The translations under genes and the position numbers were made by a program. From assembly GCF_000236585.1 (NCBI RefSeq), contig NC_017278.1, forward strand, positions 1,488,001 to 1,552,000: a stretch of 64,000 nt of DNA. Direction: 5' to 3'. Every line of letters begins with the position of its first letter. The stretch's first letter is position 1. The notes below the pieces were generated by a model, which was not told the DNA's origin, searched no databases, and worked only from the letters and a program-made list of their open reading frames with translations. Below, in pieces: positions 1 to 64,000 of this stretch. Origin of the DNA: Thermus sp. CCB_US3_UF1 (GTDB lineage Bacteria; Deinococcota; Deinococci; Deinococcales; Thermaceae).

Positions 1-1389
1 TTACGGCTAAGGGACGGGGAGGCCAGGCTCCTGGCGGTGCAGGACGGCTTCCACCGCCGGGGCAGGCGGGTGGAGCTCCTGGGGGAGGCCCGCAAGGCCC
101 TGGGCCTCGCGGGGACCCCCAGCCTCCTGGTGGTCCGCCGCCTGGGCCTACCCCTCCAGCCGGGGGAGGCGGACTACGGGGCCCTGGCCGGGGAGGCCTT
201 CCCCCCGGAGGAGATGGAGAGCATGGACCCCTTCATGCTCATCTACACCTCGGGGACCACGGGCCGGCCCAAGGGTACGGTCCACTACCACGCGGGCTTC
301 CCCCTGAAGGCCGCCCTGGACCTGGCCCTCCTCTTTGACCTCCGGGAAGGGGACCGCCTCTTCTGGTTCACCGACCTGGGCTGGATGATGGGCCCCTGGG
401 CCATCCTGGGAGGGCTCCTTTTGGGGGGGACGGTTTTCCTTTACGACGGGGCCCCCGACCACCCGGGGCCCGGGCGCCTGTGGCGGATGGTGGAGGCCCA
501 CCGCCTCACCCACCTGGGCCTCTCCCCCACCCTGGTGCGGGCCCTCCTTCCCTTGGGGGAGGAACCGGTGCGGGGCCACGACCTCTCCTCCTTGCGGGTC
601 TTGGGCTCCACCGGGGAGCCCTGGAACCTCGAGGCCTACCTCTGGTTCTTCCGGGTGGTGGGGGAGGGGAAGCGGCCCATCGTCAACTACTCTGGGGGCA
701 CGGAGGTCTCGGGGGGGATCCTGGGGAACGTCCTCCTCAAACCCATCAAGCCCATGGGCTTCAACACCGCCGTTCCCGGCATGCGGGCCGCCGTCTTGGA
801 CGAGGCGGGCAGGCCGGTGGTGGGCCGGGTGGGGGAGCTGGCCGTCCTTGGGCCCTGGCCGGGGATGACCCGGGGCTTCTGGCGGGACGAGGCCCGCTAC
901 CTGGAGGCCTACTTCGCCAAGATCCCTGGGGTCTGGGTCCACGGGGACTTCGCCCTTATGGACGAGGAGGGGCATTTCTTCATCCTGGGCCGCTCCGACG
1001 ACACCCTGAAGGTGGCGGGCAAGCGGGTGGGGCCAGCCGAGGTGGAGACCGCGGCCACCGGCCACCCCGCCCTTAGGGAGTGCGCCGCCATCGGCATCCC
1101 TCACCCCGTCAAGGGGGAGGCCATCGTTCTCTTCGCCGTGGTCAAGCCAGGGGTGGAACCCGGGCCCGAGCTGGCGGAGGCGGTGGCCGACCGGGTGGCC
1201 GAGGCCCTGGGGAAGCCCCTCAGGCCGGAGCGGGTCCTTTTCGTGCCCGACCTGCCCAAGACCCGCAACGCCAAGGTGATGCGCCGCCTGATCCGCGCCG
1301 CCTACCTGGGCCAGGACCCCGGGGACCTTTCCGCCCTGGAAAACCCCGAGGCGGTGGAGGCCATCCGGCGGGTGGCCCAAGGGGGTTAG
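1..1389 (+). CDS. AMP-forming acyl/acetyl-CoA synthetase, 5'-truncated by window edge
   Basis: The frame is open from base 1, so only the C-terminal 462 residues are visible. The P-loop-like adenylation motif YTSGTTGRPKG lies at visible residues 82-92. The motifs NYSGGTE and GFWRDE and the hinge-type segment GRSDDTLKVAGKRVGPAEVE follow in family order. The C-terminal KTRNAKVMRR contains the conserved acyl-adenylation lysine (K425). Overall it resembles acetyl-CoA or propionyl-CoA synthetases, which make an acyl-AMP and then an acyl-CoA thioester in the cytoplasm. Substrate cannot be fixed without the missing N-terminus. The next gene starts 4 nt downstream, suggesting co-transcription. A GTG at 37 is an internal codon, not a start. 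Confidence 0.9.
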   Translation, partial: LRLRDGEARLLAVQDGFHRRGRRVELLGEARKALGLAGTPSLLVVRRLGLPLQPGEADYGALAGEAFPPEEMESMDPFMLIYTSGTTGRPKGTVHYHAGFPLKAALDLALLFDLREGDRLFWFTDLGWMMGPWAILGGLLLGGTVFLYDGAPDHPGPGRLWRMVEAHRLTHLGLSPTLVRALLPLGEEPVRGHDLSSLRVLGSTGEPWNLEAYLWFFRVVGEGKRPIVNYSGGTEVSGGILGNVLLKPIKPMGFNTAVPGMRAAVLDEAGRPVVGRVGELAVLGPWPGMTRGFWRDEARYLEAYFAKIPGVWVHGDFALMDEEGHFFILGRSDDTLKVAGKRVGPAEVETAATGHPALRECAAIGIPHPVKGEAIVLFAVVKPGVEPGPELAEAVADRVAEALGKPLRPERVLFVPDLPKTRNAKVMRRLIRAAYLGQDPGDLSALENPEAVEAIRRVAQGG

Positions 1390-1393
1390 GCCG

Positions 1394-3757
1394 GTGCGCC
1401 CCTGGGCCCTCCTCCTCCTGCTGGGCCTGGCCTGGGCCGCCCCCCTGGAGGAGGCGCGGGCCCTCTACGCCCGGGGAGAGGTGGGGGCGGCCCTGGAACG
1501 CCTCCTGCCCCTCCTGGAGGGGTATGACCCCCCGGAGGAGGCCCTCTTGCTGGCGGGCTTGGCCCAATACCGCCTGGGGCGCCTGGAGAAGGCCCTCTTC
1601 ACCTTCAGCCGCCTGGTGGGCCTCCTGAAGGGCGGGGGCGAGGCCCTCTACGGCTTCGGCTTGGTCCTGAGGGCCCTAGGGGACCTCGAGGGGGCAAGAA
1701 GCGCCCTGGAGGGGGCGAGGAGGCAGGGCTACCCGGAGGCCGAGGCCATCCTGAAAACCCTCCCCCCACCCCTGCCCCCCAGCCCCAAGGCCCGGAAGGC
1801 CCCACCCCCCTTCGCCGCCCAAGAAGGGCGCTTCCTGGTGGGGGGGCAGCCCCTCCAGGTGCGGGGGGTGAACCTGGGGGTGGCCCTGCCGGGGCGTTTC
1901 CCCGCCGAGTTCCCCGAGGAAGAAGCCCTTTACCGGGCCTGGCTAGAGCTCCTCTCGGCCATGGGGGCCAACGCCGTACGCACCTATACCCTGCTGCCCC
2001 CAGCCTTCTACCGGGCCCTCCTGGGCCACAACCGCCTCCACCGGGCGCGCCCCCTCTACCTCTTCCAAGGGGTCTGGACGGAGCTACCCGAGGACGAGGG
2101 GTACACGGACTGGGAGGGCCCCTTTTTGGAGAAGTTCCTCCTGGAAGGCCGGGAGGTCCTGGACGCCCTCCACGGCCAGCTGCGCCGTTCGCCGCGCCCC
2201 GGGCACGCCCACGGGGACTACACCGCCGACGTCTCCCCTTGGACCCTGGGCCTCCTGGTGGGGCGGGAGTTTGAGCCCTACTCGGTGGAGGCCTACAACC
2301 GGCGCCACCCGGGCAAGGCCTACCGGGGGCGGTTTGTGGAAGCCGTCCCCGGGGCCAGCCCCTTCGCCGCCTACCTGGCCGAGGTCCTGGACCGCCTGGC
2401 CGCTTACGAGTGGGAGGCCTACGGGACGGTGCGCCCCTTGGGCTTCGTCAACTGGCCTACCCTGGACCCCCTCACCTGGCCCAGCGAGTCCAGCCTGTGG
2501 GAGGAGTACGCCCTGCGCCGGGCCCGGGGGGAGCGGGTGGACCCCCCGCGAAGCGGCCCCCTGCACGAGGAGGACACGGTTTCCCTGGACCCCACCCACC
2601 TGAGGCCCACCCCCGGCAGCCCGGTAAGCCTCTTCGCCGCCTACCACGTCTACCCCTACTACCCAGACTTCCTGGTCAACGAGCCGGGGCTGGCCCCGGA
2701 GCGCTACCGCCGCTACCTGGAAAGGTTGAAGGCCCACCACCACCCCATGCCCCTCCTCATCGCCGAGTTCGGCCTGCCCAGCAGCCGGGGGATCGCCCAC
2801 TTCCATCCCCAGGGCCTCCACCACGGGGGGCACTCGGAAGAGGCCCAGGCGGAAGGGGTTTTACGGCTCTGGAAGGACATCGCCGGGCTGGACCTGGCGG
2901 GCGGCATGGTCTTCGCCCTCCTGGACGAGTGGTTCAAACGCAACTGGCTCTTCATGGCCTGGGAAAGCCCGGAGCGGGACCCCTTTTGGCATAACCTCCT
3001 GGACCCCGAGGAGAACTATGGCCTCCTGGCGGCCACGGCCCCAAGCCCCTTTCGCCTGGACGGGAAAGCCCAGGAATGGGAAGCGGTCCCCTTCCTCCTC
3101 CGGGAAGAGGGGCGCTTCCTCAAGGCCAAGGCCGACCCCGAGTACCTCTGGCTCCTCTACCGGGGCCCCCTGCCCCTCCGGCTCTACCTGGACACCGTAC
3201 CCGGGGGGGTTCCGGTGGCCGAGGGCTTTGGGGCCGAGTTTCTGGTGGAGGTGGGCCTCGAGGGGGGCCGGCTTTGGGTGGAGCGGGGGTACTACCCCTT
3301 CCAGGAGCTGGACTACGGGCTTCCAGGCACCGCCTACCTGAGCTTCCGCGGGCCCAGCAAGCCCGGCACCGGCCCCCTGGTCCCCTTTCTTCTGGAGCCC
3401 AACCGCCGCCGCACGGGCCGGGACGGGGCCGAGTACCCTAGGGTGGTTTACGAGCTGGGCCAGCTGCGGGAGGGAAGGGACCCCGAGGGCCACCGCGACC
3501 CCACGGCGGACTACGTCCTGGGGGAAGGGGGCCTTCTGGAACTCCGCCTCCCCTGGGGGATGCTCCTCCTGGCCGACCCCAGCCAGCGCCTGGCCTGGTA
3601 CGAGCCCAAGCCCATCCCCCTCGAGGGCCTCCGCCTCCTTTGGGAGGGGGGGCAACCGGTGGGCTTCTCCTGGCCCACCTGGGAAGAGCCCGCCTTTACC
3701 CTCCGGCTCAAGCCCCTCTACTTCCGCCTGAAAGGCTTCTGGGGAGAAGCTCCTTAA
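1394..3757 (+). CDS. Secreted TPR / glycoside-hydrolase-like / CBM9-like multidomain protein
   Basis: The GTG start is 4 nt after the synthetase stop and opens a short hydrophobic signal peptide (residues 1-15, ending in WAA). Residues about 16-130 are helical TPR-like repeats. A proline linker follows, then a TIM-barrel-like region that begins with VRGVNLG and contains MGANAVRTY. It has two acidic motifs in the places expected for clan GH-A: GREFEP (E292, putative acid/base) and LIAEFGLPSS (E458, putative nucleophile). From about residue 555, RLDGKAQEWE resembles the start of a CBM9/DOMON-like beta sandwich. No exact family is assigned. Its last 50 bp overlap the 3' end of convergent murJ. 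Catalysis is inferred, not shown. Confidence 0.7.
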   Translation: MRPWALLLLLGLAWAAPLEEARALYARGEVGAALERLLPLLEGYDPPEEALLLAGLAQYRLGRLEKALFTFSRLVGLLKGGGEALYGFGLVLRALGDLEGARSALEGARRQGYPEAEAILKTLPPPLPPSPKARKAPPPFAAQEGRFLVGGQPLQVRGVNLGVALPGRFPAEFPEEEALYRAWLELLSAMGANAVRTYTLLPPAFYRALLGHNRLHRARPLYLFQGVWTELPEDEGYTDWEGPFLEKFLLEGREVLDALHGQLRRSPRPGHAHGDYTADVSPWTLGLLVGREFEPYSVEAYNRRHPGKAYRGRFVEAVPGASPFAAYLAEVLDRLAAYEWEAYGTVRPLGFVNWPTLDPLTWPSESSLWEEYALRRARGERVDPPRSGPLHEEDTVSLDPTHLRPTPGSPVSLFAAYHVYPYYPDFLVNEPGLAPERYRRYLERLKAHHHPMPLLIAEFGLPSSRGIAHFHPQGLHHGGHSEEAQAEGVLRLWKDIAGLDLAGGMVFALLDEWFKRNWLFMAWESPERDPFWHNLLDPEENYGLLAATAPSPFRLDGKAQEWEAVPFLLREEGRFLKAKADPEYLWLLYRGPLPLRLYLDTVPGGVPVAEGFGAEFLVEVGLEGGRLWVERGYYPFQELDYGLPGTAYLSFRGPSKPGTGPLVPFLLEPNRRRTGRDGAEYPRVVYELGQLREGRDPEGHRDPTADYVLGEGGLLELRLPWGMLLLADPSQRLAWYEPKPIPLEGLRLLWEGGQPVGFSWPTWEEPAFTLRLKPLYFRLKGFWGEAP

Positions 3758-5195
3758 GGGGAAGGCCCAAGAACCGGGCGGCCAGGGCGAAGAAGCCCAC
3801 CCCAAGGGCTCCGCCCAGAAGGAGGGGGGATAGGGCCTTCAGGGCCTGGGCGGCGGGCCAAAAGCCGGCCAGGACCAGCCCGGGCAAGGCCGCAAGAAGC
3901 CCCGCCCCAAAGGCCTTGAGGAGAAGGCCCGGCAGGAAGGGGGCCTCCACCCCTTCCCGCCGGAGAAGCCGCAGGTAGAGGGCAAGCCCCAGCCAGCCGG
4001 CCAAGGCCGTGGCCAGGTTGAGGAGGAATAGGCCCCCATCCCGCAAAAGCCAGTAGCCCAGGGTGTTGCTGAGGAAGACCACGGCGCTGGCCCAAACCGC
4101 CTCCCGCACCCGCCCCAAGGCGTAAAGCCCGCGGAGAAGAAGGGTGTTCACCCCCCAGGGGAGGACGGCCAGGCCCATGGCGGCCAGCACCTGGGCGCTG
4201 TAGGCCCGGTTCTCCGGGGTCAGGGGGCCGAAGAGGCCGAAGAGGAGGACCACCACGTAGGGGCTTAGCCCAAGGAGAAGCCCCCCCAGGAGGGCCAGGA
4301 CCAGGCTCAAGCGCTTGAGGGGCGCCTCGAGGAACCGGGCAAGCTCCTCCCCCTTGAGGGCGCTCATCCGGGGAAAGAGGGCGATGGCGGGGGAGGTGGC
4401 GAAGAGGCCCAGGACCATCTGGAAGACCACCTCGGCGTTGTAAAACCCCGTGACCGCCGCCGGGGGGTAGCGGGTGAGGATGTTGGTGAGGACCAGGTTC
4501 AAAAACTGACGCAAGGAGGTGGTGAAGGCGAAAGGCCCCATGCGCAGGAGGGCTGGGGCAAAGGCCTGGTGCCAGCGCCACTCCAGGCGGAGGCCCCGCA
4601 GAAAGGGCAGCTGGATGGCGGCCTGCAAAAGCCCTCCCAGGGCCACGGAAAGCCCCAGGGCCGTGGGGTTCCCGGGAAAGAGGGCCATGAGGCCGATGGC
4701 CGCCAGGTTGAAGGCCACGGGGCCCAAGGCGTAGGGCAGGAAACGCTCTTCCGCCTGCAAAAGGGCGGAGAAAAGGGCGGCCAGGGAGATGCCGAGGAGG
4801 AAGGGGAGGAGAAGCCGGGTGAGGTAGACCACCTGGGCAAAGGCCTCCCCCTCCCGCAGGTGGCTTCCCGGGGCCACCAGAAGCCCCACCACCCAGGGGG
4901 CGAGGAGGTAGCCTAGGCCCAGGACCAGGAGGTTCACCCCCAGGAGGAAGGCGGCGAAGCGGCGGGCGAAGACCCGGGCCTCCTCCTCGGGCAAAGCCTT
5001 CAGAAGGGGGATGAGGGCGTTCTGCACCGCCCCTTCCGCCAGCAGCTCCCGGAGGAGGTTGGGCACCCGGTAGGCCACGTTGAAGGCGTCCTTGAGGGCA
5101 TCGGGGAAAAGGGCGTTGAAGACCGCTTGGCGCAGGAGGCCCAAGACCCTCGAGGCCAGGGTGCCCCCCATGACCAGGAGGACCTTACGCAGCAT
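3708..5195 (-). CDS. murJ: Lipid II flippase MurJ (MviN family)
   Basis: The 495-residue polytopic membrane protein starts MLRKVLLVMGGTLASRVLG and has the MurJ signatures RVPNLLRELLAEGA and QNALIPLL in its N-terminal quarter, followed by about 13-14 hydrophobic segments. MurJ moves lipid-linked peptidoglycan precursor across the cytoplasmic membrane. The length fits the family. Its ATG lies inside the last codons of the upstream nuclease-like gene (11 bp overlap), so the two are probably translationally coupled. The 3' end overlaps the convergent hydrolase-like gene by 50 bp. The final residues after LPLKEL look like a short unconserved tail. Confidence 0.93.
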   Translation of the reverse strand: MLRKVLLVMGGTLASRVLGLLRQAVFNALFPDALKDAFNVAYRVPNLLRELLAEGAVQNALIPLLKALPEEEARVFARRFAAFLLGVNLLVLGLGYLLAPWVVGLLVAPGSHLREGEAFAQVVYLTRLLLPFLLGISLAALFSALLQAEERFLPYALGPVAFNLAAIGLMALFPGNPTALGLSVALGGLLQAAIQLPFLRGLRLEWRWHQAFAPALLRMGPFAFTTSLRQFLNLVLTNILTRYPPAAVTGFYNAEVVFQMVLGLFATSPAIALFPRMSALKGEELARFLEAPLKRLSLVLALLGGLLLGLSPYVVVLLFGLFGPLTPENRAYSAQVLAAMGLAVLPWGVNTLLLRGLYALGRVREAVWASAVVFLSNTLGYWLLRDGGLFLLNLATALAGWLGLALYLRLLRREGVEAPFLPGLLLKAFGAGLLAALPGLVLAGFWPAAQALKALSPLLLGGALGVGFFALAARFLGLPLKELLPRSLSGGSRGA

Positions 5196-6243
5196 GGCCC
5201 TCCAGAACCTCCTGGAAAACCTCTATAAAGTTTGCCTGGTTGACCACGGTAAGGCCGTGGAGGGCGGAAAGCTCCTTGGCCCGGGCCTTGTCCATGCCCA
5301 GAAGGACCAGGAAGCTCTCCCGGGCGGTAAGGCCGAGGACCTTTTTTAGCCCCGCATACTTGGCGATGTGGGCCTGGAAGTCCCCGGTCTTGGCCTCAAA
5401 CCAGAAGAAGCGCTCCCCCACCCGCACCAGCACGTCCAGTTCCATGGCCTCCCCGCCCGGCAGGGTCACCTGGTACCCCACGGCCACCTCGTGGGGCAGG
5501 TTCTTGGAGCGCAGGAACTTGCGCAAGCGCTCGGCCACGTACCGCTCCAGCCAGCCTCCGGTGAGGAAGTTCTGCACAAAGCCCTCGGTGCTGGCCTTGG
5601 CCCGGATGCGCCGCTCCTCGTTTTTGTAGTGGTAGCTGGTGAGGAAAGCGTACTGCTTGAGCATGGTGCAGAACTGGGTGGAGTTGGCGATCTCCTCCTG
5701 GGTGGCCTCGGAAAGGGAAAGCTCAAACTGGCGCTTGGTGGAAAGGCTCTGCTTCAAGCGTTCGTATAGCTTCTCCAGGCTTGGGTAGCGGTCCCCCAAA
5801 AAAAGGGCCAGCCGGGTGAGAACCTTTTCCTTTTCTTCCTCCTCCTGGGGCTTCTTCACCACCTGGATGCCCAGGCCCTTAAGCCACTCCTCCAGGGAAA
5901 GGGCTTTGCGGGGCTTGGGGGGTTCTAGGGGCTTGGGGGCCTCGGAGGAAGGGGCCTGGGCCCCCTCCTTGAGGAGGCGCCACATCTCCTGGGCTAGGGC
6001 GAAAAACCGGGTCCGTACCGGGTCCTCGTTTCCCTCGAGGCCCGGAGGCAGCAGGCCCGAACGCAGGGTTTCCAGGAGCCAGGCCTCCAGGGCCTCGCGC
6101 AAGGCTTCCCGGGTGGCCTCGAGGTGGGGGGCTTCCACCCGAAGACCAAGCTCCGGAAGTTCGGCCACGAACCGCCCCGGCCCCAAGAGGTCGTAGCGGG
6201 CCTGGGCCATGGCCTTTTCCAAATAGCGGGTGAGAACGCCCAC
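5185..6243 (-). CDS. HicB-like domain fused to PD-(D/E)XK nuclease-like domain
   Basis: About 352 residues. Residues 5-65 read like a HicB antitoxin fold: a beta segment GRFVAELPELGLRVEA, then a helix EATREALREALEAWLL, matching the usual GGFVAEVPELPG...EALENL/EAL pattern. A charged, proline-rich linker follows. The C-terminal 130 residues resemble the restriction-like nuclease of DUF1887/Card1 proteins: FLTGGWLERYVAERL, then MELDVLV (D270) and WFEAKTG (E283, K285). No CARF domain is visible. An ATG at 6255 lies inside a -10-like TATGCT (6256-6251). GTG 6243, 7 nt downstream of it, is preferred as a leaderless start, but 6255 remains possible. The 3' end overlaps murJ. Target and partner are unknown. 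Confidence 0.72.
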   Translation of the reverse strand: MGVLTRYLEKAMAQARYDLLGPGRFVAELPELGLRVEAPHLEATREALREALEAWLLETLRSGLLPPGLEGNEDPVRTRFFALAQEMWRLLKEGAQAPSSEAPKPLEPPKPRKALSLEEWLKGLGIQVVKKPQEEEEKEKVLTRLALFLGDRYPSLEKLYERLKQSLSTKRQFELSLSEATQEEIANSTQFCTMLKQYAFLTSYHYKNEERRIRAKASTEGFVQNFLTGGWLERYVAERLRKFLRSKNLPHEVAVGYQVTLPGGEAMELDVLVRVGERFFWFEAKTGDFQAHIAKYAGLKKVLGLTARESFLVLLGMDKARAKELSALHGLTVVNQANFIEVFQEVLEGHAA

Positions 6244-6250
6244 GGGCCCT

Positions 6251-6256
6251 AGCATA
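6251..6256 (-). promoter_or_regulatory. -10 element TATGCT of nuclease-like gene
   Basis: TATGCT lies 7 nt upstream of GTG 6243. This is the spacing seen before many leaderless genes in the window. No convincing -35 was found. Confidence 0.4.
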
Positions 6257-6272
6257 GCAGCCCAAACGCACA

Positions 6273-6293
6273 GGCCCCGGGTGGCCCGGGGCC
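6273..6293 (-). terminator. GC hairpin downstream of tRNA-Leu
   Basis: A perfect 9-bp stem (6273-6281 with 6285-6293) with a 3-nt loop lies 3 nt past the tRNA 3' end. The minus-strand sequence after it is only mildly T-rich, so it may be a terminator or processing signal. Confidence 0.55.
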
Positions 6294-6296
6294 CTT

Positions 6297-6384
6297 TGGT
6301 GCCGGGGACGGGACTCGAACCCGTACGGGGGTATCCCCCCAGCGGATTTTAAGTCCGCAGCGTCTACCGTTCCGCCACCCCGGC
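6297..6384 (-). tRNA. tRNA-Leu (anticodon UAA)
   Basis: On the minus strand a 7-bp acceptor stem (gccgggg with ccccggc) closes an 88-nt class II tRNA with encoded CCA. The anticodon loop CTTAAAA gives anticodon TAA. There is a long variable arm and a TTCGAGTCC T-loop. A -10-like TAGCAT at 6401-6396 overlaps the stop codon of the upstream LCP gene, so the tRNA could be transcribed alone or processed from a longer message. Confidence 0.95.
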
Positions 6385-6398
6385 GGACGCTTCCCATG

Positions 6399-7553
6399 CT
6401 AACGAAAGGGGGCCTCCTCGCCAAGGCGTAGGGTGAGGTCTGCCCCCAAGACCGCCTCCCCGGAGATGCGGTAGGGCACCCCCAAGGCCCCTCCCAGGGC
6501 CTGGGCCAGGAACCCGGGGCCGTTTTCCAGGACCTCGGTACGGGCCGGGACCAGGTCTGAAGGGCGCCTGAGCACCCTAAGGCCCAAACGGTGGAGGCGC
6601 TCCCGGGCCCCTTCCGCCAGGGCCTCCTGGCCGGGGCCATAGACCAAGGCCACGGACCGCCCGGCAAGCCCCACCTCCCCCACCTGGACCCCCTCCCCGA
6701 AGTAGAGGGCCCGCACCTCCCTTAGGGCCTCCGGGTCCACCTGCCACCCTCCCCCGCCGAAATGGCCGGGGAGGAGAAGGCTCACCAGGACAGGACGCCT
6801 TAGGGCAAATCCCAAAAGCCTCCCCTTCTCCTCCCGGGTCAGGTCGGTCCTTACGTAAGGCTCCACCGCGGCCACCACCTGGGGAAGGCGCAAAAGCCCG
6901 GCGGGGGAAAAGATCTGGTCCTTAAGGGCATGGAAGAAGGCCTGTTGCCGCTGCACCCGGCCAATGTCCCCCAAAGCGTCCTTGCGGAAGCGCAGGTATC
7001 CCTCGGCCTGGAAGCCGTTCAAGACCTGGCACCCCGGCTCCAGGTGGATCTCCAGCCCCGCCGCCCGATCCCGGTAGCGCATGGGCTTCTCCACGCAAAG
7101 GCGCACCCCCCCTAGGGCCTCCACCCCCTTGCGGAGGGCTTCCGTGCTCACCACCAGGTAGCGTTCCGCCCGCACCCCAGTAGCCCGGGCCACGGCCTCC
7201 ACCATGAGGTTCGGGCCGCCCAAGGGGCTATAGGCGTTCACCTTATGCCCGCCATACCCGGGAAGCTCCACCCAAAGGTCCCGGGGCACGGAGAGGACCG
7301 CCACCCGGTTCCTCCCCGGGTCTAGGCGTACCAGCAAGATGGTGTCCGCAAGCCCCCGGAAACGTTCAGGGGCCCGCCGGTGGTAGCCCAGGTACTCCGG
7401 GCTGGAACCGTAGACGAGGAGGGTCAGGGGCTCCCGCAGGCCCCCAGGGTGGGGCAGGGCCCCGTGGCGCACCGCAGGGCCCACGAGGGGGTAGGCCCAA
7501 AGGCCAAGGGCGATGAGGAAAAGGAGGGCCAAGGGCAAAAGGGCGCGCCGCAC
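6399..7553 (-). CDS. LytR-CpsA-Psr (LCP) family protein with LytR_C domain
   Basis: The 384-residue protein has one N-terminal membrane segment (about residues 4-22) and an extracytoplasmic LCP domain. Typical motifs are DTILLVRLDP, VLSVPRDLWVELPG and GYLRFRKDALGDIGRVQRQQ, with the conserved Arg/Asp residues that bind the polyprenyl pyrophosphate head group. A C-terminal segment from about residue 300 (VALVYGPGQEALAEGARERL) resembles a LytR_C domain. LCP enzymes transfer glycopolymers from lipid carriers to the cell wall. The GTG start lies 8 nt after a TACACT -10 element (7567-7562), suggesting a leaderless mRNA. tRNA-Leu follows on the same strand. Confidence 0.9.
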   Translation of the reverse strand: MRRALLPLALLFLIALGLWAYPLVGPAVRHGALPHPGGLREPLTLLVYGSSPEYLGYHRRAPERFRGLADTILLVRLDPGRNRVAVLSVPRDLWVELPGYGGHKVNAYSPLGGPNLMVEAVARATGVRAERYLVVSTEALRKGVEALGGVRLCVEKPMRYRDRAAGLEIHLEPGCQVLNGFQAEGYLRFRKDALGDIGRVQRQQAFFHALKDQIFSPAGLLRLPQVVAAVEPYVRTDLTREEKGRLLGFALRRPVLVSLLLPGHFGGGGWQVDPEALREVRALYFGEGVQVGEVGLAGRSVALVYGPGQEALAEGARERLHRLGLRVLRRPSDLVPARTEVLENGPGFLAQALGGALGVPYRISGEAVLGADLTLRLGEEAPFR

Positions 7554-7561
7554 GGGGGCTT

Positions 7562-7567
7562 AGTGTA
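7562..7567 (-). promoter_or_regulatory. -10 element TACACT of the LCP gene
   Basis: TACACT on the minus strand ends 8 nt before GTG 7553. No Shine-Dalgarno sequence is present, which fits a leaderless transcript. Confidence 0.45.
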
Positions 7568-7588
7568 CACCCCGCCAGGTGAGGCGGA

Positions 7589-8902
7589 TTAGGGGAAGCA
7601 AAGGGTGGTGTTCGCCATCACCCGGTCCGCCCGCACCAGGCCGAAGCCATAGCCCGTATCGCGCCCAGGAGGGCCTAGGTCCTGGGCCGTGGCGGTTAGG
7701 CAAAGGCGGACCTGGTCGGGCGTGGGCCATTGACCCCGGAGTTCCCAGTACTGGGACAGGTACAGGGCCGCTATTCCGCTCACCACAGGGGCAGCCATGG
7801 AGGTGCCGCTCCAGAGGACATAGCCGTCTTGGTCGGATGCACCCCAAACACCCTCCCCTGGAGCCACCAGGTCTAACTCGGGTCCACAGTTGGAGAAACG
7901 GGACTTTTGGCGGGAAGCGTTCACCGAGCCCACGGCAAGGGTGCTTGGGGAGCTTGCGGGGTAAAGCAAACCCTCTCCACCGCCGTTGCCAGCAGCGGCT
8001 ACCAGGACCACCCCCTGGCTGCGGGCCTGAACCAAGGCGCTCTCCAGAACCGGATCGGAAGCCGGGCCGCCCAGGGAAAGGTTGATCACCTTGGCACCCA
8101 GGGCCACCGCCTTATCCACCGCCTGGGCCACGTAGGAAGTGAGCATCTCGCCGTCTTCGGAACGGGCCGCCTTGAGGGGGAGGATCCTGCCCCCCCACGT
8201 GACCCCAGCCATGCCTTTGGCATTGTTGGTAGCGGCCCCCAGGATGGAGGCCACCGCTAGGCCATGGCCCCGCCCGGCAGGAAGAGGGATATCGTCCAGG
8301 GGGTCCGCATCCCCATCAGCCAGATCCAGGGTTTCCCCAGGGGGCAGATACCATCTGCCAGCCATGTCCTCGTGGGGCAAATACCCCGTGTCCACCACGG
8401 CGAGGATTAGGCTAGGATCGCCCGTGGAGGCGTTCCAAGCCGCCTCGAGGCCCACGAGGCCATTGAGCAGGGACTTTTGGCGATCCTCGTAATGGGGATC
8501 GTTAGGAAGGGCTAGGGGCCGGTATATGTAGTTGGGCTGCACCCACCTAGCCCCCGCTCGCAGAAGGGCCTGGGCCGTGGCGCGTTCCTGGCCCACGCGC
8601 GTTCGGACGCGGAAAAAGCTAGAGCCCACCTTTCCCAAGGGTTGAATCCCTTCCACTTGGGCTAAAAGGGCCTGGGGCGCCACGCCCCCAAAGAGCACCA
8701 GGAGCTCACCCAGGGCATAGGGGGAAGAAAAATCCCCAAGACCTTGAAGGCCAAGCAGGTCATGGCCTTGGGCAGAAAGGGCTTTGCCGCTGGCCCGGGG
8801 GGTACACCCCCCTTGGGGCGGTGGAGGCGGTGGGGCTTGGAAGCAAGCCGAGAGCACCAAGACACCGCCCAGGAGGAGCCCCAGAAGGGCCAAAGGCTTC
8901 AT
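7589..8902 (-). CDS. Subtilisin-like (S8) serine protease, predicted lipoprotein
   Basis: 437 residues. The N-terminus is a lipoprotein signal peptide ending in the lipobox LSAC, so the mature protein should be membrane-anchored outside the cytoplasm. An inhibitor_I9-like propeptide region precedes the catalytic domain. The S8 triad is visible in order: Asp in LAVVDTGYL, His in GRGHGLAVASILGA, Ser in SGTSMAAPVVSG, with oxyanion Asn in AAAGNGGGEG. The frame continues upstream to an ATG at 8911, but that codon overlaps the -10-like TAAAGT (8915-8910). ATG 8902, 7 nt downstream, is the better start. It is a stand-alone gene between the LCP and binding-protein genes. Confidence 0.92.
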   Translation of the reverse strand: MKPLALLGLLLGGVLVLSACFQAPPPPPPQGGCTPRASGKALSAQGHDLLGLQGLGDFSSPYALGELLVLFGGVAPQALLAQVEGIQPLGKVGSSFFRVRTRVGQERATAQALLRAGARWVQPNYIYRPLALPNDPHYEDRQKSLLNGLVGLEAAWNASTGDPSLILAVVDTGYLPHEDMAGRWYLPPGETLDLADGDADPLDDIPLPAGRGHGLAVASILGAATNNAKGMAGVTWGGRILPLKAARSEDGEMLTSYVAQAVDKAVALGAKVINLSLGGPASDPVLESALVQARSQGVVLVAAAGNGGGEGLLYPASSPSTLAVGSVNASRQKSRFSNCGPELDLVAPGEGVWGASDQDGYVLWSGTSMAAPVVSGIAALYLSQYWELRGQWPTPDQVRLCLTATAQDLGPPGRDTGYGFGLVRADRVMANTTLCFP

Positions 8903-8909
8903 GCTTCCC

Positions 8910-8915
8910 ACTTTA
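8910..8915 (-). promoter_or_regulatory. -10 element TAAAGT of the S8 protease gene
   Basis: TAAAGT ends 7 nt before ATG 8902. Its position argues against the more upstream ATG at 8911 and for a leaderless start. Confidence 0.45.
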
Positions 8916-8937
8916 CCCCCCAGAGGATGCCCCCGGC

Positions 8938-9735
8938 TTAAGCCTGGGCTAAGGTAGCCTCGAGGCGGGAGGCCAGCTTTTCCAGAAAGCCGAAGAACAT
9001 GGGGCCGTAGTGGGCCAGCTCGTCCCCATCGGTGGCGGCCACAGGGAGGTCCCAGCCCCGGGCCGCCGCCAAGGCCCGGGCCTTCTCCAGGGGGTTCCTG
9101 CCCCAGGGTTTGGGCTCATAAAGGAAGAGGTCGGGCTTGCGCCTTTTCACCTCCTCCAGGTCGGGGACGAAGTAGGCCTGGGGCACGTCCAGGAAGATGG
9201 GCCTGAGGCCCAGGTGGAGAAGGGCCTGGGCGATGTAACTCCCCCGGCCCACGGTGATGGGCCCTCCCAGGTCCATCTCAAAGTAGACCCTCAGGCCAAA
9301 CCGCCCCCTGAGGGCAGCGTAACGGAGGGCGAGCCCGTGGGCCAGGGCGTCCGCACGGTCCTCGAGGTCCAAAAGGTGCCCCAGGGTGGAGAGGTTTTCC
9401 AGGATCCCATACGGGCTTGTGGGCAAGGGCACGGCGTAGACGGGAAAGCCCTCCTCCTTAAGCCTTAAGGCCTGCTCCCGCTGCACCCCGGTGGAGAGGA
9501 GGACGAGGTCGGGGCTTAGGCGCCTTAGGAGCTCGGTGCGGGTCTTGGTGTAGGAGGAGAGCACGGGCAGGGAGAGCACCTGGGGGGGGCGGTGGCAGAA
9601 GGCGCTCCGGCCTATAAGCCTCTCCCCCACCCCCAGGGCGAAGAGGGCATCGGTGAGGTTGGGCGCCAGGCTTACCAGGCGCTCCAGGCGGTCGGGAAGC
9701 TCCAGGGGGCCTAGGAGTTCGTGGAGGATCTTCAT
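8938..9735 (-). CDS. Helical-backbone metal/cobalamin-binding-type protein, no signal peptide
   Basis: 265 residues with the periplasmic-binding-protein class III pattern: [20 protein letters not shown], then [19 protein letters not shown], then a long mid helix and [13 protein letters not shown]. These match BtuF/FecB-like receptors for vitamin B12 or iron complexes. No signal peptide or lipobox is visible, so it may be a cytoplasmic homologue or have another export route. It overlaps hisD by 4 bp (ATGA) with no ABC permease or ATPase nearby. The ligand is unknown. Confidence 0.75.
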
Positions 9736-10970
9736 TGCCTTAGGTCCAGGGAACGGGCATGCCCCTCCAGGCCCTCGGCCCGGGCCAGAACCGCCCCCTT
9801 GGCGGAAAGCTCCCGCACCGCCTTCTCCCCCAGGCCGATCACCGGGATCACCTTGAGAAAGTCCCGCACGGCCAAGCCCCCCTGGAAGCGGGCCGTGCCC
9901 GAGGTAGGCATCACGTGGCTGGGGCCGGCGATGTAGTCCCCCAGGGCCTCAGGGCTTCCCTCCCCCAGGAAGACCCCGCCGGCGTTTTGCACCTTGCCAA
10001 GCCAAGGCAAAGGGTCGGCGAGGGCCAGGCAGAGGTGCTCGGGGGCGTAGAGGTTGGCCAGGGCCAAGGCCTCCTCCAGGTCCTGGGTGAGAACCAGCCC
10101 CCCCCGCTCCAGGGCCTTCCGGGCCATCTCCGCCCGGGGGAGGTCCTGAAGCTGGCGGTAGAGCTCCGCCTCCACCCGCTCTAGGAGGGCCCTATCCGGG
10201 GAGAGGAGCCAGGGCTCGGAGTCGGGCCCGTGCTCCGCCTGGGCCAGGAGGTCGGCGGCAAGGAGCTTGGGCGAGGCGGAACCATCGGCCACCAGCATGG
10301 TCTCCGTGGGACCCGCCAGGCCGTCCAGGCCCACCACCCCGTAGACCTGGCGCTTGGCCGCCACCACGTAGGCGTTCCCGGGGCCCACGATCTTGTCCAC
10401 CCGGGGCACGCGGGCGGTGCCGTAGGCCAGGGCGGCGATGGCCTGGGCCCCGCCCATGGCGAAAAGCCGGTCCGCCCCCGCCACCCAGGCCGCGGCCAGC
10501 ACCCCGGGGTGGACCCTAGGGGGGCTGGCCACGATCACCTCCCCCACCCCGGCCACCTTGGCGGGAATCACGCTCATGAGGAGGCTGGAAAGAAGGGGGG
10601 CGCTTCCCCCGGGCACGTAGACCCCTACCCGGGCCAGGGGCCGCACCAGCTGGCCCAGGACCCCGGCCGCATCCGCCTTCAGGAAGCCGCCCTTGGCCTC
10701 CTCGCGGTAGAAGGCCTCAATGCGCTCCTTGGCGGTTTCCAGGGCATCCCGCAGGGCCTCGTCCAGGTCCTCGTAGGCCTGGCGCCAGGCGCGCTTGGGG
10801 ATCTCCTCCACGGGGTGGCCGTCCAGGTCCAGGCTGAAGCGGTCCAAGGCGGCATCCCCTTCCGCCCGCACCGCCTCGAGGATGCCCCGCACCACCTCCT
10901 CCACCTTGGGGTCAAAAGAGAGCCCCCGCCGGGCGAAGCGCTCCCTCACCTCCTCCGCGCGGTAGATCAT
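9732..10970 (-). CDS. hisD: Histidinol dehydrogenase
   Basis: 412 residues, close to the family norm of about 430. It oxidises L-histidinol to histidine with two NAD+, the last steps of histidine biosynthesis. Recognisable HisD blocks include [63 protein letters not shown] and [11 protein letters not shown], with zinc-ligand-type residues in AEHGPDSE and HVMPTSG. Other his biosynthesis genes are not in the window. A TATAGT -10 (10982-10977) ends 6 nt before the ATG. The preceding gene ends 7 nt upstream of the ATG, so both leaderless and operon transcription are possible. Confidence 0.95.
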
Positions 10971-10977
10971 GCCTCCA

Positions 10978-11574
10978 CTATACCCAGCGGCGGCGGCGCC
11001 TCACCTCCTCCACCCCTTCCAGCACGGCCTCAAACACGTGGTCCCCCACCTGCTGGGCCAGGCGCACGGGAAGGTCCTCTTCCAGCTGGACCAGGGTAAG
11101 CCCAGGGCGCAGGCGGTAGTGGCGGCGGAGGCGGCCTTCCACCTCGAGGTCGGAAAGCCGCTCCACGTAGGCCCGCCCCCCGGGCATGGGGAAGCGGGCC
11201 ACCTCCCCGGGCAGGAGCTCTAGGCGGGGGAGGAAGAGGAGGAGGGAAAGGGGGTCGTGGTAGGGGGTGAGGTAGGGCAGGGCCAGGCTCTCCTTGCCCT
11301 GGGTGACCAGGACCACCCCCTCCACCTCCAGCCTTTCCACGGTGAAGAGGCGGGCCTCCCGGGCCTCCACCCGCTCGGAGAAGTAGAGGGAGTACCCCTC
11401 AGGGTCGGTTTCCGTCTGCCAGCGCTGCCGGGTCTTGGGCAAGGGCAGGTGCACCTCGGCGGTGAGGACGGCCCGCACACCCTTTCCCTGGGGCCGCACC
11501 TCCAGCCGACCCTCCCCCGCGGCCTCTCCGGCGAAAAAGTAGCGGTAGCGGTAGGTGGCGGGATGCTCCGTCAT
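10978..11574 (-). CDS. Conserved beta-rich protein of unknown function (DUF3108-like)
   Basis: 198 residues. It begins [20 protein letters not shown] and alternates short hydrophobic and charged stretches, typical of a beta-barrel or beta-sheet cradle. The pattern ([10 protein letters not shown]...VRAVLTAEV...[18 protein letters not shown]) recalls DUF3108-type proteins, but this is a weak impression. The frame continues upstream to 11685, inside the pseudokinase gene. ATG 11574 is chosen because it lies 4 nt after that gene's stop. It has no signal peptide. Co-transcription suggests it works with the pseudokinase. Confidence 0.6.
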
Positions 11575-11578
11575 GGGC

Positions 11579-12631
11579 CTAGCGTACCTTGATGGTAAGG
11601 GGAGGGCCGGGCACCTCCAGGAGGTAGTCCACCGGGTCCCGCCCCGCCACCCGGATGCGCAGGCGGTACACCCCCGGGCGGTCAAACTCCACCCGGCCAG
11701 GGGCGGTGAGGAGGAGGGTTCCTGGGAGCATCCGAGAACCCTCGGGGGCTTCCAGGAGAACCACCTCGGCCTTCTCCGTGGGGGGGTCGGTGCGGAACTC
11801 CATCACATGGCCTTCCTGCGGTGCAGGCAGGGGGCGGAGGAGGAAAAGGCCAAGCCCCAAGAGGAGGAGCAGGGCCAAGAGCCCAAGCCCCACCCCACGC
11901 CGCCTCCTTGGGGAAGGGGGCTCCATCACGGGGAAAGGGGGCTCCTCCCTCTCCTCTATGCGGATGACGCGGGGGCGGCTGGGGGTCTTCTCCGGGGCAG
12001 GCCCTGGGGCCTCCTGGGGTTCGGGCACGGGTTCCACGGAAAGCTGCTTACGGGAAGGCGCGGGCGGGGAGGGCGGCTCGGGGGGAGGGGGGTTTTCTTC
12101 CTGGGAAGGTGGGGGGGCGAAGAGGGCCTCGAGGGGCACCTCCCCCCGCTCCACGCCCTCCACCCCCTGCCTTAGGGGAAAATCCGGCCAGCGCTCCCCC
12201 GCCAGGGCCCGGGCCAGGCCGGCCAGGGCCTTTTCCGGCTCCCCGGAAAGGGAGGCCAGCCCCACCCCCCCAAGCCACACCCGCTTGCCCTTCACCAGGC
12301 AGAGCTCCGGCAAGGGGGCGTAGGCCACCCCCTGGGCCTTCAGGGCCTGCAAGAGCCGGGCCATCTCCTTGAGCCAGAGTTCCAAGCGGCCAGGGTCCGC
12401 CACCCCCAGGTACTGGCTTAGGGGCACGGCCCCCAAGGGCCATTCCAGGATCCAGGCCTCCGGGGTGGCCTCCAGGAGGGGCAGGACCCCCTCCATGGCC
12501 ACCGGGGACCCTTGGGCCCCTTTGAGGACCATCACCGGCATCCCGGTACGGGTGTCCTGGCCCTCGTAGACGGTAATGGTCCCAACATGGGCGAGAATAC
12601 GCCGCAGCCAATAGGGCCCCAAAACCTCCAT
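11579..12631 (-). CDS. Membrane-anchored predicted pseudokinase
   Basis: 350 residues. Residues 4-37 resemble a serine/threonine kinase N-lobe: glycine-loop-like ILAHVGTITVYEGQD, then VMVLK with the VAIK-type lysine K37. A hinge-like WILEWPLGAVPLSQYL follows at 60-75. The catalytic loop position reads GVAYAPLPELCLV (101-113), so HRD is replaced by Y-A-P. The DFG position reads LGGVGLA (120-126), so the metal-binding Asp is gone. A proline-rich linker leads to RRRRG and one hydrophobic transmembrane stretch (about 247-265), then an extracytoplasmic beta-rich domain of about 80 residues. A TATACT -10 (12644-12639) lies 7 nt before the ATG. An upstream ATG at 12679 is less likely because it would overlap that promoter. 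Confidence 0.7.
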   Translation of the reverse strand: MEVLGPYWLRRILAHVGTITVYEGQDTRTGMPVMVLKGAQGSPVAMEGVLPLLEATPEAWILEWPLGAVPLSQYLGVADPGRLELWLKEMARLLQALKAQGVAYAPLPELCLVKGKRVWLGGVGLASLSGEPEKALAGLARALAGERWPDFPLRQGVEGVERGEVPLEALFAPPPSQEENPPPPEPPSPPAPSRKQLSVEPVPEPQEAPGPAPEKTPSRPRVIRIEEREEPPFPVMEPPSPRRRRGVGLGLLALLLLLGLGLFLLRPLPAPQEGHVMEFRTDPPTEKAEVVLLEAPEGSRMLPGTLLLTAPGRVEFDRPGVYRLRIRVAGRDPVDYLLEVPGPPLTIKVR

Positions 12632-12638
12632 CCCCCCA

Positions 12639-12644
12639 AGTATA
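12639..12644 (-). promoter_or_regulatory. -10 element TATACT of the pseudokinase operon
   Basis: TATACT on the minus strand ends 7 nt before ATG 12631. It faces away from the TATAAT at 12667-12672, making a compact divergent promoter region. Confidence 0.5.
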
Positions 12645-12666
12645 CGCAGCTCCCGGTGAAGAGGCT

Positions 12667-12672
12667 TATAAT
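12667..12672 (+). promoter_or_regulatory. -10 element TATAAT upstream of the 12712 gene
   Basis: This is a perfect TATAAT. The expected start of transcription near 12679 gives a leader of about 33 nt containing the Shine-Dalgarno AAGGAG (12701-12706). No good -35 is visible. Confidence 0.5.
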
Positions 12673-12711
12673 CTGCCAAAGGTAGGGCCCTAAGGCCGGA
12701 AAGGAGCGGGG

Positions 12712-13080
12712 ATGGAGTTCAAGATCACGCTGACCACGGAGGAGATCGTTCGGGGCTTGAAGCACTACCGCCGCATCGCCAAGCAGGACGTCCTCCGGGC
12801 GCCGGAAACGCCCAACCCGGAGGTCTTCCGCCGCCACGCCGAGGCCCGGCGCGAGGTCTATGCCAAGCTGGCCGAGGTGGCGGAGGCCGAGGGGCCGGAG
12901 GCCGTGGTCCAGTACGCCCTGGAACTCTACAAGTCCCTGCCCTTCGTGACCGGCACCCCGGAGGACCAGCACCCCGAGATCAAGGGCCAGGAAAACGCCC
13001 TGGAGAACTTCTTCCTCATGATCGGCCTGGACCCCAAGACCCGCCGGGAAGCCCGGAAGGCCAGGAAACCCCTGCAATGA
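12712..13080 (+). CDS. Small conserved protein of unknown function
   Basis: 122 residues, helical and charged, rich in Glu, Arg and Lys, with no signal peptide or transmembrane segment. I do not recognise a family. It starts MEFKITLTTEEIVRGLKHYRR and ends in a basic tail. A Shine-Dalgarno AAGGAG lies 5 nt before the ATG and a TATAAT lies further upstream. Its stop overlaps the ATG of the uracil-DNA glycosylase gene by 4 bp (ATGA), so the two proteins are made from one message. A link to DNA repair is suggested only by that coupling. Confidence 0.75.
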   Translation: MEFKITLTTEEIVRGLKHYRRIAKQDVLRAPETPNPEVFRRHAEARREVYAKLAEVAEAEGPEAVVQYALELYKSLPFVTGTPEDQHPEIKGQENALENFFLMIGLDPKTRREARKARKPLQ

Positions 13081-13694
13081 CCCTGGAGTTCTTGCGCGCC
13101 CAGGCCCAAAGCTGCACCGCGTGCCGCCTGGCCGAGGGCCGGACCCAGGTGGTCTTCGGGGAGGGGAACCCCGACGCCCAGCTCATGATCGTAGGGGAAG
13201 GCCCGGGGGAGGAGGAGGACAAAACGGGCCGCCCCTTCGTGGGCAAGGCGGGCCAGCTCCTGAACCGGATCCTCGAGGCCGCGGGTATCCCCCGGGAGGA
13301 GGTCTACATCGCCAACATCGTCAAGTGCCGCCCTCCCGGCAACCGCGCCCCACTTCCCGACGAGGCCAAGATCTGCACGGACAAGTGGCTCCTGAAGCAG
13401 ATTGAGCTCATCGCCCCCCAGATCATCGTCCCCTTGGGGGCGGTGGCGGCGGAGTTTTTCCTGGGGGAGAAGGTCTCCATCACCAAGGTGCGGGGGCAGT
13501 GGTTTGCCTGGCACGGGATCCGGGTCTTCCCCATGTTCCACCCGGCCTACCTGCTGCGAAACCCCAGCCGGGCCCCTGGCAGCCCCAAGCACCTCACCTG
13601 GCTGGACATCCAGGAGGTGAAGCGGGTCCTCCTCACCCTCCCCCCCAAGGAGCGCCGCCAGGTCAAGGCCGTGAGCCAGGAGCCCCTTTTTTAG
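13077..13694 (+). CDS. udgA: Family 4 uracil-DNA glycosylase with 4Fe-4S cluster
   Basis: 205 residues. It removes uracil from DNA, important for a thermophile with fast cytosine deamination. Four cysteines sit where family 4 enzymes bind an iron-sulfur cluster: C13 and C16 (CTAC), C84 (VKCRPPGNR) and C100 (KICTDKW). The active-site motif GEGPGEEED and the His-containing motif MFHPAYLLRNP are both present. The start ATG overlaps the previous stop. From memory it closely resembles the enzyme studied in T. thermophilus as TTUDGA. Confidence 0.94.
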   Translation: MTLEFLRAQAQSCTACRLAEGRTQVVFGEGNPDAQLMIVGEGPGEEEDKTGRPFVGKAGQLLNRILEAAGIPREEVYIANIVKCRPPGNRAPLPDEAKICTDKWLLKQIELIAPQIIVPLGAVAAEFFLGEKVSITKVRGQWFAWHGIRVFPMFHPAYLLRNPSRAPGSPKHLTWLDIQEVKRVLLTLPPKERRQVKAVSQEPLF

Positions 13695-13695
13695 G

Positions 13696-13794
13696 TAGAA
13701 TGCCCCCACCTCCGGGCCCGGCAAGACCCCTGGGGCTTACCGGGCCGGGGCGGGGATACCCTCTTCGCCCGCCAGGGTGGAAAAGGAGGCAAGG
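13696..13794 (+). promoter_or_regulatory. Promoter and structured leader of the mod operon
   Basis: TAGAAT (13696-13701) could be the -10 box. The leader holds a 7-bp hairpin (13715-13721 with 13740-13746) and a 6-bp hairpin (13749-13754 with 13768-13773). The second hairpin's loop segment ACCCT (13758-13762) could instead pair with AGGGT (13774-13778). CCTCC (13709-13713) is complementary to the Shine-Dalgarno GGAGG (13785-13789). This suggests alternative folds that could hide or expose the ribosome binding site. I cannot match it to a known riboswitch class with confidence. Confidence 0.4.
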
Positions 13795-14670
13795 GTGAAG
13801 CGTCTTCTTTGGCTTCTGCTTCTGGCCTCGGGATGGGCCCTGGGGCAAAGGGAGGTCCGGGTGGTGGCCGCCTCCGACCTGCAGTACGCCCTGCCGGAGA
13901 TCGCCCAGGCCTTCCAGGCGGAAAACCCCGGGGTGCAGGTCCGCCTGGCCTTCGGCTCCTCCGGTCGGCTTTACACCCAGCTCACCCAAGGCCTCGAGGC
14001 CGACCTCTTCTTCTCCGCGGAAAGCCTCTACCCCAGGCTCCTAGAGGAGCGGGGCCTGGCGGAGCGGGGAAGCCGCAGGCTCTACGCCCTGGGGCGCCTC
14101 GTGGTCTGGCTGGACCGGAGGCTGGGCTTGGAGCCCGGCCCCCAGGCCCTCAAGGACCCCCGGGTCACCCAGCTGGCCATCGCCAACCCCGTGCACGCCC
14201 CCTACGGCCGGGCCGCCATCACCCTCCTGGAGCGCTACGGCCTCCTGAAACGCCGGCCGGATGCCCCTATCCCCGGCCTGGCCAAACCCTTTGCCCAGCT
14301 GGCCTGGGCGGAAATCCCCTGGGAAAGCCTCACCCGGGGGGTGGAGGCCTACTGGGACGCCGAGCCCCTCCGCCGGGGCAAACCCCGGTTCGCCTTCGTC
14401 TACGGGGAGAACATCGCCCACGCCGCCCAGCTGGCCGTGGCGGCCACCCAGGCGGGGATCCTGGCCCTGCCCCTGGCGATCCACGAAAGCCTCTCCCGGC
14501 CCGGGGTGTTCTGGCTGGCCCCCATGGGCAGCCACCTCCTCCTGGAGCAAACCTACGTGGTCCTCAAGGGGCGGGCCCGGCCCGAGGTCCTGGCCTTCCA
14601 CCGCTTCGTGGGAAGCCCTGAGGGCCGGGCCATCTTCCGGCGTTACGGCTTCCTCCTGCCGGGGGAGTAG
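13795..14670 (+). CDS. modA: Molybdate ABC transporter substrate-binding protein
   Basis: About 291 residues. A signal peptide (VKRLLWLLLLASGWALG) precedes the mature start EVRVVAASDLQYAL, followed by FGSSGRLYTQL, which supplies serine residues for oxyanion binding in ModA/WtpA proteins. The motif FVYGENIAHAAQ is typical of the family. GTG 13795 is chosen because AAGGAGG (13783-13789) sits 5 nt upstream; an in-frame GTG at 13777 lies before that site. It is the first gene of modA-modB-modC. Tungstate binding is also possible, and motifs cannot separate the two. Confidence 0.9.
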   Translation: MKRLLWLLLLASGWALGQREVRVVAASDLQYALPEIAQAFQAENPGVQVRLAFGSSGRLYTQLTQGLEADLFFSAESLYPRLLEERGLAERGSRRLYALGRLVVWLDRRLGLEPGPQALKDPRVTQLAIANPVHAPYGRAAITLLERYGLLKRRPDAPIPGLAKPFAQLAWAEIPWESLTRGVEAYWDAEPLRRGKPRFAFVYGENIAHAAQLAVAATQAGILALPLAIHESLSRPGVFWLAPMGSHLLLEQTYVVLKGRARPEVLAFHRFVGSPEGRAIFRRYGFLLPGE

Positions 14671-15348
14671 ATGCTGGCCCCCGAGTTCTGGACCGCCCTG
14701 GCCCTTTCCCTGAGGGTGGCCCTCCTTTCCTCCCTTCTCCTCCTCCTCTTGGGCATCCCCCTGGCCTGGCTCTTGGCCTTCCGCCCCTTCCCGGGCAAAC
14801 CCCTGGTGGAGGCGGTGGTCCTCCTGCCCCTGGTCCTGCCCCCCACGGTCTTGGGGTTTTACCTCCTCCTCTTCCTGGGCCCCGAGGGGATCTGGACCCG
14901 GCTCACCGGGCTTTCCTGGGCCTTCCGCTTTGAGGGCCTGGTCCTGGCCAGCGTCCTCTTTAGCCTGCCCTTCGTCTTCACCGCCTACCGGGAGGCCTTC
15001 TTGTCCTTGGACCGGAACCTGCTGGAGGTGGCCCGCACCCTGGGAGCCCCCTGGTGGCGGGTCTGGGGCCAGATCATCCTCCCCTTGGTGTGGCCGGGCC
15101 TCCTCTCCGGGACCCTTTTGGGCTTCGCCCACACCCTGGGGGAGTTCGGGGTGGTGCTCATGGTGGGGGGGTCCATCCCGGGGAAGACCCAGATGGTGAG
15201 CATCTACCTCTACGACCTGGTGCAGGCCCTGCGCTTCGCGGAGGCCGAGGAGGCCTCCTGGGTCCTCCTGGGCCTGAGCCTGGCCATCCTGGTTTCGGTG
15301 CGGACCCTGGAAAGGAGGTGGCGGGCGTGGAGGTCCACTACCGGATAA
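14671..15348 (+). CDS. modB: Molybdate ABC transporter permease
   Basis: 225 residues with about five or six transmembrane helices. It contains the ABC permease EAA-type loop: LLEVARTLGAPWWRVWGQIILP, then LGFAHTLGEFGVVLMVGGSIPG, which is characteristic of ModB. It forms the membrane channel that receives oxyanion from ModA and is powered by ModC. Its ATG follows the modA stop with no gap, and its 3' end overlaps modC by 22 bp. Confidence 0.92.
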   Translation: MLAPEFWTALALSLRVALLSSLLLLLLGIPLAWLLAFRPFPGKPLVEAVVLLPLVLPPTVLGFYLLLFLGPEGIWTRLTGLSWAFRFEGLVLASVLFSLPFVFTAYREAFLSLDRNLLEVARTLGAPWWRVWGQIILPLVWPGLLSGTLLGFAHTLGEFGVVLMVGGSIPGKTQMVSIYLYDLVQALRFAEAEEASWVLLGLSLAILVSVRTLERRWRAWRSTTG

Positions 15349-16343
15349 GGCGGCCCATTCCCCTCGAGGCCCACTTCCAGATCCGGGGGTTCACCGTCCT
15401 CCTGGGGGAAAGCGGCGTGGGCAAGACCACCCTCCTCAAGGCCCTGGCCGGCCTGGTGCCCGCCGAAGGGGAGCCCTACCGGCACCTCCCCCCGGAAAGG
15501 CGGCCCATAGGCTACCTCCCTCAGGACCTGGCCCTCTTCCCCCACATGACCGCCTGGGAAAACGTGGCCTTTCCCCTAAAGGGCCCCGGGCGCAAGGAAA
15601 GGGCTTTGGCCCTCCTGGGCCGGGTGGGGCTTCTGGAACACGCGGAAAAGCGCCCCCAGGCCCTCTCCGGTGGCCAGCGCCAGCGGGTAGCCCTGGCCCG
15701 GGCCCTGGCCCGGGAACCGGAACTCCTCCTCCTGGACGAACCCACCAGCGCCCTAGACCCCCTCACCAAGGGCCAGGTGCTGGCCGAGCTGGTGGCCCTC
15801 ATCCGCCGGGAAGGTGTCCCCGCCCTGGCCGTAAGCCACGACCCCGACCTGTCCCGGATGGCGGACTGGCTTGTGGTGATGGGGCGGGGGCGGATCCTGC
15901 AGGAAGGCCCCCCGGCGGAGGTCCTGGCCCGCCCCCAGGAGGTGGCGGTGGCCCGGCTTTTGGGCTACGAGAACCTCTTCCCCGTGAGGGTCCTCGAGGG
16001 AGGGGTGGAGCTCCAAGGGGTGGCCCTCCGCCTCCCCCTTCCCCCCTGGGCCGGGCCCGGGGGGCGGGCCTGGCTGGGGGTGCGGGCAGAGGAGGTCCTG
16101 GTGGTGCGGGAGGACCGCCCCCCACCCCCGGAAAACCTCCTGGAAGGGGTTCTGGAAAGCCTATACCCCGAGGGCCTGGCCTACCGGGGCCGCTTCCTGG
16201 GCCCTGTACCCCTTTCCCTCCTCCTGCCCCGGCACGTGCAGGAGCGCCTGCGCCTTGGCCCAGGCCAGAGGATCCGGGTGGTCCTCAAGCCCCGCTACCT
16301 GCACCTGATGCCGGGCCAGGCGGAGGATCTCCTCCCAGGCTAG
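15327..16343 (+). CDS. modC: Molybdate ABC transporter ATP-binding protein
   Basis: About 338 residues. Walker A GESGVGKTT (near residue 28), Q-loop YLPQDLALFPH, signature LSGGQRQRVALARAL, Walker B LLLLDEPTSALD and H-loop AVSHD are all intact. A C-terminal TOBE-like domain (GVRAEEVLVV...VVLKPRYLHL) may sense oxyanion. The GTG start at 15327 is preceded by AAAGGAGG (15311-15318) and lies within modB. The frame is open further upstream, but those codons are antisense to nothing conserved. The last 183 bp overlap the 3' end of the convergent LuxR-like gene. Confidence 0.9.
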   Translation: MEVHYRIRRPIPLEAHFQIRGFTVLLGESGVGKTTLLKALAGLVPAEGEPYRHLPPERRPIGYLPQDLALFPHMTAWENVAFPLKGPGRKERALALLGRVGLLEHAEKRPQALSGGQRQRVALARALAREPELLLLDEPTSALDPLTKGQVLAELVALIRREGVPALAVSHDPDLSRMADWLVVMGRGRILQEGPPAEVLARPQEVAVARLLGYENLFPVRVLEGGVELQGVALRLPLPPWAGPGGRAWLGVRAEEVLVVREDRPPPPENLLEGVLESLYPEGLAYRGRFLGPVPLSLLLPRHVQERLRLGPGQRIRVVLKPRYLHLMPGQAEDLLPG

Positions 16344-16745
16344 GCCCAGCTTGTTGCGCAACCCCTTGAGGTGGAAACGGGCCCGGTGGGGGGGCATCCC
16401 CAGGCCCCGGGCCAAGGCCTTGGCCTCCGGGGGAACCCCCAGGCCCAGGGCCAGGAGCACCCCCACCTCCCCAGGCAGGAGGCGGAGGCCAAGCCGCCCC
16501 CTTAAGCCCTCGGCCAGGGTCTTAGGGTCATCCCGACGGGTGAGGAAGGCCAGCCGCTCCGGATCGTAAGCCCTAAGCCCTCCCGGGGTGCGCCAAAGGA
16601 GCACCTGGCCCCTTTCCCAAAAGGCCGGGTCCGCCAGGACCAGGCCCCTGCCGCTCTGCCAGGAAACCTTCCAGCCGTCTTGGCCCAACACGCCCGCCAC
16701 CCGGGCGTACAACTCCAGATCCTGCGTCAAGACCACCGCTTGCAC
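16161..16745 (-). CDS. Receiver-like / LuxR-type HTH regulator-like protein
   Basis: 194 residues. The first 75 residues (VQAVVLTQDLELYARVAGVLGQ) look like the start of a receiver or pseudo-receiver domain, but no phosphoacceptor Asp in the right context is visible. Residues about 95-155 resemble a LuxR-type helix-turn-helix: LPGEVGVLLALGLGVPPEAKALARGLGMPP, then HLKGLRNKLGL. AAAGGAGG (16759-16752) lies 6 nt before the GTG at 16745. The frame then reads 183 bp into the antisense of modC, so the last 60 residues are suspect. A role in regulating mod genes is only a guess from position. Confidence 0.55.
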   Translation of the reverse strand: MQAVVLTQDLELYARVAGVLGQDGWKVSWQSGRGLVLADPAFWERGQVLLWRTPGGLRAYDPERLAFLTRRDDPKTLAEGLRGRLGLRLLPGEVGVLLALGLGVPPEAKALARGLGMPPHRARFHLKGLRNKLGLAWEEILRLARHQVQVAGLEDHPDPLAWAKAQALLHVPGQEEGKGYRAQEAAPVGQALGV

Positions 16746-16783
16746 ACGCACCCTCCTTTCGCCCAAAGCCTCTTCCTGCCTCG

Positions 16784-17113
16784 CTAGGCCAGGGCGAAAG
16801 GAGGGGCCCGGGGAACCAGGGCCCGGGAGAGGGCGGGGGGGTGGCCCGGGTGCCCCTCGGGCCGGACCCGGAGGACCTGGATGGGGGTAGGGGGTGCGGG
16901 GGCCTCGAGGGGAGGCAGGCCCGGGGCCACCTGCAAGCCGCAGAGGGGGGAGTGGTCCACCTCCCTTGCCTCCCCCGGGGCCTGGCAGAGGTCGGCGCGC
17001 AGGGAGGGGTTTTGCCGCTGCATCAGGTAAAGCTGCAGGGCTACCCCGGTGGAGGCCCCCAGGGTGAGGAAGAGGTAGAGGGCATAAAGAAACCACGCCC
17101 CCCGCCTTCCCAT
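16784..17113 (-). CDS. Small single-pass membrane protein of unknown function
   Basis: 109 residues: a short basic N-terminus (MGRRG), one transmembrane helix (about residues 7-28), then a hydrophilic proline-rich tail with two cysteines. No family is recognised. A TATCCT -10 (17126-17121) ends 7 nt before the ATG, suggesting a leaderless message that diverges from hisS. The next minus-strand gene begins 38 nt after its stop, so the two may form a two-gene unit. Confidence 0.6.
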   Translation of the reverse strand: MGRRGAWFLYALYLFLTLGASTGVALQLYLMQRQNPSLRADLCQAPGEAREVDHSPLCGLQVAPGLPPLEAPAPPTPIQVLRVRPEGHPGHPPALSRALVPRAPPFALA

Positions 17114-17120
17114 GGGACCC

Positions 17121-17143
17121 AGGATAACATCCCGCGCTAAAGT
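17121..17143. promoter_or_regulatory. Divergent -10 elements for the 109-aa gene and hisS
   Basis: The minus-strand TATCCT (17126-17121) lies 7 nt before ATG 17113. The plus-strand TAAAGT (17138-17143) lies 8 nt before the hisS ATG. Both fit leaderless starts within a 38-bp intergenic region. Confidence 0.45.
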
Positions 17144-17151
17144 GAAGGGGT

Positions 17152-18408
17152 ATGGCCGTCCGCGGCACCAAGGACCTTTTTGGCAAGGAGCTTAGGCTCC
17201 ACCAGCACATCGTGGCCACCGCCCGCAGGGTGCTGGAGGCGGCGGGGGCCCTGGAGCTCCTGACCCCAGTGTTTGAGGAAACCCAGGTGTTTGAAAAGGG
17301 CGTAGGAGCCGCCACCGACATCGTCCGCAAGGAGATGTTCACCTTCCAGGACCGGGGCGGACGCTCCCTAACCTTGCGTCCCGAGGGCACCGCGGCCATG
17401 GTACGGGCCTACCTGGAACACGGGATGAAGGTCTGGGCCCAGCCCGTGCGCCTCTGGATGGCGGGGCCCATGTTCCGGGCGGAAAGGCCGCAAAGGGGCC
17501 GGTACCGCCAGTTCCACCAGGTAAACTACGAGGCCTTGGGCTCGGAAAGCCCCATCCTGGACGCCGAGGCCATCCTCCTCCTCTACGAGAGCCTGAAGGA
17601 ACTGGGCCTAAGGCGGCTTTCCGTCAAGCTCTCCTCCGTGGGGGACCCAGAGGACCGCACCCGGTACAACGCCTACCTACGGGAATGCCTTTCCCCTTAC
17701 CGGGCGGAGCTCTCCGAGGACTCGCAAGAACGCCTGGACCTGAACCCCATGCGCATCCTGGACTCCAAAAGCGAGAAGGACCAGGCCCTCCTCCGGGAGC
17801 TTGGGGTGAGGCCCATGCTGGACTTCCTGGGGGAGGAGGCGCGAGCCCACCTCCAAGCAGTGGAACGCCACCTGGAAAGGCTCTCCGTGCCCTACGAGCT
17901 GGAGCCCTCCCTGGTGCGGGGCCTGGACTACTACGTGCGCACCGCCTTTGAGGTGCACCACCAGGAGATCGGGGCCCAGTCGGCCCTGGGGGGTGGGGGG
18001 CGGTACGACGGGCTTTCCGAGCTCCTGGGGGGGCCTAGGGTACCCGGGGTGGGGTTTGCCTTCGGCGTGGAGCGGGTGGCCTTGGCCCTGGAGGCCGAGG
18101 GCTTCACCCTGGCCGAGGAGAGGGGGCCCGACCTCTACCTGGTCCCCCTGGTGGAGGAGGCGGTGGCCGAAGCCTTCTACCTGGCCGAGGCCCTGCGCCC
18201 CCGCCTGCGGGCCGAGTACGCCCTAAGCCCCAAGAAGCCGGGGAAAGGGGTGGAGGAGGCCCTGAAACGCCAGGCCGCCTTCGTGGGCTTCCTGGGCGAG
18301 GACGAGCTCAGGACGGGGGAAGTGACCCTCAAGCGCCTGGCCACCGGGGAACAGGTGCGCCTCCCCCAGGGGGAGGCCCTGGGGTTCTTGCTTTCCGCCT
18401 TGGCCTGA
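17152..18408 (+). CDS. hisS: Histidyl-tRNA synthetase
   Basis: 418 residues, class II synthetase that charges tRNA-His. Motif 2 appears as [17 protein letters not shown]. The histidine-specific motifs are [14 protein letters not shown] and [11 protein letters not shown]. Motif 3 is [13 protein letters not shown], followed by the HGTP-type anticodon-binding domain ending in [12 protein letters not shown]. The ATG fits a leaderless start. A weak GAAGGGG upstream could also serve as a ribosome site. It heads a run of hisS, aspS, a PhzF-like gene, a HAD gene and asnS. Confidence 0.97.
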
Positions 18409-18416
18409 GCATCCGG

Positions 18417-18430
18417 TAAGATTTGGAGGA
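18417..18430 (+). promoter_or_regulatory. -10-like TAAGAT and Shine-Dalgarno of aspS
   Basis: TAAGAT (18417-18422) is followed by GGAGG (18426-18430), 2 nt before the ATG region. aspS may therefore have its own weak promoter in the 24-nt gap after hisS. Confidence 0.3.
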
Positions 18431-18432
18431 TT

Positions 18433-20178
18433 ATGCGCCGTACCCACTACGCCGGGAGTCTTAGGGCCGAGCACGCGGGGGAGGAGGTGGTTCTGGAGGG
18501 CTGGGTAAGCCGCCGCCGGGACCTGGGGGGGCTTATCTTCCTGGACCTCCGGGACCGGGAAGGGTTGGTCCAGCTGGTGGCCCACCCGGAAAGCCCCGCC
18601 TACCCCGTGGCGGAAAGGGTGCGCTCGGAGTGGGTGGTGCGGGCCAAGGGAGTGGTGCGCCTCCGCCCCGAGGCCAACCCGCGCCTGGCCACGGGGCAGG
18701 TGGAGGTGGCCCTCACCTCCTTGGAGGTGCTGGCCGAGGCCAAAACCCCTCCCTTCCCCCTGGACCCCGGCTGGCGGGGGGAGGAGGAAAAGGAAGCCTC
18801 GGAGGAGCTTCGGCTCAAGTACCGCTACCTGGACCTGCGCCGCAAGCGCATGCAGGAGAACCTGCGCCTGCGCCACCGGGTCATCAAGGCCATCTGGGAC
18901 TTCCTGGACCGGGAAGGCTTTGTCCAGGTGGAAACCCCCTTCCTCACCAAAAGCACCCCGGAAGGGGCCCGGGACTTCCTGGTGCCCTACCGCCACCAGC
19001 CCGGCCTCTTCTACGCCCTGCCCCAGTCCCCCCAGCTCTTCAAGCAGATGCTGATGGTGGCGGGCCTGGACCGCTACTTCCAGATCGCCCGCTGCTTCCG
19101 CGACGAGGACCTGAGGGCCGACCGCCAGCCCGACTTCACCCAGATGGACCTGGAGATGAGCTTCGTGGAGGTGGAGGACGTCCTCTCCCTCAACGAGCGC
19201 CTCATGGCCCACGTGTTCCGCGAGGCCCTGGGGGTGGAGCTTGCCCTGCCCTTCCCCCGCCTCCCCTACGGGGAGGCCATGGAGCGGTACGGCTCGGACA
19301 AGCCCGATACCCGTTTTGGCCTCGAGCTCAAGGAGGTGGGGCACCTCTTCCGGGAAAGCGCCTTTGCCCCTTTCCGCCAGGCGGAACGGGTAAAGGCCCT
19401 GGTGGTGCCCCAGGCCCTTTCCCGCAAGGAGATCGCCGAACTGGAGGAGGTGGCCAAGCGCCACGGGGCGGGGGGGCTGGCCTGGGCCCGGGTGGAGGAG
19501 GGAGGGTTCTCCGGAAGCGTGGCCAAGTTCCTGGACTCCATCCGGGAAGCCCTGCTGGAAGCCCTGGGGGCCAAGGTGGGGGAAACCCTCCTCTTCGTGG
19601 CCGGCCCTTGGCGGAAGGCCGCGGAGGCCTTGGGCCAGGTGCGGCTCAGGCTGGCGGAGAGGCTGGCCCTTCCCCGGGAGGGCTTCCGCTTCCTCTGGGT
19701 GGTGGACTTTCCCCTTCTGGAGTGGGACGAGGAGCGGGGGGCCTGGACCTACATGCACCACCCCTTCACCCACCCCCACCCGGAGGACCTGCCCCTTTTG
19801 GACACCGAGCCGGGCCGGGTGCGGGCCCTGGCCTACGACCTGGTGCTCAACGGGACCGAGGTGGGCGGGGGGTCCATCCGCATCCACGACCCCCATCTCC
19901 AGGCCCGGATGTTCCGGGTCCTGGGCATCGGAGAGGAAGAGCAGCGGGAAAAGTTCGGCTTCTTCCTCGAGGCCCTGGAGTACGGGGCCCCGCCCCACGG
20001 GGGGATCGCCTGGGGGCTGGACCGCCTCCTGGCCCTGATGACGGGAAGCCCCTCCATCCGCGAGGTCATCGCCTTTCCCAAGAACAAGGAGGGCAAAGAC
20101 CCCCTCACCGGGGCCCCAAGCCCCGTTTCCGAGGAGCAGCTTCGCGAGCTGGGCCTCAAGGTGGTCGGGCATGGCTAG
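18433..20178 (+). CDS. aspS: Aspartyl-tRNA synthetase (bacterial type, with GAD insertion)
   Basis: 581 residues, the length of bacterial-type AspRS. An OB-fold anticodon domain ([21 protein letters not shown]) comes first. Then come flipping-loop and motif 2 sequences [11 protein letters not shown] and [17 protein letters not shown], a GAD-type insertion (about 290-400) and motif 3 [15 protein letters not shown]. It charges tRNA-Asp. Since asnS is also present three genes downstream, this longer form is expected to be the tRNA-Asp-specific enzyme. The 3' end overlaps the PhzF-like gene by 8 bp. Confidence 0.97.
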
Positions 20179-21064
20179 GATCCCCTACGTGATCGTGGAC
20201 GCCTTCGCCTCCACCCCAGGGGCGGGCAACCGGGTGGCCCTGGTCCTGGACGCCCGGGGGATGACGGCGGAGGAGATGCGGGCCACCGCCCGCCGCCTGG
20301 CCGAGCCGGAAACCGCCTTCGTCACCGAGCGGCAGGGCCAGGTCTTCGCCGTGCGCTTCTTTACCCCTTCGGGGGAGGTGGAGTTCTCCGGGCACGCCGC
20401 CGTGGCCTTGGGCCTGACCCTGGTGCGCCTGGGCCTGGCCCCCGAAGGAAGCCAAAGGCTTTACCTCCACACCCCCACGGAGGCCCTACCGGTGGAGATC
20501 CTCTACCAGGAGGGGGAGCCCAAGAAGGCCCTGGTGCGGGGCCCCGCCCCCCGCTTCCGCGACCTTCCCCCCTACCAGGCCCTGAAGGAGGCCCTCGAGG
20601 CCCTGGGCTCGGACGAGCGCTACCTGCACCGGGGCCTGCCCTACGGCGTGGCCTACACCGGGCTTTGGAGCCTTTTCGTCCCCCTGGTGGCCCCGGGAGT
20701 GGTGGACGCCCTGGAGCCGGAGATGAGGCTCCTGAGCGAGCTCTCCCGCCGCCTGGAGGTGGCCACGGTCCACGCCTACGCCCCCATGGGCCCCAGGAGC
20801 TTCTACGCCCGGGACTTTGCCCCCCTCCTCGGCATCCCCGAGGACCCGGTGACGGGCTCGGCCAACGCCGCCTTAGGGGCGCTCCTGGCCCGGGCCGGGG
20901 TGGTGCCCAGGCGGGAGGGCCGGGTGGCCCTCACCATCTACCAGGGGCACCGCCTGGGCAACCCGGGGGTGGTGGAGGTGGTGGTAGAGTATAGCCCCAC
21001 GGGCCAGCCCTACGGGGTGCAGATCGGGGGGGAGGCGGCGGTGGTCCTCTCGGGCGAGCTCTGA
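20171..21064 (+). CDS. PhzF-family isomerase-like protein
   Basis: 297 residues with the two-lobed diaminopimelate-epimerase-like fold of the PhzF family. Landmarks are [17 protein letters not shown] near the N-terminus, [10 protein letters not shown] with the family's catalytic glutamate position, [11 protein letters not shown], and in the second lobe [21 protein letters not shown]. Function within this family is diverse and usually unknown outside phenazine producers. No phenazine genes are nearby. It overlaps aspS and shares TGATG with the HAD gene, so it is part of the synthetase operon. Confidence 0.9.
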
Positions 21065-21879
21065 TGGTGCGGCTCCTCTTTGTGGACATAGACGGCACCC
21101 TGGTGGGCAAGGAAGGGGTGCCCCCTTGCGTCTGGCCCGCGGTGGAGGCGGTGCGAGAGAGGGGGATCCGGCTTGCCCTCCTCACCGGGCGGCCCGGAAG
21201 GGGGGAGGCCTTGGGCCTGGCCCGCCGGCTAGACCCCAAGGGCCTCCACGCCTTTGAGTCGGGGGCCGTGGTCCTGGCCCTGGCCCAAGACCCCCACGAC
21301 CCCCCCGCCACCCCCCTCCTGGTGCAGGCCCTGCCCCAAGGGGCGGCGAAGGAGGCGGTGCGCCTGGCCCGCCGGCTTGGCCTTCCCCTGGAGGGCTACA
21401 CCGCGGACGGGGGGTTTTACGTGGAGGGGGAAAGCCCCCTCCTCCTGGAGCACCAGCGGCTTTTGGGCCTCGAGGCGGAGGGAGCGGACCTCCTCGGCCT
21501 CCCAAGCCCCCTGGTCCGCCTCCAGGTTCTGGCCGGGCCCCAAGCCCCCTTGGGGGCCTTCCTGGAGGGCCTGCCCCCGGAACTGGAAGCCCACGTGGCG
21601 GAAAGCCCCAAGATGCCCGGGGTGCGCTTCGTCTCCCTCACGCAACGAGGGGTGAGCAAGCTTTCCGCCGCCCGCTTCGTGGCCGAGGCCTACGGCCTCA
21701 GCCTGGCGGAGTGCGGCATGGTGGGGGACGGGGAAAACGACCTGGAGGTGATCCGGGCCGTGGGCCTGGGGATAGCCATGGGCAACGCGCCCCAAAGCGT
21801 CCAGCGGGCCGCCAAGCGGGTGGTGGCCCCCGTGGAGGCCTGCGGCCTGGCCGAGGCCCTTCGCTCCCTCCTCGGGTAG
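21064..21879 (+). CDS. HAD-superfamily (Cof-type) phosphatase
   Basis: 271 residues. Motif [10 protein letters not shown] has the nucleophile D8 and the acid D10. LLTGRPG is motif II, a conserved lysine lies in the middle cap region, and [10 protein letters not shown] plus GIAMGNA are the metal-binding end. This is the IIB/Cof type that usually hydrolyses sugar or nucleotide phosphates. The start overlaps the previous stop by 1 bp. Its stop codon TAG forms part of the asnS -10 box. The substrate is unknown. Confidence 0.9.
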
Positions 21880-21882
21880 ACT
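21877..21882 (+). promoter_or_regulatory. -10 element TAGACT of asnS, overlapping a stop codon
   Basis: TAGACT begins with the stop codon of the HAD gene and ends 8 nt before the asnS ATG. No Shine-Dalgarno is present, suggesting a leaderless asnS message in addition to operon read-through. Confidence 0.45.
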
Positions 21883-21890
21883 CTTGGGGT

Positions 21891-23207
21891 ATGCGGGTCT
21901 TCATCCACGAGATCGCCCAGTATGCGGGCCAGGAGGTGGAGCTTAGGGGCTGGCTTTACGGGAAGCGCTCCAAGGGCAAGATCCATTTCCTCATCCTGCG
22001 GGACGGAACAGGCTTCCTCCAGGCCACGGTGGTCAAGGGGGAGGTGCCGGAGGAGGTCTTCCGGCAGGCGGACCACCTGCCCCAGGAAACCGCCCTCAAG
22101 GCCTTCGGCCTGGTGCGGGAAGACCCCAGGGCCCCCGGGGGGTACGAGCTGGCCGTGCGGGGCCTCGAGGTGGTCTCCCTCCCCCAGGGGGAGTACCCCA
22201 TCGGCCCCAAGGAGCACGGCATTGACTTCCTCATGGACCACCGCCACCTCTGGCTCCGCCACCGCCGCCCCTTCGCGGTGATGCGTATCCGGGACGAGCT
22301 GGAAAGGGCTATCCACGACTTCTTCGCTGAGCGGGGCTTCCTCCGCTTTGACGCCCCCATCCTCACCCCTAGCGCCGTGGAGGGCACCACGGACCTCTTT
22401 GAGGTGAACCTCTTTGACGGGGAGAAGGCCTACCTCTCCCAGTCCGGCCAGCTCTACGCCGAGGCCGGGGCCCTGGCCTACGGTAAGGTCTATACCTTCG
22501 GCCCCACCTTCCGCGCCGAGCGCTCCAAAACCCGGCGCCACCTCCTGGAGTTCTGGATGGTGGAGCCCGAGGTGGCCTTCATGACCCATGAGGAGAACAT
22601 GGCCCTCCAGGAGGCCTTGGTGAGCTACCTGGTGGGCCGGGTCCTGGAAAGGCGGGCCAAGGAGCTGGAACTCTTGGAACGCGACCCCAAGGCCCTGGAG
22701 CCCGCAGCCCAAGGCCACTACCCCCGCCTCACCTACAAGGAGGCCGTGGCCCTGGTGAACCGCCTGCGGGAGAAGGACCCCGAAATCCCCCCCCTCCCCT
22801 ATGGGGAGGACTTCGGCGCCCCCCACGAGGCCGCCCTCAGCCGCCAGTTTGACCGGCCCGTCTTTGTGGAACGTTACCCCGCCCGCATCAAGGCCTTCTA
22901 CATGGAGCCCGACCCCGAGGACCCTGAGCTGGTCCTCAACGACGACCTCCTGGCCCCTGAGGGGTACGGGGAGATCATCGGGGGAAGCCAGAGGATCCAC
23001 GACCTGGAGCGCCTGAGGCAGAAGATCCGGGAGTTCGGCCTGCCCGAGGAGGTCTACGGCTGGTACCTGGACCTCCGCCGCTTCGGCAGCGTCCCCCATG
23101 CGGGCTTCGGCCTGGGCCTGGAGCGCACCGTGGCTTGGATCTGCGGCCTGGCCCACGTGCGGGAGGCCATCCCCTTCCCCCGCATGTACACCCGCCTGCG
23201 CCCCTAG
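21891..23207 (+). CDS. asnS: Asparaginyl-tRNA synthetase
   Basis: 438 residues. An N-terminal OB-fold ([23 protein letters not shown]) is followed by the class II core: [12 protein letters not shown], the flipping-loop region [11 protein letters not shown], motif 2 [20 protein letters not shown] and motif 3 [15 protein letters not shown]. The long [11 protein letters not shown] segment favours AsnRS over AspRS. It charges tRNA-Asn directly. The frame is open upstream to 21711, but ATG 21891 is the only sensible start, 11 nt after the HAD stop. Confidence 0.95.
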
Positions 23208-23219
23208 GCCCCCCTTTCC

Positions 23220-23242
23220 GGCCCCGGGGGTCCCCCGGGGCC
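23220..23242 (+). terminator. GC hairpin after asnS
   Basis: A near-perfect inverted repeat (23220-23230 with 23232-23242) lies 13 nt after the asnS stop. It lacks a clean T run, so termination may need Rho or be partial. Confidence 0.5.
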
Positions 23243-23272
23243 TTGGCGTTCGGGATGGCCGAACCTCGAGGC

Positions 23273-23308
23273 CGGGGCTTGACAAACCCCGGGCTCCCAT
23301 GTTCTCAT
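23273..23308 (+). promoter_or_regulatory. Probable promoter of the TRAP operon with inverted repeat over the -35
   Basis: A consensus TTGACA lies at 23279-23284. A weak -10 (TCTCAT, 23303-23308) is 18 nt downstream. The -35 is framed by CCGGGG (23273-23278) and CCCCGG (23287-23292), a possible operator. The rest of the 173-nt gap (to 23380) holds the asnS hairpin and a GGAGG-like ribosome site near 23371. Confidence 0.45.
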
Positions 23309-23362
23309 GGACCCGTCAGGAAAACTTCATCCCCGCGTTCGGCGCTCAAGCCTCCCCCTTAG

Positions 23363-24463
<1,101 letters not shown>

Positions 24464-24472
24464 GGGACAGCT

Positions 24473-24991
24473 GTGAACACCCTCCTGCGCTTGGTGGGCC
24501 TCGTGGAGGCCATCAGCCTGTGGTCGGGCCGCCTGGCCGCCTGGCTGACCCTGGCCGCGGTCCTCATCCTGACGGTGGAAGTGGTGCGGCGCTACTTCTT
24601 CAACGCCCCCACCCAATGGGCCCATGAGGTTTCCACCTTGCTTTTCGGCCTCCTCTACGTCCTCACCGGGGCTTACGCCCTAAGGGAGCGGGCCCACGTG
24701 GGGGTGGACGTGTTCTACGCCCGGCTTTCCCGCAAAGGCAAAGCCCTGGTGAACCTTCTGGGCTTCGTCTTCCTGGCCCTTTTCGCGGGAACCCTTCTGG
24801 TCTACGGCTGGAAGTTCTTCCTGGCCTCCTGGCAGAACCGGGAGTTTTCCCTGGCCAACCAGGCCATCCCCATCTACCCCTTCAAGCTGGCCATCCCCCT
24901 AGGGGCGGCCTTGCTCCTCCTCCAGGGCCTGGCCAACCTGGTCCGCGACCTCTTGGTCCTCTTGGGCAAGGAGGAAGACCATGCCCATTGA
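24473..24991 (+). CDS. TRAP transporter small permease (DctQ)
   Basis: 172 residues with four transmembrane helices and the DctQ-type motif VVRRYFFNAPTQWAHEVST in the second helix region. It holds the large permease and receptor together. GTG start 9 nt after the receptor stop. Its last 11 bp overlap the large permease gene. Confidence 0.9.
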   Translation: MNTLLRLVGLVEAISLWSGRLAAWLTLAAVLILTVEVVRRYFFNAPTQWAHEVSTLLFGLLYVLTGAYALRERAHVGVDVFYARLSRKGKALVNLLGFVFLALFAGTLLVYGWKFFLASWQNREFSLANQAIPIYPFKLAIPLGAALLLLQGLANLVRDLLVLLGKEEDHAH

Positions 24992-26294
24992 AACCCTCAC
25001 CTGGCTGATGTTCGGCAGCCTCTTCCTCCTCCTTCTCACCGGGTATCCCCTGGCCTTCCTGGTGGGGGGGGTGGCCGTGGGCTTCATCGCCTGGCTTTGG
25101 AGCCCCGAGGCCCTGGCCCTGGTGCCCCAGCGCATGTGGAACAACATGACCCAGTACCTGCTGGCGGCCATCCCCCTTTTCATCTTCATGGCCTCCATGC
25201 TGGAGAAATCGGGGCTCATTGAGGAGATCTTCGATGTGGCCTACAAGTGGCTGGGCCGGGTGCCGGGGGGGCTGGCGGTGGCCACGGTGGCCGCTTCCAC
25301 GGTGCTGGCGGCCATGGTGGGGGTGATCGGGGCGGCGGTGGTCACCATGGCCCTGGTGGCCCTCCCCTCCATGCTGCGGCGGGGGTATAGCCCGGTGCTG
25401 GCCGCGGGCACGGTGATGGCCGGGGGTACCTTGGGCATCCTCATCCCCCCCAGCGTGCTGGCCATCATCTACGGCCTGGTGGCCAACCAGTCGGTGGGGG
25501 AGCTTTACCTGGGTTCGGTCCTGCCCGGACTGGTGCTTTCGGGGCTCTACATGCTCTTCTCCGTGGTCTACGCCCTGGTAAACCCCAAGGGGGCCCCCCG
25601 CATCCCCCCCGAAGAAGCCCCCTCTTGGCGGGAACGCTGGCGCGCCCTGCGGAGCATCTGGGCCCCCTTGGTCCTCATCTTCTTGGTTCTGGGCACCATC
25701 TTCCTGGGCCTGGCCGCCCCCACGGAGGCCGCGGCGGTGGGGGCCTTCGGAGCCATGGGGGTGGCCGCCCTCCACCGCAGGCTCAGCTGGAAGAACCTGC
25801 GCCTGGCCCTGGAGCAGACGGCCAAGGCCACGGCCATGGTCCTTTGGATCATCTTTGGGGCCAACGCCTTCGTGGCCTTCTACGTGGCCCAGGGGGGGGA
25901 CCGCTACATCAGCGAGCTCCTCCTCAGCACGGGGCTTTCCCCCTGGGGGATCCTCATCCTCATGCAGCTCATCCTGATTATCCTGGGGATGTTCCTGGAC
26001 TGGGTGGGGATCCTCCTCCTGGCGGTGCCGGTCTTCGTGCCCATCATCCGGCAGCTGGGCTTTGACCCCTTGTGGTTTGGGGTCCTCTACCTGGTCAACA
26101 TGCAGATGTCCTTCCTCTCCCCGCCCTTCGGCTACGCCCTCTTCTACGTGCGGGGCGTGGCCCCCCAGATCCCCATGGGGGTCATCTACCGGGCCGCCCT
26201 CCCCTTTCTCCTCCTGCAGATCCTGGGGCTGGCCCTGGTCATGCTCTTCCCCGGCCTGGCCACCTGGCTGCCCAGCCTGGTCTACGGCAGGTGA
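24981..26294 (+). CDS. TRAP transporter large permease (DctM)
   Basis: 437 residues, about 12 transmembrane helices. Family motifs include GTLGILIPPSVLAIIYG and, near the C-terminus, MQMSFLSPPFGYALFYVRG. It is the sodium-coupled translocation subunit of the tripartite importer. It ends 5 nt before the stop of convergent pdxT with no room for separate terminators. Confidence 0.93.
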   Translation: MPIETLTWLMFGSLFLLLLTGYPLAFLVGGVAVGFIAWLWSPEALALVPQRMWNNMTQYLLAAIPLFIFMASMLEKSGLIEEIFDVAYKWLGRVPGGLAVATVAASTVLAAMVGVIGAAVVTMALVALPSMLRRGYSPVLAAGTVMAGGTLGILIPPSVLAIIYGLVANQSVGELYLGSVLPGLVLSGLYMLFSVVYALVNPKGAPRIPPEEAPSWRERWRALRSIWAPLVLIFLVLGTIFLGLAAPTEAAAVGAFGAMGVAALHRRLSWKNLRLALEQTAKATAMVLWIIFGANAFVAFYVAQGGDRYISELLLSTGLSPWGILILMQLILIILGMFLDWVGILLLAVPVFVPIIRQLGFDPLWFGVLYLVNMQMSFLSPPFGYALFYVRGVAPQIPMGVIYRAALPFLLLQILGLALVMLFPGLATWLPSLVYGR

Positions 26295-26299
26295 GGGGC

Positions 26300-26878
26300 C
26301 TAAAGCCCGGCCAGCTCCAGGAAGTAGCGGTGGAGCCTGGGATCCGTCGTCAGCTCAGGGTGGAAGGCGCTGGCCAGGACCTTGCCCTGGCGCACCAGGA
26401 CGGGAAGGCCATCCAGCTCTGCCAGCACCTCCACCCCCGGCCCCAGGCGGCGGAAAACGGGGGCGCGGATGAAGACGGCGTGGAAGGGCTCGGCAAACCC
26501 CCGGACGGGAAGCTCTTCCTCAAAGCTCTCCACCTGCCGCCCAAAAGCGTTCCGCTCCACGGCCACGTCCAGCACGCCCAGGCGGGGCTGCTCGGGGTAG
26601 CCCAGGATCTCCTTGGCCAGCCAGATGGCCCCGGCGCAGGTGCCGAAGACGGCCAAGGACCCCTCCTCCACCCGGCGGCGCACCTCCTCCTCAATCCCGT
26701 ACTCCCGGGCCAGCTTGCCGATGGTGGTGGACTCCCCCCCGGGGACCACCAGGGCCTTTAGGCCCTCCAGGTGCGCCCTCTTCCGCACCTCTTGGGCCTC
26801 GAGGCCCAGGCGCCTGAGGGCTTCCTTGTGCTCGCGAAAATCCCCCTGTAAGGCCAGTACGCCGACCACGCCCCTCAT
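26300..26878 (-). CDS. pdxT: Pyridoxal 5'-phosphate synthase glutaminase subunit
   Basis: 192 residues. The glutaminase nucleophile lies in VFGTCAGAIWLA and the His-Glu pair in SAFHPEL. GVLALQGDFREH and VVPGGESTTIG are diagnostic for PdxT. It releases ammonia from glutamine for PdxS (30582-31463). The two subunits normally sit side by side but are separated here by three unrelated genes. ATG 26878 is chosen because it lies 7 nt after the nhaA stop; the frame is open further upstream inside nhaA. Confidence 0.95.
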   Translation of the reverse strand: MRGVVGVLALQGDFREHKEALRRLGLEAQEVRKRAHLEGLKALVVPGGESTTIGKLAREYGIEEEVRRRVEEGSLAVFGTCAGAIWLAKEILGYPEQPRLGVLDVAVERNAFGRQVESFEEELPVRGFAEPFHAVFIRAPVFRRLGPGVEVLAELDGLPVLVRQGKVLASAFHPELTTDPRLHRYFLELAGL

Positions 26879-26885
26879 CCTGGGC

Positions 26886-28124
26886 CTAGGGGGAAGGGCT
26901 GTCAAGGGCGGCGCGGACCAAGAGGAAGCCCAAAAGGCCCGCCAGCAAGGAGGCGGAAAGCACCCCCACCTTGGCCTGGTCCAAAAGCTCCCCGGAAAAG
27001 GCCAGGCCAGCGATGAAGAGGGCCATGGTGAAGCCAATGCCGGCCAGGAAGCCCACCCCCAGGAGGGCCCGGAAGCCCACCCCCTCGGGCAGGACCCCAA
27101 GGCCCAAGCGCAGGGCCAGCCAGGCCAAAAGCCCTACCCCCAAGGGTTTGCCCACGAGGAGGCCCAGGGCCACCCCCAGGGCCACAGGGCCGAGGGCGAG
27201 GCCGTTTAGGTCCACCCCGGCGTTGAAAAAGGCAAAGACGGGCAAGACCCCATAGGCCACCCAGGGGTGCAGGGTGTGCTCCAAGCGGTGCAAGGGGCTT
27301 TGCGCCTCCTTCACCGCCTCTTCCAGGGCCTCCAGCTCCCCTTCCAGGGCCTCGGCCTCCTCCGCCTGGGTGGCCCCTTGGAAGGGCCGGGCCCGCCTAA
27401 GGGGGATGGCCAGGGCCAGAAGCACCCCCGCCAGGGTGGCGTGCACCCCCGACTGGAGGACCAGGTACCAAAGGGGCAGGCCCAGGAGGAGGTAGGGCCA
27501 AAGCCACCGGACCCCCAGCCGGTTCAACCCCAAGGCCAGGGCCAGGACCAGGCCTGCCCCGGCCAGGTACCCCCCTTGGAGCCCCTCGGTGTAGAAGAGG
27601 GCGATGACCAGGACCGCCCCCAGGTCGTCCACGATGGCCAAGGCGGTGAGAAAGAGCTTGAGCCCCAAGGGAACCCGGGGCAAAAGGGCCAGAACCCCCA
27701 GGGCAAAGGCGATGTCCGTGGCCATGGGCACCCCCCAGCCCCGGGCCTCGGGGGGGGCGGGGTTGAGGAGGAGGTAGAGGGAAGCGGGCACCGCCATCCC
27801 CCCCAGGGCCGCGGCCACCGCCAGGCCCGCCCGTCTGGGCTCCCTGAGTTCCCCGGAAAGGAGCTCCCGCTTGAGCTCCAGGCCCACCAGGAGGAAGAAG
27901 AGGGCCATGAGGAGGTCGTTGACCCAAAGGAGAAGGGGCTTTTCCAGGGCGAAGGCGCCCACGCGAAAGCCCACGGGCACCTGCTGCAGGGCGAAATAGC
28001 CCGCCCCCCAAGGGGTGTTGGCCAGGAAAAAGACCAGCAGGGCCGCCGCGAAAAGGAGGATACCCCCCTTGGCCTCGCTGGCCAAAAACTGCTCCAGGAG
28101 GGGCGGATAGGGCCTGTGGGGCAT
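26886..28124 (-). CDS. nhaA: Na+/H+ antiporter NhaA
   Basis: 412 residues, about 12 membrane helices. Hallmarks are [34 protein letters not shown] and the paired aspartates of [16 protein letters not shown]. There is a charged cytoplasmic insert ([16 protein letters not shown]) between helix bundles. NhaA exchanges sodium for protons. A TATAGT (28136-28131), overlapping the upstream ATPase stop, ends 6 nt before the ATG, so it may have a leaderless promoter as well as read-through. Confidence 0.95.
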
Positions 28125-28130
28125 GACGGG

Positions 28131-28136
28131 ACTATA
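28131..28136 (-). promoter_or_regulatory. -10 element TATAGT of nhaA
   Basis: TATAGT overlaps the stop codon of the metal ATPase and ends 6 nt before the nhaA ATG. Confidence 0.45.
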
Positions 28137-30186
28137 CCCGCGCCAGGAGAAGCCGCAGGCTATTCAGGGTGACCAGGACCAGGGCCCCGTTGTCCGCCAG
28201 CACCGCCGGCCAGAGGCCGGTAATCCCCCAGAGGGTGGTGAGGAGAAAAACCCCCTTGAGCCCCACGGCCAGAAGGAGGTTCTGCCGCACCACCGCCAGG
28301 GTCTTTCGGCTCAGGCGGAAGGCCCGGGGCAGGGCGGAGAGGGAAAGGAGGCCCACGTCCGCAGCCCTTAGGGCGGCCTCGGTGCCCTCGAGGACCGCCA
28401 GGCCCACCGTGGCCCGGGCCAGGGCCGGGGCGTCGTTCACCCCATCCCCCACCATGGCCACCCCGCCTTGGGCGGCTAGGGCCTCCACCGCCCGGAGCTT
28501 GTCCACGGGGGAGAGGCCGGCCCGCACCTCCCCTTCCGCCAGGCCCAAGGCCCCTCCCAGGCCCAAGGCCGCCTCCTTGCGGTCCCCGGTGAGGAGGTGG
28601 AGCCTAAGCCCCAAGGCGCGGAGGGCCGCCAAGGCCTCCCGGGCTTCAGGCCGGGGAGCATCGCGAAAGGCCAGCAAGGCCAAGGCCTCCCCCTCCCGCA
28701 CCAGGAGGGAAAGGCTATACCCCTCCCCCTCCAGGGCCCGCGCCTGGGCCTGGACCTCCGGGGGAAGGGGGAGGGCCTCAGGGCGCAAAAGCCCTATCGC
28801 CTTCCCCCCCACCCGGGCGAAGGCCCCCTGTCCCGGCTCCGTCCGGTGGCCTTCGGCGGGAAGGGGGTGCGGGCCCTCCGCCTCCCGCACCGCCCGGGCC
28901 AAGGGGTGGGCCGAGCCCTGGGCCACCGCCTTGGCCAGGGCCAAGGCCTCCGCCTCGGACACCCCCAGGGGCACCACCCGCACCAGGCGGGGCCGGCCCA
29001 GGGTGAGGGTGCCCGTCTTGTCCAGGGCCAGGTGCCGCACCCCCGCCAGGCGCTCCAAGGCCGCCCCGCTCTTGAAGAGCACCCCGGCCCTCGCCCCCCG
29101 GGCCACCCCGGCGGCGATGGCCGCGGGTACGCTCACCACCAAGGCGCAGGGACAAGCGATGAGGAGCAGGGCCAAGGCCTTGTAGAGATGGCCCAGGAAA
29201 TCCCCCTGGAAAAGGGGCAGGAGGAAGGCCACCCCCGCGGCCAGAAGGAGGACCGCCGGGGTGTAGCGGCGGCTAAAGGCGTCCACCAGCCGCTCCGCCT
29301 GGCCCTTCCTGAGGAGGGCCTCCTCGGCCAGGCGTTCCATCTCCGCCAGAAAGCCCTCCTGGGGCAGGCGCTCCACCCGGAGGTCCAGGCTGCCCTCGGC
29401 CACCAGGCTTCCCCCCAAAACCCGCTCCCCTGGCCCCTTGGCCTGGGGCAAGGGCTCCCCGGTGAAGGCCCCCTCTTCCACCAGGGCTTCGCCGGCCAGG
29501 ACCACCCCATCCGCCGGCACCCGTTCCCCCGGGGGCACCCGTACCCGGTCCCCTACCCTTAGGGCCTCGAGGGGCACCTCCTCCACCCCGGCCTCCCCCA
29601 GGCGGTAGGCCCGCCGGGGCAGGAGCTCCGATAAGGCGAAGAGGGCCTTGCGGGCCTGGGCCACGGAGTAGGCTTCCAACACCTCCCCCACCAGGAAGAG
29701 GAAAACCACCACCGCCGCCTCGGCGTGGGCGCCGATGAAGAGGGCCCCCAGGGTGGAGAGGCTTACCAGGGCCTGCATGCTGAAGGGGTTCTGCCGCACC
29801 CCCCGCAGGGCCTTGTGGGCCAGGGGCAAGACCCCCAGCAAGGCCGCGGCGGCGTAGGGCCAGGAACCCCAGGCAGGCAGGGCCCTGGAGAGGACCAAGG
29901 CCAGAAGGAGGGCCCCCCCCGAGGCCAAGGCCCAGGGCCAGGGCCCAGAAAGCCCCCGCGAAGCCGCCCCTTCCGGGCGCAGGCGGTAGCCCAAGGCGGC
30001 CACCCGTGCCTCGGCCTCCTTCACCGCTTCAGGGACGGCCAGGTGCAGGTAGGCCTTACCGCTTTGGAAACTCACCTCGGCCCGGACCACGCCGGGCACC
30101 CCACCCAAGGCCTTTTCCACCTTGCGGGCACAGTCGGCGCAGTCCAGCCCCTCCACCCGGTAGACGCGCACCCTGGGAGCCTCCAT
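28132..30186 (-). CDS. P1B-type heavy-metal-exporting ATPase (Zn/Cd type)
   Basis: 684 residues. An N-terminal HMA domain with [17 protein letters not shown] supplies a CxxC metal site. The ion-pathway motif [16 protein letters not shown], phosphorylation site [16 protein letters not shown] (HP motif) and [11 protein letters not shown] are intact. The last helix reads [16 protein letters not shown], matching the aspartate-containing M8 of ZntA-type zinc/cadmium pumps rather than copper pumps. ATG 30186 is preferred over an upstream ATG at 30213 because the promoter and operator lie between them. The ArsR repressor is encoded just upstream. Confidence 0.93.
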
Positions 30187-30192
30187 GCCCCC

Positions 30193-30226
30193 AGGGTAGC
30201 ATCGTTTGAGCAAACGCTCAAGCGAT
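30193..30226 (-). promoter_or_regulatory. ArsR/SmtB-type operator over an extended -10 promoter
   Basis: TGCTACCCT (extended -10, hexamer 30198-30193) ends 6 nt before ATG 30186. Immediately upstream, 30201-30226 form a 12-2-12 imperfect palindrome whose core is TTGAGC-N4-GCTCAA (30206-30221). Only two of twelve half-site positions mismatch. This is the size and layout of SmtB/CzrA operators. It overlaps the last codons of arsR. Confidence 0.65.
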
Positions 30227-30580
30227 TTCTTCCGCGTGCTCCAAAGCCCCCCGCAACAGGTGGGCCACGTGCTCGTCCGCCAGGCGGTAGTAGACCTGCT
30301 TGCCCTCCTTGCGGAAGGCCACCAGCCGGGCCTGGCGCAGGAGCCTAAGCTGGTGGCTCACCGCGGAAACGGAAACCCCCGCCAGCAGGGCCAGATCGCA
30401 GACGCAAAGCTCCCCCGCCTCCTTCAGGGCCAGAAGGAGGCGCATCCGGGTGGGGTCGGAAAGGGCCTTGAGGAGGGAGGCCGCCTCCCGAAGGACCGCC
30501 TCCTGGGGCAGGGCGGCCCGGGCAGCCTCCACCCGCTCGGGGTGGATCTCGTAGACCCCGCAGACCGCCCGGCTCCCCAT
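30218..30580 (-). CDS. ArsR/SmtB-family metal-sensing repressor
   Basis: 120 residues with the winged-helix pattern ALSDPTRMRLLLAL, GVSVSAVSHQLRLLRQARLV and RKEGKQVYYRL. ELCVCDL gives the alpha-3 cysteine pair (CxC). The C-terminal helix DEHVAHLLRGALEHAEE carries the Asp/His and His/Glu pairs of an alpha-5 zinc site. It therefore has both types of metal site and likely senses zinc, cadmium or lead. Its ATG is 1 nt from the pdxS stop, so it is co-transcribed with pdxS. The palindrome at its 3' end is the likely operator. Confidence 0.92.
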   Translation of the reverse strand: MGSRAVCGVYEIHPERVEAARAALPQEAVLREAASLLKALSDPTRMRLLLALKEAGELCVCDLALLAGVSVSAVSHQLRLLRQARLVAFRKEGKQVYYRLADEHVAHLLRGALEHAEEIA

Positions 30581-30581
30581 C

Positions 30582-31463
30582 TCACCAGCCCCGCTTGGCC
30601 AGGCGCTCCTCCTCCCGTAAGGCCTCCAGGTTGATCCCCACCATGGGCTCGCCCAGGTCCTCGGAGACCTCGGCCAGGACCTCGGGGTCGTTGTAATGGG
30701 TCACGGCCCGCACGATGGCCCGGGCCCGCTTCTTGGGGTCCCCGGACTTGAAGATGCCCGAGCCCACGAAGACCCCGTCCATCCCCAGGTGCATCATGAG
30801 GGCGGCGTCGGCGGGGGTGGCGATGCCCCCGGCGGCGAAGTTCACCACGGGAAGCCGGCCATGTTGGTGGACCCACTTGACGAGCTCCAAGGGCGCCCCC
30901 ACCTCCTTGGCGTAGGCCATGAGCTCGTCCTCCCGCAGGGCCTGGACGTAGCGGATCTGCTTCCACAGGGTGCGGGCGTGGCGCACCGCCTCCACCACGT
31001 TGCCGGTGCCCGCCTCCCCCTTGGTGCGGATCATGGCCGCCCCCTCGGCGATCCGCCTCAGGGCCTCCCCCAGGTCCCGGGCCCCGTTCACGAAGGGCAC
31101 CTTGAACTTCCACTTGTCAATGTGGTGCTCCTCGTCGGCGGGGGTGAGGACCTCGGACTCGTCGATGAAGTCCACCCCGATGGCCTCGAGGATCATGGCC
31201 TCCACAAAGTGCCCGATCCGCACCTTGGCCATAACGGGAATGGACACCGCGGCCATGATCTCCTTGATGATCTTGGGGTCGGACATGCGGGCCACGCCGC
31301 CCTGGGCGCGGATGTCCGCGGGGACCCTCTCTAGGGCCATCACCGCCACCGCCCCCGCCCCCTCGGCGATCACCGCCTGCTCGGGGGTGGTCACGTCCAT
31401 GATCACCCCGCCCTTGAACATCTCGGCGAAACCCGTCTTGATCTGGAAGGTTCCCTTCTCCAT
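30582..31463 (-). CDS. pdxS: Pyridoxal 5'-phosphate synthase subunit PdxS
   Basis: 293 residues, exactly the family length. [37 protein letters not shown] (Schiff-base lysine) and [16 protein letters not shown] are diagnostic. It builds pyridoxal phosphate from ribose 5-phosphate, glyceraldehyde 3-phosphate and ammonia from PdxT. Of three in-frame ATGs, 31463 is chosen: GGAGG lies 5 nt before it and the protein then starts [11 protein letters not shown] as in homologues. Confidence 0.96.
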
Positions 31464-31516
31464 CCCGCCCTCCATCCTCAAGCTTACCGCCCCCCGGGTC
31501 AAGGAGGGGAAAGCAC

Positions 31517-31547
31517 AAACCCCGGGGGCCCTGACCCCCGGGGGTTT
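31517..31547 (-). terminator. Intrinsic-type terminator after the LysM/M23 gene
   Basis: A strong GC stem (AAACCCC-GGGGG paired with CCCCC-GGGG(G)TTT) lies between the peptidase stop (31556) and pdxS. On the minus strand it is followed by a T-rich GTGCTTT. Confidence 0.7.
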
Positions 31548-31555
31548 CCCTTCCC

Positions 31556-32743
31556 TTAGGGCAGGTAGGCCAGGGGGTTGCGGACCACGCCCCCCACCCG
31601 CACCTCAAAGTGGAGGTGGGGCCCCGTGGACCAACCGCTGGAGCCCACGTAGCCGATGACCTCCCCCGCCTCCACCCACTCGCCGGCGCGCACGGCGATG
31701 CGGGACATGTGGGCGTAGAGGGTTTCCACCCCGCCCCCGTGGTCCAGCACCACGTGGAGGCCGTAGCCGTAAGCGCTCCACCCCGCCACCTGCACCTGGC
31801 CGCTTTTGGCCGCCACGACGGGGGTGCCGTAGGGGGCGGCCAGGTCTATCCCCGTGTGGTAGCGCTGGAAAGCCCCCCGCTGGCCGAAGTAGGTGGTGAT
31901 GCGGAAGCCCGAGAGGGGCCAGCGCATCTCCCCCTCCTGGTAGCTGACCCGGCGCACCTGGGCCTTGGGGGCCTGGGCCCTTGGGCGGAGGGCCTGGCGC
32001 TGGGCCAAAGCCTGCTGCCGCCGCCTCTCCTCCGCCAGGCGCCTAAGCTCCTCCTGGCGTTTGCGCTCGGCCTCGAGGCGGGCCTGCCGCTCAGCCTCCT
32101 GCTTGGCCAGGAGGTTCTGGTAGGTGGTCCTGGCCTGGATCCCCGGCAGGAGGACCAGGTCCCCCGTGCGGAGTTCCGTAGGGTCTTCCACCCCATTGGC
32201 CCGGGCCACCCCCACGGGGGATAGGCCAAAACGAAGGGCCAGATCCACCAGGGTCTGGCCCTCGGGCAGGCTTACCAGAAGCCCCTTGGCCCCCTTGGGC
32301 ACGTACAGGGTGCTTCCCGCCACCAGCCGATCCAGGCTTTCCAGGGTGGGATTGGCGGAAACCAGGTCCAACACGCTCACCCCAAAGCGTGCGGCCACGC
32401 TTTGCAGGGTATCCCCCGGGCGCACCCGGTAGGCCTCCACCCCAGGGGGCACCCGGCGAGGACGGTCCTCCTGGGCCACCAGCGGGATGAGGAGGCGCTG
32501 GCCCACCTGGAGCCGATCGGTCTTTAGGCCGCTGGACCACATGATGTGCCGCGGGTCCACGCCGTAGCGGGCGGCGATCCCCGCCAGGGTATCCCCCGGC
32601 CGCACCGCGTAGACCACCCAGCCCTTGCGCGCCGGAGGCTCCACCTCCACCGTGGCCTCCGGTAGGGGAAGGGGGCTAAGGATGCCCACCTTGGCGAACG
32701 CTAGGGCCGAAAGGGCCATATAAACCGCTAAAAATCCCCGCAA
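31556..32743 (-). CDS. LysM-repeat M23 peptidase (cell-wall endopeptidase-like)
   Basis: 395 residues. A short N-terminal hydrophobic segment looks like a signal peptide. Two clear LysM repeats ([34 protein letters not shown]) and a third degenerate one ([13 protein letters not shown]) bind peptidoglycan. A coiled-coil-like stretch rich in Arg/Glu/Gln (about 215-265) leads to the M23 domain, whose zinc ligands appear in [12 protein letters not shown] and THE-type GPHLHFEV. Both key histidine motifs are present, so it is probably active or an activator like NlpD/EnvC. The TTG start at 32743 follows a GGGGTG-like ribosome site. Confidence 0.9.
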
Positions 32744-32784
32744 CGTTCACCCCCTAAGAAATACTCCCCCAAACCTCCGGGGGG

Positions 32785-32790
32785 ATTATA
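32785..32790 (-). promoter_or_regulatory. -10 element TATAAT of the LysM/M23 gene
   Basis: A perfect TATAAT on the minus strand, 42 nt upstream of TTG 32743, giving a leader of about 35 nt. No close -35 match. Confidence 0.5.
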
Positions 32791-32820
32791 CCAACCCCCA
32801 GGGGCCAAAGGGCAAGGGGC

Positions 32821-32857
32821 AAAAACCCCTGGGGGGCAGAAACCCGCCCCCCAGGGG
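32821..32857 (-). terminator. Intrinsic terminator after rho
   Basis: A perfect 12-bp stem (32826-32837 with 32846-32857) with an 8-nt loop, followed on the minus strand by TTTTT (32825-32821). It lies 10 nt past the rho stop. Confidence 0.92.
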
Positions 32858-32867
32858 AAAAACCGCC

Positions 32868-34148
32868 TCAGCGGGCCGCCAAGGAGGCCAGGAATTCCTT
32901 GTTGCTTTTGGTGCGGCCAAGCCGGGCCAGGAGCATCTCCATGGCCTCCGCCGGATCCATGTCCGCCAACACCTTGCGGAGCAGCCACATCTTGTGCACC
33001 ACCTCCTCACCCAGAAGAAGCTCCTCCCGCCTGGTCCCCGACTTGAGGATGTCGATGGCCGGGAAGATGCGCCGCTCCTCCAGACGGCGGGAGAGGTGGA
33101 GCTCCATGTTGCCCGTGCCCTTGAACTCCTCAAAGATCACGTCGTCCATGCGGCTTCCCGTCTCCACCAAGGCGGTGGCCAGGATGGTGAGGCTCCCTCC
33201 CCCACGGATGTTCCGGGCTGCCCCCAGGAAGCGCTTGGGGAAGTAAAGGGCCGCGGAGTCCAGACCCCCGGAAAGGGTGCGCCCCGTGGGCGGGGTGACC
33301 AGGTTGTTGGCCCGGGCCAGGCGGGTGATGGAGTCCAGGAGGATCATCACGTGCCCTCCCTCCTCCACGATGCGCTTGGCCCGCTCGTGGACGAACTCCG
33401 CCACCCGGATGTGGTTCTGGGGTGGCTCGTCAAAGGTGCTGGCGATGACCTCGGCCCCCTGGACGCTTTCCCGGAAGTCCGTCACCTCCTCGGGCCGCTC
33501 GTCAATCAGGAGGACGATGACCTTGATGTCCGGCTCGTTCTTGAGGACGGCGTTGGCGATCTTCTTGAGCAGGGTGGTCTTCCCCGCCTTGGGCGGGGCC
33601 ACGATGAGCCCCCGCTGCCCCCGGCCAATGGGGGCCAGGAGGTCAATCACCCGGGTGGAAAGCTCGTCCGGCGTGGTCTCCAGACGGATCTGCCGGTCGG
33701 GGAACTGGGGAATGAGCTCGTCAAAACGGGGGCGGTTCTTGGCGGCCTCGGGGTCCAGGTCGTTGACCGCCTCCACCTTGAGGAGGGTGCCGTAGCGCTC
33801 GTTCTCCCGGGGGGGGCGCACCCGGCCCACCACGTAGTCCCCGCTCCGCAGGGCGTACTGGCGGATGAGCCCAGCGGACACGATGGCCACCCGGGACTCC
33901 AGGTTGTAAAGGTTTTCCGTCAGGAAGCCATAGCCGTCGGGGCTTACCTCCAGGTACCCCTTGACCAGCTGGAGGCCCTCCCCTTGGGTCTGCCGTTCCA
34001 GGAGGGCCATAATCAGCTGGTCCTTCTTCATCCGCTTGTAGTTCTCAATGCCCGCCTCCTGGGCCAGGAGGTGGAGCTCCGGCAGGATTTTGGCCGAAAG
34101 CTCCTGGTAGGAAAGGGGCGTTTCCTGGATCTCTGTCTTCTTCCTCAT
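32868..34148 (-). CDS. rho: Transcription termination factor Rho
   Basis: 426 residues. The N-terminal Rho_N helices ([20 protein letters not shown]) and RNA-binding cold-shock-like domain ([13 protein letters not shown]...[10 protein letters not shown]) precede the hexameric ATPase: [18 protein letters not shown] (Walker A), [16 protein letters not shown] and the Q-loop and R-loop region [14 protein letters not shown]. Its ATG overlaps the transaldolase stop (ATGA). It ends in its own strong intrinsic terminator. Confidence 0.97.
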
Positions 34149-34816
34149 GGCTTAACCTTCTCCCAATCTTCCATGAAGCGCTTGAGGCCAATGTCCGTGA
34201 GGGGGTGCCTGAGAAGCTGCTTGAACACCGCGTGGGGCATGGTGGCGATATCCGCCCCCAGGAGGGCCGCCTCGGTGACGTGGCGGGGGTGGCGGATGGA
34301 GGCGGCGATGACCTTGACAGGGAGGTCCTGGACCTGGATGAGCTCCGCGATCTCCCGCAAAAGCTCCCCTCCGTCCCAGGAGATGTCGTCCACCCGGCCC
34401 AGGAAGGGGGAAACGTACGCCGCCCCCGCTCGGGCCGCCAGGAGGGCTTGGTTGGCGGAGAAGATGAGGGTCATGTTGACCGGGATGCCCTCGGCAGCCA
34501 GGCGCTTGCAGGCCTTGAGCCCCTCCTCGGTGGTGGGCAGCTTGACCACGATGTGGGGATGGAGGGCAGCCAGCCGCTTGCCCTCCGCCACCATGGCCTC
34601 GGCCTGCAGGGCCGTCACCTCCGCGGAGACGGGACCGCCCGCCACCTCACAGATGGCCCGTAGGTGGGCGAAAAGCCCCTCCTCGCTCAGCCTCTCCCCC
34701 CGGGCGGCAAACTCCTTGGCCACCAGGGTAGGGTTGGTGGTCACCCCCGAGAGGACGCCCCATGCGGCGATCTCCCGTATCTCCTCCAGGTTGGCGGTAT
34801 CCAGGTAAAGCTCCAT
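34145..34816 (-). CDS. tal: Transaldolase / fructose-6-phosphate aldolase family protein
   Basis: 223 residues, the short (about 220 aa) transaldolase subfamily. It starts [17 protein letters not shown], with [26 protein letters not shown] (Schiff-base lysine), [16 protein letters not shown] and SPFLGRVDD. It belongs to the pentose phosphate pathway or acts as an F6P aldolase. GGAG lies 7 nt before ATG 34816. The frame is open further upstream, but those codons run through the promoter. Confidence 0.93.
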
Positions 34817-34856
34817 GACGGCTCCTTTTGTGCGGGAAGAGGACCGGCTTAACCTG

Positions 34857-34910
34857 AGTCTAGCAGACGCCTGAAGGGCGTTGTCAAGCAAGGAGAAGGG
34901 CTGCTAGCAT
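34857..34910. promoter_or_regulatory. Overlapping divergent promoters of tal-rho and ileS
   Basis: For ileS: TTGTCA (34881-34886), 18-nt spacer, TAGCAT (34905-34910). For tal-rho on the minus strand: TTGACA (34887-34882), 19-nt spacer, TAGACT (34862-34857). The two -35 boxes share five bases of TTGTCAA, so RNA polymerase cannot bind both at once. Confidence 0.6.
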
Positions 34911-34916
34911 AGGCTT

Positions 34917-35215
34917 AGCCGCCAACGGGGGATTTTACCCCAGGGGGGCAAAGCTGTAAAGGCGAGGATGGGGAGAGTACCCCTTTCCAAGAGCCCTAAG
35001 CGAGCCGGGGAGGGTGGGAGCCCGGCGGTGAGGAAAGGCGGGAAGATCACCCCGGAGCCGCGGGAGGAAAAGGGCTAGCCCCTGAGTAATGCCCGCCGGG
35101 TGGCGCCCGTAATAGCGCCCAAAGGAGGGCCTGGAGGGTTGCTTCCAGGAAGCGCGGTGGTACCGCGGAAGCCTTGGGGCTTTCGTCCGCGCCCAAAGGG
35201 CGCGGGCGTTTTCTT
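34917..35215 (+). ncRNA. T-box riboswitch leader of ileS, ATC specifier
   Basis: Stem I begins near 34963 with GGATGGGGAGAGTA. Its distal part has AGCGAGCCGGGG...GGTGGGAGCCCGG. The specifier loop reads GAAGATCACCCCGGAGC with isoleucine codon ATC at 35046-35048. A stem III-like GAGTAATGCCC...GGGTGG follows. The T-box AGCGCGGTGGTACCGCGG is at 35150-35167. A terminator hairpin (35187-35194 with 35198-35205) followed by TTTTCTT completes it. Uncharged tRNA-Ile is expected to favour the antiterminator and raise ileS expression. A small hairpin near 34927-34940 precedes stem I. Confidence 0.93.
35187..35215 (+). terminator. T-box-controlled terminator before ileS
   Basis: An 8-bp GC stem with AAA loop followed by CGTTTTCTT. 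It is the conditional terminator of the ileS T-box leader. Confidence 0.85.
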
Positions 35216-35229
35216 AGGGAGGGATTTGG

Positions 35230-38200
35230 ATGTTCAAGGAAGTCGGCGAGCCCAACTTTCCCCAGATGGAAGAGGAGATCCTGGCCTTCTGGAAGCGGGA
35301 GCGAATCTTTGAAAAGAGCGTGGAAAAGCGCAAGGGCCGCCCCCGCTACACCGTCTATGAAGGTCCCCCCACGGCCAACGGCATGCCCCACGTGGGGCAC
35401 GCCCAGGCCAGGAGCTACAAGGACCTCTTCCCCCGGTACAAGACCATGCGGGGCTACTACGTGCCCCGGCGGGCCGGGTGGGACACCCACGGGCTTCCCG
35501 TGGAGCTGGAGGTGGAAAAGAAGCTGGGGCTGAAGAGCAAGCGGGAGATCGAGGCCTACGGCATCGCGCGCTTCAACGAGGCTTGCCGCCAGTCGGTCTT
35601 CACCTACGAGAAGGAGTGGGAGGCCTTCACCGAGCGTCTGGCCTACTGGGTGGACCTCAAGGGGGCCTACGCCACCCTTCACCCCACCTACATCGAAAGC
35701 CTTTGGTGGAGCCTCAAGAAGCTTTTTGACCGGGGCCTCCTTTACCGCGACCACAAGGTGGTCCCCTATTGCCCGCGCTGCGGCACCCCCCTTTCCTCCC
35801 ACGAGCTTTCCTTGGGCTATAAGGAGATCCACGACCCCTCGGTCTACGTGCGCCTGCCCCTGAAGGACCCAGGGAAGCTGGGCCTGGAGCGGGCCAGCCT
35901 TCTCATCTGGACCACCACCCCCTGGACCCTGCCGGGGAACGTGGCCGCCGCGGTCCACCCCCGCTTCACCTACGCCGCCTTCCCGGTGGAGGGGGAGGCC
36001 CTGATCCTGGAGGAAAGCCTGGGGAAAAAGCTTCTGGGCGAGGCCACCCCCCTCAAGACCTTCTTGGGCCGGGAGCTGGAAGGCCTGGCCTACGAGCCCC
36101 CTTACCCCCAACCGGTGGAACGGGGCTACGTGGTGGTCCTGGCCGAGTATGTAAGCCGCGAGGACGGCACGGGCATCGTCCACCAGGCCCCGGCCTTCGG
36201 CGCCGAGGACCTGGAAACGGGCCGCCGCTACGGCCTGCCTCTCCTCAAAACTGTGGACGAGGAGGGAAAACTTCTGGTGGAGCCTTTTGGAGGCCTCTTC
36301 TTCCGCGAGGCCAACCGGGCCATTCTCAAGGACCTGCGGGCCCGGGGCCTCCTCTTCAAGGAGGAAAGCTACCTCCACAGCTACCCCCACTGCTGGCGGT
36401 GCTCCACCCCCCTGATGTACTACGCCACGGAGACGTGGTTCATCCGCAACACCCTCTTCAAGGAGGAACTCCTAAAGAAGAACGGGGAGATCCGCTGGGT
36501 GCCGCCCCACATCCGGGAGGGCCGGTACGGGGAGTGGCTCAGGAACCTGGTGGACTGGGCCCTAAGCCGCAACCGTTACTGGGGCACCCCCTTGCCCATC
36601 TGGGTCTGCGGGGCCTGCGGCAAGGAGGAGGCCATCGGCAGCTTCCAAGAACTCAGGGAGCGGGCCACGGCCCCCTTACCCGAGCCCTTTGACCCCCACC
36701 GCCCCCAGGTGGACGAGGTGGAGCTAAGGTGCGCCTGCGGGGGCACCATGCGCCGGGTGCCCTACGTGATTGACGTCTGGTACGACTCGGGGGCCATGCC
36801 CTTCGCCTCCTTGCACTACCCCTTTGAGAACCAGGAGGAGTTCCAAGAGGCTTTCCCCGCGGACTTCATCGCCGAGGGCATTGACCAAACCCGGGGTTGG
36901 TTCAACTCCTTGCACCAGCTTGGGGTGATGCTCTTCGGCTCCATCGCCTTCAAGAACGTCATCTGCCATGGCCTCATCCTGGACGAGAAGGGTCAGAAGA
37001 TGTCCAAGTCCAAGGGGAACGTGGTGGACCCCTGGGACATCCTGCGGGAGTTTGGGGCCGACGCCCTTCGGTGGTACATCTACATCTCCGCTCCCCCGGA
37101 GGCCGACCGCCGTTTCGGGCCTAACCTGGTGCGGGAAACGGTGCGGGACTACTTCCTGACCCTTTGGAACGTGTACAGCTTCTTTGTCACCTACGCCAAC
37201 CTGGACCAGCCCGACCTGAAAAACCCGCCCGCCCCCGAAGCGCGGCCCGAGCTGGACCGCTGGTTGCTAGCGCGGATGCAGGACCTGATCCAGAGGGTCA
37301 CCGAGGCCCTCGAGGCCTACGACCCCACCACCAGCAGCCGGGCCATCCGGGACTTTGTGGTGGAGGACCTCTCCCAGTGGTACGTGCGCCGGGGAAGGCG
37401 GCGCTACTGGAAGAACGAGGACCCCCTGGACCGCGAGGCCGCCTACGCCACCCTCTACGAGGCCCTGGTGCTCATCGCCAAGCTCTCCGCCCCCTTTACC
37501 CCCTACCTGGCCGAGGTGCTCTGGCAGAACCTGGTACGCCCGGTATACCCCGAGGCGGAGGAGAGCGTCCACCTGGCCGACTGGCCCGAGGTGGACCCCG
37601 CCCGGGTGGACCAGGAGCTGGTGGCCAAGATGCGGGCGGTGCTCAAGGTGGTGGACCTGGCCCGCTCCGCCCGGGCGCAAAGCGGGGTGAAGACCCGCAT
37701 TCCCCTGCCGCGGCTTTTGGTCACCGCCCCCACCTCCTTGGAGCGGGAGGGCTTACGGCACTTCGCCGCCGAGATTGCCGAGGAGCTCAACGTCAAGGAG
37801 GTGCGGGTTCTGGAACCAGGGGAGGCGGTCCTCTCCTACCGGGTCCTGCCCAACCTGCGCCTCCTGGGCAAGAAGTACGGCAAGCGGGTGCCGGGGATCC
37901 GCGAGGCCCTGCAGAAGGAGGCGGACAGGGTAGCCCGGCAGGTCCTAGCTGGGGAGAAGGTGCCCCTGGAAGTGGAAGGGGAAACCCTCCTCCTGGAGCC
38001 CGAGGAGGTCCTCTTGGAAGCCCAGGCCCCCGAGGGGTACCAGGCGGTGGAGAAGGAGGGGTACGTGGCGGCCCTGGAGGTCCGGGTCACGGAGGCGCTC
38101 CGCCTGGAAGGCCTGGCCCGGGACCTTCTGCGCCACCTGCAGCAGGCCCGGAAGGAGATGGGCCTTAGGGTTTCCGACCGCATCCGGGTGGGCTACCGGG

Positions 38201-38385
38201 CCGAGGGCGCCTACCGGGAGGCCCTGGAGCGGCACGGGGCCTGGATCGCGGGGGAGGCCCTGGCCGTGGCCCTCGAGGAAGGGCTTTTCCCCGGGTTCCA
38301 AAGCGGGCTGGAGGACGAGGAGGGTAAGGTGACCTTCGTTTTGGAAAAGGTTTCCAACCCCCTGGAGTCCGCCCCGAACGGGTAG
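35230..38385 (+). CDS. ileS: Isoleucyl-tRNA synthetase
   Basis: 1051 residues, class I. The HIGH-type motif is GMPHVGHAQ (near residue 55). The editing (CP1) domain contains [19 protein letters not shown] is exact at residues 590-594 (QKMSKSKGN). Zinc-type cysteine pairs appear in [22 protein letters not shown] and [27 protein letters not shown] resembles the eukaryote-like (IleS2) group. It charges tRNA-Ile. GGAGGG lies before the ATG, and the T-box leader upstream ties its expression to tRNA-Ile charging. Confidence 0.97.
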
Positions 38386-38454
38386 CTTCCGCCTTCCCCA
38401 GGACCTCCTGACCTGCCTGCGCCACGCCTTTGGGTGCGGCCGCTTCCTTCCCCA

Positions 38455-38488
38455 AGGCCCGGGCCTAAAGGTCCGGGCCTGGTATAGT
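38455..38488 (+). promoter_or_regulatory. Hairpin and -10 element TATAGT of pepQ
   Basis: TATAGT (38483-38488) ends 7 nt before the ATG, suggesting a leaderless mRNA. An 8-bp inverted repeat (38455-38462 with 38473-38480) just upstream may end ileS transcription, though it lacks a T run. The rest of the 110-nt gap holds nothing else I can identify. Confidence 0.45.
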
Positions 38489-38495
38489 AAGCCCC

Positions 38496-39533
38496 ATGCA
38501 GGACCTAAGGACCCTCCTCCAGGAGCTCGGCCTGGAGGCCCTCTACCTGACCCGTCCCGAGAACGTGCGCTACCTCTCCGACTTCCCCCACCCCGAGGAC
38601 GCCCAGGTGCTCCTCACGGAGGAAGGGGCCTTCCTCCTCACCGACCCCCGCTACCCCGAGGCCGAACGGGAAAGCCGCCTCCCCGCCAAGGTGCTGCGGC
38701 GGGAGGAAAAGGAGGCCCTTCTTAGGGGGCTCAAAGGCCGGGTGGGGTTTGAGGCGGAACACCTCCCCTACGCCGCCTTGGAACGCCTAAAGGAACTCGC
38801 CCCCGTGGAATGGGTGCCCACCAAGGGGGTGGTGGAGCGGCTAAGGCTCAAGAAGACCCCAGAGGAGGTGGCGAGGATCCGCCAAGCCCAGGCCCTGGCC
38901 GAGGAGGCCCTGGCCTATGCCCTCTCCCTGCTGAAGCCCGGGGTGGAAGAACGGGAGGTGGCCCTCGAGGTGGAGTTCTTCCTGCGCAAGCGGGGGGCGG
39001 AAGGGGTGGCCTTCCCCCCCATCGTGGCCTCGGGGCCCCGGGGGGCCCTGCCCCACGCGGGGGCTTCCGCCAAGCGCCTGCAGGCGGGCGAACTGGTCAC
39101 CCTGGACCTGGGGGCCAAGGTGGCGGGCTACCACTCCGACATGACCCGCACCGTGGCCCTGGGCCGGGTGGATGGGGAGCTCCGCCGGGCCTTTGACGCG
39201 GTTTTGGCTGCCCTGGAACGGAGCCTGGAAGCCCTAGGCCCCGGGGCCAACGCCAAGGCCCTGGACGCCCTGGCCCGGGAGGAGCTGGCCCGCTGGGGCT
39301 TTGAGCGCTACTTCGTCCACTCCTTGGGGCACGGGGTGGGCCTGGCGGTCCATGAGGGGCCTTCCCTCTCCCCCTACGCCGAGGAAACCCTGGAGCCCGG
39401 CATGGTGGTCACGGTGGAGCCCGGGGTCTACCTGCCCGGGGTGGGAGGGGTGCGCCTCGAGGAGCTGGTCCTCATCACCCCCACGGGCATGGAGCTCCTC
39501 TCCCGCTTCCCCCGGGGCTGGCAGGAGGTGTAG
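38496..39533 (+). CDS. pepQ: Xaa-Pro peptidase (M24 family)
   Basis: 345 residues. The N-terminal creatinase-like domain ([21 protein letters not shown]) is followed by the pita-bread M24 domain. The five metal ligands appear in order: [19 protein letters not shown] (two Asp), [15 protein letters not shown] (His), [11 protein letters not shown] (Glu) and [10 protein letters not shown] (Glu). It trims proline-containing dipeptides or N-termini in the cytoplasm. It is followed directly by the RlpA-like gene. Confidence 0.93.
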
Positions 39534-39534
39534 G

Positions 39535-40035
39535 GTGCGCGCCCTCCTCCCCTTCCTCCTCTCCGCCGCCCTGGCCCAGACCCACACCGTGCAAAAAGGG
39601 GATACCCTCTTCGCCATCGCCCGGGCCCACGGCCTAAGCGTGGCCGAGCTCAAACGCCTCAACGGCCTCACCTCCGACCGCATCTACCCCGGCCAGGTCC
39701 TCCAACTTGGGCCCAAGGCGGCCCAGGAGGCCACCCCCACCTCCCGCCGCGTCCAGGTGGGCCTGGCCGTCTGGTACGGCCCCGGCTTCCACGGCCGGCG
39801 CACGGCCAGCGGGGAGCGCTACGATATGCACGCCCTCACCGCCGCCCACCCCAGCCTCCCCTTCGGCACCCGGGTGCGGGTGACCAACCTGAAAAACGGC
39901 CGGAGCGTGGTGGTCCGCATCAACGACCGGGGACCCTTCGGCGGGCGGTACATCATTGACCTCTCCTACGCCGCCGCCAAGGCCATCGGCGCCCTTTCCG
40001 CCACCCGGGTGCGGGTGGAGGTCCTGGAGGACTAG
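39535..40035 (+). CDS. LysM-RlpA (septal ring / lytic transglycosylase-like) secreted protein
   Basis: 166 residues. Signal peptide (residues 1-16, ending ALAQ), one LysM repeat ([17 protein letters not shown]), then an RlpA double-psi beta barrel: [41 protein letters not shown] and [24 protein letters not shown]. The catalytic Asp position (INDRGP) is present. RlpA acts on glycan strands at the division septum. The GTG start has AGGAGG (39524-39529) upstream and lies 1 nt after the pepQ stop. Confidence 0.9.
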
Positions 40036-40036
40036 G

Positions 40037-40843
40037 GTGCGCTACGGCTTCCACCTCTCCATCGCCGGGAAAAAGGGGGTAGCGGGGGTGGTGGAGGAGG
40101 CCCTGGCCCTGGGGCTTACCGCCTTCCAGATCTTCGCCAAAAGCCCCCGGAGCTGGAGGACGCGCCACCTCTCCCCCGCAGAGGTAGAGGCTTTCCGCGC
40201 CCTCCGGGACATGGCCGGGGAGCTCCCTGGGGTCATCCACGCCTCCTACCTGGTGAACCTGGGGGCGGAAGGGGAGCTTTGGGAAAAGAGCGTGATGAGC
40301 CTGGCCGACGATCTGGAAAAGGCCCGGCTCCTGGGCCTGGAGTACGTGGTGGTCCATCCCGGCTCCGGGGCCCCCGAGCGGGTGAAGGAGGGCCTCTCCA
40401 AGGCCCTGCGCCTCTCCGGGGTGCGGGAGCGGCCCACCCTTTTGGTGGAGAACACCGCTGGGGGTGGGGAAAAGGTAGGGGCACGGTTTGAGGAGCTGGC
40501 CTGGCTCCTCCAGGATACCCCCCTGGGGGTCTGCCTGGACACCTGCCACGCCTACGCCGCCGGCTACGATGTGGCCGGGGACCCCCAAGGGGTGTTGGCG
40601 GAGCTGGACCGGGTGGTGGGCCTGGAACGGGTGCCCGTGATCCACCTGAACGACTCGGTGGGCGGCCTGGGAAGCCGCGTGGACCACCACGCCCACCTGC
40701 GCCAAGGGCGGATCGGGGAAGGGCTAAAGGCCATCCTCCTGGACCCCCGCCTCAGGGAAAAGGTCTTCATCCTGGAAACCCCGAGAAGCCCGGAAGAGGA
40801 TGCCTGGAACCTGGGGGTGCTCCGGGAATGGCTGGCCCCCTAG
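40037..40843 (+). CDS. nfo: Endonuclease IV (AP endonuclease)
   Basis: 268 residues. It cleaves abasic sites in base-excision repair and would act after the uracil-DNA glycosylase encoded at 13077. The three-metal TIM barrel signatures are visible: YGFHLSIAGK, VVHPGSG, LLVENTAGGG, GVCLDTCHAYAAGYD, VIHLNDS and VDHHAHLRQGRIG. GTG start 1 nt after the previous stop. Convergent with the M50 genes, 3 nt between stops. Confidence 0.95.
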   Translation: MRYGFHLSIAGKKGVAGVVEEALALGLTAFQIFAKSPRSWRTRHLSPAEVEAFRALRDMAGELPGVIHASYLVNLGAEGELWEKSVMSLADDLEKARLLGLEYVVVHPGSGAPERVKEGLSKALRLSGVRERPTLLVENTAGGGEKVGARFEELAWLLQDTPLGVCLDTCHAYAAGYDVAGDPQGVLAELDRVVGLERVPVIHLNDSVGGLGSRVDHHAHLRQGRIGEGLKAILLDPRLREKVFILETPRSPEEDAWNLGVLREWLAP

Positions 40844-40846
40844 GGG

Positions 40847-41506
40847 CTACCCGAAGAAGAAGCCAAAAAAGACCCGGCGGGCAAAGCCCAACACCTCCTG
40901 GACGGGCCCCCGAAGCACGGTGAGGAGGAGGAGAAAGGAAAGCCAACTGTACCCCTCCAGCCGCCACAGCCAAGGATGCCAGCGGAGGGGCAGAAGGCTT
41001 TGCAGGATCTTGGCCCCGTCCAAAGGGGGGATGGGCAAGAGGTTGAAGACCGCGAGGACCAGGTTCACCGAGCTGGCGTAGAAGGCGGCCAGGGCCAGAA
41101 GGCCGAGGGGGGTCTTCCCCTCTCCCCCGAAGGTCAAGGCCACCCCCAAGGGGTCCAGGGCCAAGAGGCCCCTGACCAGCAGGGCCAGGAGCACGGCCAA
41201 GGCCAGGTTGAGGAGAATGCCGGCCACGGAAACCGCAAAAAGCCCCAGGCGGTAGGCGCGGAAGGCCGAGGGGTTGACGGGCACAGGCTTGGCCCAGCCG
41301 AAGCCCACCAGGAGGAGAAGGAGGGTACCCAAGGGGTCCAGGTGCCTCAAGGGGTTTAGGGTGAGGCGGCCCTGGGCCTTGGCGGTCCCATCGCCAAAGC
41401 GAAAGGCAGCGTAGGCATGGCCCCACTCGTGGAGGGCCAGGCTGAAGGCCAAGGCGGTGAAGGCCAGGAGGAAGGCCCCGGGGTCTTGCTGCAGGAGGGC
41501 GATCAT
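40847..41506 (-). CDS. Site-2-protease-like M50 membrane metalloprotease, active-site intact
   Basis: 219 residues, about five or six transmembrane helices. The zinc motif [10 protein letters not shown] gives H26, E27 and H30. The third ligand lies in [14 protein letters not shown]. This is the compact group without a PDZ domain (YwhC/SpoIVFB-like). Its ATG overlaps the stop of the upstream paralogue by 4 bp. Substrate unknown. Confidence 0.9.
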
Positions 41507-42108
41507 AGGCCCATGGCCCGGTAGAGGAGGCCGAGAAGGCTAGCAAGGCCCTGCACCACCGCCCCGGTGACCCCGGTGTAGGAGAGGACCAGGAAGATGA
41601 GGAGAAAGCCGATGGGGCCATAGGCGGAAAGCTGGTCCAGGAAGCGCCGGGCCTCGTAGCCGCCCACGGCGTAAAGGGCCTTAGCCCCATCCAAGGGTGG
41701 CACGGGGAAGAGGTAGATGGCGGCATGGAGGAGCATGAGGCGCTGGGCTACCCCAAGGCCCTCCCCGAAGGGGTAGGGGAGGAAGCGGGCCAGAAGGCCA
41801 TAAAAAAAAGCGGCCAGGAAAAAACCCAGGGGCCCCATCAGGGCCACGAAGGCCCCCTTGCGCCCAGGGAGGTGGGTGGGCACGGGCCGGGGCCAGCCAA
41901 AGCCCAGAAGGACCAGGAAGACCAGGCCCAAGGGCTCCAGGTGGACCCGCAGGTCCGCGGAGAGAAAGCCGTAGCGCCTGGGGGCGGTTTCCCCGTAGCG
42001 GTCGGCCAGGTAGGCCTGGAAGAGGTTGTGCAGCACGAGGCCCAGAAGGGCCAGGGCCAGGGCCACCAGGAAGACCGGAGGGTCAGCGAGGAGGGGAAAG
42101 AGTCCCAT
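41503..42108 (-). CDS. Degenerate site-2-protease paralogue (predicted pseudoprotease)
   Basis: 201 residues with the same helix pattern as the next gene. At the HExxH position it reads GLVLHNLFQAY: H27 is kept, the catalytic Glu is N28, and the second His is Q31. The C-terminal VPPLDGAKALY is retained. It should not cleave peptides and may regulate or partner its active neighbour, with which it overlaps by 4 bp. Its 5' end overlaps the DHH-nucleotidyltransferase gene by 26 bp. Confidence 0.8.
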   Translation of the reverse strand: MGLFPLLADPPVFLVALALALLGLVLHNLFQAYLADRYGETAPRRYGFLSADLRVHLEPLGLVFLVLLGFGWPRPVPTHLPGRKGAFVALMGPLGFFLAAFFYGLLARFLPYPFGEGLGVAQRLMLLHAAIYLFPVPPLDGAKALYAVGGYEARRFLDQLSAYGPIGFLLIFLVLSYTGVTGAVVQGLASLLGLLYRAMGL

Positions 42109-44563
42109 CGCCCACCAGTTTACGGGCTAAGGCCAGCTCCTCCTCAAAGGTCTTGACCTCGCCCCGGGCCCGGGCCTCCGCCACCCGGCGCAGGACCTCC
42201 CCCACCTGGGGCCCAGGCCTCATCCCCAGGCTGAGGAGGTCCCGTCCCATAAGGACCCGGCGTTTTTCCCTCAGCCAGGCTTCCTTTTCGGGGAAGAGGG
42301 CCAGGAAAGCCCCCCGGAGGGGCTCCCTCCCCAGGGCCTCCCGCTCCACCTCCTCCCCCCGGGCCGCCCGCAGGAGAAGGCCCAGGGCCTCCTGCAGGCG
42401 CTTGGGTATCCCCAGGGCCTGGGCCCGCTCCAGGGGAGCCTCCTGGAAATAGAGGAGGAGGAGGAGGCGGGCCTCGAGGAGAAGCCTTTCCGCCTGGGGT
42501 TCCTCCGGGGAGGGCCTAAGCCGCCCGAAGGGCTCGGCGGGAGGCAGGCGCAGGCCGTAAAGGGCCTGGAGGGCGGAAAGCTCCTGCAAAAGGCTAAGGG
42601 CCTGGTGGAAGGTGTCCTCCTCGAGGGTGAGGAGGAGTTCGTCCCGGAGGCGGCTTTGGCTTGCCGTCTTAAGGACCTCGGGAAGGAGGGCGGGCGGCAG
42701 GGCCTTGAGGGCCTCCTCGGCGAAGCGGAAGGCGAGCCGGGCGGCCAGACGCGCCCCCCGCACGATGCGGCTAGGGTCCTCCACGAAGGAAAGGGGGTGG
42801 AGGGGGCGGAGGAGGCGGGCCTCCAGGTCCCTAAGCCCCCCGTAGGGGTCCAAAAGCTCCCAGGCGGCCAGGGAGAGGGCCATGGCGTTCACGGTATAGT
42901 CCCGCCGCTCCAAGTCCTTGGCGATGGGGGCGGGGCGCACCTGGGGCAGGGCCCCGGGATAGGGGTAGACCTCCTCCCGGCTCTCCGCCAGGTCCACCAC
43001 CAGGCCGAAGGAAAGCCGCACCCGCCCCGTGCCAAAGCCGTAGTGGAGGCCATAGCTCCCCCCGAAGCGCTCCGCCAAAAACCGGGCCACCTCCCCCACC
43101 CGCACCCCCGGCTCCAGCACCAAGTCCACGTCCGGCCCCGAGCGCCCTAGAAGGGCATCCCGCACCGCCCCCCCCACCAGGTACACCCCTTGGGGGAAGG
43201 CCTCCTTCAAGGCCAGGAGGACCCGCCTGGCCCCTTCGGGCAGGGCCTCGAGGATCCTCTCCCCCACGGGCTTCTCCCCCAAGGGGGCCTTGCGGTACAG
43301 GTCGGTGCGGGTGAAGATGCCAAGGAGCCGGTACCCTTCCCCCAGGGGCTCCCCCACCAGCACCCGGCCTCCCCCTTCCTTCAGGTAGGGTTCCATGCGG
43401 GAAAGGGGGGTTTCCGGGGGCAGGACCACCGCCCGGGCCAGGAAGCCCTCCACGGGGTGGTGGGCCAAGCCCAGCCGTTCCGCCTTCTTCAGGTCCCGCC
43501 GCCGGGCCAGGCCCAGAAGCCGCACCCCGCCCCCTTCCAAGGGCAGGGCCACGGGCATGGCCCCATACCCCCGTTCCTCCAAAAGCCTCAGGGCCTCCCC
43601 CACCGTGGTAGGGGCCAGGGTTTCCACGGGGGCGGTCATGACCTCTCGCAGGGTGGGTTCCGGGTCCAGGTAGCGGGGGAGGCTTTCCAAGAGGTGGCGC
43701 ACCGCATGCCGCACCCCCCGCACCCGGGCGAAGGCCGCCCGCGGATGCCCCCCTCCCCCCACCTGGGAAAGCCACCGCCCCACGTCCAGCCGCGCCTTGC
43801 TCCGGGCTATGAGGAGCACCTCCCGCCCCAGGCGGAGCACCAGGAGGACCCCATCCGCCTCGTGGAGGTCCAGAAGGGTATGGGCCAGGGGGGCCAGGGC
43901 GGGCACGTACCCTTCCTCCTTGGCCCGGGCCAGGAGGAGGCGGAAGCCTTCCCGTTCCACCACCTGGGCGGTGCGCAAAAGGGCCCGCAGGACCGCCCGG
44001 GCCTCCTCCCCCAGGTGGGGCCGGACCCATTCCCGCACCCGGGGGATCTCGGCCCCCATCCGGGCCAGCTCCCAGGCCGCCTCCAGGTCCAGGGGGGTGG
44101 TGGAGGGGAAGCTAAACCCCCCGGTGTCCTCCCACAGGCCGGCGTAGGCCAAAGTGGCCTCCAGGGGGGTGAGGCCCAGCCCCCGCTCCCGCAACAGGGG
44201 GACGAGGAGGCTGACCGCAGCCCCCACCGGGGCCACCCTTCCCCCCACGGCGGGCACATCCCCGGGGGCAGGGGGGTGGTGGTCAAAGACCTGGCAGGGA
44301 ACCCGGCCCACCAGGGCGCGGAAGGGGCCGATGCGCTCCGGGCGGGCATTATCCACCAGGATGAGCTCGGAAACCCGGTCCAGGGGCACCTCCGACGCGG
44401 GCACCAGGTCCAGGCGGTCCTCCAGGAGGGGCGCCAGGTCCTTCAGGGGGCCCTCGAGGCCCCCCACCAGGGCCAACAGGCTCCCGGGGAAAAGCTTCCC
44501 CGCCAGCACCATGGAACCCAGGGCGTCAAAGTCCAGGTTTTCGTGGGCCACCACCACCCGCAC
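42083..44563 (-). CDS. DHH-CBS-tRNA nucleotidyltransferase fusion
   Basis: 826 residues. N-terminal DHH phosphoesterase (VAHENLDFDALGS, LVDNARPE, FDHHPPAP and a DHHA1-like GGGGHPRAAFARV). Two CBS domains (about 310-430). Then a class II polymerase-beta nucleotidyltransferase: YLVGGAVRDALLG, GPDVDLVL, ERRDYTVNAMAL and a helical RNA-binding tail. This architecture is known for CCA- or partial CC/A-adding enzymes in deep-branching bacteria. Which nucleotides it adds cannot be told. A GTG start lies 6 nt after TAAGCT (44575-44570). Confidence 0.9.
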   Translation of the reverse strand: MRVVVAHENLDFDALGSMVLAGKLFPGSLLALVGGLEGPLKDLAPLLEDRLDLVPASEVPLDRVSELILVDNARPERIGPFRALVGRVPCQVFDHHPPAPGDVPAVGGRVAPVGAAVSLLVPLLRERGLGLTPLEATLAYAGLWEDTGGFSFPSTTPLDLEAAWELARMGAEIPRVREWVRPHLGEEARAVLRALLRTAQVVEREGFRLLLARAKEEGYVPALAPLAHTLLDLHEADGVLLVLRLGREVLLIARSKARLDVGRWLSQVGGGGHPRAAFARVRGVRHAVRHLLESLPRYLDPEPTLREVMTAPVETLAPTTVGEALRLLEERGYGAMPVALPLEGGGVRLLGLARRRDLKKAERLGLAHHPVEGFLARAVVLPPETPLSRMEPYLKEGGGRVLVGEPLGEGYRLLGIFTRTDLYRKAPLGEKPVGERILEALPEGARRVLLALKEAFPQGVYLVGGAVRDALLGRSGPDVDLVLEPGVRVGEVARFLAERFGGSYGLHYGFGTGRVRLSFGLVVDLAESREEVYPYPGALPQVRPAPIAKDLERRDYTVNAMALSLAAWELLDPYGGLRDLEARLLRPLHPLSFVEDPSRIVRGARLAARLAFRFAEEALKALPPALLPEVLKTASQSRLRDELLLTLEEDTFHQALSLLQELSALQALYGLRLPPAEPFGRLRPSPEEPQAERLLLEARLLLLLYFQEAPLERAQALGIPKRLQEALGLLLRAARGEEVEREALGREPLRGAFLALFPEKEAWLREKRRVLMGRDLLSLGMRPGPQVGEVLRRVAEARARGEVKTFEEELALARKLVGDGTLSPPR

Positions 44564-44569
44564 ACCCCC

Positions 44570-44605
44570 AGCTTACTTGACGCCCCCAAAGGGCCTTGCT
44601 ACACT
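44570..44605. promoter_or_regulatory. Promoters of tRNA-Ser (+) and the DHH fusion gene (-)
   Basis: tRNA-Ser: TTGACG (44577-44582), 17-nt spacer, TACACT (44600-44605), with the mature 5' end 15 nt downstream. DHH gene: TAAGCT (44575-44570), 6 nt before GTG 44563. Confidence 0.65.
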
Positions 44606-44619
44606 CATCTTTGGCGCTT

Positions 44620-44716
<97 letters not shown>

Positions 44717-44718
44717 CG

Positions 44719-44744
44719 CCCCGGCCTCAGGGCCGGGGGTTTTT
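44719..44744 (+). terminator. Intrinsic terminator of tRNA-Ser
   Basis: An 8-bp stem CCCCGGCC/GGCCGGGG (44719-44726 with 44731-44738) with TCAG loop, followed by a G and TTTTT. The convergent oxidoreductase gene has its stop codon in the loop. Confidence 0.88.
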
Positions 44745-45974
44745 CAGTTCCACCACCCTCCCCGTCCTCCTGGCCTCCTCGGCCAAGAAGGTGAGGCGAT
44801 GGGCGTAAACCGCCTCGGCAAAAGGCTCCAGCACCTCCTCCGCCTCACCCTCCAGGGCCGCCAAAAACGCCCGCACCAGCCCTAGGTCCCCGCCCCCGTG
44901 CCCCGTGCGGATGGACCCCTCCCCCTCCCCCCCCACATCCACCACCCACTCCCCCTTCAGGTAGTGCCTCACCCTCAGCCGCCGCCCGTCCCCATGCACC
45001 TCCCCCTCCGTCCCAAACACCCGCGTCTCCCTAAACCGCATCCACGACAGCCCCTCCGCGTGCAGGCTCGCCGTCCGCCCGTCCCGGTATTCCAGCGCCA
45101 CCACCTGGTGGTCCGCCACGTCGTTCCGCCCCAGGTACACGCACTCCCCGTACGGCCCCTCCCATAGGGCCCGCTCCAGCCCCTCCCGCGTCACCGGGTA
45201 GGCCACCACGTCCAAAGGCCAGCCCCGTTCCCCACGTTCGTAGGCCTCCAGGTAGATCCTCCGCGCAGAAAAAGGGCAGGCCCGCTCCACCCCCTCCGGG
45301 CAAGCCAGGCACCTCTCCCCCGCCCCCTCCGGCCTTCTCTCCGGGCGAAAGTGGTATAGCCCCCCAAAGGAGGCCACCCGCGCCACCTCCCCAGGCAGGA
45401 GAAAAAGCAACCAGTCCAGGTCGTGCACGCTCTTGGCCAGCAAAAAAGGGCTGGACTCCCCTTCCCTCCGCCAGTTCCCCCGCACAAAGCTGTGGGCAAA
45501 GTGCCAGTGCCCCACCGGTTCCAGGTGTTGCACCGAAACCGGCTCCCCAATCCCCCCCTCCGCCAACAGGGCCTTCAGGGCCTGGGCATATGGGGTATAC
45601 CGCAGCACATGGGCCACCGCCACCATCCGCCCCGTGCGGGCCTTGGCCTCCGCCACCTCCGCCACCTCGGGCCAGGTGGGCGCGATGGGCTTCTCCAGGA
45701 GGAGGTGGTACCCCCGCTCCATCAGGGCCACCGCCGCCTCCTTGTGCAGCCGGTCCGGCAGGGCCACCACCGCCCCCTCCCCCATGGGAGGAGCCTCCAC
45801 CGCCTCCCGCCAGTCGGCAAAGACCCGCTCCACCCCAAAGGCCCTCCTAAACGCCTCCCGCCTCTCTGGCCTCGGGTCGGCCACCCCCACGATCCGCGCC
45901 CCCAGGGAGGCGGCCAGCCGGGCGTAGGCCAGGCCCCGGTTTCCCCCGCCCAGGACCAGCAACCGCAAGGGCAT
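44727..45974 (-). CDS. Gfo/Idh/MocA-family oxidoreductase
   Basis: 415 residues. N-terminal Rossmann fold (RLLVLGGGNRGLAYARLAASLG, VGVADPRPERR), then YHLLLEKPIAPTWPE with the EKP motif that orients NAD(P) and substrate, and SVHDLDWLLFL with the catalytic-type H/D. ERCLACPEGVERACPFSA contains four cysteines, common in the family subgroup with a metal-binding insert. The substrate, probably a sugar or polyol, is unknown. ATG 45974 follows TATGAT (45986-45981) by 6 nt, so the upstream in-frame codons to 46103 are not coding. Confidence 0.9.
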   Translation of the reverse strand: MPLRLLVLGGGNRGLAYARLAASLGARIVGVADPRPERREAFRRAFGVERVFADWREAVEAPPMGEGAVVALPDRLHKEAAVALMERGYHLLLEKPIAPTWPEVAEVAEAKARTGRMVAVAHVLRYTPYAQALKALLAEGGIGEPVSVQHLEPVGHWHFAHSFVRGNWRREGESSPFLLAKSVHDLDWLLFLLPGEVARVASFGGLYHFRPERRPEGAGERCLACPEGVERACPFSARRIYLEAYERGERGWPLDVVAYPVTREGLERALWEGPYGECVYLGRNDVADHQVVALEYRDGRTASLHAEGLSWMRFRETRVFGTEGEVHGDGRRLRVRHYLKGEWVVDVGGEGEGSIRTGHGGGDLGLVRAFLAALEGEAEEVLEPFAEAVYAHRLTFLAEEARRTGRVVELKNPRP

Positions 45975-45980
45975 GGCCTC

Positions 45981-45986
45981 ATCATA
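45981..45986 (-). promoter_or_regulatory. -10 element TATGAT of the oxidoreductase gene
   Basis: TATGAT ends 6 nt before ATG 45974, so a leaderless start is likely. Confidence 0.45.
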
Positions 45987-46009
45987 GGGGGGCCTTTCGC
46001 TTAGGAAAC

Positions 46010-46037
46010 AAAAGGCCCCCGGCCACGCTACCGGGGG
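46010..46037 (-). terminator. Intrinsic terminator of tRNA-Ala
   Basis: On the minus strand a 7-bp stem CCCCCGG/CCGGGGG (46037-46031 with 46022-46016), 8-nt loop, then GGCC... TTTT (46013-46010). It lies 22 nt past the tRNA end. Confidence 0.75.
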
Positions 46038-46059
46038 GTGAAGCTTTGCCTGCCGGACT

Positions 46060-46134
46060 TGGTGGAGCGGAGGGGATTTGAACCCCTGACCTCCCGCTTG
46101 CAAGGCGGGTGCTCTCCCTCTGAGCTACCGCCCC
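46060..46134 (-). tRNA. tRNA-Ala (anticodon UGC)
   Basis: The 75-nt class I tRNA on the minus strand starts GGGGCGGTAGCTCAG. The anticodon loop CTTGCAA gives TGC, the T-loop is GGTTCAAATCC, and a 3' CCA is encoded. The acceptor stem has a G-U third pair next to the G3:U70 identity position expected for alanine. Confidence 0.95.
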
Positions 46135-46145
46135 AAGCCTAGGGG

Positions 46146-46195
46146 AGTATAGCGCAAACGGGGGGCTTACGCAAAGGGCCGGCGGGGCCTATAAT
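46146..46195. promoter_or_regulatory. Overlapping divergent promoters of tRNA-Ala and rpsB
   Basis: tRNA-Ala: TTGCGT (46174-46169), 17-nt spacer, TATACT (46151-46146). rpsB: TTACGC (46167-46172), 17-nt spacer, perfect TATAAT (46190-46195). The two -35 boxes overlap in TTACGCAA, so the promoters compete. Confidence 0.7.
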
Positions 46196-46202
46196 CGGAG
46201 AG

Positions 46203-46298
46203 GTGTGCCGGACCAGCCCGCGGGTAGGGGAAGGTCCCGCGGGAAAGAGGCCGGCGCACAGGTAACGCCACGCCCAACCTTCCCCGAATGGGAGGAAT
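46203..46298 (+). promoter_or_regulatory. Candidate S2 (rpsB) leader with pseudoknot next to the ribosome site
   Basis: A 9-bp outer stem (46203-46211 with 46251-46259) encloses an 8-bp inner stem (46217-46224 with 46236-46243). Its loop contains GGGGAAGG (46227-46234), which is perfectly complementary to CCTTCCCC (46278-46285), 4 nt before the Shine-Dalgarno GGGAGG (46290-46295). This is consistent with a ribosomal-protein leader where S2 binding could stabilise a fold that blocks initiation. Function is inferred from structure only. Confidence 0.6.
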
Positions 46299-47080
46299 AT
46301 GCCGGTAAACATCAGCGTTAAGGAACTTCTGGAGGCGGGGGTCCACTTCGGCCACGAGCGCAAGCGCTGGAACCCCAAGTTTGGCCGCTACATCTACGCG
46401 GAGCGCAACGGCATCCACATCATTGATCTGCAGAAGACCATGGTGGAGCTGGAGCGGACCTTCCGCTTCCTCGAGGACCTGGCCATGCGCGGGGGCACCG
46501 TGCTCTTCGTGGGCACCAAGAAGCAGGCCCAGGACATCGTGCGCATGGAGGCGGACCGGGCGGGGATGCCCTACGTGAACCAGCGCTGGCTGGGTGGGAT
46601 GCTCACCAACTTCAAGACCATCGCCCAGCGGGTGAACCGCCTGGAGGAGCTGGAGGCCCTCTTCGCCTCTGAGGACCTGCAGGAACGGCCCAAGAAGGAG
46701 CAGGTGCGCCTCAAGCACGAGTTGGAGCGTCTCCAGAAGTACCTCTCCGGCTTCCGGCGCCTGAAGCGCCTTCCCGACGCCATCTTTGTCGTGGACCCCA
46801 CCAAGGAGGCCATCGCCGTGCGGGAGGCCCGGAAGCTCTTCATCCCCGTGATCGCCCTGGCCGACACCGACTCCGACCCCGACCTGGTGGACTACATCAT
46901 TCCCGGCAACGACGACGCCATCCGCTCCATCCAACTCATCCTCTCCCGGGCAGCCGACCTCATCATCCAGGCCCGGGGCGGGGTGGTGGAGCCCTCCCCC
47001 TCCTACGCCCTAGTGGAGGAGGCGGAGCGCCAGGCCCAGGAGGAGACCGGGGAGTCCTACGGCGAGGACGAGGTGGAAGC

Positions 47081-47084
<4 letters not shown>
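46299..47084 (+). CDS. rpsB: Ribosomal protein S2
   Basis: 261 residues. [59 protein letters not shown] and [14 protein letters not shown] are S2 hallmarks, with the coiled-coil insertion at about 100-155 and an acidic tail. It is a component of the 30S subunit. GGGAGG precedes the ATG by 3 nt. The stop overlaps the tsf ATG by 4 bp. Confidence 0.97.
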
Positions 47085-48432
<1,348 letters not shown>

Positions 48433-48451
48433 GCGCCCGAAAGGAGGGAGC

Positions 48452-49009
48452 ATGAACCTAAAGGACCTCTACGCGGAAACCCGAAGCCACATGCAAAAGA
48501 GCCTCGAGGCCCTGGAGCACAACCTGGCCGGCCTGCGCACCGGGCGGGCCAACCCTGCCCTGCTCCTCCACCTCAAGGTGGAGTACTACGGCACCCACGT
48601 ACCCCTGTCGCAGATCGCCACCGTGAGCGCCCCCGACGCCAGGACCCTGGTGGTGCAGTCCTGGGACCAGAACGCCCTCAAGGCCATTGAGAAGGCCATC
48701 CGCGACTCCGACCTGGGCCTGAACCCGGCCAACAAGGGGGATGCCCTCTACATCAACATCCCCCCCCTGACGGAGGAGAGGCGCAAGGAGCTGGTCAAGG
48801 CTGCCCGCCACATGGCCGAGGAGGGGCGGATCGCCATCCGCAACGTGCGCCGCGAGGCCCTGGAAAAGCTGAAGAAGCTGGCCAAGGAACTCCACCTCTC
48901 CGAGGACGACACCAAGCGAGCCGAGGCGGAGATCCAGAAGATCACCGACGAGTTCATCGCCAAGGCCGACGCCCTGGCGGAGAAGAAGGAGCAGGAGATC
49001 CTGGGCTAG
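48452..49009 (+). CDS. frr: Ribosome recycling factor
   Basis: 185 residues. It starts MNLKDLYAETRSHMQKSLEAL and contains LRTGRANPALL and IRNVRREALEKLKKL with the two-domain helical RRF pattern. It splits post-termination ribosomes with EF-G. AAGGAGGGAG precedes the ATG. Confidence 0.97.
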   Translation: MNLKDLYAETRSHMQKSLEALEHNLAGLRTGRANPALLLHLKVEYYGTHVPLSQIATVSAPDARTLVVQSWDQNALKAIEKAIRDSDLGLNPANKGDALYINIPPLTEERRKELVKAARHMAEEGRIAIRNVRREALEKLKKLAKELHLSEDDTKRAEAEIQKITDEFIAKADALAEKKEQEILG

Positions 49010-49043
49010 TGCCCCCCACCCTGCTTCCAAGAGGAGGTGCGGG

Positions 49044-49877
49044 GTGAGGGGAAACCCAGAGGAGTTGCCTACCCGCGTGGCCTCCGCCCTGGTGGGGGCG
49101 GCCCTTCTCCTCTTTGTCCTTTGGGCCGGACTGCCTTTGGTCCTGCCCACCCTGGTCCTGGTGCTCTGGCTGGGAAGCCTGGAGCTGAAGGAGATGCTGG
49201 CCCGGCGGGGTATCGGCCTGAACCTGCCCTTCCTCTTCCTGGGAGGGGTGGGGCTTTTCCTCTTCTCCCTGCCCCAGCTGTACTGGCACTTCCCCCAGGT
49301 GCCCTGGCGGGAGGTGGGCCTGGGGCTTTTCGTCATGGCCAGCTTCAGCTACGAACTCCTCAAGGGGGCCGACCTTACCCGCTTCGCCTTCACCCTCCTG
49401 GCCTTCCTCTACCTGCCCTGGAGCCTGGGCTATGTCCTCCTCCTCAGGGAAACCCCCGACGGCGCCCTGGGGCTTTGGACCCTCAGCCTGCCCATTGTGG
49501 CCAGCTTCGCCACCGACATCGGGGCCTACTTCGTGGGGCGGGCCTGGGGCAAGAGGAAGCTGGCCCCGGAGATCAGCCCGGGGAAGACGGTGGAGGGGTC
49601 CATGGGGGGGATCCTGGTCAGCTTCCTGGCCCTGGTGGCCTACACGGGCCTGGTGCGGGAGGTTTTCCCCTTTGGCCTTCTGGAGCTTTGGTTTTTCAGC
49701 CTCCTCCTCTCCCTGGCCGCCCAGCTTGGGGACCTGGCGGAATCCATGCTGAAGCGGTACTGTGGGGTGAAGGACTCGGGACGGTTCCTGCCGGGGCACG
49801 GGGGGCTTTTGGACCGGATCGATAGCCTCCTCTTCACCCTGCCCCTCACCTACTACCTGGTGGTGCTCTTCACATGA
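49044..49877 (+). CDS. cdsA: Phosphatidate cytidylyltransferase
   Basis: 277 residues, about eight membrane helices. The signature near the C-terminus reads [42 protein letters not shown], split over the active site; [23 protein letters not shown] is the second motif. It makes CDP-diacylglycerol for phospholipids. The GTG start has GAGGAGG upstream. Overlaps dxr by 4 bp. Confidence 0.95.
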
Positions 49878-50977
49878 AACGGGTCGTGATCCTCGGTTCC
49901 ACGGGTTCCATTGGCCGGCAGGCCCTGGAGGTCTGCCGTTGGCGGGGTTACCGGGTGGTGGGCCTGGCGGCAGGGCGGAACCTGGAAGCCCTTTCCCAGC
50001 AGATCGCCGAGTGGCGGCCCGAACGGGTGGCGGCGGACGAAGCCCTCCACGGCGAGCTCAAGGCCCGCTTTCCCTGGCTCCGCCTGGCCTCCGCCGAGGA
50101 GGTGGCCGCCCTGGAGGCCGAGGTGGCCGTGGCCGCCATCCCGGGCCTGGCCGGCCTCTCCCCCACCCGGGTGGCGGCCCAGACGGGAAAACGCATCGCC
50201 CTGGCCAACAAGGAGGCCATGGTGGCCGCAGGCCCCCTTCTGTGGCAGGAGGTGGAAAGGGGCAAGGCGGAGGTCCTCCCCGTGGACTCGGAGCACTCCG
50301 CCCTTTTCCAGGCCCTTCTGGGCGAAAGGCGGGAGGATGTGGCCGAACTCATCCTCACCGCCAGCGGCGGGCCCTTCCTGCGGGAACCCCAGGACCTCTC
50401 CCAGGTCACCCCGGAGATGGCCCTGGCCCACCCCCGTTGGAGGATGGGGCCCAAGGTCACCGTGGACTCCGCCACCCTCTTCAACAAGGGCCTCGAGGTC
50501 CTGGAGGCCAAGGAACTCTTCCGCTTCCCCTTGGAAAGGGTCCGGGTGCTGGTCCACCCCCAGGCCTACGTGCACGGCCTGGTGCGTTTCGTGGACGGGA
50601 GCCTCAAGGCCCAGCTCGGGCCCACGGACATGCGCCTACCCATCCAGTACGCCCTCTCCTACCCCGAGCGGGGGGAAACCCCCTTGCGGGACCTGCCCAT
50701 ACCGGGGGTGTTGGAGTTCCTGGAGCCGGACCCCAAGCGCTTCCCCGCCCTGGAGGTGGCCTACGAGGCCGGCCGGCGGGGCGGGGTGGCCCAGGCGGCG
50801 GTCTCCGCCGCGGATGAGGTGGCGGTGGAGGCCTTCCTCCAGGGCCAGTTGCCCTTCCCCCGCATCGCGGAAGTGTTGGCCAAGGTCCTGGAAAGGACCC
50901 CGGACCTTCCCCTAACATGGGAGAACCTCTTCGCCGTGGACGCATGGGCCCGGGAGGAGGCCAAGAGGTGGGCATGA
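49874..50977 (+). CDS. dxr: 1-deoxy-D-xylulose 5-phosphate reductoisomerase
   Basis: 367 residues. NADPH fold [28 protein letters not shown], metal/substrate loop [25 protein letters not shown] and [23 protein letters not shown] are diagnostic. It is the committed step of the MEP isoprenoid pathway, supplying precursor for menaquinone and carotenoids. Coupled to cdsA and rseP by ATGA overlaps. Confidence 0.97.
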
Positions 50978-51984
50978 GCCTGCTGTGGTTTTTGATCATC
51001 ATCGGGGTGAGCGTCTTCGTCCACGAGCTGGGGCACTACCTGGCCGCTCGGGTCCAGGGGGTCCGGGTTAAGGCCTTCAGCGTGGGTTTCGGCCCCGTGC
51101 TTTGGCGGCGGCAGGCCTGGGGGACGGAGTGGCGGCTTTCCGCCATCCCCTTGGGAGGGTACGCGGACATTGAGGGCCTCCTGCCCGAGGAGCGGGGCCG
51201 GGGGTACGACGCCCTTCCTTTCCCCGGCAAGCTCCTCATCATGGTGGCCGGGGTGGCGATGAACATCCTCCTGGCCTGGGGCCTCCTGGCCTACCTCTTC
51301 AGCGCCCAGGGGGTGCCGGAGGCCACAGGGCGGGCGGTGATCCTCGAGGTTCTCCCGGGTAGCGTGGCCGAAGCCGCGGGGCTTAGGGCCGGGGACATCC
51401 TCCTGGCCGTGGACGGAAAACCCCTTTCCACCCCCCAGGAGATCGAGCGGGTCAAGACCCCCGGGGAGCACACCCTCACCCTGCGCCGGGGGGCAGAGGA
51501 GGTGAGCCTGAGGCTGGCCTGGCGGGAAGGGATGGAGCGGCTCGGGGTGGTCTACCAGCCCGAGGTGGCTTACCGGAAGGTGGGCTTCGGGGAGGGCCTG
51601 GCCCTGGCCGCAAGCCGCACCCTGGCCTTCGGGCCCCAGATGGTCAAGGCCCTGGTGGGCGGGCTTTTCGGGGTCCTGACGGGCAACCCCAACAGCGGGG
51701 TCATGGGCCCGGTGGGCATCGTGGCGGAAACGGGCCGGGCAGCCCAGGAAGGCCTCTTCCGCCTGGTGGAGCTGGCCGCGGCCATCAACCTCTCCCTGGC
51801 CCTTTTCAACCTCCTGCCCATCCCCGCCCTGGACGGGGGGCGGATCCTCCTCCTCTTCCTCTCCCGGCTGGTGCGCATCCGCCCGGAGCAGGAGGCCATG
51901 GTCCACTACCTGGGCTTCCTCTTCCTCATCTTCCTGGTCCTCCTGGTCACCTTCCAGGACCTGCGCCGCCTCCTGGGGGGCTAG
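50974..51984 (+). CDS. rseP: RIP metalloprotease RseP (M50, with PDZ domain)
   Basis: 336 residues. Zinc motif FVHELGHY (H17, E18, H21), GGYADIEGL, a PDZ domain (about 110-190, [23 protein letters not shown]) and [14 protein letters not shown] (third ligand). It performs regulated intramembrane proteolysis, for instance of anti-sigma factors. The frame is open upstream to 50917, but ATG 50974 overlapping the dxr stop is the coupled start. Confidence 0.95.
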
Positions 51985-52614
51985 ATGGAGGCCACGGTTC
52001 TCATCCCCGCTTACAACGAGGAGGCCACCTTGGCCCAGGTGGTGCGGGTGGCCAAGGAGGCTGGCCTCCCCGTGGTGGTGGCGGACGACGGCTCCCAGGA
52101 CCGCACCGCCCAGGTGGCGGAAGGGGCCGGGGCCTTGGTGGTGCGCCTTCCCCAAAACCAGGGCAAGGGGGGGGCCATCGCCGCCGGGCTCAAGCGGGTG
52201 GCCACCCCCCTGGTCCTCCTCCTGGATGCGGACCTCTTGGGCCTCCAGCCCGAACACCTCCAGGCCCTCCTGGAACCCGTGGCCCGGGGGGAGGCGGAGA
52301 TGACCGTAGGGGTCTTCCAGGGGGGAAGGCTCTCCACCGACCTGGCCATGCGCCTCACCCCCTTCCTTTCCGGGCAGAGGGCCTTGCGGACCGAGGCCCT
52401 GCGGGGTGTGCCTGGGCTTGCCGGGGCCCGGTACGACCTGGAACTCCTCCTCACCCGGCACGCCAAGCGGCAGGGCTGGCGGGTGCGCTACCTCCCCCTC
52501 CCCGGGGTAAGCCAGGTGATGAAGGAGGAAAAGCGGGGCCTCCTTCCCGGGCTTTGGCACCGCCTGCGCATGTACCGGGAGATCCTCCGCTACTACCTCA
52601 GGGCGCAGGCCTAA
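51985..52614 (+). CDS. Family 2 glycosyltransferase (dolichyl-phosphate mannosyltransferase-like)
   Basis: 209 residues. ATVLIPAYNEEATLAQVV, VVADDGSQDRT, NQGKGGAIAAGLK and LLLDADLLG (DXD-like) place it in GT2. It lacks transmembrane helices. The donor is probably a nucleotide sugar, the acceptor unknown. Start immediately after the rseP stop. The 3' end overlaps a convergent gene by 17 bp. Confidence 0.88.
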   Translation: MEATVLIPAYNEEATLAQVVRVAKEAGLPVVVADDGSQDRTAQVAEGAGALVVRLPQNQGKGGAIAAGLKRVATPLVLLLDADLLGLQPEHLQALLEPVARGEAEMTVGVFQGGRLSTDLAMRLTPFLSGQRALRTEALRGVPGLAGARYDLELLLTRHAKRQGWRVRYLPLPGVSQVMKEEKRGLLPGLWHRLRMYREILRYYLRAQA

Positions 52615-53125
52615 AGCGCAAAAGCTCCACCCAAGACCCCCCAGCCCGGTAGGCCACTACGCCCAAGCCCGGGACCAGGTAAAGCTCCTTGAGGTCGGTC
52701 CCGCCCCGTTCCGTGGTGTAGGCCACCCGCACCCGGTAGGCGTTGAAGGCCCCCGCCTTCACCCGTACCCCTTCCAGGCCCTCCACCCGGGCGGAAAGGG
52801 CCACCCGCTGGGCGCGGAAGCGGGCGCTTCCCCCCCAGGCGGCCCCCAGCTCCAGCCGGGCGGGGTAAAGGAGGAGGGGAGGCTCAAAGGGAAAGTACCC
52901 CTCGGGAAAGCCCACCCCCAGGAGGTATACCCCCTCTGGGGCCAGACGCAGGCGGTCCTCCCGGAAAAGCCGCTCCCCCTTGAGGTAACGCAAGCGGAAC
53001 CCTTCCCCCATGGGGTGGAGGACCTGGAGGGTGCCGTCGGAATAGGCGTAGCTACCCCCCCCTGGGGGCAGGACCTGGGCCGAGGCCAGGGCCAGGACGA
53101 AGACCAGAAAAAGGAGGCCCCGCAA
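52598..53125 (-). CDS. Small secreted beta-rich protein (DUF3108-like)
   Basis: 175 residues with a cleavable signal peptide (LLFLVFVLALASAQ). The mature part is beta-rich and ends KAGAFNAYRVRVAY...ELYLVPGLGVVAYRAG, a pattern seen in DUF3108-like proteins. No catalytic motif. TTG start 5 nt after the proC stop. Last gene of the spoVS-rsmB-proC unit. Confidence 0.65.
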   Translation of the reverse strand: MRGLLFLVFVLALASAQVLPPGGGSYAYSDGTLQVLHPMGEGFRLRYLKGERLFREDRLRLAPEGVYLLGVGFPEGYFPFEPPLLLYPARLELGAAWGGSARFRAQRVALSARVEGLEGVRVKAGAFNAYRVRVAYTTERGGTDLKELYLVPGLGVVAYRAGGSWVELLRFRPAP

Positions 53126-53130
53126 GGCGG

Positions 53131-53916
53131 CTACTCCACCTCCCCCAGCTCGTGCCCCCGCCGGGTGGCCGCCTCCACCGCCTCGTAGAAGGCGGCGCGG
53201 AGGGCGCGGGCCTCGAGGGCGTGGAGGCCGTGGATGGTGGTCCCCCCGGGGCTGGCCACCTCGTCCTTGAGCTGCCCAGGGTGCCGGTCCTTGAGGAGCT
53301 CCCCCGTGGCCGCCAGGGCCTCGGCCGCCAGGCGCAGGGCCAAGGCCCGGGGCATTCCCATCTTCACCCCGGCGTCCGCCAGGGCCTCGGCCACCACCGC
53401 CAGGTAGGCGGGGGCAGAGGCGGACATGGCGGTAAAGGGATCAAAAAGGTGCTCGGGAATCTCGTACACATCCCCCACGGTGGCAAAAAGGGCCCGGGCG
53501 AACTCCAAATCCCCTGCTTGCCGCGCCTCCCTAAGGGCGGTGAGGGCGGTGGAGCTTTCCCCGATGGCCGCGGCCACGTTGGGCATGGCCCGCACCACCC
53601 GGCGGTTATCCAGCCGGCGGGCCAAGACCGCGGTGGACACCCCCGCCATGATGGAGATGTACCCCACCCCGGGGAAAGCCGCGTCTGGGGCCAGATGGGG
53701 GAAGTCCCGGGGCTGGACGGCCAGGAGGATGCGCTCCGCCTCGGGCAGGTCCTTCCAGGCCAAAGGGCGGATGCCGAAGGCCTGGGCCAGCTCCCGGGTG
53801 CGCTCCGGGGTGCGCCCCACCACCCCCACCTCCTCCGGTCGTAAAAACCCCCGGCCCAAGGCCCCCTTGAGGATGCTGCGGCCCATCTTGCCCAGGCCCA
53901 GGAACACCAGCTTCAT
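53131..53916 (-). CDS. proC: Pyrroline-5-carboxylate reductase
   Basis: 261 residues. NADPH fold KLVFLGLGKMGRSILKG, RRVVRAMPNVAAAIGESSTAL and TAMSASAPAYLAVVAEALADAGVKMG, then QLKDEVASPGGTTIHGLHALE. It reduces P5C to proline. Overlaps the rsmB stop by 4 bp. Confidence 0.95.
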   Translation of the reverse strand: MKLVFLGLGKMGRSILKGALGRGFLRPEEVGVVGRTPERTRELAQAFGIRPLAWKDLPEAERILLAVQPRDFPHLAPDAAFPGVGYISIMAGVSTAVLARRLDNRRVVRAMPNVAAAIGESSTALTALREARQAGDLEFARALFATVGDVYEIPEHLFDPFTAMSASAPAYLAVVAEALADAGVKMGMPRALALRLAAEALAATGELLKDRHPGQLKDEVASPGGTTIHGLHALEARALRAAFYEAVEAATRRGHELGEVE

Positions 53917-55112
53917 ACACCAGAGTTTACCCTGCGCAGGCAGAGGTAATAAAACCCGTCCAAACCGCCCTGGGGGGCCACGTAGACCCCAACCCCCTCC
54001 TTGAGCACCGGCAACGGGCAGGGAACGGGTTCGGGGCGGAAATGGGGGTGCCGGGCCAAAAAAGCCCGGGCCACCCCTTCGCCCTCCTCCTCGGTGAGGC
54101 TGCAGACGGCATAGACCAGCCTTCCCCCTTCCTCGGTGGCCTGGGCCGCCGTCTCCAGGAGCCTGAGTTGGAGCTCGGCCATGCGGGCGGGGTCCCCAGG
54201 GGCAAGGCGGTAGCGCAGCTCCGGATGGGTACGGAAGGTCCCGGTACCGGTGCAGGGGGCATCCAGGAGGACCTTTGGGGCCTTTTGCGGCAGGGGAAGG
54301 GTGAGGTCCTGGGTACGGTAGGCCACCCGGAGGCCCAGCCTGGCCGCCGTCTTCCGCCCGGCCTCCTGCCGCTTGGGGTTCAGGTCGTAGGAGACCACCT
54401 CAGCCCCCTTGGCCGCCAGGTAAAAGGCCTTGAGGCCCGCCCCGCCGCAAAGGTCCAGGACCTTTTCCCCAGGCCTAGGGTCAAGGAGCTGCGCGGCCAA
54501 GAGGGAGGCGGGGTTTTGCGGCTGCAGGCCTTGGGCGGAAAAATCCGTCTTGGGCCCTTCCCAAAGGTAACTGTCGGGAAGGGGTCCCGGCTTCAGGCCG
54601 GCCACGGGCCGGTAGGCGGTGAGGAATAGGGGGGCAGGCTCGTTGAAGCCTTGGGCGAAGTCCAGGCCGCCGTAAAAACCCCGCCAGGCCTGGCAAAGCC
54701 ATTCGGGCAGGGAAAGGCCCACGCACTCCGGGGCCTCCCGGGGCTGCAGGCGGCGCAGGACGGCGTTCACCAGGCCGGCCAAGCGGGGGGCCACCCCCTT
54801 GGCCTCTTCCACCCAGGGGCTTACCCGGGCGTGGTCCGGCTTGCCGAGAAGCCACTCCAAGGCTCCCAGGCGGAGGATCCAGCGCACCCCTGGGGGTAGA
54901 TCCTGGGGTCGCTCCATCCAGGGCTCCAGGAGGAAGTCCAGAAGCCGCAGGCGCCGCAAGGCCCCGTAGACCAGGTGGGTGGTGTAGGCCTTGTCCCGCT
55001 CCGGCCAGTCCAGCCGGTCCAAGGCCCGGTCCAAAAGGAGCTGGGCCCTGCCCCCCCGGTCCACCTCCAGGAGAAGGGCCAGGGCCAAGGCCCTGGGGTT
55101 CTTCGCCTTCAA
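53913..55112 (-). CDS. rsmB: 16S rRNA m5C methyltransferase RsmB-like
   Basis: 399 residues. A NusB-like N-terminal domain (NPRALALALLLEVDRGG...YTTHLVYGALRR) is fused to a SAM-dependent methyltransferase: VLDLCGGAGLKAF, LLDAPCTGTGTFRTHPELR (the release cysteine of PC) and VYAVCSLTEEEGE (the catalytic cysteine). It should methylate C967-equivalent of 16S rRNA. Coupled to spoVS and proC by overlaps. Confidence 0.92.
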   Translation of the reverse strand: MKAKNPRALALALLLEVDRGGRAQLLLDRALDRLDWPERDKAYTTHLVYGALRRLRLLDFLLEPWMERPQDLPPGVRWILRLGALEWLLGKPDHARVSPWVEEAKGVAPRLAGLVNAVLRRLQPREAPECVGLSLPEWLCQAWRGFYGGLDFAQGFNEPAPLFLTAYRPVAGLKPGPLPDSYLWEGPKTDFSAQGLQPQNPASLLAAQLLDPRPGEKVLDLCGGAGLKAFYLAAKGAEVVSYDLNPKRQEAGRKTAARLGLRVAYRTQDLTLPLPQKAPKVLLDAPCTGTGTFRTHPELRYRLAPGDPARMAELQLRLLETAAQATEEGGRLVYAVCSLTEEEGEGVARAFLARHPHFRPEPVPCPLPVLKEGVGVYVAPQGGLDGFYYLCLRRVNSGV

Positions 55113-55381
55113 GACTCCAGGGGATGAGCCTTGATGCTGAACTTGAGGGCGGTTCGCTCCTCGTTCTCCAGGTCCAGCTTCACAAAGGCGGGCTTGACCA
55201 CCAGGTCCAGGTTGTCGGGGGCGATGTAGCCGCGGGCGATGGCGATGGCCTTCACCGCCTGGTTGACCGCCTGGGGCCCGATGGCCTGCACCTCTACCTC
55301 CCCCTTGGTGCGCAAAAGCGCGGCGATGGCACCGGCCACGGAGTTGGGGCGGGACTTGGAAGAGACGCGCAACGTTTCCAC
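55109..55381 (-). CDS. spoVS: SpoVS-family protein
   Basis: 90 residues, nearly full match to the SpoVS fold: LRVSSKSRPNSVAGAIAALLR, EVQAIGPQAVNQAVKAIAIARGY and FVKLDLENEERTALKF. SpoVS is an Alba-like single-domain protein named from Bacillus sporulation, yet Thermus does not sporulate. GTG start with GGGAGG upstream. It overlaps rsmB by 4 bp, hinting at an RNA-linked role. Confidence 0.95.
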   Translation of the reverse strand: METLRVSSKSRPNSVAGAIAALLRTKGEVEVQAIGPQAVNQAVKAIAIARGYIAPDNLDLVVKPAFVKLDLENEERTALKFSIKAHPLES

Positions 55382-55471
55382 TTTGACCTCCCGAAAGCTT
55401 TAGGCCACCCCGTCTTGAGGGAACATGGGCGGCTTCAGGCCCATGCTAGGGCAAAAGGAAGCCCAGCGCAA

Positions 55472-55909
55472 CTAGGCGGCCTGAACCCGCTCCTCCAGCC
55501 CCTTGAGGAGGCTTTCCACGTTTTCCTGCATCAGCTTCTGCACCAGCTTCTGCAGAAGCCCGCCAAAGATGGGGATGGTGAGCTCGTAGGTGAGGGTGAG
55601 GACCACCCGGGTTCCCTCCCCTTCGGGCAGGAAGACCCAGGTACCCTCGTAACGGTCAAAATCCCCCTCGGGGGAGAAGAAGCGGTTTTTCAGGTTCTGG
55701 TCGTCCCACTCCTCCTCCTCCAGCCAGCGGACCTTCTTGCCCATGGCCACCGCCACCCATTCGCTCCGGGTACGGTTGCCCTCCTGGGCCAGGACCTTCA
55801 GGCTCTCCACCTCCTTCAGGTAGGGCTTGAGCCCCTCCAGGTCCTTGGCCAGGGCGTACACCTTCTTGGGGGAAGCTGGGATGAAGCGTTCCGCGCGCAC
55901 CTCGGGCAT
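55472..55909 (-). CDS. SRPBCC (START-like) family protein
   Basis: 145 residues. It starts MPEVRAERFIPASPKKVYALAKDLE, typical of polyketide-cyclase/RatA-like helix-grip proteins, with a hydrophobic cavity pattern and a C-terminal helix. Ligand unknown. Lies 9 nt after recX in the same direction. A small hairpin (CATGGGC/GCCCATG) lies between it and spoVS near 55423-55444. Confidence 0.8.
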   Translation of the reverse strand: MPEVRAERFIPASPKKVYALAKDLEGLKPYLKEVESLKVLAQEGNRTRSEWVAVAMGKKVRWLEEEEWDDQNLKNRFFSPEGDFDRYEGTWVFLPEGEGTRVVLTLTYELTIPIFGGLLQKLVQKLMQENVESLLKGLEERVQAA

Positions 55910-55918
55910 GGGCTCTTT

Positions 55919-56350
55919 TTACCCGCTTTCCTCCTCCTTGGCAAGCCGGAAGGCCTCGAGGGCCACCCCCAGGGGAAAGCCCCGCCCCAAGAGAAAGCGC
56001 ACCGCCTTGGCCTGGTCCTGGCGGCGGGGGTAGCGGCGAAGGGCCCTAAGGGCCGCCTGGAGCACCTCCTCCTCCCCGTAGGCGGCCAAGACCTCCTCGG
56101 CCACCTCCTCCGGCACCCCCCGGGCCCGGAGGAGGTGGCGGAGCTTGGCCGGGCCGTACTTGGGCCTCAGGGCCACCAGGGTTTCCGCCAGGGCCCGGTC
56201 GTCCAAATAGCCCAGTTCCTCCAGCCTCTTCAGAACCCCTTCGGCCTCGGACTCGGGGAAGCGGGCCAGGAGCTTCTCCCTAAGGCGCGCCCGGCTCAAG
56301 GCCCTCCGGGAGAGGAGCCTAAGGGCATAGGCCAAAGCCTCCCTGTCCAC
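55919..56350 (-). CDS. recX: Regulatory protein RecX
   Basis: 143 residues made of three-helix repeats: ALAYALRLLSRRALSRARLREKL, VLKRLEELGYLDDRALAETLV and KYGPAKLRHLLRARGV. RecX inhibits RecA filament growth. recA is not in the window. GTG 56350 is 6 nt from the -10 TACCCT that overlaps the phosphoesterase promoter. Confidence 0.9.
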   Translation of the reverse strand: MDREALAYALRLLSRRALSRARLREKLLARFPESEAEGVLKRLEELGYLDDRALAETLVALRPKYGPAKLRHLLRARGVPEEVAEEVLAAYGEEEVLQAALRALRRYPRRQDQAKAVRFLLGRGFPLGVALEAFRLAKEEESG

Positions 56351-56356
56351 CCCTTT

Positions 56357-56366
56357 AGGGTACGCT
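56357..56366. promoter_or_regulatory. Bidirectional promoter with overlapping -10 elements
   Basis: Plus strand TACGCT (56361-56366) serves the phosphoesterase gene, 7 nt before its ATG. Minus strand TACCCT (56362-56357) serves recX, 6 nt before its GTG. The two hexamers share the central TA, so one open complex region could start transcription both ways. Confidence 0.5.
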
Positions 56367-56373
56367 AAGGCCC

Positions 56374-57057
56374 ATGCGGGTCTTCGCCATCGCCGACCCC
56401 CACCTTTCCCGCGTCCACCCCAAGCCCATGACCGTGTTTGGACCCGCCTGGCATGGGCATCCCGAGGCCTTTTTCCGCGGCTGGCGGGAGGTGGTGGGGC
56501 CGGAGGACCTGGTGATCGTGCCCGGGGATATCTCCTGGGCCATGCGCCTTTCCGAGGCCCTCCCCGACCTCTTGGACCTGGCGGCCCTGCCGGGGACCAA
56601 GGTCCTCCTCAAGGGCAACCACGACTACTGGTGGCCCTCCATCAGCCGCCTGCGGGCGGTGTTGCCGCCAGGGATGTACGCCCTGCAAAACGACGCCCTG
56701 GTCTTCTCCGGGGTGGCGGTGGCCGGCACCCGGGGCTGGCAGTACCCGCCCCCTACCCCGGAGGACGCCAAGGTCTTTGCCCGGGAGGTGGAGCGGCTAA
56801 GGCTCTCCCTCAAGGACCTGGAGGGCAAGCCCTACCGCCACCTGATCGTGGCCTTCCACTTCCCCCCCTTCGGCCCGGGCGGGGAGGCCACGCCCCTTTT
56901 GGAGGTGGCGGCGGAAGCCAAGCCCGAGGCCATCGTCTACGGCCACCTGCACGGGGCCGACCCCGAGCGCCTCCCCCCAAGCTACCAGGGCATCCCCCTG
57001 CACCTGGTGGCCGCCGACGCCTTGGGTTTCCGGCCCAAGGCCCTCCTAGACGTATGA
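56374..57057 (+). CDS. Calcineurin-like metallophosphoesterase
   Basis: 227 residues. Metal-binding blocks in order: FAIADPHLS, VPGDISWAM, LLKGNHDYWW (GNHD), VAFHFPPFG and YGHLHG. Cytoplasmic; substrate unknown. Its stop codon lies inside the TATGAT -10 of the next gene. Confidence 0.9.
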   Translation: MRVFAIADPHLSRVHPKPMTVFGPAWHGHPEAFFRGWREVVGPEDLVIVPGDISWAMRLSEALPDLLDLAALPGTKVLLKGNHDYWWPSISRLRAVLPPGMYALQNDALVFSGVAVAGTRGWQYPPPTPEDAKVFAREVERLRLSLKDLEGKPYRHLIVAFHFPPFGPGGEATPLLEVAAEAKPEAIVYGHLHGADPERLPPSYQGIPLHLVAADALGFRPKALLDV

Positions 57058-57058
57058 T
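57053..57058 (+). promoter_or_regulatory. -10 element TATGAT of the RAM-domain gene
   Basis: TATGAT overlaps the phosphoesterase stop and ends 6 nt before GTG 57065. A GGAGGGG in the same gap could also act as a ribosome site. Confidence 0.35.
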
Positions 57059-57064
57059 GGAGGG

Positions 57065-57343
57065 GTGATCACCGCCTTCGTCCTCATCCGCGCCCGGGGG
57101 GACCGCATCGCCGCCTTGGGCGAGGCCATGGCCGAGCTACCCCAGGTGGCCGAGGTCTACTCGGTGACGGGGCCCTTTGACCTGGTGGCCCTGCTGCGCC
57201 TGAAAGACCTGGAGGAGCTGGACGAGGCCGTCACCCAGGGGATCCTGGGCCTGGAGGGGGTGGAGCGCACGGAAACCCTCCTGGGCTTCCGCGCCTACCC
57301 CAAGCGCCTCCTGAACCAGGGCTTTTCCCTGGGCGAGGGATAG
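57065..57343 (+). CDS. Stand-alone Lrp/AsnC ligand-binding (RAM) domain protein
   Basis: 92 residues, only the C-terminal RAM domain of Lrp-type regulators without the DNA-binding helix-turn-helix: [40 protein letters not shown]. Such small proteins oligomerise and bind amino acids. Role unknown. Confidence 0.85.
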
Positions 57344-57349
57344 GGCCCT

Positions 57350-57901
57350 GTGCCCAGGCCCCTAGGCTTCCTCCTCGGGCTCCAAGGGGGGCTCCTCCTC
57401 CTGGGCGCCGGGGGGATGCTCCTCCTGGGCCTGCCCTTGGGGGGAGAGGCCCACCCCGTGCGCGACCCCCTGGTGGGCCTGGGGCTTTTGCTCCTCCTGG
57501 GAGGCCTCGAGGTCCTCTTCCGCCACCTCTTCCCCGCCTCCTTCCAGGAGGCCGAAAGGCTCCACCAGGCCCTGGGAAGGGCCTTGCGGGAAGCGGGCAC
57601 CGGCCCCGAAGGCCTCCTTCTCCTGGCCCTCCTCTCCGGGGTGGCGGAGGAGGTCTTCTTCCGCGGGCTGCTGCAAAGCCTTCTGGTGGGCTGGTTGGGG
57701 CTTGGAGGGCTTTTCCTCCAGGCCCTCCTCTTCGCCCTCCTCCACCCCGCCCCCAGGCGGGCCTTCGCCTACCCCTTGTACACCGGCCTGGCGGGCCTCC
57801 TCCTGGGGGGAGCCTACCTCCTCACGGGAAGCCTTTTACCCGGTATCCTGGCCCACGTGGCCCACAACGCCCGGGGCTTTTACCAGCTTTGGCGGGGTTG
57901 A
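57350..57901 (+). CDS. CPBP-family intramembrane metalloprotease
   Basis: 183 residues, about five membrane helices. Motif 1 [13 protein letters not shown] (EExxxR), motif 2 [10 protein letters not shown] (His) and motif 3 [12 protein letters not shown] (HxxxN/D) are all present, so the Rce1/CPBP active site is complete. Substrate unknown. GTG start 6 nt after the RAM gene stop. Confidence 0.88.
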
Positions 57902-57971
57902 AAGCTTTTTCCATTATGGGGGATGGGCACGCCTTCGCCTAGGGCTTGCGGCACATTCTCCCCCCAGAACC

Positions 57972-57980
57972 TGCTACAAT
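57972..57980 (+). promoter_or_regulatory. Extended -10 promoter of prkA operon
   Basis: TGCTACAAT fits an extended -10. The 42-nt leader holds GAAGGAGGG before ATG 58032. The rest of the 130-nt gap shows no terminator or RNA I can identify. Confidence 0.5.
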
Positions 57981-58031
57981 GGGGTTTAAGCTATCGGAAC
58001 CCGCTCCTAGCCGGTATGAAGGAGGGCGTGC

Positions 58032-60040
<2,009 letters not shown>

Positions 60041-60044
<4 letters not shown>

Positions 60045-61084
60045 GGCCCATTGAGCGCGACCTTCTCCGCTTCAAGGAGATCGTCCGGGGCGAGGTGAAA
60101 AAGCGGGCCCGGGAGTTCCTCACCCGGGAGGAGCTCTTCGGCCAGGTGGAGGGGCGGCTGGTCTCCATCCCCCTGCCCCAGCTGGAGCTCCCCAAGATCG
60201 TCCACGGGGAGCCCCTGGAGGAGGGGTTGGGCCTGGAAGGGGCAGGCTCGGAGGGCCTGGGGCCCGGGGGGCACGTGCCCGTGGCCGAGCTGGAGCTGGA
60301 GGAGTTCTTAGACCTCATGGGGGAGGCCCTGCGGCTTCCCCGGTTGAAGCCCAAGGGGGAAGGGGAGGTGACGGAGGAGGCCTGGCGCTACACCACCATC
60401 GCCCGTAAAGGGCCAAGGGGCCTGCGCCACGTGCGCCGCACCCTCAAGGCAAGCCTCCGCCGGGCCCTGGCCAGCGGGAGCTACCGCCCGGAGGACCCCA
60501 GGCTTTTCCCCGAGCCCGAGGACCTGCGCTACAAGGCCCCCAAAAGCCGCCCCCGGCCCCACGCCCAGGCGGTGATCCTCTTCGCCTTGGACGTTTCCGG
60601 CAGCATGCGGGAGGAGGAGCTGAGGCTGGTGAAGACCCTTTCCTTCTGGATCACCCTCTGGGTGCGGCGCCACTTCCCTCGCCTGGAGAGGCGCTACCTC
60701 CTGCACGACGCCGAGGCCTGGGAGGTTTCCGAGGAGGAGTTCTTCCGCGCCCGGGAGGGCGGGGGTACCCGGCTTTCCAGCGCCCTCCTCCTGGCCGAGG
60801 AGATCCTCAAGGCCTACCCCGAGGCCTTTTACAACCGCTACCTCTACCACTTCTCCGACGGGGAGAACTGGCAGGGGGACACCCCCTTGGCCCTCGAGGC
60901 CCTCAAGCGCCTCCTCCCCACCCTGGCCCTGTACGGCTACGCCCAGGTGCAGGGGCCCTACGGCCAGGGGCGCTTCCTGGAGGAAGTGCGGGAGGCCCTG
61001 GAAGGACGGGAGGGGTTCGCCGCCTTGGAGGTGCGGGGCCGGGAGGACCTGCCCCTGGCCCTGAGGCGGCTTCTAGGAGGCTAG
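60041..61084 (+). CDS. DUF444 (YeaH/YhbH) family protein with vWA-like domain
   Basis: 347 residues. The second half has a vWA MIDAS-like [15 protein letters not shown], then a Thr/Asp region ([28 protein letters not shown]). It is the usual partner of PrkA; exact role unknown. Coupled to prkA by ATGA. Confidence 0.92.
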
Positions 61085-61086
61085 CC

Positions 61087-62460
61087 GTGCGCCAGGAACT
61101 CCGCTACTGGGCCGAGAAGCTTCGGGAAAGAGCCCTGGAGGAGGGGCTTTCCTTCCCCCCGGTGCTCTTTGAGGAGGTGGGCCCCGAGGAGATGGCCATG
61201 CTGGCCGCCTACGGGGGCTTCCCCCGCCGCTACCCCCATTGGCGCTGGGGAAGCGAGTACCTGCGCTACCGGGAAACCTACCGCTACGGCCTCTCGCGGA
61301 TCTACGAGCTGGTGGTGAACACGGAGCCCGTCCACGCCTACCTCCTCAGGGGCAACACCCTCCTGGCCCAGAAGGTGGTCATGGCCCACGTCTACGCCCA
61401 CGCCGACTTTTTCCACCACAACCTGGCCTTCAAGCCCGTGCCCAAGGACATGCTGGACGAGATGGCCCACCACGCCGCCTTCGTGGAAAGGGCCATGGAG
61501 CGGCATGGGGCCCGGAGCGTGGAGGAGTTTCTGGACATGGCCCTCTCCCTGGAGAACCTGGTGGACCCCCACGCCCTCTACATCCAAAGGCCGGGGGCCG
61601 AGGAAGACGAGCCCTCCCCCGCACGCCTGCGGGTGCGCCCCTACCTGGACCCCTACGTGAACCCAGCCCCCGAGCCCCCCAAGGAGGCCGAGGAAGGGGC
61701 AAGCCCCAAGCCCCTCCCCCCCAGGCCCACCCGGGACATCCTGGGCTTTTTGGCCCAGCACGCCCCCCTGGCCCCCTGGCAGAAGGGCATCCTGGAGATC
61801 GTGCGGGAGGAAAGCCTCTACTACACGCCCCAGGCCGCCACCAAGGTCCTGAACGAGGGCTGGGCCACCTACTGGCACACCCGGCTCCTCCTCCCCCTCC
61901 TGGACCCGGAGGAGGCCCTGGAGTTCGCGGAGATGCAGGCCGGCCTCCTGGCCCCCCAGGGCTTCAACCCCTACCGCCTGGGGTACCTCCTCCTCAAGGA
62001 GGTGGAGGAGCGCTGGGACCTGGGGCGCTTCGGCCTCGAGTACGAGGCCTTGCCCCTGGGGGAGCGCCTCCGCTACGCCCGGCCCACGGGGGAGGGGCGG
62101 AAAAAGCTCTTCCAGGTGCGCACCATCTACACGGATCTGGCCTTCTTGGACGAGTTTTTGACCCCGGAGTTCGCCCTACGCCAGCGCCTGATCCCTCCTG
62201 AAGACCTCCCCCGGTTCGTTGAGGCCAAGCAGGCCCTCCTCTTCCGCCTCACCAACGGGGGTTATCCGGTGGTGGAGCTCCTGGACGCCAACTACGCCAA
62301 CCGGGGGGAACTCCTCCTGCGCCACGCCTACGAGGGGGTGCCCCTGGACCTGAAAAAGACCAAGGCGGTGCTGGAGAACCTGCACCGCCTCTGGGGCCGC
62401 CCCGTGCACCTGGAAACCGTGGTGGGGGGGAAAGAGGTCCGGCTTTCCGCCGGAACCTAA
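61087..62460 (+). CDS. spoVR: SpoVR family protein
   Basis: 457 residues. YGGFPRRYPHWRWGSEY, AYLLRGNTLLAQKVVMAHVYAHADFF and PQAATKVLNEGWATYWHTRLL are SpoVR hallmarks. Completes the prkA-DUF444-spoVR operon. GTG start 2 nt after the previous stop. Overlaps the convergent TlpA fusion by 4 bp. Confidence 0.93.
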   Translation: MRQELRYWAEKLRERALEEGLSFPPVLFEEVGPEEMAMLAAYGGFPRRYPHWRWGSEYLRYRETYRYGLSRIYELVVNTEPVHAYLLRGNTLLAQKVVMAHVYAHADFFHHNLAFKPVPKDMLDEMAHHAAFVERAMERHGARSVEEFLDMALSLENLVDPHALYIQRPGAEEDEPSPARLRVRPYLDPYVNPAPEPPKEAEEGASPKPLPPRPTRDILGFLAQHAPLAPWQKGILEIVREESLYYTPQAATKVLNEGWATYWHTRLLLPLLDPEEALEFAEMQAGLLAPQGFNPYRLGYLLLKEVEERWDLGRFGLEYEALPLGERLRYARPTGEGRKKLFQVRTIYTDLAFLDEFLTPEFALRQRLIPPEDLPRFVEAKQALLFRLTNGGYPVVELLDANYANRGELLLRHAYEGVPLDLKKTKAVLENLHRLWGRPVHLETVVGGKEVRLSAGT

Positions 62461-63248
62461 CGCAAGGCCCGCAGGTACCCGAGGAGAAGGGCCTCGGAAA
62501 GCTCCCCCAGGTGCCGGGCCACCAGCCGCCCCTCTCGGTCAAAGAAGTAGGTGGTGGGCAGGCCCTGGACCCCCAAGGCCTCGGAAAGCCGGCCCTCCGG
62601 GTCCAGGAGGACCCACTCCGGGGCCAGCCGCTCGGCCTCCAGGAAGCCCCGCACCACCGCCGGACCCTCCCCCTGGCTCACAAAGGCAAAGCGCACCTCG
62701 GGGTTTTCCTGGCTCACCCGCACCATCATGGGCAGTTCGCGGCGGCACGGGGGGCACCAGGTGGCCCAGGTGTTGAGGACCAGGGGCTTGCCCTGGAAGT
62801 CCCATAGGCGCACCGGCGTACCCCCCAAGGAGGCCAGGGTGAGGTCGGGAAGCCTCGTCTCCTGGGCCGCCCCGCCCCGGGTGAAAAGAACCCCCGCCAA
62901 GAGCCCAGCCGCCAGGGCCGCCACCCCGGCGTAGCGCCAAAGCCGCTTGGGCAGTACCATCAGCGTGTACCCTCCTGCCGTTAGGATACCCCAGACCGGG
63001 TCAAACCCCCCTTGCCAGACGTAGAGGACGGAAAGGGGGTCCTTGGCAAACACCCCCAGGTTCTCCAAGACAAACCCCAGCCGCGCCCCCAGAAGGCCCA
63101 CCCCCACCGCGCCATGGGCCCAGGGGGAAAGCCTCCGGTCCACCCTCCGGGCCAAGACCTCGGCCACCCCCACCAGGGCCAAAAGGGCCAGGGCCACCTG
63201 GACCCTGACCCAGGGAAGGACGAAAGGACCCAGCTCCAAGGCCTCCAT
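62457..63248 (-). CDS. Lgt-like membrane domain fused to TlpA-type thioredoxin
   Basis: 263 residues. The first 120 residues form about four membrane helices with LGARLGFVLENLGVF, DPLSVLYVWQGGFDPVWG (54-87), resembling prolipoprotein diacylglyceryl transferase but lacking its SFHGG histidine. The second half is a TlpA/ResA thioredoxin: LVLNTWATWCPPCRRELP with C165 and C168, then VQGLPTTYFFDREG with the cis-Pro. It should be an extracytoplasmic disulfide reductase anchored in the membrane. Shares 1 bp with the rhodanese gene. Confidence 0.8.
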   Translation of the reverse strand: MEALELGPFVLPWVRVQVALALLALVGVAEVLARRVDRRLSPWAHGAVGVGLLGARLGFVLENLGVFAKDPLSVLYVWQGGFDPVWGILTAGGYTLMVLPKRLWRYAGVAALAAGLLAGVLFTRGGAAQETRLPDLTLASLGGTPVRLWDFQGKPLVLNTWATWCPPCRRELPMMVRVSQENPEVRFAFVSQGEGPAVVRGFLEAERLAPEWVLLDPEGRLSEALGVQGLPTTYFFDREGRLVARHLGELSEALLLGYLRALR

Positions 63249-63619
63249 CAGCGGACCAGGGAGAAGCCCGCCCGCTCTATGGCCAATACCCCGCCTTCCA
63301 CGTGGTAGAGGTTGGTGTAGCCCTTCTTCTTCAGATACTCCGCCGCCTGGCGGCTGCGGTTGCCGCTACGGCAGTAGAGGTAAACGGGCTTGTCCTTGGG
63401 CAACTGGTCAGCCCACTGGGCGATGGCCTCCACCGGGAGGTTGATGGCCCCCGGGACGTGTCCTTGGGCAAACTCCGCAGGGGTGCGCACGTCCACCACC
63501 ACCGCCTCCGACCCCAGGGCCCCGTAGAGGGCCTGGGGGGTCACGTCCTGGTAGCTCCCCTTGGGCCCGCAGGCGAAGAGGAGGAGGGGGAGAAGGGCGA
63601 GGAGGGCGCGGCGGGTCAT
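63248..63619 (-). CDS. Rhodanese-domain lipoprotein
   Basis: 123 residues. Signal with lipobox LFAC at the start, then one rhodanese domain: VVVDVRTPAEFAQGHVPGAINLP and the active-site loop YCRSGNRSRQAAEYL (nucleophilic Cys). It may move sulfane sulfur or act as a redox protein outside the membrane. In line with PDO and TlpA fusion genes. Confidence 0.92.
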   Translation of the reverse strand: MTRRALLALLPLLLFACGPKGSYQDVTPQALYGALGSEAVVVDVRTPAEFAQGHVPGAINLPVEAIAQWADQLPKDKPVYLYCRSGNRSRQAAEYLKKKGYTNLYHVEGGVLAIERAGFSLVR

Positions 63620-63621
63620 GG

Positions 63622-64000
63622 CTAGGCCTGCACCCCCACGGCCTTGCGGATGGCCTGGAGGAAGGCGGAAAGGGGCTGGGCCCCCAGGACCCGCTCCTTG
63701 CCGTGGTTGACGATGGTATCGGGCACCCCGTGGATGTGGTAGCGGTTGGAGAGCTCGGGGAACTCGTTGGCCTCCACCATCTCCCCAAAGACCTTGGGGG
63801 AGGCGTAGGCCATGCGGTGGGCGGTGCGCACCGCCTGCGGGCAGTAGGGGCAGGTGGGGGTGACGAAGACCTGGAGCACCACCTCCTCGGGGAGGCTATT
63901 CAGCTCCTGCACCACGTTCTCGGGGAGGCCGTGGCCGTCCCGGCCCAGCATCTCCAGGTCCTCCAGGAGGCTGGCGAACTCGTAGCCGGCGGGGATGCCC
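63622..64000 (-). CDS. Protein disulfide oxidoreductase (PDO, glutaredoxin-like), 5' end beyond window
   Basis: The frame remains open to base 64000 and the visible part starts GIPAGYEFASLLEDLEM, which is the end of a first thioredoxin fold. The second fold has the active site TPTCPYCPQAVR (CPYC) and cis-Pro in IHGVPDTIVN. This matches two-domain PDO proteins common in hyperthermophiles, which handle disulfides in the cytoplasm. It lies 2 nt upstream of the rhodanese gene. Confidence 0.88.
   Translation of the reverse strand, partial: GIPAGYEFASLLEDLEMLGRDGHGLPENVVQELNSLPEEVVLQVFVTPTCPYCPQAVRTAHRMAYASPKVFGEMVEANEFPELSNRYHIHGVPDTIVNHGKERVLGAQPLSAFLQAIRKAVGVQA

Follow-up and report, generated by a model that had tools for sequence, protein, structure and literature searches.

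T-box leaders couple gene expression to the charging state of a tRNA: uncharged tRNA stabilises an antiterminator, and charged tRNA lets a terminator form. The leader in front of ileS in Thermus sp. CCB_US3_UF1 shares with the class I T-boxes of the Rfam family RF00230 the full length of the model, the specifier, the UGGU bulge, stems I to III, the antiterminator and the overlapping terminator. It differs from them in being G+C-rich, in scoring below the curated cut-off and in having an extra predicted hairpin before Stem I. As far as the accessible part of the 2008 survey goes (PMC2494555), ile and gly T-boxes are reported in Deinococcus radiodurans, T-boxes occur in one of three Deinococcus/Thermus genomes, and none is listed for Thermus. 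The ile T-box of D. radiodurans belongs to the same phylum and precedes the same gene (isoleucyl-tRNA ligase) as the Thermus leader, which was missed in that part of the survey. The Thermus/Deinococcus group is named among T-box bearers in the accessible text of PMC3766115, and a term search of the accessible main text of PMC7778990 did not find Thermus by name. The Thermus ileS leader is a further ordinary member of this known family, of a kind already reported in Deinococcus.

The window, that is, the whole stretch of 64,000 nucleotides analysed here, had been described in an earlier note that proposed a complete T-box in front of ileS and named a covariance model scan as the check. An E-value covariance scan of 34800-35300 aligned RF00230 to 34956-35193 on the plus strand over model positions 1-219 of 219 (82.1 bits, E 2.4e-18), and the second-best Rfam family reached an E-value of 0.45 only. 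The match is thus significant and full-length, though its score falls short of the curated cut-off (93 bits). With default settings, Rfam scanning of the whole window gave only three tRNAs and no T-box above the cut-off; taking this as T-box absence was discarded once the E-value scan of 34800-35300 had given RF00230. The features of the locus are listed in Table 1.

Table 1. Positions of genes, predicted promoters and leader elements in the window
Feature	Position	Strand	Basis and details
hisS	17152		synthetase in the window
aspS	18433		synthetase in the window
asnS	21711		synthetase in the window
rho, transcription termination factor	32868-34148	-	NCBIfam TIGR00767, 594.4 bits (cut-off 509.45); overlaps fsa by four bases
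fsa (talC-type fructose-6-phosphate aldolase), divergent from ileS	34145-34816	-	NCBIfam TIGR00875, 278.8 bits (cut-off 245.95)
Predicted ileS promoter	34881-34910	+	-35 TTGTCA (34881-34886), 18 bp, -10 TAGCAT (34905-34910), TG before -10
5' hairpin upstream of Stem I	34918-34949	+	folding predictions
Predicted opposing promoter for fsa-rho	34932-34960	-	-35 TTTACA (34960-34955), 17 bp, -10 TAAAAT (34937-34932); predicted start near 34925
T-box Stem I including specifier loop	34962-35058	+	RF00230 alignment, pair coordinates and counts
Specifier codon AUC (isoleucine)	35046-35048	+	sequence; invariant in 38/38 leaders
Stem II	35061-35095	+	RF00230 alignment, pair coordinates
Stem IIA/B region	35097-35109	+	RF00230 alignment; three modelled pairs invariant
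Stem III	35130-35149	+	6/7 pairs changed on both sides
Antiterminator	35152-35192	+	GCGCGG (35152-35157) with CCGCGC (35187-35192), RF00230 alignment; bulge TGGTACC (35158-35164)
Terminator hairpin (35184-35208) and T-rich tail	35184-35215	+	consensus scan; CCGCGC common with antiterminator
ileS, isoleucine--tRNA ligase, 1051 aa	35230-38385	+	NCBIfam TIGR00392, 957 bits (cut-off 621)

With regard to its distribution, exactly one RF00230 match was found in each of the 27 Thermus genomes searched (E <= 1), located before ileS, and 6 of the 27 pass the cut-off. Across Deinococcota, at least one match was present in 97 of 111 genomes at E <= 1e-4, with 14 above the cut-off; the phylum is therefore not poor in T-boxes, which qualifies the earlier statement that they are reported from few of its genes. 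Many Deinococcota relatives have two or three matches, as against one per genome in Thermus. The count of four synthetases in the window (hisS, aspS, asnS and ileS) given in the earlier note was correct, and ileS is indeed the only one of them with a T-box, since an RF00230 search of the source genome at E <= 10 returned no T-box match besides the ileS leader. In six T-boxes of relatives (L016, L018, L025, L065, L067 and L070), the downstream gene aligns to IleRS with 24-26% identity, and these genes, judged from sequence, are probably valS. No valS-like second T-box was found in the 27 Thermus genomes.

The specifier ATC, the T-box sequence and the terminator with its T run, which had been pointed out as hallmark parts, were all recovered in place. 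The T-box sequence GGTGGTACCGCGG contains the bulge TGGTACC, and the terminator stem, CGTCCGCGCCC/GGGCGCGGGCG, is followed by TTTTCTT. A likely ribosome site, GGGAGGG (35217-35223), comes directly after the T tail. The predicted ileS promoter, which has 9 of 12 consensus letters in a scan of 34700-35300 and is conserved in the Thermus leader alignment, places the transcript start at 34917, seven bases past the -10 TAGCAT; this is the very position at which the element had been proposed to begin. In family f4, six leaders (L116, L117, L118, L119, L120 and L121) have long, variable inserts with repeat-like segments at the place of Stem III and retain the T-box core.

Covariation was assessed in 38 leaders (37 distinct) from Thermus, a sister genus, family f4 and Meiothermus, with the structure taken from the cmscan alignment. 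As these rows are related, the counts do not represent independent events. Overall, 92.0% of the cells pair, and 14 of the 47 pairs change on both sides. The covariation score of 0.193 exceeds that of all 500 shuffles (0.083 in shuffles, 0/500 as high) and those of slid structures (0.027-0.086), showing that base pairs are kept by covariation. Further pair types show no excess over shuffles (31 against a shuffle mean of 30.0, with 194/500 as high). Two of the seven modelled pairs of Stem II never form in the 38 leaders, the base of Stem I is badly aligned in three Meiothermus rows, and neither IIA/B nor the outer antiterminator helix varies in its modelled pairs in this set. In wider relatives, the outer antiterminator helix reads GCGCGG/CCGCGC, GTGCGG/CCGCAC or GTTGGG/CCCAAC. 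The scores of 21 of the 27 Thermus genomes, which lie below the Rfam cut-off, are what would be seen if the sequence were retained after switching had been lost, but such decay is extremely improbable in view of the pairs changed on both sides, the invariant specifier and the single match in every one of the 27 genomes.

The AUC in the Stem I loop matches the downstream gene, ileS. The assignment of ATC as specifier in the earlier note is supported both by its place and by its invariance in 27/27 Thermus leaders and 38/38 aligned leaders. A specifier one base earlier, GAU (Asp), was ruled out by the CCATC, AAATC or ATATC found there in wider relatives: the overlapping GAT reading is disfavoured because the base before ATC varies. 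At the other contact site, the T-box core pattern was found in 70 of the 83 ileS upstream regions searched and had no match in the other 13. TGGTACC is present in 67 of these 70; in the remaining three, the pattern matched TGGAGCC and may mark the wrong place. The source genome has 47 tRNA matches. ARAGORN, applied to 30 of these loci, identified one tRNA-Ile(GAT), whose gene ends in A followed by CCA. As the discriminator of this tRNA is A, the UGGU of the bulge (35158-35161), whose last base (the N of UGGN) would pair with it, suits tRNA-Ile(GAU), as judged from these 30 of 47 matches. The loop of the 5' hairpin contains GAU, which could imitate the anticodon of tRNA-Ile and pair with the specifier. 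This idea was dropped because the loops of relatives (ATTATA, AATATA and AGTATA) fit a minus-strand -10 better.

The antiterminator and the terminator are mutually exclusive because both need the strand CCGCGC (35187-35192). Taken alone, the terminator does not exceed chance expectation when 601 bases are scanned with a simple consensus (1 found against 0.6 expected in shuffles), and it is its place and conservation, not the scan score, that make it credible. A comparable hairpin is present in 26 of 27 Thermus leaders (for L052, a different register was chosen by the script), and the Thermus leader alignment shows conserved stem letters. By analogy with well-studied T-boxes, we infer that the leader binds tRNA, senses its charging and terminates transcription in the cell. 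The leader RNA would start near 34917, and its Stem I would bind tRNA-Ile(GAU) via the specifier AUC. With uncharged tRNA, the 3' end ACCA would pair with UGGU in the bulge and hold the antiterminator GCGCGG/CCGCGC, so that RNA polymerase would continue into ileS. With tRNA carrying isoleucine, the bulge pairing would fail and CCGCGC would enter the terminator hairpin, leading to a stop before ileS. The most likely outcome is that uncharged isoleucine tRNA results in more isoleucyl-tRNA synthetase.

In Actinobacteria, T-boxes before ileS are regarded as acting on translation. A leader acting mainly on translation in a class II-like manner, with the hairpin merely affecting the ribosome-binding site, would fit the T tail, which is short and interrupted (TTTTCTT), and the adjoining GGGAGGG. 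However, the Thermus leaders have kept a hairpin with a T-rich tail that uses the antiterminator strand, the terminator stem does not include the ribosome site, and Stem I is of full length here, whereas it is short in actinobacterial class II leaders; we thus consider translational control very unlikely. The earlier proposal of a complete T-box is upheld by the covariance match, the invariant AUC, the two-sided pair changes, the exclusive antiterminator and terminator and the discriminator A of tRNA-Ile(GAU). That a class I (transcriptional) tRNA-Ile T-box riboswitch controls ileS in this Thermus is highly probable, and we put the probability at about 0.93.

A full isoleucine T-box is settled for Thermus, being found in all 27 genomes searched of the genus, of which the Rfam cut-off hides 21. 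Given this loss and the absence of Thermus entries from the accessible part of the 2008 survey, the number of T-boxes in G+C-rich thermophiles is probably underestimated. A heat-stable T-box together with its tRNA would also be handy for structure work.

The start of the leader exhibits a further conserved feature, an opposing promoter-like site that the earlier note had overlooked. The consensus scan of 34700-35300 found exactly two promoter-like sites, one per strand (shuffle mean 0.0). The minus-strand site, with 10 of 12 consensus letters, overlaps the ileS promoter and lies between the predicted start 34917 and Stem I, so the predicted promoter elements are opposed within one short stretch, as in an overlapping divergent pair. 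In Thermus, the predicted fsa-rho -35 and -10 fall within 45 bases of the T-box transcript start, and the Thermus leaders are also conserved at 34915-34962.

For the wider comparison, an ileS match was present in 107 genomes of the phylum, and the region upstream of the gene was collected for 83 of them, the window included. Of these 83 regions, 69 have the pattern TTTACA-16..18-TANNNT on their minus strand; it is found in Thermus (27/27), the sister genus (1/1), other Thermaceae (18/19), f4 (10/12) and f5 (13/20), and in neither f2 (0/2) nor f3 (0/2). Seven of the 14 misses (L121, L130, L135, L137, L140, L144 and L166) keep TATACT or TATAAT with an altered -35 at 17-18 bp; the looser pattern that rescues them was devised after seeing them. 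A relaxed form of the motif turned up in 5 of 1400 single-base shuffles, and 3 of 70 regions carried it on the plus strand. As a control, TTTACA-16..18-TANNNT was present in 2 of 25 other T-box leaders (L011 and L029), taken from outside the ileS locus list and including L014 and L063, which are the same place. These two control leaders may belong to ileS operons; in the L029 genome, the same strand carries an ileS roughly 1.6 kb further downstream. Spacing is 17-18 bp in 68 of the 69 matches (16 in the other) and the spacer sequence varies, the hexamers being preselected by the search. In 27/27 Thermus leaders, the plus-strand start is predicted 8 bp left of the minus-strand one. In f5 regions with a predicted promoter pair, it lies 11-13 bp right of it.

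Among the 83 ileS upstream regions, fsa is found in 61, rho in 20 and both in 4, so that either gene is present in 77. Only short stretches were retrieved. Both genes are missing from six regions, four of which (L046, L119, L134 and L135) reach a contig end and two of which (L131 and L146) do not. In f5, rho occurs without fsa in 15 of 20 regions, and the nine such open reading frames tested all match Rho (NCBIfam). The simplest reading of these arrangements is that the minus-strand site would drive fsa-rho, or only rho.

Alternatively, 34917-34960 may have been kept as an RNA element, namely a 5' hairpin with a conserved loop. This would account for the hairpins with differing stem letters that surround the motif in Thermus, Meiothermus and f4. 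A hairpin around the minus-strand -10 is present in many Thermaceae and f4 leaders, and the mean z over 75 segments from all groups is -1.9, with 37/75 below -2; in the window segment z is -1.3, and the Thermus mean is -2.0 (27 segments). The letters of the hairpin stem differ from genus to genus. Nevertheless, most f5 segments lack a clear hairpin and yet often retain TTTACA-18-TATACT. The nearly constant spacing despite a variable spacer and the divergent fsa or rho in 77/83 regions also argue against an RNA element, which we consider quite unlikely.

If the site is instead an opposing promoter, the closest described arrangement is that of bidirectional bacterial promoters (PMC12825309, accessible part), in which there are also two close opposed promoters and polymerase on one may exclude the other. 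It differs in that the plus start in Thermus, as predicted, is 8 bp left of the minus start, so that the 5' ends would overlap, both starts being predicted only. A search of the open-licence literature found neither a description of overlapping ileS and rho promoters nor a map of Thermus start sites. Competition between the ileS and fsa-rho promoters is possible, and any regulatory coupling of Rho to IleRS is speculative. It is rather doubtful that, in Deinococcota, the ileS T-box leader and fsa-rho are expressed from one overlapping promoter pair that RNA polymerase serves on one side at a time, with the supply of Rho (together with the aldolase in Thermaceae) tied to IleRS by promoter competition and this arrangement kept across much of the phylum. 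The overlapping fsa-rho promoter offers a cheap way to ask whether two essential functions, Rho and IleRS, affect one another through common promoter DNA.

The leader start has 23 matches in the genome at up to three mismatches, against 8 for the reversed pattern, and nothing coherent was seen among the 23 that would make it a repeated genome element. A second promoter-like pair facing fsa (TTGACA-19-TAGACT) is located at 34857-34887 on the minus strand. Its -35 overlaps that of ileS, and the pair is present in most Thermus regions.
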